Origin: Siphonodentalium dalli
Taxonomy: Eukaryota; Mollusca; Scaphopoda; Gadilida; Siphonodentaliidae
DNA length: 64,000 nucleotides
Assembly: GCA_032622095.1 (NCBI GenBank)
Contig: CP136064.1
Coordinates: 145,407,954 to 145,471,953, forward strand
Direction: 5' to 3'
Within the stretch, counting starts at the first letter, position 1. Every line of letters begins with the position of its first letter. The notes beneath the pieces are model-generated. The model saw nothing but the letters and a program-made list of their open reading frames with translations. It was not told the origin of the DNA and did no database searches. Of the stretch, positions 1 to 64,000 are shown piece by piece. The translations under genes were made by a program, and so were the position numbers.

Positions 1-379
1 ATTTAGGTTTAGAGGGTGTCAGGTTTGACATTTCCGTTGGAAATGTTTGAGGTACCATTTGGAAAGTTCAACTGGGAGGGGGGTTGCAAAGTAGTATTTC
101 GAGAACATTTGACTTTGGTCTGGTTCAAGGTACATACATTTGGAAATATCAAGGTATCTACATGTACTAGTAGCCACCTCCCCGGTTATAAGGTATAAGA
201 ACACATTGGCTACATGGATGCGACTAGAGATCTCAATTGTGGGGGGGTCTCCAACGATAACTTACTATTATTATCACAGCTCTCAGTTAGTGGCCAAGAC
301 ATAAATGCAAAAATAATGAAAAGCACCATCAACTATAGTATAAAATTGCACAAAACCTGTTATTTATCAACATTTTGTT
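1..379. other. Gene-free stretch
   Basis: AT-rich DNA with no recognisable coding signal, repeat terminus or RNA gene. Short opposing ORFs of about 60 codons overlap one another, which is expected by chance in this composition. Confidence 0.5.
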
Positions 380-587
380 CAACGAAATTTTACCGGTTTG
401 TCAAATATCTGACACAAAAAGCCACTTGATTTTAGAGTTATCCATCTTTGCCTGCAATTTGGTCAATGAAATTCTTCTCGATGACTCTATTTTGCCGGTT
501 TGTCAAATATCTGACACAAAAAGCCACTTGATTTTAGAGTTATCCATCTTTGCCCGCAATTTAGTCAATGAAATTCTTCTCGTTGAC
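380..587. repeat. Two-unit 102-bp tandem duplication
   Basis: The phrase CCGGTTTGTCAAATATCTGA starts at 393 and again at 495, a period of 102 bp, and the two units are almost identical. Because 102 is a multiple of three, the duplication stays open in one frame and yields a duplicated short peptide. I see no other coding evidence. Confidence 0.85.
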
Positions 588-3530
588 TGTCTATTGGGCC
601 ACTATAATTAAAATAATAGATTTATAACATCGATATCTGATCACTCTGAGCTGTGGTGGGTGGGTTCCTCGACTCGAATCAAATATTTTTTACCCCCGAA
701 GTCAAGGAAATAGTAATTTGCGACCGTTAATTCGGATTGAGTACCTTTAAGATCTAACAGCAACCATATCTAAACCCCACTACAATCTGGGACTAATATA
801 TGTTATACATGTATTAGTCCCAGCTACAATCAGTGAACCTGATGAATAATTTTAACAGCATCTGAAAATGAAAGAAACATCCCACACCTTGTCTACGATA
901 TAATGAAAGCCATAATTGTAAATCAATCAGCTCTTCGTGTACCGGTATACATGTATATGTACACATATTGGACCCACATGAATTGCTATATTCTCCATAT
1001 TAATTTAAAACGAGCGCACCACTTTAACAAACTCATTATTGAGTATTATATCAATAGCGATGTGTTTGTTAAAGTGGCAAGGTCATTTTAAATTTATACT
1101 CCTTTTAACATCAATAGGCCTACACAATCATTCGTTGCATAACTTTCATTAAATTTTCCTAGTACTGAATATAAACAGTACTGGTACAATAACACTAGCA
1201 GTACTGGAACCGACCATACTGTAGGTGTCTGGCCTGTTTATTACCTTTTTAATTTGTTCTGATACATCAGGTTATTATAATAAGATGATAGTTCATTCAG
1301 ACAACATCCTCTAAGTTGCCTAATAATAGAGACAAACTAATAATAGTGATGGTGGGATTTTTTAGCTACATGTAAAATTAATAATAGTAACCACAGCAAT
1401 TTCACTCTATGTCTCTTTAAAAGTGATCTGATCATGGGAAGTGTTCTCCAAATATAATAACAGTGTTGACACTATCATATTATTGACACTATTATTGCAC
1501 ATGAGAGTACTGTTACTAGTACATGTAGATGCTAATATGAGTAAGTCATTATCAAGTCTGGTTCTTCTTCAATTCAACTATCATAGTGATATTCAACTAC
1601 ATGTATTATATCTTAATTGTACTACCATACACAATGTATACTGGTACGGTATATACGTAAACTCCAGGTTTTCTCTATTTTTACTAAAACTTCATGGAAT
1701 CATCTCACTTCGTAATGCACAACCACTTAAAATGTACATGTATATAACACTATAATTTTAACAGAGCAAATGAGAAGGCATCATATTCCAATATAAAAAG
1801 AATTCTACAGCTTATTACAGGAGACCTGTTTATTTCATAATGGCAGAAGTACATGTGCATGTACCGGTATGCCATTTGAATGACATTATAAATAACTTCT
1901 CACCAAGATGATTTCAAAATTCTAACTACTAGTACAAGTAAATCAGTTAAATAATCAAAAATGCCAGCACCGATATATATACTGTACTTAGTACATGTAG
2001 TAAGTAGGTACCGTACATGAGATATTTTCACCACTTCATAATAGTTGAATATATACGGTACATGTACCGGTACAATGGAATTCAAGTTGTGTCAGACCTG
2101 TTGTTTGGCATAAACAATGTACCAGTAAGTGACTTTTGTGATCACTGTTAGTCATTGATTTTGATAACATAAGTTCATGATTTTTACAAAATAATTTTAA
2201 TGAATCAAAACCATGTGCAGCCGCATGTGTAACATGTAACTGTCTTTGTCCATTAGTCATTATCCAAGTCTGGTTTAGTCTTGATCTAATGATCAAAGGC
2301 GGAATGTTACTAGTATGTACCGGTAACTTATGATCATGATCCGGGAGTCTGGTGAATTATAATCCATTTCACAGCATTGTCCATGTCTGCATGTTTCATG
2401 ACATGTTTGGTAAACATCCTCACTCGATTCACTGACACTGGTGAGTGGTGCCATTGCCATTCTGATTCTCCAATCTCCATATCATGTTCTACCCTTCACA
2501 AGTTCACACACATGTAGCTACTGTACTTCTAATCAGTCTAATGTACTATGCAGAATGATAGAATCTGAATGAACATTCAATGAACTTTTACGGCAGCAGC
2601 GTTGACTGCATTTCAGCGTTGACTGCATTTCAGCATTGAAGGGCTGAGGAGTCCAGAATAGAACTATAATCATCATATTTTGCAATAATCATTACATTCA
2701 CATTGTTTGCATTCTTCCATTGCCTTGGGTCAATCAGTGCTATTCACTTATTCGAGTCAATGTCCATGATAATAACAGTTGAATACGGCATAGCCTGACC
2801 TGCCACACTCAGTGACTCACACACCGTGTCTGTGACCAGTCCAGTGTTAGTTCAGTCATGAACGTAGTGCGTATCCTTCTACGCTGGAAGCAGCAATCTG
2901 CGAAAGCGGTCATGTTGACCAACTTGAACTTCACCAAGTCCAGTGTGCGATATTCGGATTGGTCCCGTCACTTCACATGATATTTTCTGATAATTAAGCG
3001 GTATTTCTAACATCCAAACGGGTTAAAACAGTCTATATCTAATCCGTTGTGTACACGAAAGAATGAGATACACATTTTCTGCGAATAATGAACGAAACAA
3101 GCAGATATGACAGATGAAAAAACTATTTATTTTTAACACATAAAAATTCCACACCGGAAGTGCAGGGTGGCGAATACGGACTGTGAAATAACGTACTAAC
3201 TCTGGGAACAATTTATCCCCAATTTCATGCACAAGAATGTTTAAACATTATCATAACATATTCGACTTGTTTTTAATTTGTTTTCATGAAAAGGAATGAT
3301 AAAAGGCACAATAAACATATCTAGAACGACAAATAAATCCAAATTAGCCATTTCCCCGTAAAATTTCGGTCAGGCAAGCGAGGTACAAAAATGTATGAAT
3401 CTGAGTACGAAAGTCAGAGTGTTCCTCTATCGTATTGCAATAATCGCCAACCTATTATAATATAAAAAAGCTATGCAGGGGGATAACTCGGAAAAAAAAT
3501 TATTGTTGCGGAAAAAGTCTCATTGTGAGA
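588..3530. other. Gene-free region rich in ACCGGT and TACATGTA palindromes
   Basis: About 3 kb without a supportable gene. The motifs ACCGGTA, TACATGTA and ACTAGT recur, especially at 930-2340. A short direct duplication of an ~18-bp phrase lies near 2600-2635. ORFs reach at most about 100 codons, overlap on both strands and match no family I recognise. It could be intergenic or intronic. Confidence 0.4.
787..823. repeat. 37-bp hairpin
   Basis: CTGGGACTAATA at 787 is followed, after a 13-nt spacer, by its exact reverse complement TATTAGTCCCAG ending at 823. It could be a relic of a small inverted-repeat element. Nothing around it suggests an intrinsic terminator or an RNA gene. Confidence 0.7.
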
Positions 3531-3539
3531 CTTTAATGT

Positions 3540-3850
3540 TAAAAAAGTGACGGTGTTATGCAAAGGATTTGGTTTTGGTTAGGCTTGTATGTATGACTAG
3601 GCTCGTCGAAAGGGTTATGGTAAGGGTCCAAGGTATGGATATGGTTTGCAGGAGGGCAATGACTATGGTCAGAGGTCATGGTATTTATTGGGTTAGAGTT
3701 AAGTGCTGTGGATAGGGCTATAAAAATGGTTATGATTATCGATTGGCTACGATTAAGGTTGTGCTTATCGAAATATTAGGGTCATGGAGTGGTTTATGGG
3801 TAAGGATTGGATAGGGGTGGGTAGAGTGTTAAATTAAGGATGGGGACCGG
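3540..3850. repeat. G/T-skewed degenerate simple repeat
   Basis: The plus strand is strongly G/T-rich and cytosine-poor, with irregular GGTTAGG, GGTTATGG and GGGTAAGG phrases. It resembles a decayed short-period repeat. It is not a clean telomeric TTAGGG array: there is no constant period. Confidence 0.5.
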
Positions 3851-4095
3851 GAATTTATATGGAAGTATCAAAATTCTGCAGGCCAGAATTTTAACCTCTA
3901 GTTATACTTCCATGGTGTAACCAAGGAAGTATATTGTTTTTCTACTGTGGCCGTTTTCTGTTTAATTGGAAATACTCAGAAACTAATGGGAGGAGGACCG
4001 CGAAATTTCTAGGGAATGTAGGCATTTAAGGGATACGCAAAAAAAAGATATCGCTTCATCGCAGATTGAAATTTAAAAAAAAAAAATTTCTCTCT

Positions 4096-4432
4096 ATTAT
4101 TATTATTATTAAAATACTCCGCACTTTTACAATAACTATATTTCGGAAAGTTTAAGCAGTAGCAAACTAAATGTTGGTATGTATGTTAGGGCTAACGAGT
4201 TCTAACTAATCGTCATATAACGAATATTGCCCTCGCTTGAGTCGCTTCCCTCCTGTAGTTATCTCCCTTTATCTGAAAAAAATGCCATTTTACTATCTCG
4301 GAAATTATGAGGAGCAGGGCATCCAAATTTGGACCATATGCACACCTCGATATGCCATACTGGTCACGGGCATCAAAACTTGTGTCCGCGTTTTCCCCGC
4401 GGAGTTACCGCCCACAGATAGGCACACACCAT
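4096..4432 (+). repeat. Dispersed repeat, copy A
   Basis: This stretch begins with (ATT)n followed by AAAATACTCC and runs to a phrase ending ATAGGCACAC. It is closely repeated in the same orientation at 7050-7372. It contains GTTATCTCCCTTTATCTG, a phrase related to other places here (9113, 59205) and characteristic of molluscan interspersed repeats. Both copies encode the same short peptide in one frame, but that follows from DNA similarity and is not taken as a gene. Confidence 0.75.
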
Positions 4433-4829
4433 ACACCAGGATGAATAAACTGAGGTTTTTTTTGATTTTTTTTATAATTCCAGCGGGGGGGGGGGGGTGG
4501 GGTCGGAAAAAAAATACAGGATACAAGGACCGGGTGGGTGGGTGTCCCCGAGCCCGGTATGCAGATTTTTTTCTGATGTCATGCATTTTTTTTCCAAAAT
4601 CATTTCTAAGACAAATTACAGCTTCAAAATGAATTGAAACAACCAGATTCATATAGTAGTGCATGCTATAGCCTTATACAAGTGAGGGGGGGGCTATATA
4701 TTTAATTTTTTTGTCCACAATTTCTGCCTTTAACAGTTGAAACCATGTGGTGGGTCCGGTTGTAATGAAAAAAAATCCATTCTCATAGTTTATCATGGCT
4801 TTTAACTTATTATACATAGAGGATACCTG
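4433..4829. other. Gene-free stretch with poly-G tract
   Basis: Contains a run of more than ten G at about 4484-4496 and homopolymer A and T runs. No coding or terminus signal seen. Confidence 0.4.
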
Positions 4830-4958
4830 CGTGTTTTGAGTGAATACCGGAAGTATCTCATGAGATAATGGAATCATCACGAGTTAGGCCACGAGTGATG
4901 ATTCCAGTATCTCACTGTGACCACGAATGAGGTAATTCTGGTATTCACTCAAAACACG
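4830..4958. mobile_element. Imperfect hairpin, MITE-like
   Basis: CGTGTTTTGAGTGAATACC at 4830 is mirrored by GGTATTCACTCAAAACACG ending at 4958. The arms continue inward with mismatches through GTATCTCA and GGAATCATCAC. The total is about 129 bp with a short central loop. This is the shape of a palindromic MITE or solo hairpin element. I could not define a TSD. Confidence 0.6.
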
Positions 4959-5455
4959 AAGGTTTTCTTTTTGTTATATGCGCTATTTACTAAAATAGAT
5001 CTTGGAATTAATTCAAAATCGAACTGATTCCGATTTTATATAAAAATGGATAAATACCAACACCCCGTCCGATCTATGCACAGACATTCCATGTATAGCA
5101 CTCTACACTGCCAATTTGTTAAGTGTTTCGACAATTTTGTTACACCATGTTTACGAACTGGTGATTTGCGCAATAATAACGTGTTGTTCACTGATTGGAG
5201 CATTAAAAGGCTCCAGATTCAATCTCAGCATCTTAAAGTGGGTATTTTACCTTTATAACCATAAATATTTGGGTTTTTAAAAGTTTTGTCACTGGTTTTG
5301 TTGGCATATTTTTCAGCCATGTGCTTTGTTTGTTTATTTTTTGTGGGTGTACTTGATCAGCGTTTTCTCAGTTCCGGTGCAGACACAATGAGATACCCTT
5401 ACCCTGCCAACAACACATTATTTAGTAGAATTTACAAGATTTTCATCTATTTTGA
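4959..5455. other. Gene-free stretch
   Basis: No recognisable coding sequence, terminus or RNA gene. Short ORFs of about 65-70 codons here match nothing I recognise. Confidence 0.35.
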
Positions 5456-5575
5456 GGGTGGGTGTCCCAGACCTGGGTAGAAAAAACTTACGGTCCCGGG
5501 TGGGTGTCCCAGACATGGGTGGAAAAAACTTACATTCCCGGGGTGGTGGGTCCCCAAAACTGAAAAACACAAAAT
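5456..5575. repeat. ~42-bp tandem repeat, about 2.5 units
   Basis: GGGTGGGTGTCCCAGAC starts at 5456 and 5498, and a degenerate third unit begins near 5540. Each unit carries a run of A followed by CTTAC. A related GGGTGGGTGTCC phrase occurs at about 4533, so the motif belongs to a dispersed repeat. Confidence 0.7.
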
Positions 5576-5799
5576 TTCCACCTTGTATCCGTGATTGTTT
5601 TCCTGACCCCCCCCCCCCTGATTCCAGCGCTATTATTTTTTTATGGCATATTCCAAATGGGAAGAGTGATTCGGACCCGAGTATACCACTTAAAAGTTTT
5701 TTCTCCCAGGCATTTCCGCTATACTGGGAACGGAAAAATTGCACCTACTTTTCCCTAAGTTTGACCACTATACTCTGAAAGCAGCTTGCCAAACGGAGT

Positions 5800-6480
5800 T
5801 TACGAGTCGGGGTGGGTTGAGACTTTTGGAAAATTCACCGAAAATCGTAAAGGGGCAAAATTCGAACATCGAGCTACAATGTTTTTGACTAGTGCATTTG
5901 ATGTGTATTGTTCACGAGCATCTAGAATGTGATTTTCTAATTTTTAGAGGGAACGGGCTAATGAAGGAGCGAGTTTAGAGCAGGAGCACGTACGTCGGTA
6001 TACTGTAGGTACGCCTCCCAAATTTGACGCTCTGTCGGGTGGGTTCAGATTTTGCAAATTCCACCGAAAATCAAATGGGGAAAATTACTCCAAAAATCAG
6101 ATATTGAGATAACAACTTTTCGACAAGTGGTTGTGGTTAGTAGTATCCACGCGCAAGATTAGTACGATTTTCATAGTTTTAGAGTGGACGGTTTAACCCC
6201 GGTAGCGTGTAAAGTTAACGGGATATATATACACCGATATATTATAGGTAAGCCCACTCTACTATGAAAGTAACCTGCCTAACGGAGAGCGTGCGTACGC
6301 CCCGGGGAGGGTCGAGGCTTTTGGGAAATTCCACCGAAACTCGTAAAAGGGAAAAAATGGAAAATCGCGAATCCAGTGTTTTATATTTGAACACTGCATG
6401 TGTTTGGTAGTATATACGGAAAACATTAGTTTTAGAGCGGACGGGTAGCACTCAGCTAGCATTATCGATTGTGATACAGT
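5800..6480 (+). repeat. Diverged tandem units of about 225-270 bp
   Basis: The phrase AAATTC(C)ACCGAAA recurs at about 5831, 6056 and 6327. Each is preceded by a GGGTGGGTT-like phrase and followed about 120 bp later by TTTTAGAG and ACGGG. Three decayed units of one repeat are therefore head to tail. The final unit joins the longer direct repeat that starts near 6418. Confidence 0.6.
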
Positions 6481-7049
6481 TTACTCTATTACAAAGACGT
6501 TAATGACTGTAGTGTAGCAATGATATATTGAAATACTCATTAATTAATTAACTAAGCGTTCTTTCCTCCGCCATTAAAACTAAAAGATTCTGAATCCCAA
6601 ACTGAAAGAACTATCCAATAAATGCGAAATAACAGTTATGGTATGTTAATATGCTTTACATCCTTTTGATCTACTGCATGTCGATTACGATATAATCAGA
6701 CATGCCAAATTTCGTGACAGTTGAACAGGATTTGGATGTCCTGGGAGTGGTTAAAGTTACCCCTAAAATGTTTCCCTACCGAATATAAATGAACTGATTG
6801 GCTGGGGTGAATGGTGGTTCAGTTGGTCAGGACCATGATGCATTAGACTGTCATTAATCATCAACTCTGGGTCGAACCAAAATGACATAAACCTTTGGAA
6901 GATATATCTTATTTAGAAATGTCAATGCAAGCCCACCATCATATCACAAAGCACCAATATGCAATCGCATGAAGAGGAATACACATAACACACCCATGGA
7001 ATGGGATACCATGGAAGTATATCTGATTCCATGGAATCTGACCTCTAGT
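6418..7049 (+). repeat. ~620-bp direct repeat, copy 1
   Basis: From TTTTAGAGCGGACGGGTA to an (ATT)n tail, this segment is repeated in the same orientation at 8215-8838 with scattered substitutions and small indels. Shared phrases include CCTTTTGATCTAC, GATATAATCAGACA and GGGTCGAACCAAA. The tail carries ACCATGGAAGTATATCTGAT in both copies. No ORF is conserved across the pair, so I treat it as a non-coding interspersed or segmentally duplicated repeat. Confidence 0.8.
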
Positions 7050-7372
7050 TATTATTATTATTAAAATACTCCACACTTTTACAATCACTGTATTTCGGAA
7101 AGTATAAGCAGTAGCACACTAACAGTTGGTAAGTGTGTTGGGGCAAATGAGTTATATGCCTTAGTCGCATAACGAATATTGTCTGCGCTTTCCTCGCGGA
7201 GTTATCTCCCTTTATCTGAAAAAATGCCATTTTACTATCTCGGAAATTATGAGGAGCAGGGCATTCAAATTTGGACCATATGCACACCTCGATATGCCAT
7301 ACTGGCCACGGGCATCAAAACTTGTGTCCGCGCTTTCCCTGCGGAGTTACCGCCCATAGATAGGCACACCTA
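7050..7372 (+). repeat. Dispersed repeat, copy B
   Basis: Second copy of the repeat at 4096-4432, same strand, differing by substitutions and small indels. It directly follows the 620-bp repeat, so both may be parts of one larger composite unit. Confidence 0.75.
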
Positions 7373-8214
7373 TAATTGATTGTACTCAGATGTCTTCCCT
7401 TCACATTCCTCTTGCTTATTGTCAGTTCTGAGCCAAAACGAAAACTGGACAGGGTCGGTCTAATATTTTTACATTGGGGTGGGGGGGGGGGGGGGGCAAA
7501 TTTTACGATTTTGTGCTTTCGTTACGATACTCGTCTGTGTAAGTATATGGCTTAACTGAGTAAAGCTGATCATATACCACGAAACTTTTTAAAAATCTGA
7601 ATAGAAATGCGAGAGTTGTGGGCCCTAAAAATGACAAATTTTGGGGCAATCGGCTGGTGACCATATCTCCTTTAAAACGGACAAACTTTGGAGATAGCCA
7701 CATACTTCTAAACGTCAATAATGAATAGTTCTAGGTGTGTGACAAATTTGGTGAGTGTCGGTTCAGTATTGTGGGTCCGGATAGGGTTGGTGCGTGGTAC
7801 CATTTTATGTTTCGTCCCCGAATTAGATGAAACTTGGAATATAACATCTACCGTTTGATCACGAAACAGAAAACAGATCGTAAATCCGTTTGAAAATGGT
7901 GGAGGTTTTGGACGTTAAAGATTGAAATTGGCCCAATATGTTTGTCAATAACCAAAATGCTATTCGTCTCTTAATCAGATGAGATTTATAACATATGATC
8001 TAGGGGAGTTGCAGATCACAGAACTGAAAACAATTTTAAAATCCATTCGAAAATAACGAAGTTACGGGCTCTCAAAGTTCGCATTGTGTGCCAGGTTGAC
8101 AATTTCCTAATCTCGTCACCTAATTTCGAGTCAGGGGTGGGTTCAATTACAAACACGTCAGATAAAAATACACATGCCAGGAAACATATAATCACAATAT
8201 TTAACATTTTTGTT
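7373..8214. other. Gene-free repeat-derived stretch with poly-G
   Basis: Contains a G-rich run at about 7480-7496 and degenerate units with ATTCGAAAATAACGAAGTTAC-like phrases resembling those at 9480-9530. It probably derives from the same tandem family as 5800-6480. No coding signal. Confidence 0.4.
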
Positions 8215-8838
8215 CTAAGTTTTAGAGCGGACGGGTAAGCACTCAGCTAACGTTATCGACTGTGATAGTTATATCTCGATTTCAGTTATCTCTCTATTAC
8301 AAAGATACTAACGACTCTGTCTAGCGATGACGCACAGAAATACATATAGTATTAATTAACTAAGCGGCCACCAATAAAACTTCTGAATCCGAATCTGAAA
8401 GAATTATCCAAAAAATGCGAAATAACAGAGTTATGGTACATTAATATGCTTTATATCCTTTTGATCTACATATAGATTACGATATAATCAGACACGCGAA
8501 ATTTCGTGACCGTTTAACAGGATTTGGGCGTCATGGGAGGGGTTATGATTAGCCCTAGAATGTATCCATACCGAATAAAACTGAATGTTTGGCTCGGGTG
8601 AACGGTGGCTCAATTGGTCTGGACCATGATGCATGAGACTGTCATTTAACAATCAACACAGGGTCGAACCAAATGACATAAACTTTGGAATATATATCTA
8701 ATTTAGAAATGTCAATTCAAGTCCACCATCAGGATACAAAACACCAGTATATGAAGAGTAACACACATATCAACAGAACACACACATGGAATGTGATACC
8801 ATGGAAGTATATCTGATTACATGGGATCATATCTCTAA
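8215..8838 (+). repeat. ~620-bp direct repeat, copy 2
   Basis: Same-orientation partner of 6418-7049. It begins TTTTAGAGCGGACGGGTA, ends at ATGGAAGTATATCTGATTAC, and is followed by (TTA)n. Confidence 0.8.
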
Positions 8839-8987
8839 TTATTATTATTATTATAATTTTTCTCTATTATTATTATTTTTATTATTAGTATTATTATTAT
8901 TATTATTCTTTATTCTTCTTAGCAATTTTATAACGAGCATAGCTCAGTAAGTACAAGAGCTAGAAAGCTGAAACTTTGTATATATAG

Positions 8988-9062
<75 letters not shown>
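8838..9062. repeat. (TTA)n and long (TA)n microsatellites
   Basis: TTA repeats at about 8838-8910 and an almost uninterrupted TA run of about 75 bp at 8985-9062. Such runs are mutation-prone and the assembled length may be unreliable. Confidence 0.9.
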
Positions 9063-9063
<1 letters not shown>

Positions 9064-9914
9064 GCTCTAGTGCTTAGGCATATTGGGAATCATGTCCTCA
9101 CCTAACTTGCAGAGTTATCTCCCTTTATGTGAAAATATAGTGTTTTCAGAACTCCGAAAATATAGGGAGTACAGCACTGAAATTTGTCGATATCCACTGA
9201 AGCATGAGCACATAACAAACTTTGTCCGCCTTTCCTCTCCAGAGTTATCTCTCGTATATAGGTCAACCTCGAAATCTGATCGCCTGTCCTAATAAAGCAA
9301 GAACGATAGCTGGATTTAGTTTATATGGTGGTGCTGGCCGTTGTCAATATACAGCACACAAATATTTTGGAAAGGGTCGGACTTACATTTTTTTGGTTAG
9401 GGTGCCGAAATTTCCCCACAAGAAATAATGCTGTTGATATCCACCAAACTCGATCAATGCGTTCTTGTAGGAGAAAGAATTTTGAAAATTCCTTGAAAAA
9501 TAACAGAGTTATGGCCCTTCGAAATTCATATTTCATATTCGTGTTCCTGTTGTGACTACCCCATGTCAAACCCAAACCGGAGCATTGACTGACCAACTGA
9601 TAAGAAACCGCCATGAATTTGTCTATTCAATATGTAATGCACGAACTATGAACGAATGTTGTATACATATGCTCATATCTCATTCAACAAACTATCCCTA
9701 TCAAAGACGCGGCCGTACCTTTCATCACGTCTTCTTCAAATATTTATTCATAAAATTCCAAGGAATCCAGAGTCCAAAACGGGTCCAAATCGACCTGTTC
9801 CAGAAACGTCGTTCATTTTGTTTTCAATTTTTGAAAAAGACTCAATTATTTCAACCTAAACTTTTTGGACCAAGTGAAAAGAGCTCTTCAAAAAATTTCC
9901 GCTTATATATATAA
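9063..9914. other. Repeat-derived stretch with molluscan-type phrases
   Basis: Contains GAGTTATCTCCCTTTATG at about 9112 and AACAGAGTTATGGCCCTT at about 9503, both common phrases in molluscan interspersed repeats. An ORF of 120 codons starting at 9552 and smaller overlapping ones match no known family. I do not call them genes. Confidence 0.4.
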
Positions 9915-10509
9915 CTAGCAGGTGACCCGACTTCGTCCGGGATTTGACCTTGAACTGACCATTTTGAAGGTCAAGGTCAGGTCGGAGTCACGATTTGACC
10001 CGTCCAAAACACTCCCCGGACAAAAGTATCCCTAGGTATTTCGTCGAAATCCGTCAGTTTTACCCGATTTGACCTTGAATTGACCATTTTGAAGGTCAAG
10101 GTCAGGTAGGGGTCACAATTTGACTGGTCCATGAGACTTCCCGGACAAAAGTGCTCATAGGTAGCAAGTTTGCACTCAATCGGTAGGGCAGTTTTCGAGT
10201 CTATAACGGACACACACATACATATATATCATTTGTGGGTACCAGATTTGACCCGTCCAAAAAACACTCCCCGGACAAAAGTATCCCTAGGTATCAAATT
10301 TCGTCGAAATCCGTCGAAAGGCGCGATTTGACATTGAATTGACCATTTTGAAGGTGAATGGCAGGTCGGGGTCACGATTTGACTCGTCCAAAACACTCCT
10401 CGGACAAAAGTACCCCTAGGTATCAAATTTCGTCGAATCCGTCCGGCAGTTTACCCGGCCATTGTTAACAAACAAACAAACAGACAGAAGTCCCAAAATA
10501 TATAGTAGA
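9915..10509 (-). mobile_element. Non-autonomous Helitron (127-bp-unit subfamily)
   Basis: Read on the minus strand, the element starts TCTACTATATATTTTGGG at 10509. It ends with the hairpin CCCGGACGAAGTCGGG, a short spacer and CTAG at 9918-9915, followed by T. This is the Helitron pattern: 5' TC, subterminal 3' hairpin, CTRR, and insertion next to T with no TSD. The inside has degenerate ~127-bp tandem units with the phrase GACCATTTTGAAGGT. There is no Rep-helicase gene, so it would need an autonomous relative. Confidence 0.8.
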
Positions 10510-11368
10510 CTAGCAGGTTAGCCCGCCACTGGTGGCGTTCGTCAGAAACATGACAATTTTTAATGTTTTTAATTAATTTTTTAATTAAATTTTTTTTTTC
10601 AATGAGTTAATATTAATTTTTTGTTTATAACATGAGTTAATTGTGCATTTTTAATTTACCGGATTTTTTAATTAATTTTTTTGATTAATTTTTTAATTTA
10701 ATTTTTGGTTTAACCCCCGAAGTGGCGTTTGCGGTGATTTTGATATTTTTTGTTTCTGGCGGAAAAATTTACCCGATGAAATCCCCCCCTTCCTAGGAAC
10801 GACAGACAACGCATTCTTTTTTTCTTTCTTTTTTAACCCGCCCGTACCGTCCTATTGTCATGAAATCTCTCTGCATAACATTTCGAGCGATAACATTGCA
10901 TTGCATTGAAAACAAACGCTTCCCGTCGTGAAATCTCTCTGCATAATATTTCGAGTCTGCCGTACCCGTCCTAATGTCGTGAACTATCTCTGCATAATAT
11001 TTCGAGCGATAACATTGCATTGAATGGAAAACAAACGCTTTCCGTCGTGAAATCTCTCTGCATAATATTTCGAGCTATTCCGTCATACAGATAAGTAGAT
11101 AGCGAAAACGACGCTCTTTATATAGACACTGCGGAAAACGAACGCTCTTTATATATCAACGCTATTAACTCCGAAGTGCCGATTGCGGTGATTTTGATGA
11201 TTGGGAAGGGAGAAACGGTGCTCTGAGCTTCTCCAAAACGTGACCACGGCGGTGTCCGTGGGATTTTACACTTATATACGAAATTTGAGCTCGATGGGTG
11301 CAGTCGTTTTCGATTCTATAAAGTACACACATATATATATACGAAAGTCTCAAAATATATAGTATAGA
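10510..11368 (-). mobile_element. Non-autonomous Helitron abutting its neighbour
   Basis: On the minus strand it starts TCTATACTATATATTTTGAG at 11368 and ends with a CGCCAC/GTGGCG hairpin and CTAG at 10513-10510. That end lies directly against the 5' TC of the 9915-10509 element. The inside is AT-rich near the 3' end and holds repeated phrases such as GAAATCTCTCTGCATAA. The 5' part, around 11160-11340, is shared with 35190-35400. Confidence 0.75.
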
Positions 11369-12179
11369 CGTTGTCCGGGCTATTCAAAAACCAAATTTCA
11401 AGTCGATAGCTCCACCCGTTTCCGAGATGAGCCCGACGTTGTCCGGGCTATTCAAAACCAAATTTCAAATCGATAGTTCCACGCGTTTCCGAGATCTGGT
11501 CTGCGCATGCGCGAAGCTGGCGTCGCATGGGCTCGGCGACCCGATAAAATTCGTATCCGGGACAAGATACATTCACATACCAAATTTCAAGTCGATAGCT
11601 CCACCCGTTTCGAGATCTCGTCTGCGCATGCGCGAAGCTGGCGTCGCACGGGCTCGGCGACCCGATAAAATTCGTATCCTTGGCAAGATACATTCACATA
11701 GCAAATTTCAAGTCGATAGCTCGACCCGTTTCCGAGATCTCGTCTAAACACTCAAAAGTATTGTTCCCGTATATCTCTCTGCAGATGCTACTAACGTTGA
11801 ATGGTAAACAAACGCTCTTTATAGCGATGCGTCAAAAAAGTACACTGCACCACTATGTTCAAAGCATTCCTAATGTTTATCTTTTTCTGTTGTCAGATGG
11901 AAGCATAATTGCATGTAAAGTCACATAGCATATTGGTGCATAAAGGTGGCTGTCAAAAACAAACGCTCATTAAATTATCACTTGATTAACCACCGCAGTG
12001 CCGTTTTTTGTGACTGAGAGTGGAGAATGAGTGCTGTGGGCTTATCCAAATTGCGACGTCGACGATTCCCGTGGGATTTTACCTTGGATAGGAAGTTTGG
12101 TCTCGATCGGTCAACTCGTTTTCGATTCTATATAGGACATACAGACAGACAGACAGATGTCTTCAAAATATATATGAGA
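11369..12179 (-). mobile_element. Helitron, 3' end truncated (122-bp-unit subfamily)
   Basis: On the minus strand it starts TCTCATATATATTTTGAAGA at 12179. It contains tandem units of about 122 bp carrying TGCGCATGCGCGAAGCTGG. The 3' hairpin is cut: GCCCGGACAACG stops where the previous Helitron begins. The same family occurs on the plus strand at 63108-64000 with an intact 3' end, which shows what has been lost here. Confidence 0.7.
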
Positions 12180-12639
12180 TATATTATCCACATATACACT
12201 GTGTAGGAACTGTTACATCGGAAATCGTTCTATCGCCGATTTGTGATGGTTCTTGACTGATTTGTGACGGTTCCTGATGATCCAAATTGTACATTTTCGC
12301 GAGTTAAAACGCAATTTTTTAGCCATCTAGGTGATAATTAGATTAGTTTTTCAATTCCCCTCATAATCTATGGTCCCAAATAACGTAAACATAATGAAAA
12401 TCCTATTGTGCGAGTAATAACAACGACGAAAACTGCGAATTGTGATATCTCGATCGGTTCTCTCCCGATCGAGTCGGTTCTCTCCCAATTTAATCGGTTC
12501 TGTCCGGGAAATACGATGACTATTATTTGTAGGTATACGTGAAAATAACCAAGTGAGCACAACGAAATATCAATTATGTTGAATTTACACCACGTATGAT
12601 CAATTACGGTGAGTTACACTGCCTTCTTATATATAATTA

Positions 12640-13408
12640 CTACAAGGTGACCCGACTTCGTCCGGGCTTTGACCTTGAATTGACCATTTTGAAGGTCAAG
12701 GTCGGGTGGGGTCAAACACCAACACCCCAAAAATGGTGGAAATCGGCCCAGCGGATACCGGGAAATCGGCCCAGCGGATACCGAGATACCCTATGCATCA
12801 AATTTCGTCCGTAAAAATCCGCCAGTTTAACCCGATTTGATTTCCACTCAAGTATCTAAACGCGCCTCACATACACACGCTCATTAATTATCAAGTTTCA
12901 AGATAAATTGCCATCGGTGCCCGAGATATCGCCAAGACGTCTGAAACAGTCAAATGCATCGGCCGGTTAAGCGTTAACGTGATCTAACGTTACGACCTCT
13001 AACGACGTCATAGAAGTTACGCATTGTTTTTATCCTGATGCAAGATAGTACCACTTCTTCTTGATAATTGAGGCAGATAACTAAAACGGATACATACGCA
13101 TTATATATCGTTGGAAAGAGGAAACACGAAAGATTCTCACAGTGTCATTATTATGACTGGCATTTTATTATTAGCGCTGTTTCAAATCGATTTGTAAGCA
13201 CCGAACTCAAATGAAAGTCCCGTAACACAGCGTAAAAACAGATTTGACCTCGGCACGTGAAAAGTTGACCTTGGATCTGAAAATCAATAGGCCTATGTCA
13301 CCCCCGGCCGAAAATACCCCCACATACCAAGTTTCATCGAAATCGGGTCGGCCGTTTTCGAGTTCATCGAACACACACACAAACAGATCGTCCAAAATAT
13401 ATAATAGA
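12640..13408 (-). mobile_element. Helitron nested in the CACTG element
   Basis: On the minus strand it starts TCTATTATATATTTTGGACG at 13408, and its 3' hairpin CCCGGACGAAGTCGGG lies at 12666-12651. The final tetranucleotide is altered (GTAG instead of CTAG), so the exact 3' boundary near 12640 is uncertain. Internal TTGACCATTTTGAAGGTCAA ties it to the 127-bp-unit subfamily. Confidence 0.65.
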
Positions 13409-14333
13409 TGTGTCAACAGTAATAACAGAATCGTTCACTTTATTGTGACGCAAAGCATGCAATTTGACATAAATGGTCAACTGCGAAGACTGATTTTCCC
13501 CCCCACAAACCAATCATAATGGTCGATTGATTTTTTTTCAAAATGGCCGCCATTGTTTTTTTTTAAAGTCGCATTTTTCAGCTTGTATTAAACTTATACG
13601 AACCACATGACTTCCATTCCTTATTCGAAAATGACCGCCGCTCATACAGAGGGGTTCATATAGGTGACCCATGCATTTTCTCGGTTCCTTTATATATTAA
13701 GGTCAAACAAAGGGTGCTGTAAGTTGCCCCCCCCCACAAGACGCATTAAAGAGTCCCCACAAACCCCACCCGATCCAAAATTGACGGCGGTCAACTGAAT
13801 TTGGATGGGGGTGGGGTGAGAGTTTATGGTGTCTTGTGGACACATGTTTTAATTTCATTTTGTCCACAGTTGTCATTTCACCTTGAGGCAGTATGAACGA
13901 TAAAGTGAGTGCGAGTCGATTTAGGCAGTCCGTGTACCGGTATATTGTTTGTAATTAAGTTCGTTTTAACTCTATTTTGGGCTTACTTGTGGACTTTGGG
14001 TTATTTATATGAATGCTTCGTATACAAATTAGGAGGTAAGCATATACGAGCGTATTAACATTTCACTCGATATTTTGGATAGTTTGAGCGAAATGAAAAC
14101 TGTATTTAATAAAATTAAATAAACTCACATAAAACATGGTCTATTCCCAATATGTTGGTGCACAACTCCATGACAAAACATCACAAATTAATTAAAAAAG
14201 ATTATGGTTGTTTTATTTGTTCAGTCGTTCCTTGTTTACGTATTATATAGGTTTTTGTTTTTCTATTAAGTAACATTTGATATTTTAATTTGATTTATTT
14301 CATTATTTATTCCTATGGGATCAAAATGGTTGG
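13409..14333. other. Gene-free stretch
   Basis: No coding signal. There is a C-rich run near 13725 and a G-rich phrase near 13805. Possibly the interior of the CACTG element or of the hAT fragment that ends at 14508. Confidence 0.35.
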
Positions 14334-14508
14334 AAACTAAAAATTGTTATCAGATGTAATCGAAAAGTAATCAGTTACATTTTACTAAAGTAATTGTAGT
14401 CGTAATCAATTACATTTGAAAAAAATGTAATCAATAATCGTAATCATGTAAATCAAAAGTAATTGTAATCGTAATCGATGACATTGGCATGTAATCGCCC
14501 CAACCCTG
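14334..14508 (-). mobile_element. Terminal fragment of a hAT-like element
   Basis: The right edge reads GGCGATTAC reversed into CAGGGTTGGGGCGATTACAT when viewed from 14508 inward. It is followed by GTAATC-type short repeats on both strands. This matches the ends of the complete hAT-like element at 39886-41478, which start CAGGGATGGGG and CAGGCTTGGGG and share GTAATT arrays. I found no matching left end, so only one terminus is claimed. Confidence 0.6.
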
Positions 14509-14989
14509 GCTAGAATTGAACACATATCCCACATGGTACTTTCAACCACAGACCTTCATTTATCAAATAAAGTCACTTGGTGGTTTGCGCTCCAAAATAC
14601 GCGTAATAATAGTCGCTTTTTAAGTTTTCCCGATATAGAAATAGCTCGATAAACACTTGAAATACCTTTCTATGAGCAGTACAATAGTGTCACAGAAAGA
14701 CACATTTGAGTCGTGAAAAATACAACTTTGAACCCGATGTTTGCACGACATGGAACAGAAAAGAGCGTTACGTGTTAGTCTTTTCTTGATATGGTAGAAA
14801 TAAAGAGCCTTTGTTTCACTTCTGTACGAAAAAAAAAAAACAGTTGGAATAGGGCTCTGACCACAGTATGTATTTCTCAGAGCATATGAGGTCGGTATAT
14901 ATACTTATCAACATTTCTTGTATTTGCAACCAATCTTATACATTCTTAGAAATTAGAAGCTCGAATGAGCCATGTCCATTTAAATTAAC

Positions 14990-15653
14990 AGAATATCATG
15001 ACAGTAGATGTCTAATTTCATTGGGTCAATTATGCGGGCGGTGCACGATTATATATGATCCTATACCCAACATGACTTTCATTATGTTGTATCTGCCACT
15101 CGAAGTGAAGTTAATGCCACCACTTAATCTTCTGTTATAATAGATAGCTATAACTCTTATTTCTTAATACACTTGTTGGATTATGTAGGTAACATCCGCT
15201 GCAACCATTGTCGGGTTTAAAACGTTTGTTACACACAACTAAATGACCCCAAAGTGCAGATATCGTTCGAATAAATATCACGTAAAGAACCGTCACAGCC
15301 GTGATTACCTTGGAATAGAACCGTAACACTCATAAAAGTTGTGATTAGGCGGCTAATGCTCCAAATTACCGACACACATCCGGATATTTCCTCAATTATT
15401 TTACAAAATAATAACACAGGTACAATTTATACTCAGTGTTCGTCTTCAGAATGCGTTTCACAGTCGGTATGCTACCGAAAACAAAGAATTTACTATTACA
15501 AGGCTTGATTTTCAGTGATTACATGTTGATAATTACACGTTAACTCGCTATATCCGAGTTAATTGTGATATAAAGTTCAGGTTTTGGTAAAACGGCACTT
15601 ATGCAGCCTATGTTCGTTCAAGAAAGTATAATGTATTTAAGATATATGTATAG
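14990..15653 (+). repeat. ~640-bp internal segment shared with 16980-17600
   Basis: This segment, with phrases CAAAGTGCAGAWATCGTTCG and CTTGATTTTCAGTGAT, recurs in the same orientation at 16980-17600 with about one difference in five bases. It forms the right part of the CACTG family. Repeated AACCGTCAC and AACCGTAAC motifs lie within it. Confidence 0.7.
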
Positions 15654-16545
15654 GTTATAACCCGCTTTGGTATATGTACAAGAAATGTAGACCAAGGCGC
15701 GAAGCGGCCGCGGTCTATATTTCTTGTACAGATACCCAAGCGGGTTATGACATATTTATGAACCGATTCACACGTCGAGGCAAACATAATTGAGTCACGT
15801 TCAATATGATGATCACGTATCTATTACTATTCAATTAAAGATTAATTTAATGCTGTGTGATGTTGCATATATATATACATACCGCACAAGTCAAATGATC
15901 GTTGACAATGGGAGCACTTGGATCGGGATTATTTATCAGCGCAGGTCGATAAACATGTTGTTTCCAAATCTAAAGTATTGTTTATTCCAATTCCTACTTG
16001 CGACAATAAACTGTTGCGGGTGTTAATATTAGTTGATAGTGGATTTATCGTTCAGAACCCAGGCGTCAATGTCCCGATAGTGTTCGAACATTCCGACTCC
16101 GAAGAGAAACTGTTCCAATTTACAGGAAGTTTGTGTGTTGGAATATCACCGACACTCATGTAAAAAGACTAAAACACATATGTGGTCTGTAGAATATTCT
16201 CAATGTTATTGTTAAACAGTGACTATTGTGGATTATACATTCCAAAAAAAATGTGGATTTCGCTCAGTTGACTTCCATGCACCCCCATGACCGATACGAA
16301 TGGTATACCACGATCCATGTTTTAACCCTAGCGACATGTGCGATCATTATCATGGCGCATTGTTAGAATTCACACCTTCCGCTCCACTCACATGTTCAGC
16401 TTACTCTCCAATTAATGGCAATTTATTGGTGAATTTTAGCTCAAGTCTATATTTTAACACCGGCAAAATACAGATTCATACAAGAAATATTGTTCGTGGG
16501 TTGGAGCGATCTGATTGGCCGAGGCGTGTGAACCGGTTTATAAAT
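15654..16545. mobile_element. ~890-bp insertion with a terminal hairpin
   Basis: Comparison with the related copy at 17580-17610 shows extra DNA here. The left end forms a ~98-bp hairpin: TTATAACCCGCTTTGGTAT at 15655 is mirrored by ATACCCAAGCGGGTTATGA ending at 15750. A second inverted pair, TGAACCGATTCACACGTCG near 15760 and CGTGTGAACCGGTTTATAA near 16525, brackets the rest. A TATA target duplication is possible. No transposase is seen. Confidence 0.55.
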
Positions 16546-16979
16546 ATAATTATGCGTGATTTTGTCCCGAAAATGATAATTTTGAAACATAAGGAACCGT
16601 AACAAATCAGTCAAGAACCATCACAATGCCGGTGATAGAACGACTTCCGATGTAACAGTTCCTATACAGTGATTGTAAGATAAGAAATTTGTAACTGTTG
16701 AACATTTTGACCAAAGTTGGGGATAGACACAAATTTAGCACCCCCTCCCCAAGTCCCACCACAACCCCAATCACGTCATAACATATCAATGATTTAGGTG
16801 AACGTGATTTCATAACTTATATTCATGTCTGGGCGACAAACATGTGTAAATGTCCCTCAGGCGGACTTCAGAGGAGGACATATGATGTCGCTGGCATTGA
16901 AATATTGTCACACCTGGATCTTTAAATAATGCCAAGATTAAGTAAATGAATATAACATCTCATATTCTCCTGAGAGTAG

Positions 16980-17723
16980 ATTTATATTACCATTGGTCAT
17001 TTATATAGGCGGGCATGATTATGATACTATTTACTCATCGGGACTTTCAATATTTTATTTCTGCCAATTAATGTCACTTAATCTCCCGTATTAGGTATTT
17101 ATTGTGTTATTTCTTAATATACCTGTTCTATTATGCAAATTACATAAGCTACAGTCATTATCTGGTTTAAAATGTCGGATACACAAGACGATTTTCGGAC
17201 CAAAGTGCAGAAATCGTTCGAATAAATCTCATGTACAGAACCGTCACAGCCATGATTGGTTTGAAATAGAACCGTAACACGCACCCGTGTTGATTACGAG
17301 GCCACAGCTCCCAATTATCAACCCCTATCGGGATACATGCTCAGCTATTTACAGAAGAATAACACGGGTATACTTAATAGTCAGTGTTTGTCTTCAGAAT
17401 GCATTTCATATTTTATACGCCACGAAAAACAAAGAAATTGCGTCCACGTGGCTTGATTTTCAGTGATAACATGTTGATATTTACGCGTTAACTCGCTAAT
17501 ACCGAGTTAATTGTGGTCTAGAGTTCAGGTTTCGATAACACGGCACTTCTGCAGCATTTTTTCATTCAGGAAAGTATAATATATTCAAGATATCTATAAT
17601 TATGCGTGATTTTGTCACAAAAATGATTATTTTCAATCAGAAGGAACCGTAACAAATCAGGCAAGAACCATCACAATACCGGCGATAGAACGACTTCCGA
17701 TGGAACAGTTCCTATACACAGTG
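16980..17723 (+). mobile_element. Second CACTG-family copy, 3' part
   Basis: A right end CAGTTCCTATACACAGTG closes at 17723. The preceding ~740 bp match 14990-15653 plus 16540-16671 without the insertion. A left CACTG end was not found, so the copy is 5'-truncated or too diverged to recognise. Confidence 0.65.
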
Positions 17724-17837
17724 GTTTAATGGCTCCTCTCAAATGGCACAGGACGTCATAAATATGAAGAATGAGCTTTCCCAACTCAGGGCTTATCTTG
17801 TGACCAAATAGTTAGAACCACATTGCTGTTACATAAT

Positions 17838-17935
17838 GTGTGCGAGATAGTGCACGCCCTATAACCCTATAGTCTGGTGGCTGTGGGTAGGCATATTGCT
17901 GTAGTGATATTGCGTGGCGGGTTTCTCAACCAAGG
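17838..17935 (+). repeat. ~95-bp inverted repeat, left member
   Basis: GTGGCTGTGGGTAGGCATAT with flanks appears in reverse complement at 23705-23800, about 5.8 kb away. The right copy ends CCTAGTG, i.e. a CACTAGG terminus read inward. The pair could be the decayed TIRs of a CACTA-type element of about 6 kb, but the left outer edge is too diverged to confirm. Confidence 0.5.
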
Positions 17936-18913
17936 TATGTTTTAGATTATAATTGATCAAATACGCTGTAAAAGGTCAGATTTTTTTTATCACGTCAGAT
18001 GCAGTAATGTCTGATTTATAAGTTGAACCTCTTGGTAACAATTTGGCATTGTAGCATACGTTGTTTGAAGACAAAATATCTCGGATTTTGTCGACTTTTT
18101 CAAACTTTCAAAGTAAACAGACTCCCAAATTTGCTCAGCATGTTGATTTGTAAGTTATTTTCGTGGATAAATGTGATATAGTATCTCAGTGACAAGACAA
18201 ACATGACTACGAACTCAAATAATGCATTTTTCAGTTAAAAAAAGCTATTTGACATACTGTCCCGTCAATATTTTGTGGTAGGCATATTGAATAGCCAAAC
18301 ACCGAGAGGATAGACATATGGCAAACACAGATACGCATGTATCACAATGATCAATAGTGGTTTTAGTCTGAGAAAAACGCTTTTGTGATACTATATTATT
18401 CACATTTAGTGTTGTAAATTCACATCGTCCATGAGTCAGGAAACATACACTACTTATTTCCAATAACTAAATACTGGCAGTTGTAATGTAAAACGTTTTA
18501 ACTGTGACAAACTTGCAAAATGGGGTTTTAATTGAAAATGGGGAAAGTATAGCCCAAACTATTCAGCATATTTTAATGTAAAAAAATGAGCCATGCCAGC
18601 TTTGTGCAGTTTTCAGGCTGAATGGTCATGGTCCACTACATATAGATAATATAACTACTATTTATAGCCGGTTTTATTTTTGGCGTTCTGCGAAAGAATG
18701 GCGTTCATATATTTGTTTTTTTCTCTTCGACCAGAACGATTCATGTTTACGCCGGTTTATGGAATATAAACCGCACACAAATAAATAACAGCATACGATG
18801 CTATTAACAATAATTCAATGTCCCGCAAATTCTAAATGTAGCTAAAAGTTATACATAATTTTATGTGGTATCAATATAGGTAAAGATATTGGGCTCAGAG
18901 AAATATCAGGTGC
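17936..18913. other. Gene-free stretch
   Basis: No supportable gene. A second GTAGGCATATTG phrase near 18281 echoes the inverted repeat at 17838, possibly as a subterminal repeat. Confidence 0.35.
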
Positions 18914-19199
18914 GAAAATTAGGGTACGCTAGAACCTGTATAGATAGAGCATACATATAGTGGACCTGGACCATGACCCAGTTATGCCGCATAATGGCGC
19001 ATATACATAAACAGGAGCACCGAACAATAATACAAATGTGTGTGGGCCGTTAACGTAATGGAGCCTTCCACAGAGGCCACGCCCACAGCGTAGTCCCGTC
19101 CAATGGCAATTTATTAGAATATATTCGACCAATCAGATGCCGAACCGGCCGCTGGCTGCGGAGATTTTTTCGACGCCATCTTTCTTCACCCTAATTTTC
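18914..19199. mobile_element. 286-bp element with 12-bp perfect TIRs
   Basis: GAAAATTAGGGT at 18914 is matched exactly by ACCCTAATTTTC ending at 19199. The size and lack of coding fit a MITE. I saw no convincing TSD. A ~45-bp inner segment with ACAGAGGCCACGCCCACAGC (19069) recurs inverted at 19991-20035. Confidence 0.5.
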
Positions 19200-20500
19200 A
19201 TATCCATGCATAAATTCAGTGTTAAATTGGCTATATTCAAACAACTTTTTTGTTGTCAAATCATAATATACTGATATTTATATTTGCGGCATGATTTTAT
19301 AAATTTATCCGTGATTATAACAATGTTTTTCGTTTAGCATGACACTTGTCATAATTTTCATATTTAATGGCAAAACGAATGTATGTTCTCTGGTTTAGAT
19401 ATATTAGAGTTCAGTGATCTGTCTGTCTGTTCTGGTCTGTATGCAATTTTTCTTCCAGAGCCCTTGATCGATTTTAACCAAATTTGGTGTGGTGCATCGG
19501 GGTACCACGGCAGATGTTATAACGAACTTATATTTTTAATTAAATTAAAAAAAAAAAAAAAAATTAAAATTAATTTGGTTTTCAAATTTGAGAATTTTTT
19601 AGTAAGAAGTTTCAATCTAAAAATGTAAAAAGAAAATTTAAAAATTAAATTAAAAATATTTAATCAAGTAAAAAACAATTTAAATTAAAAAATTAACACA
19701 TATTTTAAAGATTCAATCTAAAAATCTAAAAAGAAGATAACAAAAATTTAATTTAAAAAACAAACTATTTAGTTTTTTTTCAACAGCAGATCAAAGTTCA
19801 ATCTAAAAAAAAATTTGAATCTAAATATTGTTTTTAAATCAAACTGGTTAAAATAATAAATTTTAACGAATCATGTACACATGAGTCTGTTTCTGCTAGT
19901 TAACATAAGGGCAAGTGCTGATGTGTTCACTTCGGAGAAGTCGATCTCGGGTAACAGACAATATTTATGTGGATAAAGTATTTTACCAGTGGGCGGGGAC
20001 TACCGCTGTGGGTGTGGCCTCTGTGGAAAGCTCCATTGACCCTACCCCAATTAGCTGTGTGAGCCAATGAGATAATTGCATTATACAGCCTGGAGCAATG
20101 GTCACTTCTGCGAACAGGCGGTTAGACAAAAAGACTCATTTTACCGGCTGACTCTATGTCGCTTTGATTTTGTTTTGTATAAAAGAGTATTGGTTTAATG
20201 TAAGTTGACACAGAAACACGAAATAACCAAAACATACTGTCTCTGAGCATTTGGCTATAGCAGAATCGCGTATGATGGCACATTGAATCACACTGAATCA
20301 CACGCTCTGCCTTGCGGTTGTTTTTTTTAAAATAACTAACAAACTAACACTATTTTAAATTATAACACGGGCCCCGTTCCTTTTTCAGCGCACCATATGA
20401 CACGCTCAGCTCAACCATATATTAAAGGGACCCACCGGGACACCCCTCACATACCATATTAAAGCTCGTGGGCTCTTCCCCAAATAATCCATCAAATTAA
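19200..20500. other. AT-rich low-complexity region
   Basis: From about 19535 to 19870 the sequence is mostly A and T, with AAATTAAA-type phrases and a poly-A run near 19547. The segment 19991-20035 is the inverted partner of 19057-19101. No coding signal. Confidence 0.6.
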
Positions 20501-21709
20501 TTCAATCAAAGAGATAACATTAATTCAATTGTGTCCGCTTTTGCCGTGTTCAGACATGACGATTTTCTGTGTGCTAAATCTCCAACAACAACAACCCGTG
20601 GGGTGAAGGAGAAGATCCCTCGTTTTCGACCATCCCGGGCGCTTCGCGCCCATCTACTCACTCACAGTAAGTTGACACAATATAATAATATAACAGTAAC
20701 AGAATGCGAAAGCTTCGCCCTATGGGCTTTTTGGATTAGTAAATTATGAAGGTTGGACATCGTCATGTCACGCTGAGCTAGAGAAGTGACAACTGGAAAT
20801 ATGATGAGGGGATTAGGAAGTGCTATTATAGATAAGCTTATTAGTTAAAACTATCAAATCAAACTATGTACACATTTGAGATAATGGACCACATAGTGTT
20901 GTAATATCCAAGGGATGATTTGTTGGGGAAAGAGGGACACTAAAATGGCCAAAGTATATGACAGCACCTGTTAAATTCACCTGTTGTCGATTAATACAGG
21001 CTGATTATGGCGCCTCTTCCTGATAGCTTTCGGATTTGTGAAAGTAATGAAAAATAATTTCTCAATATACTGAAACATCTTTGTTCTATACGCGTAATTT
21101 GCCAATTATGAAGATTATTAATTGTTATTATAACATTTTTTTTTTTTAATTTAAATGTCTTTATTAATTCCTTAGATATATAAGTCACGTTTTTACATAG
21201 CCCATACACACCCACATGGCAGGGACAAGGGCGTTCTTTTTGTCTGAAATAAAAGGATTATTATATATTGTACAGATGTTGTTCCATAACGCCCTTCTTG
21301 GTAATAGGGTGGTCTGCTCTACGTCATTTGAAAATTGAAAATTATTACAAGTTACAACACACACGGCAAACAGTCCCTATATTATTCTAGGACATATATA
21401 AACACTATATTGCAATATATGCCGTATGTATTGGAACCTATGTCTATGGAATTGCATACAAGTCCTCTAATTTTTATCGAAATAGGGAAATTGTATGGTA
21501 CACCATCGATAAATTGATAGATCGTGTGTCTATTGTGAAGAGATATATTATAATAACATTAAATATTTATTATGTGTTACATATCCAGCTTGACAAGAAC
21601 AGTGAATATCCGAAATTATCGAACAATTTATCTCAAAATCGACGCCATGTGCAGGTTCATTTTTCATCATGCTTCGGTGGTAAATTGCCCCAATAAAGAG
21701 CTTGTCGTC
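20501..21709. other. Gene-free stretch
   Basis: ORFs of 60-74 codons match no family. A GC-rich palindromic phrase GGGCGCTTCGCGCCC lies at 20638. No repeat boundary resolved. Confidence 0.35.
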
Positions 21710-21922
21710 GCAAATAAACACAGGGGCCTGTAACGCGCTCCGCTGTCCGCCCCCCTTTTGCGCTGCCCATATACGCCGCTGCTATATACGCGCCTGCTTC
21801 ACGCTAATGTTATTATTATACCATTAGCGTGAAGCAGGCGCGTATATAGCAGCGGCGTATATGGGCAGCGCAAAGGGGGGGGGGGGCAGCGGAGCGCGTT
21901 ACAGACCCCTGTGCAAATAAAC
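21710..21922. mobile_element. Hairpin MITE with 10-bp TSD, MULE-like
   Basis: The element is 21720-21912 (193 bp). It is almost entirely a near-perfect inverted repeat with ~90-bp arms around a loop of about 12 nt (near 21810-21822). Its ends are ACAGGGGCCTGTAACGCG and the matching CGCGTTACAGACCCCTGT. It is flanked by GCAAATAAAC at 21710-21719 and 21913-21922. A 9-11 bp TSD with long TIRs is typical of Mutator-like elements. The arms are GC-rich against AT-rich surroundings and barely diverged, suggesting a recent insertion. One arm has a longer G run than its partner. Confidence 0.85.
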
Positions 21923-22228
21923 ATTGAAACTGAATGTATGTAGCCTTCACTAAAGTACTTGTATTCTTGTTGTCGCGATTTCAATGAAGTACAAGTCGAA
22001 TTGAAGAAAAATCCAGCTGCGAATTCATTCTGGTGGTAAGTCCACCAAATTTGAAACACGTCGTGCCTTGTTGTCAGGCATATCGGCGTGTGATGTCTAA
22101 CCTGCTATAATTCAGTCTGGCAATTTATGGCAGGGGTGGTTATCGCCGCTGGGCAGTAGCGTGAATTGAGTGGGCGCTGTTGTCTCATGGGCTATATATA
22201 GGAGGAATCGCCGTGAGATTTTCGTGTG

Positions 22229-22652
22229 CATTTATAGTGGTAAATGTTTTTGTCAATACCGTGGGGCAGGTTTTTGGGTGCGTCTAAAATTCACCGAGTA
22301 CGATATCATATCGGAGAAATGATCACCTCAGAAAAAAAACATCGAGTTGTCATCGCGGGATGATTTCAGATTTTCTGACATTTAAATCTAAGATTCTGCT
22401 TCTAAATGCAGAAATTAGTCAATAAATCTGATAAAATGTATTAAAACTTAGAAATAATTAGTATTTATTCAGTTTATTATGAAATAATAGCACAAATTTG
22501 AGCGGGTTTTGCAACTTCCGTTTAAACTATAATGCATATCTCAGAAATGGTTGACGTTAGAAGGCCATTAGTGAAAGGGTCGACACTTTGTACCTACTTC
22601 GTACCCAACCTGCCCACGGTATTGACAAAACATGCCAACCATTTATAGTGGT
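22229..22652. mobile_element. TIR element flanked by 13-bp direct repeats
   Basis: CATTTATAGTGGT occurs at 22229-22241 and 22640-22652, bracketing a 398-bp segment. The segment's ends are inverted repeats: TTTGTCAATACCGTGGGGCA on the left and TGCCCACGGTATTGACAAAA on the right. The arrangement fits a small non-autonomous TIR element with an unusually long target duplication. No coding potential. Confidence 0.65.
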
Positions 22653-24269
22653 CCAATTGTATTTATATCTGACTCAGGCTCCGCTCAATTATCTATTTCA
22701 GAAAGAAGCTAAAATAATGTCGGAACCAGAAGAAATAGAGCCCGATCTAGATGAATCTTTGTGTTAATTTTCTTATATTGAGCAGTGTGTAGCCCATACA
22801 ACATATTTACCAACGTATTCAACACGTATACAATACGGAAAACGTCGACGTCACGAGTCACAAATTACGTCAACTTTATCTTTTGAACAAGAACTACAAC
22901 CTTTATTAATAAAGTCGCCTATCAGTTTGATAAAAATGGCTATAAATTACGGCAGAAACGAATCAATAAACGCTAAATCTCGATGTTGAATAGTTCTAGT
23001 GGGTGTGTAATAAAACACAACCACACATTATGTGTGCGTGGTGAGAAAATTAAATTATGCTGCAAGTTACAACTCGCGCCCCATCGTTGTAACGTTGTAA
23101 CATTCCGCGTAACAAACTCATGCGTTAATTTTCACGTCATGCACACATATGTGTGGTTCTGTCTATTGTATATGAATGAATAATCATTCCACAGTATATT
23201 TATCAAATAATATATGCCAGAAGTTGCATATTGTTGGCTTTAAAGTGCTAAATTGGAGCTTGGTCAATATTTACCACGTGCCTATCAACAATGCCACTTG
23301 CCTATCATAACAAGTTTGTGCTTTGCCATGAGCCTATCTGCGGAGTCAATATGCCTGTCATAAATTTGTGATATGACACTCAGGAAAATCGATATTTTTC
23401 CACGAAAAATATGTCTTTTATTGTGGATTTTGGTTTCATTGTATCAATGAAATGTGCATCTAGTGACATGTGTACATGAAGCCTACATATCGAGATTTCT
23501 ACCATTTATATTAGGTAGTTTCTTTGATAAACGACAAAAACCGGTTGTAAAATTCGACAAATTAAGTAATACAAAATATATCTAAAGGCACACGACTATC
23601 ACAAATGATATATGAATACACCATTCATGGTCCTATCTAATGCCATAAGCGTTCTCGCCGGGTGGATTCCAGAATTTTCCTCAATTTCTGAGCACACGTG
23701 TGAAAACCGCCACACAATATCACTACAGCAATATGCCTACCCACAGCCACCAGCCTATAGGGTTATCGGGCGTGTAGTGATACCCTCTCAATACCTAGTG
23801 ATAAAATAACAAAGGCTACATAAAATTACCATTTTAATTTCGTCCGGTTACCTCAAACATTAATCAAATTATTACACGGCACTTGTCATGCCTTTAAATT
23901 CACCCCCGTCGCCATAAATATCGTCACGGTATAACTCATAGACATTCATTTATTAGTAACACCTTATCATAGATTTCTGTGGGCACTCTTGGCAGTATCA
24001 GTGCCGCTTGTCGTATTGAGGGTATATCTCGCAACCATATATACATATAATAAGTTGTCACATTTGACCAATTCTTGAATAGCCAACTAATTTCACTATT
24101 CCAGCAATGTCACATTTGACCATTTATGTGATACGCATATTCAATTTAGTACACGTTTTATCTACAAATTTAGAATTATAGGCTGACAGCTCCATTGGAC
24201 TTACATGTATTATTCTATTTAGCGTAATTATGGAAGGCTACACCGAATTAGTTCAGTACACTAGCTGTA
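22653..24269. other. Gene-free stretch containing the right inverted-repeat member
   Basis: Positions 23705-23800 are the inverted partner of 17838-17935. At 23270-23350 the phrase TGCCTATC is repeated several times, which could be subterminal repeats of the same candidate element. No supportable gene. Confidence 0.4.
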
Positions 24270-24880
24270 ATGTACAAAGGTATCTCTAATAAGCTAAATG
24301 ACAATATGTTAAGACAACAAATAGACAAATATGAATTTATTACTTTAGTCGAAACATGGTACGACGAATCTTCTGATATTGATATACCGGGCTATGAATG
24401 TTTAAATCTGAGTCGCAATCAGGGTAGAAATAAAAAAGGCGGAATAGCCTTTTATTTCCGGTCGAAGTATAAACCTTTTCTGAAGAATCACAATTTTATC
24501 AATGACGTAGCTCTCTCCGTCGGGTTTAGCGGAGAAATCATTAATTTATGTTGCAATGTGATATTTGTATCAGCCTATCAACTCAAGCTTCTGGAAATCG
24601 AAAAATAGAGACGAAGATATCTTTGGTAACATTGAACAGGCATTATCCAAATTTACAAACGGGGAACTAGTCATTCTTAGTGGAGATTTATATGCACGCA
24701 CTTCAGACTTGCCGGATCATATTATATCTGACACGGACCAACATATGCGGTTGCCCGTCGATTATGTAATGGACACGTGTGAGCCGCGCTCGAATATGGA
24801 CAAGAAAAGAAGATGCATGCATCAGATGAACTATTTGACAAGATTTAATCACGTATATTTGGAAAGTATTATAAATTTAA
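24270..24880 (+). pseudogene. LINE apurinic-like endonuclease fragment, truncated
   Basis: Two overlapping frames together read as the N-terminal endonuclease domain of a non-LTR retrotransposon. The first carries the family pattern ITLVETWY, then IPGYE, then a KKGGIAFYFRSKY stretch. After a frameshift near 24560 the second has a FVSAYQP phrase and ILSGDLYART, corresponding to the usual SGDFNA motif with F changed to L and N to Y. This domain nicks target DNA during target-primed reverse transcription. Recognisable sequence stops at the Helitron boundary at 24880 and I could not find its continuation beyond 31032. The frameshift and missing RT show it is dead. The clade is not assigned. Confidence 0.75.
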
Positions 24881-25563
24881 TCTACTATATATTTTGAGAC
24901 TTCCGTATATATATAGACTCGAAAACGGCTGGACCGATTGAGCCCAAACTTCCTATCTAAGGGTAAAAATCCACGGACAGTGTCGTCGCATCGCCTCTGA
25001 GAATTTCCGAGTACTCCTTCTCCCTTCCCACTGCCGCCGTCCTTGGAATTGTGGGGTTAATCGCGTGACAGCTAAAGAGCGTTCGTATCCGCAGTGTTGT
25101 TGATAAAGAGCGTCTATATACACGACGAGTATAAATACGGCTGAATCGACAGCCTAGAGACGAAATTTCGTACTTGATTTCGTACTTAGGGGTTCCAATG
25201 CACGGGGTAGATTTTCATCGGGTCAGTTTTTCCGCGCGAGGTGACCTTGACCTTGAAACGGGTACACACAAATGACATATATGTGTGTGTCCTTTATAGA
25301 CTCGAAAACGGCTAGACCGACTGAGCCCAAACTTGCTACCTATGGGTACTTTTGTCCGGGAAGTTTCATGGACGGGTCAAATTGTGACTCCGACCTGACA
25401 TTGACCTTCAAAATTATCAATTCAAAGTCAAATTGGTTAAAACTGGCGGATTTCGACGAAATTTGATACCTAGGTGCAACACACGTGTCTCGGAAGCTGT
25501 TGTAATTGCTTTTTCGAAGAAAGCCATGGGACGAACCACGCCATTGGCGGGCTAATCTGCTAG
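24881..25563 (+). mobile_element. Helitron 1 of a head-to-tail pair
   Basis: It starts TCTACTATATATTTTGAGAC at 24881, preceded by A, and ends GGCGGGCTAATCTG then CTAG at 25560-25563. The next Helitron starts at the following base. The 5' part shares the ACTCGAAAACGGCTGGACCG phrase with other Helitrons here. No coding capacity. Confidence 0.75.
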
Positions 25564-27073
25564 TCTACTATATATTTTGGGACTTCTGTTTGTCTTTAGC
25601 TATGGCCGGGAAAACAGCCGGACGGATTTCGACGAAATTTGATACCTAGGGATACTTTTGTCCAGGGAGTGTTTTAGACGTGTCAAATCGTGACCTGGAC
25701 CTGACCTTGACCTTCAAAATGGTCAATTCAAGGTCAAATCTGGTAAAACTGGCGGATTTCGACGAAATTTTATACATAGGACACTTTTGTCCGGGGAGTA
25801 TTTTGGACGGGTCAAATCGTGACACCGACCTGACCTTGACCTTCAAAATGGTCAATTAAAGGTCAAATCTGGTAAAACTGGCGGATTTCGACGAAATTTG
25901 ATACCTAGGAGTACTTTTGTCAGGGGAGTGTTTGGACGGGTCAAATCGTGCCCGACCTGACATTGACCTTTAAAGTGGTCAATTCAAGGTCAAATCGCGC
26001 CTTTCGTCGTACGGATTTCGACGGGTACTTTTGTCGGGTACTTTTGTGCGGGGAGTGCTTTGGACGGGTAAAATTAGACCGGCCCCCAGATGAGGGTATT
26101 GTCACACGAAAGGGTAGAAATTTTGACACTATCTCCAATTATCCTTGCCCCATGGGGGTTCCAAAACACTGAGGTATCCAGGGCGGAGCAGGTGGAAAAT
26201 ATATTTTTTTGACCTTTTTGGTGTTTTTGACCTGCAAATTTCAGTATAATCAGGAAAACCAATAAAATAAGACAAATGTTGAATAAAATATACTTGAATA
26301 TCAGATACTTATTCTATCTGGGTGGCTTAACATTTATGATGTGCAAAAAGTTATATTTAATATCCAACAATTTTTGTGAAAAATTCACGAAAATGCTAAA
26401 TAAATGCATAAATTGCAGTGCTTTTTCAAAAAAGTTTTCCAGAAGATTTCCTATAAAATTTCCATTTTTTGGTATAAAGCTCTCATTGGTGCATCATAAT
26501 TTTCAGCATTATATACCTGATTTATTATATCAACATCACAATGATATCCAACAAGCCGAGATATTTCCAAAAACTTAACCCACCCCCCTAAAACTGATTT
26601 TCTATCTGAAAATACCTATTAAGTCAGAATAGCCCGTTTTCAGTCCTTTTTTTTAAACAATTCAGAGTCTTATCATATATCATGGAATTATTATGTATCT
26701 GAGGAGGTCTATGTTATGGTAGAGTCTATTTTGTTTAAATATTTGATTATTTTTTTTCGGGTAAATTGGCTAAAATTTTGATTATTTTTAAGTGAAAAAT
26801 GTTTGAAAAATTCCCATGACTTTGTCAGCTTAATGGATACAGCTGCACAACATGCACCACAATAAGCATAAATTATTTCCCAATATCAGACATGAAATGC
26901 TATAATCATGTACCAGACCAGAATTAAAAAATAAAGTAAAACTTATCCCTACCCCAAGATAGTGTTTGCAATGCTTTCAATTGTATGCTATAGTATGCTA
27001 TACTAAACTCGAAAGGTCGTTCATACAAGTTGATAGAATTCATATCATAACTTGAAATAGTTCTGCCCACGGA

Positions 27074-27665
27074 TTATGTAATCTCATCTTCACTGTCACT
27101 GTCAATTTCATCAAATGTGATGGTATCAGTCAATAGAATTTCTGTGCAACATCTTACGGGAAAGAATGGTTCAAACAACTCAGGCTGCCTATCGGCCGTC
27201 CATCTATGAAGTGCTACACCGGGAGTGGTTGATTTGGCAATGGTTGCAAGTCTCCACTGTTTTGCTATCATGTTAGTTCGTTTTGAGTGTAGAATTCAAG
27301 ATTCCTCACATGGTGGAAGTGCAGAAAGATCAACTACCTTTTGCTGATTCTCGAACTTCTGCTGGAACTTTACCCACCTAGCTTAATTCACTTTTCTCGA
27401 ATTTGGACCATACATGTATATGGCACATGTTAACTCCTTGATTGTATTAAGCGTGTCACTGTCCAAATCCCAATTCGTTCCTAAATAAGCCATATAGCTT
27501 GATGGTCTTTCCAGAAACTTCCAGAAGTGTTCTTTCCCTTTTCGGAACAACGATGAAAGGTAATTATTATCTGTGAAGGAATGGAACCCAACAACTGCAT
27601 TCTTCTGTATTTTTGGCTGCCAAAATGTGGAAATGGTAGATATTGACCCAGCGTGTCCCGCAATC
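27074..27665 (-). pseudogene. Decayed coding region in the left arm (uncharacterised invertebrate repeat-protein family)
   Basis: One minus-strand frame runs about 590 nt with only two in-frame stops. In order it shows GFHSFTDNN, then RKGKEHFWKF, then KELTCAIY, then KFQQKFENQQKVVDL, LPPCEES, MIAKQWRLA and a region rich in Asp and Glu at the end. From memory, this order resembles a widespread uncharacterised protein family in cnidarian, mollusc and insect genomes with an FHxxTGCDxTS, GKGK, LPP, RANxxAxxW and HGW pattern, often multicopy and repeat-associated. Here the GCD of the first motif is not conserved. Function is unknown. The same sequence, more damaged, lies in the opposite arm at 29488-29930. 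Confidence 0.5.
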
Positions 27666-27839
27666 GCTTAGAAGTTGTGGTTGATGTATACAATTGGCTA
27701 TTCTGCCTTCTATACATTGAACACTAACATGTCTGATGCACCTTAGTTAATTTTTCTATTGTCACCACTGACATTACCGGAGTTATTGTATTTTCATGAA
27801 TGATGCGAATAGCTGTACATGGTTAGCTATATGGCCATG
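27608..27839. other. Left junction between arm and minisatellite
   Basis: Sequence unique to the left side; the reading frame of the pseudogene continues a little into it before being lost. No counterpart was found next to the right arm. Confidence 0.4.
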
Positions 27840-29290
27840 AATGGGGTGGCCATGGTGAGATGTATAGCTATGCAAGGAGTGAGTGTATGGTCATGTGTGA
27901 GGTGAATAGGTATACAGGGAGTGACTGTATGGTTGTTTGGTTATGACTACCCAGTACAGGTGTACACAATGTGGCTCAATGGACATTGTTGTGGTTTATG
28001 TAAATAACGAGAGTACATGTACCTACATGGTCATATGTGTTTTTATGTATATATGGAGTGACTGTATGGTCATGGGTGGGATGTACAGGTGTACCTTGTG
28101 TGGCTGTATTGTCACAGGTAGGTGTACATGTATTGTCTGTATGATCATGGTGGGGTGAATGGATCAATAGATGTGCATCTGTGTGTAATGCGTATAGGTG
28201 TACATGGAATGGCAGTAGTCATAATGTGTATATGATATATGCTGAATGGCCATTGACGAGCGTGTGGATGGTCATGTGTGGAGATATATGTATATATCGA
28301 GTGGCTATATGGCTATTGACATGGCAAATATGTATAGTGAGTGACTCTATGGCCAATTGCAATAGTGAGGTGAATATGTTTTCAAGGAGTGACTGTATGG
28401 CCAATGGTGATGTGAACAGGTATACAAGCAGTGACTGTATGATCATGAATGTGGTGAATAGGTATACAGGGAGTGACTATATGGTCATGGATCAGGTGTA
28501 GGAGTATACCTGGTGTGGCTGTATGGTCATGTGTAGGGTATACGCGTATACACAAGAATGGCTGTATGGTTATGGAGAGGTATGTGTATAAAGTGAGTGG
28601 CTATATCACCATTAGTGAGGTGCATATGTTTGCTTGGAGTGATTCTATGGTCATGGTTGGGGGTATATGTATATCTTGCGTGGCTTTTTGCCATGGGTTT
28701 GGTGAACATGTATACAGCGAGTGATGTATGACCAATGGTGAGGTGAATATGTATACAATGATTGACTGTATGATCATGAATGTGTTGAATAGGTACACAG
28801 GGGGTGGCTATATGGTCATGAGTCAGTCAGGTGTATGAGTATACCTAGTGTGCCTGCATGGGCATGTGTGGAGTGTACAGGTATACACAAGTGTTGATAT
28901 ATATGGTCATGGGTGAGGGGTACGTATATAAAGCAAGTGGCTATATGGCCAATGATGAGATGCATATGTATACATGGAGTGACTCTATGGTCATAGCTGG
29001 GGTGTATATGTTTATCTTGAATGGCTATTTTGTCCATGGCGAATAGGTATACGGTGAATGACCATATGGTCAATGGTGAGATGAATAGGTATACAAGGAT
29101 TGACTTATGATCAGGAAAGTGGGGAATAGGTATACAGGGAATGACTATATGGTCATGGGTCATATGTATGTGTATAGAGTGAGTGACTATCTTGACATTT
29201 GTATGGTGTTTATGTGTATATATGGAGTGACTGTATGTTACTGGGTTGGTTGTACATGTGTACCTTGGGTTGCTATTGCTTTCCACAATA
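27840..29290. repeat. 42-bp minisatellite with ~334-bp higher-order period
   Basis: About 34 diverged units follow the pattern GTGACTGTATGGTCATG, a G-rich stretch, and GGTATACA. A distinctive unit with GACTGTATGATCATGAATGT occurs at about 28434 and 28765 and, more diverged, near 29102. The blocks between have the same order of unit variants, so about eight units form a higher-order repeat of 331-337 bp. As 42 is divisible by three, frames stay open on both strands; I do not regard these as genes. Confidence 0.85.
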
Positions 29291-29487
29291 ACTCAACGAT
29301 ATATTAATCGATAGAGAGGTCATGTCAGAGAGTTCTCCATCTTGATGGCGTTTATGCACGATGGAGGGAACGTTAAATGATTTCCCCCTGATAATAGTTA
29401 ATCAATTTTGATGCTAATGGGCAGGTGATTCAAGTCAGTGATATCGAGATTTCAAATATACAGAAGAATGCACTTATTGGGTTCCAT

Positions 29488-29930
29488 TCCTTCACATTCC
29501 TTCGCTGGAAAGACGATCAAAATATATGGAAGTCATGGTTTATTTAGGAACGAATTGGGTTTTGGACAGTGACACGCTTACTACATCGAGGAGTTAGCAT
29601 GTGCCTTATGTTCAACGTTCGAGAAAAGTGAATCAAGCTAGGCGGATAATGTTCCAGCAGAAGTTCGAGAATCAGTAGAAAGTACTTGACCTTTCTGCAC
29701 TTCCACCAAGTGAGGAATCTTTAATTCTACACTAAAAACGAGCCAACATGATAGCAAAACAGTGGAGACTTGCAACCGTTGCCAAATCAACCACTCCCGG
29801 TGTAGCACTTCATGGATGGACGGCTGATAGGCAGCCTGAGTTGTAAGATGTTGCACAGAAATTCTATTGACTGTTACCATCACATTTGATGAAATTGACA
29901 GTGACAGTGAAGATGAGATTGCATAATCCG
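29488..29930 (+). pseudogene. Decayed coding region in the right arm
   Basis: Plus-strand counterpart of 27074-27665. It retains MFQQKFENQ, DLSALPPSEESLILH, KRANMIAKQWRLA, GVALHGWTADRQPEL and the acidic tail. It has lost about 75 bp containing the RKGK motif and carries stops and frame changes. The HGW and RAN motifs are better preserved here than on the left, so the two arms have decayed independently. It reads outward, toward the right terminus. Function unknown. Confidence 0.5.
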
Positions 29931-31129
29931 TGGGCAGAACTATTGCAATTTATGATATGAATTCTATCAACTAGTATAAACGACCTTTCGAGGTTAGTAT
30001 AGCATAAAATTGAAAGCATTGAGAACACTATCTTGGGGTAGGGTTAAGTTTTACTTTATTTCTTAATTCTGGTCTGGTACATGATTATAGCATTTCATGT
30101 CTGATATTGGGAAAGAATTTATGCTCATTGTGGTGCATGTTGTGCAGCTGTATCCGTAAAACTGACAAAGTCATGGGAATTTTTCAGAAATGTTTCACTT
30201 AAAAATAATCAAATTTTAGCTAATTTACCCCCAAAAAATCAAAATTTTAAAAACAAAAATAGACTCTACCATAACATAGACCTCCTCAGATACATAATAA
30301 TTCCATGATATATGATAAGACTCTGAATTGGTTAATAAAATGGAACGAAAACGGGCTATTCTGACTTGAAAGGTATTTTCAGACAGAAAATAGGTTTTAG
30401 GGGGGGGGGGTGGGTTAAGTATTTTGAAATATCTCGGCTTGTTTGAAATAATTGCTGGTGAAGTTGATATTAATAAATCAGGTATATAATGCTGAAAATT
30501 TTGATGAACCACTGAGAGCTTTATACCAAAAAATTAAAATTTTATAGGAAATATTCTGGAAAACTTTTTTGAAAAAGCACTGCATTTTATGCGGTTTTTT
30601 TTGCATTTTCGTGAATTTTTCACAAAAGTTTTTGGATAATATAACTTTTTGCACATCATAAATGTTAAGCAACCCAGATAGAATAAGTATATGATATTCA
30701 AGTATATTTTATTTAACATTTGTCTTATTTTATTGGTTTTCCTGATTATACTGAATTTGCAGGTCAAAAACACCAAAAAGGTCAAAAAATTATATTTTCC
30801 TCCTGCTCCGCCCTGGATACCTCAGTGTTTTGGAACCCCCATGGGGCAAGGATAATTGGAGATAACGTCAAAATTTCTACCCTTTCGTGTGACACTACCC
30901 TCATCTGGGGGCCGGTCTAAATCGTGACCCGACCTGACCTTGACCTTCAAATGGTCAATTCAATGTCAAATCGCGCCTTTCGCCGGAAATCAGAGGGGAA
31001 ACAGCCCGGACGAAGTCGGGCCCACCAGCTAGTATATATATATTTATAACACAATTGGCCCCTAAATTCGGCCTGATGATTTAGCAAGACACACGTTTAT
31101 TACCGGCACGCGCAGTGACACAAGAGCTT

Positions 31130-33410
31130 AGAGCGATTATAACATTGGCAACACCAGAACTTTAGTAGGCTATTATGTTAAAATTCCAGTTCATTTGTGG
31201 ATTTCCCTCAAACAATTTGCAACAAAATTTTCTCATTGGGAATAAGTACATTAGCCAATTAAAAGCAACATGCTAAAAATAAAAAAAAGAATCAAGAATG
31301 GCGAAATTGATGAATTTGTGAATTTTGTGAAATAAATTTGTCAAAACTTGGTAAAATACTCAATTTATGACTTTTCAACAATGTTTATAAAAATCATATT
31401 TCACAAGGCCTTCCATTTGTGTATCCATTTTGTAAAGTGCGTAGACACTCCTGAATACAGAACAGAAACCTTTTCCCAGATATGTTAAGTATTTTTCGGG
31501 CTATTTGCCTAAAAAATTGGCAGTTTATCTAATTTCAGAGCCGCAATTTCTCAAAATTAGCTGAAATCCATTTGTTGTGGTCTTGTATTTTGAAAACTAC
31601 AGAAAAATGAATGAATCTCTTGTTGTTTTATTAATGTCTTCTCCGGTTTGTTCACAAACAAAAATCATTTCCTTATGCATCTATGATTGAGAAGACAAAA
31701 ATAAAAATATATATTCTTCCATGTCTTCCATTACATGGACAGCCAAAATTGCCTGTGATCGAGAACCGGCGTGATGAAATAGGATATTTGAGGTTATACA
31801 ACTCAATAACTATAAATCCACATTCCCTTCATTTCTCATAACAACTTAAGTATACATGGTTAAACACACTGTGAAGGAATTTCCAAAAACATTGTGTTTT
31901 TATGGCCCAATGAATCCTCAGTATTAACTTTTTTCTAAAATTTCGATTTCGGGGCGCTTTTGTCCATTTTTAAAGGTTTTTGTGTATGTAAAAGCAATAT
32001 TTGTTTACCCTAAAACTCTTAGTGTTGGAATAATAACTTTACATTGGATATGTCAATGCATGTCACTGGATTTCACTCAAGTTTCTGGAAACTGACTCCA
32101 AATTTGAATATCGGAAAAATGGGGTAGGGGAAACCATATTGACAAAATCTCAGAAAACATGGATCCTATTACTTAAAACATTACTAAAAACATTCTTTCA
32201 TACAGAGTTTACTGCTTCCTGATCTGATGTTCATATTCAGAGCTGCAATCCTTTGCGTTGCCACTCGATGACGAATTATGATTTCGGGATTGTTCTATAT
32301 GATATGCCCATTAAGTTCTAAATATACCTCCACTAAAGTACTAATGAAATAATCTACACAAACTGGAATAAAACACCTTTTGTCTCCAATGACTAGAATA
32401 TGGGATGACAAGGTTATAGCCTTTTGTGATTACACTTACCCCATTATCAACGTTCAAATTTGGAGTCAGTTTCTTGAAAAATAATGTGAAATCCAGTAAC
32501 TGTTGATTGGCTTAATCAATGTAATCCTATTTTTTCCAACATAAGTGTTTTAGGAGGAACGTTCAAATGATTATAAACATTAAACACTAATTGTGTTCAT
32601 TGTTGTTTACTATTTGTGCACAAATTACCTTTTAAAATGAACAAAAACATCCAAAAACAGTCCAACATGGCATTTTTTGGAAAATATTCAATACTAAGGA
32701 TTCATAAGGCTATAAGTTTTTGTGGCACAACTGTGTTTAGCAATTCCAACACAGTGTATTTAACCTTGTATACTTAAGAGGTTATTAGAAATACAGGGCA
32801 TATGGATATCAATGTATTGAGTTGTATGACTTAAAATATGGTATTTCATCATATCAGTTGTGTGTCACAAGGCAAATTTGGCTATACAATGGAACACTCG
32901 TTTTGTTTAAGAAATGTGTGTCTTCTCAATCATAGATGCATAAAGTAATCATTTCTTTGAATAATCTAGTTAGGAAATTAATACAACAGCAAGATATCCT
33001 TTTTTTAAATACTGGACAATAAAATATGGATTTTAGCTAATTCTTAGAAATTGAGTCTCCGCAATTAGACAAACTCCCAATTTTGGAGGCACATAACTCG
33101 AAAAATACTCAACGTATTGGAAAATGTTTGCTGCTCTGTAATAAGAATTTTGTACTCTACAAAAGGACTTGTTAAATTGAGTTTTTTCATAAGCATAATT
33201 GAAAATGCATAAATTGAGTGTTTTACCAAATTTTGGCAAATTTATTTCAAAAAATTTATAAATTTCGCCTTTCTTGATCCTTTTTTATTTTTAGTATGTT
33301 GTTTATAATGGGTTAATAGACTTATTCCTGCTAAGAAACATTGTGTTGCAATTAGTTTGAGGTTTCGCACTTTTTTCTCATAACAATTAAAACTTGCTGC
33401 ATATGTTGCA
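31130..33410. mobile_element. ~2.3-kb imperfect palindrome (foldback-like)
   Basis: The segment 31145-32130 is the reverse complement of 32434-33405 with many substitutions and small indels, around a ~300-bp centre. Landmarks: AACATGCTAAAAATAAAAAA at 31268 against TTTTTATTTTTAGTATGTTG near 33283; TTATGCATCTATGATTGAGA near 31673 against its complement near 32926; CAAATTTGAATATC near 32099 against its partner near 32456. AT-rich, no conserved ORF. Outer edges are blurred and no TSD was found. Its arms do not resemble those of the 26-31 kb element. Confidence 0.75.
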
Positions 33411-33479
33411 GGGGAGGGGTGATAATGAAACATGTCGGTCTGGTCCAAGGGGCATGCAGTAAAGAGACCAGCCATGAGA

Positions 33480-33788
33480 ACATACACACGAACTGTTCAA
33501 ATAGACCCAAATACAGTGTCGCATGCAATTTAAGTACCCGGGCCACACCAACCCAATCTGACAGGTCCATGTGACCTGCCTTGGAACATACACATGACTT
33601 TATAAAATAGACTCGAATGTGTCCATGCAATATAAGTACGTACACCCAACTCCATATCGCCACGTCCCTACGTATGACCAGTTTGAGAGCATGCACATGC
33701 AATTTTAAAATAGACCCGACACTGTCCCAAATAATATGAGTATGTGTGCACTTCAACCCTCTGTCGCCGCGTCCCTGTTTATATAATA
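33480..33788. repeat. ~104-bp tandem repeat, left part
   Basis: AAATAGACY recurs at about 33499, 33605 and 33708. It is accompanied by phrases CATGCAATWTAAGTA and CTGTCGCCGCGTCCCT. The array resumes at 35421 after Helitron insertions. Confidence 0.65.
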
Positions 33789-34386
33789 CTAGCAGGTTAG
33801 CCCGCCACTGTCGGCAATAGTCAGAAACATGACAATTTTTAAGTTTTAAATAATTTTTTTAATTAATTAAATTTTTTGTTTTTCAATGAGTTAATATTTT
33901 GGTTTTTCAATGAGTTAATTGTGCCTTTTTAAATCGATTTTTTTTGGTTTTTCAATGAGTTAATTGTGCCTTTTTAATTTTGTTTTTCAATTTTACCCGA
34001 TTTTTTTTTTTCAATGAACCCGTCCATGACACTTCCCGTATTTAGCAAGTTTGAGCTCAATCGGTTCGAGTCTATAAAGGACACACACATATATATGACA
34101 CTTCCCGTAGGTAGCAAGTTTGAGCTCAATCGGCATTCCCTGGAATATGACACTTCACGTAGGTAGCAAGTTTGAGCTCAATCGGCATTCCCTGGAATTT
34201 CCCAGTCACCAACGCGGCGTAATTTTGGTACATATATATAGAGACCAATTGTCCATCGGCTGTCATGTGTAGTAAAGATGTCTTATAAGCCGACATTGCC
34301 GTGGGGATGCCCGTTCCTACACGCGTTTTCGATTCTATGAAGTACCCACATATATACACACACATAGTCTCAAATTATATAGTAGA
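33789..34386 (-). mobile_element. Non-autonomous Helitron inserted in the tandem repeat
   Basis: On the minus strand it starts TCTACTATATAATTTGAGAC at 34386 and ends GTGGCGGGCTAACCTG then CTAG at 33792-33789, followed by T. It is the same subfamily as 10510-11368, with an AT-rich block full of AATGAGTTAAT phrases. Near 34040-34190 a ~50-bp unit with GCAAGTTTGAGCTCAATCGG is repeated three times. Confidence 0.7.
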
Positions 34387-35420
34387 TTGGCAGATTCCAG
34401 TAGCTTTATAACGGTATCTCTGGGGAGAAATCTGACGCTATATTCGTGATTATCTGGGATGATTTCGGTATATACCAAAGGTATATACTGTAAAAACAAA
34501 GCGCGCCATCCGTGCTCGCAGGGTTGGTCAGAAACAAATGTTTTTTAAATTTAATTTATGTTTTTTATTCTAATTGACACGGGCTCGCTATAACTCCGGT
34601 ATCACTAACGTACGCGGCATTGGAAGGGTCATGTTAACTTCCGCCTGGACCCACGTGGCGTGACGTAATTCACAACCACGTGTATTTACCTCGCGATCGC
34701 GACACACACAATGGCCAGATAATGGGCACACGTTCCCTGGCATTTCCCAGAAGATATTCATGGGGAGGTCAAGTGACCAATTTTGAAATTTGCTGGTCGC
34801 ATTCGTCTGTATGTCTGAGGAATTCTCGGCTAGATATTGTTACCAACATGACATATTTAAATTAATCCCGCCGTGTACCCCATCACCAACGGCAACGCGA
34901 CATGTGCTGCGTTCTAAAAATAGGTCGATTGCAGTGGATTCGTACAGATGACGAAATATGAGTGCGACAGATAATATTGTTTGATCGAAAGCATTTGAAT
35001 TAATACGTCGCAAAACTCGCCTTGATGTTGGCTAATAGATATTTGTCCCTGCTAGGTGTTGGGAATGTCGTCAGACAACACGCTCATGTCTGCATACAGT
35101 CTTACGCGCACACGCCGAGACCCAGACGTAAGAATGACATTAGGCATATACGCTCTTTATCAACTACAATGCGATAGGAACGCTCTTTAACTATCAACGC
35201 GATTAACCCCCGCCGTGCCTTTGCGGTGATTTGGGAGTGGATAAAGGGTGATCAGAGCTTCTCGAAAACACGACTACGGCGGTGTCGTTGGATTTTACAC
35301 TTACATACGAAATTTGATCTCAATCTGTACACGCGTTTTGGATTCTATGAAGTACTCACACACACACATGCACACACACACACACATATATATACGAAGT
35401 CTCAAAATATATAGTATAGA
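34387..35420 (-). mobile_element. Helitron-derived segment, 3' end unresolved
   Basis: The 5' terminus is clear on the minus strand: TCTATACTATATATTTTGAG at 35420, next to a (CA)n run at 35357-35395. The portion 35150-35400 matches 11100-11345. A hairpin with CTAG was not found; the segment near 34490 resembles a decayed Helitron 3' region. A G/C-richer unassigned piece lies at 34600-35130. Confidence 0.5.
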
Positions 35421-35929
35421 TAGACCAGTCTTGATAACGTACACAAGGAATGTCCATATAGACCGATATTGTGCCATGCAATATGTACGTTAATCCAAAA
35501 CCCTCTGTCGCCGCGTCCCTACACGTGATAAGTCTTGAGAACGTGCGCATATAGTGTTCATCGCGTCCTTATACATGTCTATAACCAGTCGTGAAAACAT
35601 GCACGTTACGTGTTCAAACAGACACGACAGTGTCCCCGTGCATTATAAGTATGTACACCCAACCTCCTATATCGTCATGCCCCCCTACAAGGCTGAGTGT
35701 ACATTAAAATTAACTTGCGCACAAGGAATGGCGTGCATGGGTTTTCATGAGACACAAGCACTTTTCATGGCCACTCAAATCATCATAATTAGACGCCACA
35801 CGGACGGTTCGGGTTGTTCGCTTCATTGGCGGCGAACATATAATCGGCGATGATGACATATATCGAGGGTTAATTGCCAGGATATGTTGGGCAATATTCC
35901 TTATTACTTCGCGAATTTATATAGTCGAA
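35421..35929. repeat. ~104-bp tandem repeat, right part, then unassigned DNA
   Basis: Phrases of the array at 33480-33788 continue here: GACCAGTCTTG, GCATTATAAGTATGTACACC and CTGTCGCCGCGTCCCT. From about 35690 the repeat fades into unassigned DNA that precedes the large inverted-repeat structure. Confidence 0.6.
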
Positions 35930-36059
35930 TTAGTAGAGCGGACAAACTCAAAAAGCTCACTAGAAGTAGGAGTTTAGTCCATCGGCACCACACACGGGCT
36001 TGTGATACATCATTTTGAAGGTTATGACATTATACAAATGATGCAAAAGATGATTTTTA

Positions 36060-37400
36060 GCTGATTAAGTGCCAAAATTCAGCAAAAATCCCTGTTTTTG
36101 TAAAATTCGGCAAAATGAGAAATAAAAGTATAAAAACGCGAACATTTTGCGCTAAAATATTGTAGTCTATATACCTGTAGATATTTACTATGATAGTGGT
36201 ACGATTTCTCTGATATAACGAAGATTTTTTTTTTATTTATTGTAAAAATAGACAAAACAGCGCAATTTTTCAATTTTTTTGCCTCACTTAATGGGCGATA
36301 GATCAATATTGTTTTGACCAAGGATATCGTGTATAATCTAGAAAAGTGCGGATATATATACCGCATACGACAGTATGCTGAATATGTCATCATATTTAAC
36401 ACGTGATGTGTTATGTAAGATTATTTCACCCATCACCCCAAAATTCAGCAAAAAGTCACCGTTTTAGGGAAATTCGGCACAAATGAATACACCAGCACCG
36501 ATATTCGGGATATGTGTGTGCTACGATATCGCTTGTTACACACTTAATACAAATACAAAGTAATGAAATGCCATGATTGCGGTGAAAGATGTAAAAAAAT
36601 TCTGAAATTTACGTGGAAAATAGACAAAAAAATCATTCATTTTCAGTTGTTTCGCCCCTCTTAATAGGCGTTTATTCAGTATTGCATTGAATGGAGATCC
36701 CGTATATAATATAGAAACTTGTGGAAATATATACTGCATATGTTTGTAGGATAAAAATGTCACTCTTTGCCATATATGATATGTGGTGGTAGATTGTGTC
36801 ACCCCCAACCCAAAATTCAGAAGAAACGAAATCAGTTTTAGAAATTTCGTTATGGCAGAATACAAAAGCACAACTCCGAGTATTTTGTGCTATTATATTG
36901 AACTCTACCCACTTCGAGATGTACATTATGCTAACGCCATGGTATCATTTACAGATGGCAACATTTCGGAGTTTTCTGATGAAAGTAGACCGAAAATCGT
37001 GAAATATAAACTTGTTTGCCCCTCTACATGGGTGATAATTCAATTCCATTTTGAACAATAATCCAGGACAAACTCTCAAGAGTTGACGAGACACATAATG
37101 CATATGAATGTTTTCGGATTGTATCATCTTGTCACATTTTTTTAGTTACGTTATTGCACCCATCGCCCCAAACAATACAATACATTGCAAGATTAGACAA
37201 CACGGAATATTCCTATACACATTTATGCATTATACACATACCTTATCAAGCTGGGACGTTTGATAGTTACTTGAGTTGAAGAAATTACATCATTGTATAT
37301 GTTTACTTCGCATAATATAGCTTCACTGTTGTATAAGATTATACGTATTGGGAGGTTTAGTGATTGTTAATAACCAGGTTCAGCCACAGTACATGTAACT
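36060..37400. repeat. Left-arm tandem array, period ~367 bp, about four units
   Basis: Anchor phrases AAAATTCAG at 36074, 36440 and 36812, and a decayed CCCCAAACAAT at 37167, give periods of 366, 372 and ~357. Each unit contains a TCRGCAYAAATGAG-like or similar phrase, a run of T, and an ACATATGC or GCATAC phrase. Related peptides from neighbouring units on the minus strand come from the DNA repetition. Confidence 0.7.
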
Positions 37401-37640
37401 TGTAACGTGTGTTGCCATTACCAACGAGATCACCTGACCCACATGACCATTCCGATTACACGTACACCATCAAACAACCGTTTATACGTTTTGTGTCAAA
37501 TGTGCAGCATTGCGAAATGTGTATCAGAGGGGTGTCCAATTTTATATCAATCGACGAACCTGTGCTTAGTGAACTTTTGTTAAATTCTTCAGCAGCGGTG
37601 ACAACGCCGTTACGTTGCCCAAATGGGTTGTTGGTACGAA

Positions 37641-38119
37641 CTACTATTATAGTAGTACTATACATATAAGAATTACAAGTATAGCTTATAGTAGGCGTAT
37701 GTGTTTCGTGCGGTCTAAACACATTTTTACAGAAGTGACGACTGCGAGTCCATTGGGAGAAAATAGTGCCGTTCATTTCATTCAATCTTCTTGCCACACA
37801 CAGTATTGTGATATAGTTATGTTTGTATTTAATTCTGTTGTTTACATGATATAATATTGTTAGTTGTACACTAGATGAATGCGTGAAAAACTCGCGTGCC
37901 CATATACTTGGGTTTCTCGAATCCGTAATCGTAACTACAGCTATTGAAAATCGACAACTGATAGAAAGAACACATATATTCTGGTGATGTACCTGTAGCA
38001 CCATATGCGTAATTAATGCATGCAATAGGTTATTATGCGTAAGCTGTCAATTGCCAACACAGCAAATAATAATTTACGGTAGGCATTGTAATGCAATGCA
38101 CTAAATACCACCCGAACCG
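37641..38119. other. Interior, no gene assigned
   Basis: A minus-strand ORF of 189 codons spans 38025-37456 and enters the left arm. The arm part has a related frame in the right arm (phrase NGVVTAAEE in both). No family is recognised; see findings. Confidence 0.35.
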
Positions 38120-38711
38120 AATTTTTTCTGGAAACAATTTGTGACACCAGATAGCTATGATGGCACAAGTTCATGTTAGATTACCAAGCACACTTTGAAA
38201 TTTGTTCCAATATAAATGGAATGGAAATTGATGACATGGGCCTTTATCTAGGCGCATCCTTGATATGATTGGCACAAGGAACACTCCCAGGACGAGAGGA
38301 AGACTACAAAGTTCTTGTTGGTGCGATAGAAGGCCGATTTGCTGCCAAAAAACCAGACTGACCAGATCGTACAATTGCGTGCACGACGACAAAGGGCAGG
38401 GGGAAAGTAAACGACGTCTGACCAATATGTCATATCATACTACAACACATGAATTGAGAGACACCTTGGCAAAGGACCAATTCATTTGTGGGTTGTATGA
38501 TCCAGATATATGGCTCATGGTACAACAAGCACGACTGGGCTCTCTTAGTGAGAGCATAAGACATGCAGTTGAATTAGAGGCTTTTGCCAAGTCTGAAAAA
38601 TATAGGGCTAAACACTATGCTAGGGCAGTAAATGAAGCAGACCCAACACAAAGCAAAACTAGAATGCACTCAGAGAGATGCCAACGTGCGCAAAAATGTA
38701 ATAAACAATAA
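38120..38711 (+). pseudogene. Gypsy-like gag (capsid) remnant
   Basis: Across three frames this region reads as the capsid part of an LTR-retrotransposon gag. In order: a DSYDGT-like start, a VLVGAIEGRFAAK segment, QLRARRQ, then an open stretch with LRDTLAKDQFICGLYD, QARLGSLSESIRHAVELEAFAKS. This is the Gypsy/Mag-type order (RF..., RRQ..., LAKDQF...L, A...A...E). Frameshifts near 38340 and 38400 and a stop at 38711 disable it. Gag would package element RNA in the cytoplasm. The homology seems to resume, changed, after 39580. LTRs were not found. Confidence 0.65.
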
Positions 38712-39579
38712 TTAAAAAAATAATTTCACTGTGTTTTACTTAATTTATTTTATTTTATTTAATGTTAGCAAAAAAAGACAATTACCATTTCTCATTTCAT
38801 CACAGATAAAAGGCAAATTACTCTATTAATCATTTAAGTAATTAAAACCAATTCCATGTTGCCGAAAGGATGAGACTTTAATATCGATTACATTTTTTTC
38901 AGCGGCATATTTTCATTTTCCGATAGTCAAAGTTGACCAAAGGAGCAATTATAAGAAATAATTAGTACTATTTTTGTAAATATTGATAGCAGCCAATATG
39001 CAACAATAAATATCAATAATTAATCAATAATTAATAAATAACGATCATTTTATGTAATAATAATTAACAAATGCGTTTTGTTTTGTGTTACGTCATTCGT
39101 CGTATTTGACCCGGAACTCTGCTGAAGGTTAGGCTATTCAGCCTATTGCGTCGAATTACGAAATCGCGTTTTGAATGTCTCTCTTTTCCCGCACGATAAA
39201 AAGAGGTCTTCGTACGAACCAAAAATGATAAAACTTCCCAATTATAAGTGAAAATACCCAAATGAAGGAGTCTATGTAAGTCCCGAAGGAGTCTATAGAC
39301 TCTTTGATGCAGATTTCTGATGGAGAAAATGTAGGTCGATCTATTTTTGTCATAACTCTGACGAATTTTGACCTGGGAAAAAAAATCGGAATCGAGGCCA
39401 ACTACGAGCATGCCAGTTTTAAATATAGAAACAGGGAATCCTGACAAATGGCGATATCGGCGACAAACAAATAATCGAAAACAACACATAAAATAAACAT
39501 AGCAAAAACGCGGCACAGTAAAAATGTCAGAACGCCACGGGGTTTTACGTCGTTTTTGGTGACGTCATGGAGTGTGACA
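38712..39579. other. Unassigned DNA between gag segments
   Basis: AT-rich at first (38720-39060), then a 142-codon minus-strand ORF (39516-39088) that is basic and matches nothing known. It may be an insertion separating gag pieces, but I found no termini. Confidence 0.35.
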
Positions 39580-39885
39580 CCAAGCTACCAAGCTACGAAT
39601 CTGTCTGATCGCCATACTGTTGCGCGAGCGCACGTAAATATAGAATTTGAAGAACTCAAAAAGATAAGAGATGAACCGAAGCCCCAAACTGGTTCTAATG
39701 GGAAAACTCAAAATAGCTCACAACCAACCCAGGCATCACAGTCCATCTCTGAGATGAAGGAGATAAAACAAATATTGACTGATGTGAAGAGGTGTAAAGG
39801 GGAGATTAACAAAGAATTACAAATTTGGAGGACCAAAACAAGGAGAAAAAGAGTAACACAAATGAGTCCTGGAGGGACTGTCGTG
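39580..39885 (+). pseudogene. Gypsy-like gag tail, interrupted
   Basis: A hydrophilic open frame rich in Lys, Glu, Gln and Ser, including FEELKKIRDEPKPQ and EMKEIKQILTDVKR with coiled-coil character, fits the linker downstream of the capsid domain. It is cut at 39885 by a hAT insertion. Removing that insertion and one copy of its TSD makes this stretch contiguous with 41487 onward, and two frames remain open across the join. Confidence 0.5.
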
Positions 39886-41478
39886 CAGGGATGGGGTAAT
39901 TGTAATTTGTAATTGTAATTGACTGTAATTAATTACATTTTTTCAAGTAATTGCATGTAATTGGTAATTGAGTTTTTTCTCAATTACATGTAATTGCAAT
40001 TGGTAATGATGTAATTGTAATTGTAATTAGGGTCTAATTTCAATTACTTCAAAATCACAGGTACTTGTTATTCTCAAAGTTCTCTTTCATGATTCATCCA
40101 ATCATTTCATCCAAACAAAGTATAAGACTGGTGACTGGCTATCACTATGTTGTCACAACACTCGAGTTTCTATCCACTGTGTCTCAATTGTGAATTCTGT
40201 TGACACCACGTCTGGCGTCCTGCTGTTTGTTTGCTTAAGCATTGGTTAACCTTTGATGCTTGTTTTGATAAATACAATGAGAAACCAACTTAAAATAATT
40301 GACAATAGATCACTAATAGATCACTCTTGTGATCATGTTTTTATTACCTCCATCTGATATGGTATATAAGCAATGGTAATTGGGAGAAATTCATGCCCTT
40401 TCGACAATCCCGGCGCCAGCCACCCCAAACCACTCGCCTATATAGAAATTCATACCAACCATTGCTAATGTTATCAACATGTCTACAAAAACTCTGGCAG
40501 CATTTTGATCTTTTTGATGCAAACTTTGCCCAACTACAATCTCCTGTTCCAAAAAAGTTACCTCCACTTTTGTGACACATCTGAAGGTAAGTTTCCATTT
40601 ATATGTACTAGTATTGTTTAATAACATTGACATATTAATTCAGTCATATGGTGGTATTGGTGTATGTATTCTTTGTTGTCCCGTCTAATTTGCAAATGAA
40701 TGACAAAGTGGTGACCAATATCTGCCTCAGTAATCCCCCAATTAGCAGTGTCTAGTGGAGGCATTGTCACCAGTAAGCTGGTGGCCACAACGGCTAATTA
40801 TGTTAATGACTCTAATTAACAATCAGAGTGTTGATAATCTCATTGTCCTTTACAATGGCCTGGCTGTGTGACTGACTTACTGAGACAGTCTTATTTACTT
40901 AATAATGAAATGATGGATACATGTATATGTTACTAAAATACTCTATTATTTTCATTTTATAGCGAAAGCATCGAGATATCTACACAGTCACACACACAAG
41001 TGATCAATAACTTAGAATCTCCCAGTATGTAAAAAACATCAGCCAAGAACCAAAGCATTGAAGTTGGCAAATTTCTCAAATCTCTGATATCATCTGAATT
41101 TCTAGAAGATCAACCCCGGCTACTAGCTGCCAATACAACATGCTGGAATTGTTAGCTCAGTTCTACGAACACCAGTCCTATCCTGAACTCAATACATTGG
41201 CTGCTCTTTGCAAAGTGTGCTTCTTCGTGTATTTTATCTTGCTTGTGTTAAATTCATGTTTTGTTATCAAATAAAGTATTTATCATATAGATAAATAGTG
41301 TTCCTATTTCAATTCTGTATTGAAATGTAATTGTAATTGTAATTGAATTACATTTCAAAGTAATTGTAATTGTAATTAATTACATTGTGAAATAGATGTA
41401 ATGGGAATTGTAATTGTAATTGTAAAATGTTGAAGTAATTGTAATTAATTACATTCACAAGTAATTGCCCCAAGCCTG
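39886..41478 (+). mobile_element. 1,593-bp non-autonomous hAT element with perfect 8-bp TSD
   Basis: Ends are CAGGGATGGGG on the left and, read inward from 41478, CAGGCTTGGGG. CTGTCGTG is present at 39878-39885 and 41479-41486. An 8-bp TSD with CAGGG-type termini is the hAT signature. Subterminal blocks of ~150 bp consist of repeated GTAATTGTAATT phrases on both sides. The interior is mostly non-coding; a short frame near 41140-41230 with FYEHQSYPELNTLAAL is reminiscent of the C-terminal hAT dimerisation region, so it may be a deleted copy of an autonomous element. Confidence 0.9.
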
Positions 41479-41486
41479 CTGTCGTG

Positions 41487-42440
41487 ACGATAGACAGTGG
41501 AGACATAATTATAATGATAATCCTGATTATAACACAAACGAATACAAAGAACGCACCAGATGCAGAACTTCTCACAATCCACGCGACATGTGTCATAATG
41601 CCTATCGTGGTAGGGGAGACGAGCAGAACACAAGTGGACATCGTAACTCCAACGAGTTTGTTAGATACAGCTCTTCTGAAGAGGGGGCTGTATTTAGATT
41701 GCAATCTCTATGGGCAGCCAGTGAGGTTTCTGATTGGTTCTGGAGCAACAGTTTCCATGCTATCAAAGAAACTGTATGACTACTTATCGGAAGATAAACA
41801 CCATATGTTACATAAATGATGTAGCACATGACCTGCTGATCATTGAGTCCAACGAAACGAATAAGGCGTACCGAGTTGTATCATATCTAACTCATCCGAA
41901 ACTCTGAAACATCAACACAAATTCCCCAGAAGGAATTGGAACTATTGAAACTGACTATCACGAGCCCACTTATACCGCGATAAGCAGCACGGATCAGGCG
42001 CCAGCTATGGTAGAGAACACAGATATTGGCAGAATATGCCATATGTGACTCCTGGAAGGTCTGGAAATTCACAAATTCTCAGAAAGCTTAACGAACCTAT
42101 TATGGGTCTCTATGATCACATGGTAATACAGCAGTAGTTTCTGCTACCATAAACAATGGGGATGAGTTTCAAAGAGCTGAACCAAAACCACCCTATCCTG
42201 AAGTGAAACCAAATGCACAGGAGAAATATATTCTTCCTGACACATTGGCAGACATACATGGTCAGAGAAATTCGACATGTAAGATATGGAGATATTACGG
42301 CATCTGCCCTCATCATATTCCAAGAGATATGGCCCAACCCAGAAACGGCGCCATGGTACCCCCAGGGGGGGGGGGGGGTTCAAGGACGATAGATAGAATT
42401 AAAGAACATCGCAAGGTTAATGACAAGGTTTGATGATTTG
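41487..42440 (+). pseudogene. Gypsy-like zinc-knuckle/protease region remnant
   Basis: One frame starting near 41487 is very hydrophilic (Asn, Arg, Asp rich, with CRTSHNPRDMC) like a nucleocapsid linker. A shifted frame from about 41590 reads as a retropepsin: LLKRGLYLDCNLYGQPV followed by FLIGSGATVSML. The catalytic DSGA is changed to GSGA, losing the active-site aspartate. Further downstream, CKIWRYYGICPHHIPRDM at about 42270 looks like a decayed zinc knuckle. RT and integrase are absent. The retropepsin would process the polyprotein in an intact element; here it is dead. Confidence 0.6.
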
Positions 42441-42908
42441 ATGGCTGTGACCAAGAAGGTCGTAACGCATTAAAACCCCAAATACTGTGGGAAGGTCCAC
42501 ATAGGGCAAAGTCGTGGATGATGACTACCAGATAGGAGAGCCACAGAAATACAGTTTACATACTGTTTGTACAGTACTCTTGATGTAAAACAAATATTCT
42601 ATTATATGATTAAAGGGAAGTGTCAGCCATGGGGGAACATCAAGTCCCTTGTGGCTGCGGGTTCATTCCAAACATGACCACTTGGCTCAAGTTGCAGGGT
42701 TGAGCCACGAATAGATGTGGTGAGATCGCGAGCTCACCTTAATGGCTGTGCCGTCTCGTGGGTAGTTCATGACCATTGGTCGCTAAAAACCCTCTATGTA
42801 TATCGAGGCTATGCGACAGCATTGGAGAACATTTCTGCACCCAGATACAAACAAACTTTGGCTTCCATCGGTTCCAGGGTGCAGACGACCTACGGTATGT
42901 AAAGGAAG
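42441..42908. other. Interior, no gene assigned
   Basis: No recognised coding family. It reaches the inner edge of the right arm. The poly-G run at about 42365 sits just upstream. Confidence 0.35.
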
Positions 42909-44460
42909 TCGCACAAACAACCCATTTGGGAAAAGTAACGGCGTGGTCACCGCTGCTGAAGAATATAACAAAAGTTCACTAAGCACATGTTCGTCGATTG
43001 ATATAAAGATTGCACACCCCTCTGATACACATTTCGCAATGCTGCACATTTGATACAAAACGTCTAAACGGTTGATTGATGGTGTACGTGCAAGCGGAAT
43101 GGTCATGTGAGTCAGATGATTTCGTTGGTAATGGCAACACACGTTACAAGTTACATTTACTGTGGCTGAACCTGGTTATTAACAATCACTAAACCTCCCA
43201 ATACGTATAATCTTATACAACTGTGCAGCTATATTATGCGAAGTAAACATATACAATATGATGTAATTTCTTCAACTCAAGTAACTATCAAACGCATCAG
43301 CTTGATAAGGTATGTGTATAATGCATAAATGTGTATAGGAATATTCCGTGTTTGTCTCATCTTTTAATGTATTGTATTGTTGGGCGATGGGTGCAATAAC
43401 GTAACCAAACAAATGCGACAGAAGATGATACAATCCGAAAACATTCATATGCGTTATGTGTCTCGTCAACTCTTGAGAGTTTGTCCTGGATTATTGTTCA
43501 AAATGGAGTTGAATTATCACCCATGTAGAGGGGCAAAACAAGTTTATATTTCACGATTTTCGGTCTACTTTCATCAGAAAACTCCGAAATGTTGCCATCT
43601 GTAAATGATACCATGACGATATCATAATGTATATCTCGAAGTGGGTAGACTTCAATATAATAGCACAAAATAATCGGAGTTGTGCTGTTGTATTCTGCCA
43701 TAACGAAATTTCAAAAAACTGATTTTTTTCTTCTGAATTTTGGGGTTGGGTGACACAATCTACCACCACATAGCATATATGGCAAAGCATGACATCCTTA
43801 TCTTACAGTCATATGCAGTATATATTTCCACAAGTTTCTATATTATATACGGGATCTCCATTCAATCCAATACTGAATATTAAGAGGGGCGAAACAACTG
43901 AAAATAAATTAGTTTTTGTCTATTTTCCACGTAAATTTAAGAAATGTTTACATCTTTCACAGCAATCATGACATTTCATTACTTTGTATTTATAAGTGTG
44001 TGACCTGCTATATCGTGGCACAAACTTATCCCGAATACATGTGCTTTTGTATTCATTTGTGCCGAATTTCCCTAAAACGGTGACTTTTTGCTGAATTTTG
44101 GGGTGAGGGGTGAAATAATCTTACATAACACATCACGTGTTAAATATGATGACATATTCAGCATACTGTCGTATGCGGTATATATATCCGCACTTTTCTA
44201 GACTATATGCGATATCCCTGGTTAAAATAATATTGATCTATCGCCCATTAAGTGAGGCTAAAAAATTGAAAAATTGCGCTGTTTTGTCTATTTTTACAAT
44301 AAATCTAAAAAAAATCTTCGTTATATCAGAGAAATCGTACCACTATCATAGTAAATATCTAGAGGTATGTAGACTACAATATTTTAGCACAGAATGTTCT
44401 CGTTTCTATACTTTTATTTCTCATTTTGCCGAATTTTACAAAAACAGGGATTTTTGCTGA
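42909..44460. repeat. Right-arm copy of the ~367-bp array
   Basis: Reverse complement of the left-arm array. CTGAATTTTGG anchors occur at 43734, 44093 and 44458, spacings of 359 and 365 bp. The last block encodes, on the plus strand, nearly the same 107-codon ORF as the minus strand of 36079-36402; this follows from the inverted repetition. Confidence 0.7.
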
Positions 44461-44620
44461 ATTTTGGCACTTAATCAGCTAAAAATCATCTTTTGCATCA
44501 TCTGTATATTTCACACCGGGTCCTACCCGATGCGAAATGTCATAACCTTCAAAATTATGTATTACAAGCTTGTGTGTGGTCCCGATGGACTAAACTTTCT
44601 GAAATCGGTTCCGTCCACTC

Positions 44621-45130
44621 CACTAAATTTAATTCCGCTATACCGACATATGTGGTGTTCTTCGTGGTACGATTGTGACAATATTGAAATTGTGCAAAGT
44701 ATAAAGGGGTTAATACTTACGCGCGGTTGCAGCCCCCATCCGTGCGTGGTGGGTTTTCATGTGCTTCATCGCGACAAACATTGTGATGTCGCCATTTCGA
44801 GTGCTAATTGCCTGGCATGGCTTTGGTGGGCGATTCCCACTTGTTTCTATGCGAATATAGTCGATGGTAGTTTCGCTACATATATGTGTTGAGTTATTCG
44901 TGGTACGATGGCAACATGGGGGTCTGGACAGTCTGCCATGTAATATCAATTTTGTATGCAGATACCATATTGAAATTCTGGAAAGTAGGGGTTAATATCG
45001 CCACACTTCTGCGTGGCCGCGTCCCAAACACTGCGTATAGAGGTTTCTCGAAATCACACACTGTTCTGGTCTCTAAAATCCCGCATAAAAACAATGCGTG
45101 GGGCCCGGGCTGATTCGGATCCCAGCAGCT
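44621..45130 (+). repeat. Two diverged ~236-bp direct units
   Basis: TTCGTGGTACGAT occurs at 44661 and 44897. It is followed in both units by AATATTGAAAT or CATATTGAAAT, then GGGGTTAATA and a GCGTGG phrase. It lies directly outside the right arm of the large inverted repeat and may belong to it. Confidence 0.6.
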
Positions 45131-45554
45131 TCGGGTAGTTTTTATTCACGACACACTGTCAATATATTTGGGCTGGTATTCTGAGATTCGGGGCTGGATT
45201 AATACGATTCCAAATGATAACAAAGAACATTAATTTCGGGCTAACATTTACTCCATGATGTCCACGCGAAATTTCTTGACACACGGTAAACGCAATTTTA
45301 CGTATTAAATTTCTTGACACACGGTAAACGCAATATTTATCGGGGGAAATAAGCAGACGAATTCATTTGGCAGACGTTTATTAGCAACGTGCCAGGGTGC
45401 TGGTCTCCAAATAGCTAATGGTAGGACTACCGGTGATCGTTTGTTACCGGTGATCGTTTGTGCCATTTTACAAGCTACCAGTACAACGGTGCCAGTGTGG
45501 TTGATATACATAATTATAAGTGATTGTTTTCTAACGTGTGTTGATTATTGTTGC
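45131..45554. repeat. Short direct duplications
   Basis: AAATTTCTTGACACACGGTA is duplicated at 45269 and 45307 (period 38). TACCGGTGATCGTTTG is duplicated at 45428 and 45445 (period 17). These sit just upstream of the LINE remnant; no gene seen. Confidence 0.75.
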
Positions 45555-48322
45555 GTCAAATTATCCACGGAATTTGCTGACAATTGTCAATTGGATCTAC
45601 ATCTAAAACACCCAAGCAAACGTTGTGCGAAGACCTCTACGAAATATCAATATACACAACCACAACTCTGCTTAAAATTGACTGAATTAAGTCGGCAGAA
45701 CGTATATGACATAATGCAAACACAGCCAATACACGAGCGACAGATAGACTTTAACAGTTGTCAGTACTCGCGAGACCAACAAGGAACCACACGTGATACA
45801 GAGGACTTCATGCAATTAATAAATGTCATAAACGTTCATGCATGCGCTCGAAAATCACTCCAACGAAAAACAACTCCTAGAAAACGACCATGGTTTGACG
45901 GTAGATGTAAAGATTTGAAACGCGACCTAGCAAAAATAATTATTGATATGAGAAATAATCCCTTTGACGGGAAACTCCGGATAAAATTCCACATAAATAG
46001 AAAGGCATACAAACGCGAGTTGAAGAAGAAAAGGCGTGATTTTTAAGAGTGCTTATATAGCTTGTATACCCTAGAAACAGATAATCCCAAGAAATATTGG
46101 GAAATAATATCACAATTACGAAAATGACTTAGACGCTGATAGGTCAGTTGAATTTTTCAGGTCACTTTTTTGTACAGGATCACCTAATATTTACATTGAC
46201 GAAGACATGAACTCCTCGCTGTGATAATGACTGATGAAATTATCACGGTAGAGGACATTATGTCTGCCACTAGAGAATTGAAATCGAATAAATCAGTGGG
46301 ACCAGACCAGGTTTCAAATGAGCTATATATTGAAGGTGCTTGTTCCTCTAATGAGTGATGACTTTGCCAAAATATTTAACATGATTATTCACACAGGAAA
46401 CTACCCAACTGAATGGAGCGAGTCATTTCTCAGCTTAATCCACAAAAAAAGGCGACAAGGGTGATCCGAATAACTACCGTGCTATAGCATTAAGCTCCAC
46501 AATTAATAAAATTGTAAACCGTAGATTAACAGATTTTCTTGCAAAAAATAAACTTATTAGCGAAAATCAATTCGGATTTTCTAAAGGATAAAGTTAAATT
46601 GATAGTGCGTTTGTACTGCATGCCATAGTTCAACGATATAAGTCATTGAAGCGACCACTGTATGCTGCCTTTGTATAATTCCGAAAGGCTTTTGATACCG
46701 TGAATAGGCAACTACTCTTCGATAAAGTGCAACACATCTGAGTGGAGGGCCAATCACTGCGTATAATGCGTTCACTATATTCATCAAGTTGTTACACAAC
46801 TAAGACAAATAGAGGACTTGGACCTGCTTGTTTATCGACCATTGGGTTCAGACAAGGGTGAATATTATCACCGAATGTATTCAAAATATTCATCGATGAC
46901 ATTAGGAATATGTTTGACAAATCGGGGATAGTCAATGCAATCATATTCTTTTCGCTGACGACCTCGTTCTATTGTCTGATAGTTCCACGGGACTGCAAAA
47001 CTGTCTAAACAAACTGAAACTATACACTGGTGAGAATGAGCTTAAAGTTAACGGGGAAAAAACTAAATGCATGATTTTTCGGGCGAGAAAAACAACAATA
47101 AATCCATCCTTTCATATCTCTGAGACCAGACTCGAAAATATCAGGGAATATACTTACCTTGGAATAACCTTCTCTAGTAATGACAAGTTCACAAACTTAA
47201 GTGCTAAAGGGCTAAAAGCGAAAGCTCTCACTACTCAATGCGTGTAACCATACATCACCTCTCCCCTTGTTAACGTCACTCAAACTGTTCCATAAACTGA
47301 TAACACCAATAATCCTGTATGGCAGTGAACTGTGGGGAGTCGAAATAACATCTAAAAATCACGATCGCCTAGCGTGTGAATCAGTTCATATTAATTTTTG
47401 CAAACTTTTATTAGGTGATGGAAAATATGCATCAAATAATGCTGTCCGTGCAGAACTAGGAAGCTATCCTCTGTATATAGATGCAGAATGTCGAATTATG
47501 CTAGTAGTGTCACCTCGCGTTCGGAATGTGAACTTCTACGAAATGCGGTTAAAGAACAACGGACGCTATTATATACAAAATCATTTTTCAAAACAGTCGA
47601 ATCTCTAGAGTTAACTTTACCAGAGACTGGTCACGCCACCGACATGGTAACGAAATATTTCCGAAAATCTCTACAAAATAGCTACAATGAATACTTCTAA
47701 GCTAGTCTGAGTGACAACTGATCAAAATCAGACAGCAACAAACTCAGAACATATTGTCTTTACAGGAAAGAGTATAGGCTTGAACCCTATCTTCTCAACA
47801 CGAAATCATTAGAAGACAGAATAGCTTTCACCAGATTCAGAATCAGTAACCATGCACTTGCAAAAGAGGATAGAGAAAAGGCGTCATTTACAGCCCCCAG
47901 TAAAATTAGAAGATAGAAAGTGTATGTTTTGCTGTGATGATGTCATAGAAGATGAAACACATTTCCTTTATATGGAATGCACTGCATATTCACAACTACG
48001 AAGAAAACTTTTCTAGTCAATGATTTACCATAATCGGAATTTTCAACGCATTAACGCCAACGATAAATGTATTACTATATTGACAAATGACAGTCCCACT
48101 CAAACCCGAATAACATGTAGACTGATCCGTCGCTTCTTCAGTGCTCGTGCTGAGCAAATAACAGTTAAGTAACCATTAATATGATACATGATCCCGAGAC
48201 TCCTTGTGCATCTTAGCATATTATGTAATTTTGTTCTTGTATATTTTATTATCACACGTTTTGTATATACTGTTATCCATTGTATCAGCACACTGTTCTC
48301 GCCAATAAATCATTATCTTATC
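45555..48322 (+). pseudogene. 5'-truncated LINE: linker, reverse transcriptase, C-terminal domain, 3' UTR
   Basis: Non-LTR retrotransposon remnant, reading through several frameshifts and stops. First comes the end of the endonuclease and the linker, with RKRPWFDGRCKDLKRDL and a basic KRELKKKRR tail. RT motifs follow: LKSNKSVGPDQVSNE (46270), a NNYRAIALSS phrase (46470), NQFGFSKG (46570), AFRKAFDTVNRQ frame-shifted (46680), FADDLVLLSD with the catalytic FADD (46948), LKVNGEKTKCMIF (47040) and ILYGSELWG (47310). The C-terminus has KCMFCCDDVIEDETHFLYMEC, a Cys/His motif, near 47930. AATAAA at 48303 and a TTATCTTATCTT tail mark the 3' end. The RT copies its own RNA at nicked DNA in the nucleus. 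The clade (RTE-X, CR1 or relatives) is not assigned. Confidence 0.85.
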
Positions 48323-48413
48323 TTAATTATCTCAGTAGAATTTGACTTTTCTTTGAAAAATGTCCGGACCATGTTGAAGATTATGTGACATGTATGAGGC
48401 TCGTTGTTGTGCA

Positions 48414-49410
48414 TTATGTATTGGAATTTTTGGCCGTCATTGAAACAATAAATTGATCATGTGTTGCGGCGCATAAGGAAATGTTCTTCATTCTCAACCT
48501 CCATGTTACATTTCCTACAAATTCTTTCATCAAGTGACACTTTTGGCTATTTATGCGACCCTTTTCAATTTCCATGTTATGCTTACTAATTTTTAGCTTA
48601 CAAAACATAATCTTTGTGTCGATGTTTTGGACAATATTAAGATATGGTCTTGTGTGTACTGTTGTTTGACTACCCGGTCCTTAACTTGTTCGCGCCCGAA
48701 CATTTGTCATCGTTGAAAATATCAGTTTTATTATTCTCTATGTGAATTTCTTTCAATTTGATTTTAATGTCATTTATCTGTTTGTGAATTGAGGCATTGG
48801 GAACAATTATATTTAAGTTTGGAATGCTGAGTCTCACTGATTTATTTTGAGAGATGACAAATTCATCACTGGATATAGCTGCGGTATAGAGGAGTGAATG
48901 TGGGTCTGATTAAGAAATTCGCTTTGTGTATTTAATACATCTGGATATAGCATCGTTCTCTCTCGGTGTCTCCCGAGCTCGGTCCTAACTGCATGGTTTG
49001 TTGACGCATGTTTGCTAACTCCGTGTACAGACTTACAAAACTTTGTGTGAGTAATTTCACTCGGTATTGTGTTTAATCTGTTCAAATTTATATCTGAAGG
49101 CCATATCTCACATCCGTAAAGAATAACTGGCTTGATGAGTTTATCGAAGAGTTTAACCCACAAATCAACAGAGAGGAATGTTATCGGAGAGAATTTCTCA
49201 AAGAGAATACTGTCGTCATACCTTTAAGTTGCATTTCAGCCTGTGCCTTCTTAAATGATCCATTGGCACAAAATGTTATACCTAGGTATTGTACTTTTTA
49301 CGACATCTACTATTGCCCCATTTATGTGAAAATTTGGCACCCTTCGTGTGTATCCTTTTCGGAAAACAATATATTTTGTTTTCTCAGTATTGATACTTAG
49401 ACAATTAACA
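48414..49410 (-). pseudogene. LINE C-terminal fragment, minus strand
   Basis: Reading on the minus strand from about 49410: an INTEKTKYIVFRKGYTRR phrase (thumb region after the RT core), then VKLFDKLIKPVILYGCEIW, KFCKSVHGVSKHAST and AVRTELGR near 49163-48970. Frame-shifted HNMEIEKGRIN and a Cys-rich end follow at 48590-48450. This is the same order and similar wording as the plus-strand LINE at 45555-48322, so it is a related family in the opposite orientation, almost tail to tail with it. The RT core is missing. Multiple frameshifts make it non-functional. Confidence 0.75.
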
Positions 49411-50042
49411 ATTGTAGTTACGGTGAGATAATATAAATATCTACTAAAATGTCAAGGTATCTAAAGATAAGCATTAGTTATTATATGTTTTAAAATGAGG
49501 TGCTATATATAAATAGTGACATAAGAACAAAGTTTAGTAATCAAGTGTGAAATCAACAATTGATTCTATCCTGCCAGATCAATCAAGATGAAATATAAAA
49601 CAAATAATATTTCTGATGATTATTCATCAAATTCCATTAATATCAGATATTCTATGTAAAATAAACCATATAATAAATAACACCAATTTCAGCATATGTT
49701 CTATATACAAAGCAATACAAAAACTATATAAAAGTAACTATATTATAAAGTTGGTACATGTATGGAAATGGTCAAACAAATAACAAAAACAAAAAAGATC
49801 CATAAAATGAACATGTCCTATATACATCATACATTGGCGGATTTAAAACAGCTATCTGGTCACATTGTAGTGTACAAAAATAAAATAAAAGTTAAAAAAA
49901 AAAAAAACTATCGTACTGATATGTAAACTATAATAAAAAGTCTAAAATAAAAGTGGGCACATAACTTTGAAAGAAAATGTATATAAATTGTCAAACATAC
50001 AAACTGAAAACAATTTGTACAATATGTTGTGGCAATGTCATG
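49411..50042. other. AT-rich gene-free stretch
   Basis: No terminus or coding signal. Runs of A near 49895. Confidence 0.4.
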
Positions 50043-50945
50043 GTATTTATTCCACACCCATTGACGTGAGTCACATGTATTGAACGGAATCCCAGCCATT
50101 GAATACATATTAGTGTATACCTCTAGTGGAATACAAGCCGGAACTATTCTCGTTGACGTTGTCGCCAAGAAAGATGACGCACATTACGTCGATCATCCGC
50201 TTCCGGTGATTCCCCCATAATTACTGGTTATTTGTCAGACTTAAATCACAATAAAGGTAGCTATAGTAACAATGAAGGTGACATTCATGGATTGAACTTA
50301 TCTGACTGAACGGTGTTGAATAAATAGACAGAACACAACGCGCATCTTAATCGAGACTCTTTTATCGAATGAGTTGTGGATGGCGCAAGGATATATTTCG
50401 CGAGAGCGTAGCTCGAGCGAAATATTTAACTTTGCGCCGTCCGCAACGAGTTCGATAAAAGATTCGAGATTATGATGCAAGTTGTGTTCTGTATTTATTC
50501 TACACCGTTCAGTCAGATAAGTTCAATCCATGAATGTCACCTCCATTTTTACTATAGCTATCTTTATTGTGATTTAAGTCTGACAAATAACCAGTAAATA
50601 TTGGGGATCACCGAAAGCGGATGATCGACGTAATGTAAGTCATCTTTCTTGGCGACAACGTCAACAAGAATAGTTCCGGCTTGTATTCCACTAGAGGTAT
50701 ACACTAATATGTATTCAATGGCTGGGATTCCGTTGAATACATGTGCCTCACGTCAATGGGTGTGGAATAAATACAGAACACAACTTGCATCATAATCTCG
50801 AATCTTTTATCGAACTCGTTGCGGATGGCGCAAAGTTATATTTCGCGAGAGCATAGCTCTCGCGAAATATATCCTTGCGCCATACGCAACTCATGCGATA
50901 AAAGATTCTCAATTAAGATGCGCGTTGTGTTCTGTCTACGTATCT
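50043..50945. mobile_element. Compound palindrome A-B-A'-B'
   Basis: Segment A (50043-50314) is the reverse complement of A' (50506-50774). Between them lies B (50315-50505), itself an imperfect hairpin with AGAACACAAC and GTTGTGTTCT near its ends and a CGCGAGAGCGTAGCTCGAGCG centre. After A' comes B' (50775-50945), a reverse-complement copy of B with a CGCGAGAGCATAGCTCTCGCG centre. B and B' therefore act as inverted termini around A', or are two insertions of one hairpin element. No coding. Confidence 0.75.
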
Positions 50946-52797
50946 ATTTAATTTTAGACATCACATATTGTCTTATACATGTATTGCAGTTTTGGTGTAT
51001 TTGATTTGAAATGTTTACTGTATCAAACTAGATCAGTTTAATATGTCGATTGTTTATATCACAAATGTGATATGAAGATCTACATGTATATTAATCTGAA
51101 ATAAACATTTTAAATAATTATTTTCACCAGGATTCATCTTCTATTGCCATGTGAGGTAAATTACCAGCATCGTAAATTTCTGCCTGCTCAAATATGGGGT
51201 GGGGGTGTCAAAAACTAGTCGTAAACAAAGTTGAAAAACGGAACAAAATTGGTGCTTTTGGGTGGGATGGGTACCCAAAATGATAAAAAAAAGCATAAAA
51301 TGCACATACTTGTCTGGAATTTTTTCCCTGATCTCAATGGTACAATTTCAGAACTCACATCGCCGGTTGATTCGTCGATATGCATTAAGTGATTCAGTCC
51401 AAATACTTGTTGAGAGTGACAACGCCGCCGTTATAGAGTCGGCAGTGTTTATTTGCAAGTCGGCTGGCAAATAACCACATCTGACTAAACTCGTTATTTG
51501 AAATAACGCTTCTTATGATTTTGGGGAACATATTTGAAGCCTTGAGCACACCACGAACTAAAGGTATGTGCTCGCACCATTAACTGACGGTGGCGACAAA
51601 AAGTATTTCTGTCATAAAATACATCATTCGTGTGAATGGGTTGGTTCCATAAAGCCTGTGGCACTTTACAATAAGCGGCCGGCAAACATGAAAGGCGATC
51701 ACAAAAAAACCCAGAAGTTCACTCACAATTCCTTCGGAATAGAGAACATTCGAAATAGGGAACCTTCGGAATAAAGATGCGTGATCCCGTCGAAATAGCC
51801 ATGTTACAATCAGAATGACACATTGATATCTCAACTCAGATAAAACTTGAAAATTTGTTTTGATTTTCGCCCTTGTCGGAGTTCAAACCTACGACATCCA
51901 ACATCTAGCCTTGATAGTGATGGTGGTATCAACGATCGAATAGTCTCGCCGCGGAGATATCGATAAAAAGGAAGCCATTTCGTTGAGAGTTGATTTTCCT
52001 AGTATGATCTCAATTAATTATAGACATGCGTCATAAACAAAAAGGTGCAATAGTACCGAATTGGAAACATTGCCCTACATCTTTTTTGAATTGGAATTAA
52101 TATTCGCCATAAATGCGAAATACAACTCCCCTGAAAGAACGCGTTTGTTGGTGTTGGTTAGATAATTGAGTCTTGAAGTGAAAACATGTGTACGGTCCAA
52201 TTAGTGTCTGTCTGATTGTAGGCCTGTTTCACACAATGGTGGGTCTCTGATAAGCTGCCCTACAGGAGCGCGAGAGCAAGCAAGAGAAAATATGTTGAAA
52301 TCAGAACCCCTGGACAGAATATCGACACTTATCAACTAAGTCCCTCAAATCCCAGTAATACTCGACAATGTCAAATTAACACTTTTGCTCTCCATTTTAT
52401 ACTGGCAAAAAGTACTGACACGCTGCACATCCTACCCATAGTCTTAAATATTTGCCACCGGTTTCTATTTCTAAATCACACAATGGGTTTCAGTTTCGCA
52501 TAAGGTTAAGAATTTATTCCACGCGTTTAACAGAACGTCTTTAAACTATAAGCATTCGTTCTGTCATGGAAAAATAACAACACTTAGCTTGTGATTTCCA
52601 TATAAGTGTCCCAACTATCAGCAATATGGAGTATACAACCGCTTGTGTTTTTCGGTATCATTAATTGACAAAGTGATAACCATGCGTAGGTGATATTTAT
52701 CATCGCGCGGAGACGCATTGGTTCTAAAAAATTGTGAAGCAAAGAGAATTGAAACATAAGAGCACTTTATAGTGAGATGTGCAAAACACAACTCTAT
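50946..52797. other. Gene-free stretch
   Basis: Short ORFs (up to 84 codons) match nothing recognisable. No clear repeat boundary is visible between the compound palindrome and the CACTG element. Confidence 0.35.
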
Positions 52798-55700
52798 CAC
52801 TGTGTATGAACGGAAGTGAACGCTGTATCGCGGTAATCGGACATAAATAAAAGTCGCTCGCCTCAGCTTGACTACGGTACGTATATTTTCGTCTTTCCCT
52901 CCAATTGTGTAAAAATCCTAGCCCGGGTGCCAATCTGCCTCGATGAGGGGTATGTTTCGCTATATACGAGCCCGATTTCAAAGCGTGGTGCTACAACAGA
53001 ATTGAACGCACGGTAAGATCGGACAAAAACACATTGAACGCACGGTATTTTATTTATTATTTGTATTGAACGCACGGTAACATTTCGATTACACCCTTTT
53101 ACGGCCGGTTATCATCATATCGCACGTTTCTAACTTGATTTTCACATGCCACAAATGTACATTTTTACATTTCCACAGCCAATATTGCTACTTGTGCTAA
53201 CAAAATGTTTATTAAAATGGTCAAATGTCACAGTCAAGATATGAGATGCATTAGATCATCCTACACATAGTCCTTGAATGTCCAATGTTTGAGATTTCAC
53301 CCTTGTGTGTTATCTTAACTTGCACTTTAACTATCATGAGTAACCACGAAAACCCCACACTCTTTTGTCAATGGTAGTCTTTTATATTTTAAAACTATAG
53401 ATTAACTATAGTTTACAATGTGCTAGAATTTATCCAAAATACTACAAATTGTATCTTGTTTTAGAGGAAATAAGTCACATGATAGCATGTTCTAGAAAAT
53501 AACACAATATAACACAGTATAAACTATATATATACTAGTATTTTATAAATGTAAAATATTACATTCGACCAAAGGTTGCACTCAAGAAAGCGATACCGTT
53601 TAATTGCACATGATGGTTGGTATACAATAATATCGACACATAATACGTGCCATCCTAAGTCCCAATGCGATGTACCACATATGGGCGTATATTTAAAGAG
53701 CGGTTTATAATTACAAAAGTTCCATATACTAGTAACATAAAAATACAGGGTTTTGTCTGAACATAATTGTCATGGCAGCGCACGAAAATATATAATTTAA
53801 ACGAGTGGCCAAGCATATATAATTGTCCTTACCACGCACAGTTTGGACACGTGTGGTAATTTGTTAACAAACAGTACGATACATATATAAACTGGAGTCT
53901 GTCTGGACTATTTTATGGAACAATATTTTTAATCTTCCGCTAACATAAATCAACCCATTGTATTGTATAAGAAGAAGGAAGAAATGTTGATATTAGAAAG
54001 TAATTACCCAGCTAAAGCAGGTTGCGAAATTTTACCACTCAATCCCATTGGTCGACTATGTATCGTTGTCTCCTTGCAACATCCATATCTCGTGTGGAAA
54101 TTTCTAACTACTGTTATTATGCATAGGCCTATTATACACACTGACAGCTAACCCGAAAAAATCACCCGTCAGTTATTCATGTCAGTCGACAATATGTTCT
54201 CTTGATATAGATGGTTTATGTATACGCGCTGGTATTTTAAGAGTTAAATTGACCATCAATAATGTCTCCGCTGTCCGATTTCGGACTTGTATTTCTGTTT
54301 ACCCGCCTTAATATCACTTCGTATGGCTATATATACATGTATACAAACCCTGAACACAGCAATCCTTTAGTCATTATTAATCTATATATTCCAGAGATGG
54401 ATCCGGCTGATATGCAGACATATGCCATCAAATTGGCAAAATATTTTGTCAAGCAATATATAAGAAGCCACGCAGGTGAAGAATTGGCAAAACAAATTAG
54501 CCATAAAAATCCGGACTCCACAAATCGGTAGTTCGGCAGTATGGTGTAACACCCGAAACGATTGAAAGAAAAGAAGGGAGATTGTGCCAGATCAAAATAC
54601 GAATTCCGTGAGGATTACCAACCGATTACAAAACGATAACACATCAGTTCGGGGAAGTGCAGAATCCCTACTCAACCATGTAAACGACTGTGGTTTCAGT
54701 CAACACCCAAGACTACATGTTCCACGAGTGGTGTTTGTGACCAGATCGCCACACATGAAATGAGGGTGAAATTGAACTGGTGTTACCACACCATCTTCAT
54801 GTTGATCCACACTGGCACGTTCGTGTATCTTTAAATGTCTGCTCAAGCTCGTGTTATGTTTGGTGCTGAATGCAGAGTCGGGCTCCAGACACCAGAACTT
54901 CGGTGTTGCGGGGGGAATCCGATCCAAGAAAAGGATTCGTCCATCTGAAATATAGAAATGGGGCGTGTATATAGATTCAGCGACACGTCGAAATGTGGTC
55001 CACCAGAAGCATCGATCGGGAAGCAAGGGGAATGTTTATATAAAAGGGCACTTTATATGAATGTTATGGACTATAACCAATGAAATACACACACGCCAGA
55101 TTAATATACAAGTATATAACTTAACAGCTCCCTGCAAATTCCTTCAATTTTACATGGATTGCATGCATCAGTATGGTGACAAAAAGGCAATTCGTGGCAC
55201 CTCTCGGCCTCCCTAGACCAAGGTCACATGTTCCATCTGCATCCTGGTCCTGTTTAATGACACGACCCTCCCCGTGAAATATAGGGAATATCCTATTTTG
55301 GTGTATGTATACTCTTTTGGGATCCAATTGGTCGATTATACTCAACTCAACCCCAAAACACCCGACTACCGTTTCGAATTTGTTTGTCACCATTAAGTTA
55401 TAATTTTTCAACTAGGCTAAATAAAAAAAATGCAAATTTAGACTAAAAATCCAGTCGGAAAGATCAAGATTCTACTTGTTTAAAGTCTGAATTTTTCCAA
55501 TTTTGTTGTTAAATTAGAGGGTTAAAATTTCCAAATATTAGTAGTATTTGGTCAATTCGGGGTGGGGTCACAAGAGCATCCATGTTCATTATATCTATTT
55601 CGGTGTTCAACACACCATGCCACTGCATATAAAACCCTATTTTAGCACATTTTTTTGCCCCAGCTGGAGGTCAAAATAAAAAGTTTTATTTGTTGAAACA

Positions 55701-56878
55701 AAGATTGTAGATTACGACCGTAATATGAGTCAATTATGCCCACGTATGTGATTGTCATTGATATAATCTATTTTAATACTAGCGATCGGCGTCACTTCAG
55801 TTTTCACTCCAATATACATACTTAATTAAGTGTATGGCATGTGACAGGGTGTAATCGAAAGTTTACCAGCCGTTCAATACAAATAAAAAAATACCGGAGT
55901 TCAATGCTTGTTTGTCAGATTTATACTGTATACTGTTTATACTGTGTTATGTTGTGTTATTTTCTAGAACATGCTATCATGTGACTTATTTCCACTAAAA
56001 CAAGATACAATTTGTCGTATTTTGGATAAATTCTAGCACATTGTAAACTATAGTTAATCTATAGTTTTTTTTTACATATAAAAGACTACCACTGACAAAA
56101 GAGTGTGGGGTTTTTCATGGTTACTCATGATAGTTACCGTGCTATTTAAGATAACAAACAAGAGAAACTCTCAAACATTGGACATTCAAGGACTATTTGT
56201 AGGATGATCTAATGCATCTCTATCTTTACTGTGACATTTGACCATTTTAATAAACATTGTTAGCACAAGTAGCAATATTGGCTGTGGAAATGTAAAAATG
56301 TACATTTGTGGCATGTGAAAATCAAGTTAGAAACGTGCGATATGATGCTAACCGGTCGTAAAAGGGTGTAATCGAAATGTTACCGTGCGTTCAATACAAA
56401 TAATAAAAAAAAATACCGTGCGTTCAATGTTTTTTTGTCAGATCTTGCATTCAATTCTGTTGGAGCACCACGCTTTGAAATCGGGCTCGTATGTCGAGAA
56501 AACACAGGAACAGGGGACAATCACTAAGCGTGGCTTTCAATTGGATATTAAGGCGTCCAAAACATGTCTTTGTTATAAAATAAGACATCGTATAGTTTGA
56601 AAAATGTGCTTTTGATCGCAAACGTGACGTGTTTTTAGCACGAAAATAGGAGGTTTAACCTTGATTTACGAGAGAACTAGACACGAAACTGAAACGAAAT
56701 TAGTACGAAAATGTAGCGGAACATACCCCTCATCGAGGCAGATTGGCACCCGGGCTGGGATTTTTACACAATTGGAGGGAAAGAAGAAAATATACGTACC
56801 GTAGTCAAGCTGAGGCGAGCGACTTTTATTTATGTCCGATTACCGCGATACAGCGTTCACTTCCGTTCATACACAGTG
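52798..56878. mobile_element. 4.1-kb CACTG-ended element with long inverted arms
   Basis: The left end is CACTGTGTATGAACGGAAGT at 52798; the right end is the matching CCGTTCATACACAGTG ending at 56878. TAT at 52795-52797 and 56879-56881 may be a 3-bp TSD. The left arm is about 52798-53560 and the right about 55920-56878. The arms carry clustered TTGAACGCACGGTA motifs (three in 53002-53080, matching ones at 56382-56430). CACTR ends, 3-bp TSD and subterminal repeats suggest the CMC/EnSpm superfamily, but no transposase is visible. The right arm has extra sequence at 56515-56725 not seen on the left. Confidence 0.7.
53561..55919. other. Interior of the CACTG element, no recognised gene
   Basis: About 2.4 kb that is not part of the arms. 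ORFs include 54262-54531 (+, 89 codons, ending in a lysine-rich amphipathic stretch with AIKLAKYFVKQYIR), 55026-54700 (-, 108 codons) and 55411-55121 (-, 96 codons). None matches a transposase or a host family I know. A decayed single copy of the CGTTCAATACAAATAA motif region lies at 55850-55910. It may be captured DNA. Confidence 0.4.
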
Positions 56879-57912
56879 TATATGCGGAAAAGATTTTTCA
56901 CTGAAACAGAATTTCACCAAAATTTGTTCGCAAACTTGGATGAAATCACATGAAGGCTGAAAACCCGATCATTTGTAATTTGAACATGATTCGGCAGTTA
57001 TCCGAAAACTATTAAGAATATTTAATGATAAGTTATCAATATATGTTCTATTGTTCTATGTATATTTTACTTGAAGTTATATTTTGTTAATAAATGTTAT
57101 GTTATGTTATACAGGTTCTTTCTCATCATCTATCACCGACGTCGAAGTGAACGGGAAGAAATTCTCACATAGATACATGTAATATGAGAAAAGATATGTT
57201 TCCTATCGTATTACCCCTTTTCAGCGAAATATTTAAATCTTGTTTTTTTCTCCTTTTTTTGGTGGTTTAACTCACTTGAATTTTCGAGAAGATATATTTA
57301 ATAACTTAGATCACGGATGGAGTTTTAACGGAAAATACATATAAATACAGCCGAGAAACAAAATTGTGGCAAGAATGTCTTGAAATTTCAACAATGAGCC
57401 AAATCGCGTGCAATTGAGGTAATATCATAGGTCGAAGACGAGCCTTGATGTTATATGGGCATGAAGATAATTATACAACTGAAATCAAACACATTATTAC
57501 TATAAATGATATAACCGTTCCACATATTCACAGATACAAAAAAAACGAAGAAATTTGCGTGCTCCTTGATTGGTTTCCCCAATGCTGAGTAAAAACATAT
57601 TATTTAATAAACGTAAGTTGGTGCCCTAACTGGCCTTCCTGTGGAATCAGTACTGACAGAAACGTTTTGGTTTCAGTTGAACATGCATCAGTAAATTGAT
57701 GGCTACATTTCCTTTTTCTATTTGCTCGATACGGGTGTCTCTGTTTTATGCTTTTCGCATCAGAGTTATTGTATCATTGCGCTAAATTTAGCATGATACT
57801 GTACAAGTATAGAAGGGTGCTAAATTTAACACAACACTATTCAAATATAGGACATATTTATCAACTAATTAAACTAATCAGATGACGCCATTTCTGGTAG
57901 TTCAAGATTCCT
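56879..57912. other. Gene-free stretch with a probable retroelement tail
   Basis: Around 57085-57112 a TTAATAAATG phrase is followed by TTATGTTATGTTATA, resembling a LINE 3' tail with short tandem repeats. No coding remnant was recognised upstream of it. The rest is AT-rich DNA. Confidence 0.4.
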
Positions 57913-59195
57913 TTGACTAAAACAGCTAGGGAACTCGGTTGGGTTAATAATGCATGGTTTAGTATTATCCCAGCTGATTTGAGTAACTGGTATCGTCAAA
58001 TAAACTCAAAAAGTCGCGTTTGCCGAACGCGGTATAAAATTCCATCAACAATTGCCATACTTGAAACTTTAGTCATATATCAACAGGAAATGTACAGAAC
58101 TGGTCGATGTAAGTGACCATATTATTCACACCTGGAAAAGATATCTGGATGACTGCTTTATTATTTGGGAAGAATCTGAAGAGACCCTCAACCAGTTCCT
58201 CTCACTTTTGAATTCACTTCATCCATCAATCAAATTTACATCAGAAATTTACATGAGAAATTGCCCTTTCTAGATGTACTTGTTTTGGCTGACAAAAACA
58301 AATTACAAACGGATATATTCAACAAAATAACAGATACACATCAATATCTAGACGTCCGTTCGTGTCACCCGTCGCATACTAAGCGCAACATTCCTTACTG
58401 TCTTGCAAGACGGGTATGCACAATTGTCAGCCAAAACAAGCAACGTGATCACAGACTCTCTGAACTAAATGTTTTTCTAAAAAAAACAAAACTATCCGCA
58501 GAAACTAATACAGGATGGCATAAAACGCGCTAGAGCCATTCCAATCGCGGAGCTACGCGCAGAGAGGTCACCAGAACAAAAGCCAGACCCAATTCCGATT
58601 ATTTCCACACATAACCCTCACCATCCTAATATGGCTACAGTTGCAAAACAGCTCTTCCCCATCATACAGAAAAGTGAAAAAATGAATTCTATAATAAAAT
58701 CAGATGACATTCTACCTAGCAAACGCCAACCGAAAAATCTGAAAAAAATATTGACGAAAGCAAAGTTCACAACTGATGGGATTCCAAATCACATAGTCAG
58801 TAAATGTGGTGACAAACGGTGTGGCACATGCAATTACCTTCACACTGGAGGGTCAGTGACATTAAGAAATGGAATGACAATCTATCCGAATATATCTATG
58901 GATTGTAACTCGGAAGATATTATATATTGTATTGTCTGTCATGGATGTTCGGAAAGTTATATAGGAGAAACAGGCAATAAATTACGAGAAAGAACGCGGA
59001 TCCATAGACAACAGATAAAGCAACCAGAATATCGCAAAAATGCACTGAGTGAACATTTGGATGAATGTGGAAAGAATGAATATTCGATCTTCCCATTCCA
59101 AAAACTGTTCTCAGCAAACAGAATACGCCGAACCCGGAAGGAAGATTTCTACATTGATCACTTCCGAAGCAAGCTAAATGCGCCCAGGAAATGAC
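57913..59195 (+). pseudogene. Penelope-like element: RT core and GIY-YIG endonuclease
   Basis: Three blocks in order. The first is an RT core with KRYLDDCFIIWEE, whose YLDD catalytic motif is at 58142-58153, then LNSLHPSIKFTSE. After a small frameshift near 58250 comes LPFLDVLVLADKN and TDTHQYLDVRSCHPSH, the typical Penelope-like fingerprint. Third is an open 187-codon frame (58631-59191) with CGDKRCGTC near residue 59, IIYCIVC near 97, YIGETG at 110-115, RTRIHRQ near 121, and NALSEH near 137. These are the GIY-YIG nuclease motifs expected at the C-terminus of such elements. The first tyrosine is in IIY instead of GIY. Stops at 58112, 58258 and 58531 inactivate the whole; the nuclease frame itself is intact. 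Confidence 0.85.
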
Positions 59196-59639
59196 GTTGT
59201 GTGAAGCTGAGTTATCTCCCTTGACACTATGACGTCATAATTCAATTTATCGTCTATTGAAAAGTGGCAATGCCACGAAAGGCCTATAGACATTTTATTT
59301 AAATTAATTAATTTTCTATCGACATGTCTTATGTTATTTCGGTCATGGACAGACCAGTCCAAAACCGGCCATACGTGGCAGTGGTGCGTATATGCAGTGG
59401 TGCGTATCCATCATTTACAAAGTCACCGAACCGACACATATCCCACAGGCACCTCTTGCAGCAGCACTAATATTAATATAATATTATATCGGTCAGTATG
59501 CATAGACCCGGTGAATGAGACGAGTGTCAGACTTGTTATGTTAAATGGATCTGCCAGGCGTCTCATCCACCTGGTCGGTGAAATGATCATTTGTTTTAAA
59601 ATAAACATATTCACAATCATAAGACTACTTTAAATGTAG
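59196..59639. other. Likely Penelope 3' flank and unassigned DNA
   Basis: Directly after the stop codon lies GAGTTATCTCCCTTGACAC, the widespread molluscan repeat phrase, then TGACGTCATAA. A GCAGTGGTGCGTAT phrase is nearly duplicated near 59380-59400. No gene. Confidence 0.4.
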
Positions 59640-60104
59640 CACTTATGATGATAAATTATTTTATCCACATTGATGATGGCTTTATCAATGTAAAATATCA
59701 ATATATTAACATTGATGTCATTACCATTATTTTTTATTATCAAAATGGAGAATTTTGTGGTAACTATATTGTCTGCCTCGTGGCCGGTAGCATATCAGGG
59801 GACCACAATGGAATTAAGCCTTCGAGTGCTTTTTGTGCCATCCCCGATATCTAGCCGTACATGTACTCTACCATTTTTTTCTAAATTTCAGCCATCATAC
59901 CATTGGTATTCACTTTGACTTCTTTACATCCTCATTTTTGTTTCAAAATTTGCGATTTCTTATTATATAGCCTATCAACTGAAATTATGTTAAAAAACTC
60001 CTTTTTATTTGCTTGTAATTTATTATATTTGTAACCTGTTAAAACAATATACGTGTATGTCTTTATATCAAAAATAAATAAATCAATCAATCAAATATTC
60101 TTGG

Positions 60105-60106
<2 letters not shown>
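59640..60106 (+). mobile_element. LINE 3' UTR remnant
   Basis: The segment with CTCGTGGCCGGTAGCATATC and GGGGACCACAATGGAATTAA, followed by TGCCATCCCCGAT, resembles 3' UTRs I associate with mollusc LINEs. It ends in AATAAATAAATCAATCAATC, a repeated tail, just before (TA)n. No RT is attached. The family identification is from memory and moderate. Confidence 0.45.

Positions 60107-60188
<82 letters not shown>
60107..60188. repeat. (TA)n microsatellite
   Basis: About 80 bp of uninterrupted TA followed by GATAGATA. Confidence 0.95.
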
Positions 60189-60190
<2 letters not shown>

Positions 60191-60193
60191 TAG

Positions 60194-60790
60194 ATGACAA
60201 GCAGTCACAGCACTATACCAGACTTGGATACTTTAGGTCTTGTGAGAGATCATCTGAGTTGAAAGGCATGTAAATAATTAACTGATTGGCTTGATGCACT
60301 GATGACAGATAGTTTCTACCCATTGTTAGTCACATTAATGTTTGAGACAGTTGCTCGCTCTTTTTCCGTGCACACAATTATCTAGGTATTAGTTACATCA
60401 GGACAAGTTTACTTATGTATGCAAACTTAGGTCATTGTACAGGATACACACAATTCCAAAATTTCTAACAATTTACCGATTAGTCTTTCAACCAGCCCAT
60501 TATCTAGCATCACACCTTAACACTTTTGTTAGTCTACTGGAGCAACCTCTGTTATAATAAATGACAAACAGTCACTATGCCAGACTTTGATATTTTAGGT
60601 GTTGTGAGAGTAACCGATCATGAGTTGATAGACATGCAAATATTTCACTGATTGGCTTGATGCACTGATGAACAGTGTGATGACAGTTATAGTCTAGCCA
60701 TTGTTAGTCACATTAATGTTTGAGACAGTTGCTCATTCTTTTTCCATGCACACAATGATCTAGGCTTTAGTTACATCAAGACAAATTTAT
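60194..60790 (+). repeat. Direct duplication, period ~367 bp
   Basis: ATGACAARCAGTCAC at 60194 recurs at 60561. Shared phrases include CTGATTGGCTTGATGCACTG and GTTAGTCACATTAATGTTTG. The units differ by substitutions and an insertion in the second copy. Their wording differs from the ~367-bp units at 36 kb; the similar period seems coincidental. Confidence 0.75.
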
Positions 60791-61270
60791 TTCAGTTTTA
60801 CATTTCTCGAAGCTTCTTTCCGAAGGGTATCGGGAAGGAAATTTTTCACTCACCCGCCCCATATGCAACATGCTATAGCTTAATGTCATCTCCACTAAGG
60901 TCCATATGAGGTCCCAGTATCATAAATATGGTGTTTTTGCAGTTATAAATTCTTATAATATGTTTTAAACTGTTACAAATGTCAAATAAGGGCACAAAAG
61001 GTCTTTAGTAAAATATTTGCATGAGGTTGTAAAAAACACGTTTTTTGCCCATTGGGCCACCCACCACCCCGGCATACGTTCCTGCAAATTTTTTACTACC
61101 CCCCCCCCCCGATTGGCCACAACATTTCTGGCTACCAATACGAACATGTCAGGAAGATTTATTCCAATGATTCACTGATTATTGGAAGGGAATATCTTAC
61201 CTTCGTTTTATTAGTATGGAATGTGATGTTTCGTAAAAGGGGTTGACTTCATATTCCTCATTTATTGTAT
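60791..61270. other. Gene-free stretch with poly-C tract
   Basis: A C-run near 61099-61110. No coding or terminus signal. Confidence 0.35.
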
Positions 61271-61310
61271 TAATAGCAGGGTTACCCGGCGTTGCCCAGG
61301 TTAAAGTGAT
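61271..61310 (-). mobile_element. Helitron-like 3' hairpin fragment
   Basis: On the minus strand: CCTGGGCAACGCCGGGTAAC then CCTGCTATT. This resembles the hairpin plus CTRR end of the Helitrons here, but the last four bases are CTAT and no 5' end was found. Confidence 0.35.
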
Positions 61311-61459
61311 GTGAAACCCTCTGTGGATATTTGGTGCGAATAGAGAATATTCTTGCTCCTCGCGGAAACCGGATGGGAACGCCTCGACGTGCGGCGGAAA
61401 CGTTTCAAGCTCCATCTCTTTTACAAAATGATGTCCGACCAAGCCCCTCATTATCTGCG

Positions 61460-62450
61460 AAATTTAATACCCCCCCCCCCCCAACAAACGTTGAAATAAC
61501 TAATGTTAACACCCGACAGGCTAATTCCCTGAGAGCCCCGAAGTTCGATTCCACTCAACAATAGACCTCTGGAATAAACTCGACCCGAACGCAACAAGTT
61601 GTGAGTCCCCTTGCATCATCCACAAAGTCCTTAAGGAATCAGGGAGCTAAATGTGTTCTAGAGTCGGGGAACGAGTACACCGTGGAATGCTAAAGGTGAA
61701 GGTAACTGAAGAATGACCTTCACCTGATACATGCAACACATTATTAAAGGATGACATCGCGTTTATTTGATTTGTACATCATATCTAAATAATTTAAACT
61801 GGTGAATGAATGGGGAATGGATTTTTGTGAGCGTGAAATTTATTTAACTAGCTGCTGCATTTCTGGATTTGTCCAGATCAAATTTGGCTGTGGGATAGCC
61901 CTGTCGTACAGTTGGGGATTTATTTTAAAAAGTAAACACATGACCTATGATTTTTCTACCATTTTCGTGATCAACTGGTGTCAATCTAGCCGGGTAAACA
62001 TCACTGATATGGCCTGCAGGCTTCAATTCAGTGAATTTGGCCGAAACGTTAACACTGTCGCCTATGGGAAACCATTTAGTTCCCTGATTCCTTAAACTGT
62101 ACTAGAGAGGGAGTATCCCGACATTACGACGAAGCTATTACCAGAAAAACACAAATTAACCACACCCGCCTCAGACTCAACTGCAGTGATTTAAATTATC
62201 ACAAATTTCATCGCCGATTACCCATATTGTTTATGCGGACAATTAGAGGACAACGACCATTACCTAATGAATTGCGATATATATACATCTGAAAGAAACT
62301 AACTTCTCCAGTCACTAAATGATATATGCAACCTGACAACGCATAAGCTTCTTTGTGGATGCCCCGAATTAACACCCAAAACCAACGCAAAATTGTTCAG
62401 AGAAGTACAGAAATACATCTCCAGGGCAAAGCGTTTCTCCAACTAAGATT
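61460..62450 (+). pseudogene. LINE ORF2 C-terminal end, broken and interrupted
   Basis: At 61500-61560 the frame reads NTRQANSLRAPKFDSTQQ, then, frame-shifted, a LWNKLDPN-like phrase, the usual end-of-RT region of LINEs (RSLRAPKF, LWN.LD). After unrelated DNA (about 61650-62100) it resumes at 62156 as NHTRLRLNCSDLNYHKFH. A shifted frame then has YCLCGQLEDNDHYLMNCDIY, the C-terminal Cys/His motif, and AKLFREVQKYISRAKRF. The order matches a clade common in marine invertebrates and differs from the LINEs at 45-49 kb. It is dead by frameshifts and insertion. Confidence 0.7.
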
Positions 62451-63107
62451 GTATATCGCCATGTTACATGATCTAATACTGTCAGACTTAAAAGAACGAT
62501 TGTATACTTAGCAATAACTCGCGCGAGTATCAATGCCATACAGTCCGTTGGTACGAGGTCACCGAGTCATTTAAAAAACACTAAAAACACATTCTAAAAC
62601 CCCTAAACCCTATCTGACATAACCCAATTTACTACTCTAAGCTCATTTCTTTCCTATTCTTAACTTAGACTTATACCGTATTACCATTACTGATGATCTA
62701 TCTCTTCCAATCAACATTGTCAGCAGCATTTCGAACTTGATGCGTTATGTTATTTCCTTTAAAAATAGACTCTCTTATATCTCACTTATATGTCTATTTA
62801 ATATATATATATATACCACATATAATAACACGTTAATGAAAAGAAGTAGAAAGACGAGCCAGTGAACAGAAATAATGTTGGACGCTTTTGCGACACAACG
62901 TTTATTCTACAAGTACATATCTGAATCTATACAGAAACATAGGGAAGAGATACACCATTATTATCTATAAACATTAATTATTCTCCATTCCTATAAACAA
63001 TGCCATTACCTGACGTACATATACCCACACCACCTCGCGAGAGTAATAATCGGCTACATGGAACGACATTACTATCTGGAATAAGGATAGTATATCGTAC
63101 GACACAA
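62451..63107. other. Gene-free stretch
   Basis: Possible LINE 3' UTR in the first part. A short TA run near 62802. No gene recognised. Confidence 0.35.
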
Positions 63108-63143
63108 TCTCATATATATTTTGAAGACCTCTGTCTGTATGTT

Positions 63144-63175
<32 letters not shown>

Positions 63176-63625
63176 ATTAATACAAATCTACGATTCTCGA
63201 CCGATCGGGACGAAACTTGGTACGTGTGTGTAGTTTGACCAGGCGGTGAACGTTGTCGTATTGGCGAGCCCGTGCGGCGCCCGCTTCGCGCATGCGCAGA
63301 CGAGATCTCGGAAACGGGTGGAGCTATCGACTTGAAATTTGCTATGTGAATGTATCTTGCCCCGGATACGAATTTTATCGGGTCGCCGAGCCCGTGCGAC
63401 GCCAGCTTCGCGCATGCGCAGACGAGATCTCGGAAACGGGTGGAGCTATCGACTTGAAATTTGCTTTGTGAATGTATCTTGCCCCGGATACGAATTGTAT
63501 CGGGTCGCCGAGTCCGTGCGACGCCAGCTTCGCGCATGCGCAGACCAGATCTCGGAAACGGGTAGAGCTATCGACTTGAAATTTTGTTTTTGAATAGCCC
63601 GGACAACGTCGGGCTCATCGGCTAG
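63108..63625 (+). mobile_element. Non-autonomous Helitron (122-bp-unit subfamily), complete
   Basis: It starts TCTCATATATATTTTGAAGA at 63108, preceded by A. It ends with hairpin CCCGGACAACGTCGGG and CTAG at 63622-63625, followed by T. A (CTGT)n run lies near the 5' end (63149-63174). Three tandem units follow, anchored by GAAACGGGT at 63311, 63433 and 63555 (period 122), each with TCGCGCATGCGCAGAC. Length is 518 bp, without coding capacity. Confidence 0.85.
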
Positions 63626-64000
63626 TCTCATATATATTTTGAAGAACTCTGTTTGTCTGTATGTTTGTTTGTCTGTATGTCTGTCATTTATACAAATCTA
63701 CGATTCTCGACCGATCGGGACGAAACTTGGTACGTGTGTGTAGTTTGACCAGGCGGTGGACGTTGTCGTATTGGCGAGCCCGTGCGGCGCCCGCTTCGCG
63801 CATGTGCAGACGAGATCTCGGAAACGGGTGGAGCTATCGACTTGAAATTTGCTATGTGAATGTATCTTGCCCCGGATACGAATTTTATCGGGTCGCCGAG
63901 CCCGTGCGATGCCAGCTTCGCGCATGCGCAGACCAGATCTCGGAAACGGGTGGAACTATCGACTTGAAATTTGGTATGTGAATGTATCTTGCCCCGGATA
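63626..64000 (+). mobile_element. Second Helitron, head to tail, runs off the window
   Basis: It starts TCTCATATATATTTTGAAGA at 63626, immediately after the CTAG of its neighbour. The two are nearly identical over the overlap (anchors at 63821 and 63943, again 122 bp apart), so the pair is young or homogenised. The 3' end lies beyond position 64000. Confidence 0.85.

Follow-up and report, generated by a model that had tools for sequence, protein, structure and literature searches.

Palindromic elements apparently built from the 3′ side of a probable AcademX transposon form a dispersed non-autonomous family in Siphonodentalium dalli

Introduction

Foldback- and Tetris-type elements of Drosophila have very long inverted arms that contain tandem repeats. 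In Galileo, terminal repeats have been extended by the inverted recruitment of neighbouring element DNA (PMC4168063). In D. willistoni, where Galileo duplications are 7 or 8 bp, the last part of the transposase ORF lies in both repeats, with a length of 69 bp, or of more than 500 bp in copy 147; such ORF recruitment was called, in 2014, so far unique to Galileo (PMC4168063). In the mechanism proposed for Galileo, repair that uses the other repeat as template gives a TIR1-F1-F1-TIR2 arrangement (PMC3573991). A further inverted structure is maize Mu killer, a MuDR derivative in which part of the transposase gene is duplicated in inverted orientation and one terminal repeat is present twice (PMC3440606).

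Here we analyse a palindromic element in a 64,000-nucleotide stretch of S. dalli DNA (contig CP136064.1; the window). We consider it likely that the element belongs to an AcademX-like non-autonomous family, in whose founder an inverted copy of the 3′ side replaced the other end, and that this founder was later amplified as one piece.

Results

The window element extends from 26075 to 30919 (4,845 bp), with TAG...CTA ends and AAT on both flanks (26072–26074, supported also by the joined-flank match described below, and 30920–30922). The inverted arms of about 1.5 kb that had been predicted were recovered as a gapped match of 1,463 columns at 88.9% identity, plus a 44-bp outlier at 93%, giving arms of 1.4–1.5 kb. 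The arms are asymmetric, which corrects the earlier description: the left-to-right match stops at 27615, while in the right arm parent-like sequence begins at about 29420. The left, long-side arm (26075–27615, plus strand) consists of a parent-type terminal repeat and the 3′ end of the parent gene. The right, short-side arm (29420–30919, minus strand) has a parent-like gene 3′ end and terminal repeat with internal deletions and frameshifts. Both arms carry decayed copies of the same C-terminal fragment of a parent transposase-type protein, and both read outward: the left copy (27083–27646, minus strand) has two stops and is 73% identical to the ORF of a full-length relative, L001, while the right copy (about 29520–29828, plus strand) was located by tblastn with the protein of a second relative, L021. 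Between the arms lie the left junction and spacer (27616–27795, plus strand) and a minisatellite core of a degenerate 42-bp repeat (about 27781–29291, plus strand), which is also present in sister copies. A search at E 1e-5 found no match for the core in L001, and its source was not found. The original prediction is thus borne out as regards the termini and their AAT flanks, the arms, the outward coding remnants and the 42-bp centre.

The element interrupts a repeat whose left part (25623–26071, plus strand) has a 129-bp tandem unit and whose right part (30923–31032, plus strand) has a GC hairpin and a CTAG end. We take this host repeat to be Helitron-like, the hairpin and CTAG end having been read by eye. 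When the flanks were joined with one AAT, a single alignment spanning the joint was obtained at all 40 places scored out of 4,730 first-look candidates in the genome, with 91–94% identity and length differences of at most 3 bases. The interrupted repeat is therefore restored by removing the element and one AAT, as had been claimed for this site.

The window element is a member of a dispersed non-autonomous family. Both ends are kept in 14 of the 18 other copies fetched, and perfect 3-bp target-site duplications flank 12 of the 15 two-ended copies, the window included; L003, L011 and L035 are without one. The original prediction had named two findings that would count against it, copies with non-coinciding ends and arms occurring alone. 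Mostly these checks did not overturn it: the ends coincide in those 14 copies. Even so, the left terminus of L036 is altered, and at L010, L013, L037 and L039 an unpaired arm was seen within the sequence fetched. L005 was considered as a separate palindrome and rejected, since it is of the window type and differs by one insertion and one deletion. L011 is a second-generation palindrome.

When 26 arm rows were placed in a tree, all 10 arms of the long side fell into one clade (support 100/99), and the short-side arms largely repeated their branching, indicating that the palindrome is older than its spread. Strict monophyly does not hold for the short-side arms, as that of L006 stands apart, and the long arm of L003 is on a long branch. 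The tree, together with a common junction (unbroken from 27590 to at least 27781 at 40 of 40 scored places, including the window), led us to reject separate formation of each window-type copy; the window-type palindrome had one origin and was amplified as a whole. Variable sites among the 10 long-side arms fall almost evenly on codon positions 1, 2 and 3 (28, 27 and 26), and one TAA is common to nine of them, the tenth being gapped there. With no codon-position bias and a common stop, we rejected the idea that the arm gene has kept a coding function; the fragment was dead by the time the palindrome spread.

It had been proposed that no transposase family explains the element. However, the same genome has full-length relatives whose ends are of this type, which carry 3-bp duplications and in which the gene is still in position. 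One of them (L001+L015; 7,855 bp) has the terminal sequence seen in the window, a CAT duplication and terminal repeats of about 877 bp; its L001 part contains a stop-free ORF of 436 aa, the C-terminus of which is the arm protein. The other, L021, is 7,275 bp long, with a TAA duplication, 807-bp terminal repeats that are 98.6% identical, and ORFs of 906 and 577 aa. Perfect 3-bp duplications were present in all four other elements with both ends determined (L001/L015, L017, L018 and L021). No intact parent belonging to the same family as the window element was found; the left-arm part homologous to the roughly 0.88-kb terminal inverted repeat of L001+L015 (26075–26954, plus strand) is only 81–85% identical to it.

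Because the arm fragment adjoins the terminal repeat in the full-length relative, in the same order, we read the 'gene relic' as the 3′ end of a gene that belonged to the parent transposon itself. This bears on the idea of a foldback element that captured an unrelated piece of a host gene (Pack-type capture), which later came to lie in both arms. The window taken alone is compatible with such a capture, but a piece that is the transposon's own gene, in the same order, makes it extremely improbable, and host-gene capture was rejected. Of the original proposal that the element had swallowed and duplicated part of a gene, the duplication stands, but the gene is the transposon's own. The other proposal, a decayed palindrome derived from an element that encoded the protein, was right; what exists is a multiplied family, not a lone relic.

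The nuclease of AcademX is of the XPG type. PIF/Harbinger elements target a 3-bp TWA, and Helitrons have neither terminal inverted repeats nor a duplication; membership of the first was rejected on the duplications found here, among which AAT, TAT, ATA, CGT, GTC and CAT occur, and that of the second on the inverted ends and 3-bp duplication of the window element. The duplications of 3 bp also do not fit Mutator and foldback MULEs, with 4 to 10 bp (PMC10045372), or the P superfamily with Galileo, with 7 or 8 bp. For AcademX the same paper gives 3- or 4-bp duplications and an encoded nuclease (PMC10045372). The 3-bp duplications (12 of 15 window-family copies and four other elements), and a long protein with a nuclease-like acidic motif in its C-terminal part, point to AcademX as probably the parent group. 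This motif, ExD...DxD...GNDY, is invariant or nearly so in an alignment of 11 ORFs (A1) and resembles the acidic motif of the host's own XPG and FEN1 exons. Homology to XPG/FEN1 was not detected by Pfam or PDB profile searches, nor by an hhalign profile comparison with the host XPG/FEN1 exons, one side of which was 2 short exons only.

A parent from another or an undescribed superfamily that makes 3-bp duplications is rather unlikely, given the 3- or 4-bp duplications and the nuclease described for AcademX (PMC10045372) and the resemblance of the acidic motif to that of the host XPG and FEN1 exons. In its favour, the ORFs scanned gave no match at curated cut-offs, the only PHROGs match had an E value of 0.15, and a very weak DUF6589 match of one N-terminal ORF (E 0.12) does not indicate a superfamily. 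Searches of the arm and parent protein against Pfam, PHROGs, PDB sequences and viral contigs gave no identification. A D-alanyl-D-alanine carboxypeptidase match of the decayed fragment (E 0.0014) was discarded, as it was absent with the longer ORF. Length is a weak criterion: Academ elements are described as long in a bivalve survey (PMC10294476), and the relatives found here, at 7,855 and 7,275 bp, are long but above the library mean of 5,565 bp given there.

Palindromes of like plan, each made from the 3′ half, were found in two further families; the copies are L017 (with a junction common to L016), L018, L019 and L020. The two L018 arms pair with each other in the tree (95/94), and the same holds for L020 (96/92); the window type differs in this, so that L018 and L020 would have formed separately. 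Together, the junctions and the trees of arms favour at least four separate palindrome origins (window type, L017 type, L018 and L020) in three families. Later gene conversion between the arms is an alternative source of the pairing in L018 and L020. The tree gave no firm placement for L019, and its junction could be of the L018 type after a central deletion, so it was not counted separately. Tandem copies also occur: one case is L010, and on C4 the L017 family seems to form a multimer.

Discussion

How might such palindromes form? The parent would have had terminal inverted repeats of about 0.8–0.9 kb, 3-bp duplications and a gene ending just inside one repeat. In the founder, the other end (terminal repeat and 5′ half of the gene) would have been swapped for the inverted side carrying the gene's 3′ end, leaving two outward copies of terminal repeat plus gene 3′ end, with leftover or foreign DNA, here the minisatellite, between them. 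Less certainly, the swap may have come about when one terminal repeat was repaired, or underwent gene conversion, with the other as template, the copied tract extending into the gene; repair of this kind, as proposed for Galileo, is the formation model we prefer. The founder was then amplified as one piece, and a transposase recognising its unchanged ends would have mobilised it in trans.

Alternatively, two copies could have inserted head to head with loss of the inner parts, or a chromosomal inverted duplication could have been mobilised later. The tandem copies noted above (L010 and the C4 multimer) and the varied junctions, which deletions could also produce, are compatible with this. However, a terminal-repeat query finds nothing beyond the two outer ends in the window element, in L017 and in L018, and in L016/L017 the DNA between the arms consists of the remaining gene sequence, all in a single orientation (residues 176–554 of the L021 protein), as replacement of one half predicts. 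We therefore regard a head-to-head or inverted-duplication origin as unlikely.

Replacement of one end by the inverted 3′ side resembles Galileo, in that part of the element's own ORF is inverted in both terminal repeats. It differs in the 3-bp duplications, against 7 or 8 bp in Galileo, and in the length of the doubled gene part: about 0.5 kb in copies of the window type, the junction of which was seen at 40 scored places, about 1.0 kb in L017 and 1.7 kb in L018. What sets the element apart from Foldback/Tetris-type elements is that full-length relatives and the gene of the parent could be identified. ORF-end recruitment is now found in a group other than Galileo, probably AcademX, where it founded a successful non-autonomous family, and it appears recurrent, with separate junctions in one genome. 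The literature searched contained no palindromic 3′-end derivatives of Academ and no paper pairing 'Academ' with 'foldback'. Since simple-centred palindromes exist (L016–L018), the birth of foldback elements becomes testable.

A bolder reading is that the palindromes are a built-in, one-sided by-product, the 5′ half being repeatedly replaced by the inverted 3′ half, and that they are mobile, promoterless, Mu-killer-shaped parasites of their parents, perhaps restraining them. This is suggested by the at least four first-generation palindromes, all of the 3′ type, and by the opposite-strand neighbour pairs in the two C-part searches, whose C-termini point outward in 11 of 11 cases; we hold it to be distinctly unlikely as a whole. 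C-part queries reveal well only 3′-type palindromes, and the 5′ type is tested by the N-part search, where none was seen among 97 scored matches (of 952 candidates). Such one-sidedness would imply that the machinery treats the two ends differently, perhaps via the nuclease-like domain, and is a prediction that can be checked in other Academ-rich genomes, for example those of bivalves.

By analogy with maize Mu killer, the palindromes might naturally repress the parent through hairpin RNA, which we judge very unlikely. Mu killer silences MuDR, whereas here many dispersed copies exist and it is the 3′ side that is duplicated; with the gene's 3′ side at both ends, no promoter of their own would be evident. 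In its coding part, the window left arm shares only 12 21-mers with L001. On the other side, the anatomy is the one described for Mu killer (PMC3440606), and the arms share 1,763 (L017) and 1,149 (L018) 21-mers.

Structure of the window element

The window element spans 4,845 bp (26075–30919), ends in TAG...CTA and is flanked on either side by AAT. Its inverted arms match each other at 88.9% identity in a 1,463-column alignment, and an outlying 44-bp stretch matches at 93%. When the arm regions were aligned with each other, identity was 88.7% (1,379 matches, 176 mismatches) and 185 columns held gaps; just 5 mismatches fell in the outer 200 columns. A degenerate 42-bp repeat occupies the centre (about 27781–29291). 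A terminal-repeat query matched the window element at its two outer ends and nowhere further in; the same held for L017 and L018, palindromes of other families in the same transposon group.

The element interrupts a Helitron-like host repeat with a tandem 129-bp unit (25623–26071 and 30923–31032). This host repeat had thousands of candidate places in the genome (4,730), of which 40 were scored. When the window flanks were joined with a single AAT, each scored place was matched by one alignment spanning the joint, at 91–94% identity and with length differences of at most 3 bases.

A dispersed family

In the genome assembly (2.23 Gb, 9 contigs), the terminal 166 bp of the window element had 898 candidates; the 40 scored, window included, were all at least 98% identical. 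A further 18 loci of the family were fetched. L002–L009 and L011–L014 were picked from terminal-repeat and protein matches, many because they hinted at a pair of arms; L035 and L036 came from the neighbour pairs, and L037–L040 were taken for holding a window-type junction. Both ends lay at the same terminal base in 14 of the 18, with the first base changed in L011. L013, L037 and L039 had one end alone within the fetched stretch, and the left terminus of L036 was altered. Perfect 3-bp duplications flanked 12 of the 15 both-ended copies, window counted (AAT, TAT, ATA, TAA, TAT, AAT, TAT, TAA, ATA, CGT, GTC and CAT), the other three being L003, L011 and L035. Tandem locus L010, picked alongside L002–L014, was left out of this set; at positions 78–5701 a 2.07-kb unit of truncated single arm and Helitron-like sequence is tandemly repeated at 99.6% identity, a recent satellite-like amplification.

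Full-length relatives and formation

The arm protein had 2,773 genome candidates, of which 150 were scored. One of these matches sits inside a 436-aa stop-free ORF at L001, which with the adjoining L015 forms a 7,855-bp element having the same terminal sequence as the window element and a CAT duplication. Its terminal repeats are about 877 bp long, at 85.7% identity, and its gene terminates just inside the left repeat. The left arm of the window element keeps this order, matching first the left repeat (81%) and then the last part of the gene (82%). A second full-length relative is L021 (7,275 bp, TAA duplication); its terminal repeats, 807 bp each, are 98.6% identical, and its ORFs encode 906 and 577 aa. 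The ends of L017, L018 and L021 were set by eye at TAG...CTA; the BLAST arm alignments overran by a few bases. The searches turned up no intact parent for the family to which the window element belongs.

Two 968-aa stop-free frames elsewhere in the genome (C2:214213337 and C5:163252631) had near-equal scores, suggesting that some L021-family members were active recently. Within the transposase gene region of L001 (6545–7150) there was a weak match, under the cut-off (E 0.26), to zf-RVT, a reverse-transcriptase zinc-binding domain; this may be what remains of a LINE within the element.

In L016–L020, palindromes of other families, more of the gene lies on one side than on the other, and the middle of L016 and L017 is merely the remaining part of the gene. 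Because of these features and the absence of an inner terminal repeat from the three elements queried, we propose that one element end would be rebuilt from the other across the long terminal repeats, and that copying would run past the terminal repeat into the gene, leaving the gene 3′ end doubled and inverted. That a non-coding unit has spread, with its ends intact and duplications beside it, suggests that window-type elements were moved in trans.

An acidic pattern, ExD...DxD...GNDY, is common to 11 aligned ORFs of the transposon group and looks like the acidic motif in exons of XPG and FEN1 from the host genome. The nuclease of AcademX is of XPG type. Pfam, PHROGs, PDB-sequence and hhalign searches gave no support for homology of the group ORFs to XPG or FEN1. 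Passages of a later paper by the AcademH author (PMC10045372) give AcademX 3- or 4-bp duplications, tied to its nuclease, unlike the 9–10 bp of AcademH, and in excerpts of a bivalve survey (PMC10294476) Academ is reported as abundant in bivalves and long. Given the acidic pattern and the duplication length, the group probably merits the name AcademX-like.

A single founder

The left junction and spacer (27590 to at least 27781) were unbroken in all 40 scored genome places, window among them. For an arm tree, sides were labelled by the spacer in 10 copies, window included. The 10 long-side arms grouped as a single clade (100/99), whose branching was largely mirrored among the short-side arms (e.g. 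window with L007; L002 with L004 and L009). Exceptions were the short arm of L006, which stood apart, and a long branch for the long arm of L003. The continuous junction and the mirrored branching show that the family came from one founder, whose two arms had already diverged before it spread. Variable sites in the long-side arms numbered 28, 27 and 26 at the three positions of the codon, and a TAA at one codon is common to nine of the ten, with a gap there in the tenth; the gene fragment was dead by the time of spread.

Palindromes in other families

L017 and L018 have 2.3-kb arms (96.9% and 95.9% respectively), each with a TAA duplication, and L016, L019 and L020 are further palindromes of the window plan. 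In L017 and L016 alike, the junction brings residue 176 of the L021 protein next to residue 554, and these two therefore share one origin. L018, L019 and L020 are 92–96% identical to one another, yet have three different junctions, which by themselves could also reflect central deletions of one founder. In a 9-row tree of the arm gene part, containing their arms and three other members, the L018 arms paired together (95/94), as did those of L020 (96/92), the reverse of the window-family pattern; the L019 arms had no resolved grouping. Unless later gene conversion homogenised the arms, this pairing indicates that L018 and L020 formed separately. Counted together with the window type and the L017 type, they bring the first-generation events supported by the data to a minimum of four, spread over three families. 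L011, with 2.1-kb arms at 97–98.5% that take in part of the minisatellite, is a second-generation palindrome derived from a window-type element, and L035 resembles it.

In two genome searches with the C-terminal part of the transposase-type protein, 11 of 13 neighbour pairs within 8 kb lay on opposite strands, all 11 with C-termini outward; in a search with the N-terminal part, none of 8 pairs did. These searches scored part of the candidates, so the pair counts are no census.

In C4:275857052–275879333, one left end is followed by four consecutive right-end repeats of the L017 family, spaced at about 5.58 kb, which looks like a head-to-tail multimer of the element. In L017 itself the terminal repeats on the left (972) and right (6730) begin differently, TAGGATGGGC versus TAGTCTAGGC, and genome copies divide likewise (query 1–169 versus 8–169); the two ends of this family may not be equivalent.

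Comparison with known systems

The kind of element is already known from Galileo, for which passages of PMC3573991 propose the same formation model as here, TIR1-F1-F1-TIR2. In Drosophila willistoni both Galileo repeats hold the final ORF part, termed 'so far, a unique trait' in an excerpt of PMC4168063. What is new is the occurrence in an AcademX-like group, the success as a family and the recurrence: a literature search of titles, abstract openings and passages, mainly from non-subscription papers, found neither Academ and foldback together nor such palindromes in Academ. Mu killer of maize, as described in part of PMC3440606, has the same plan; a silencing role for the palindromes described here is putative.
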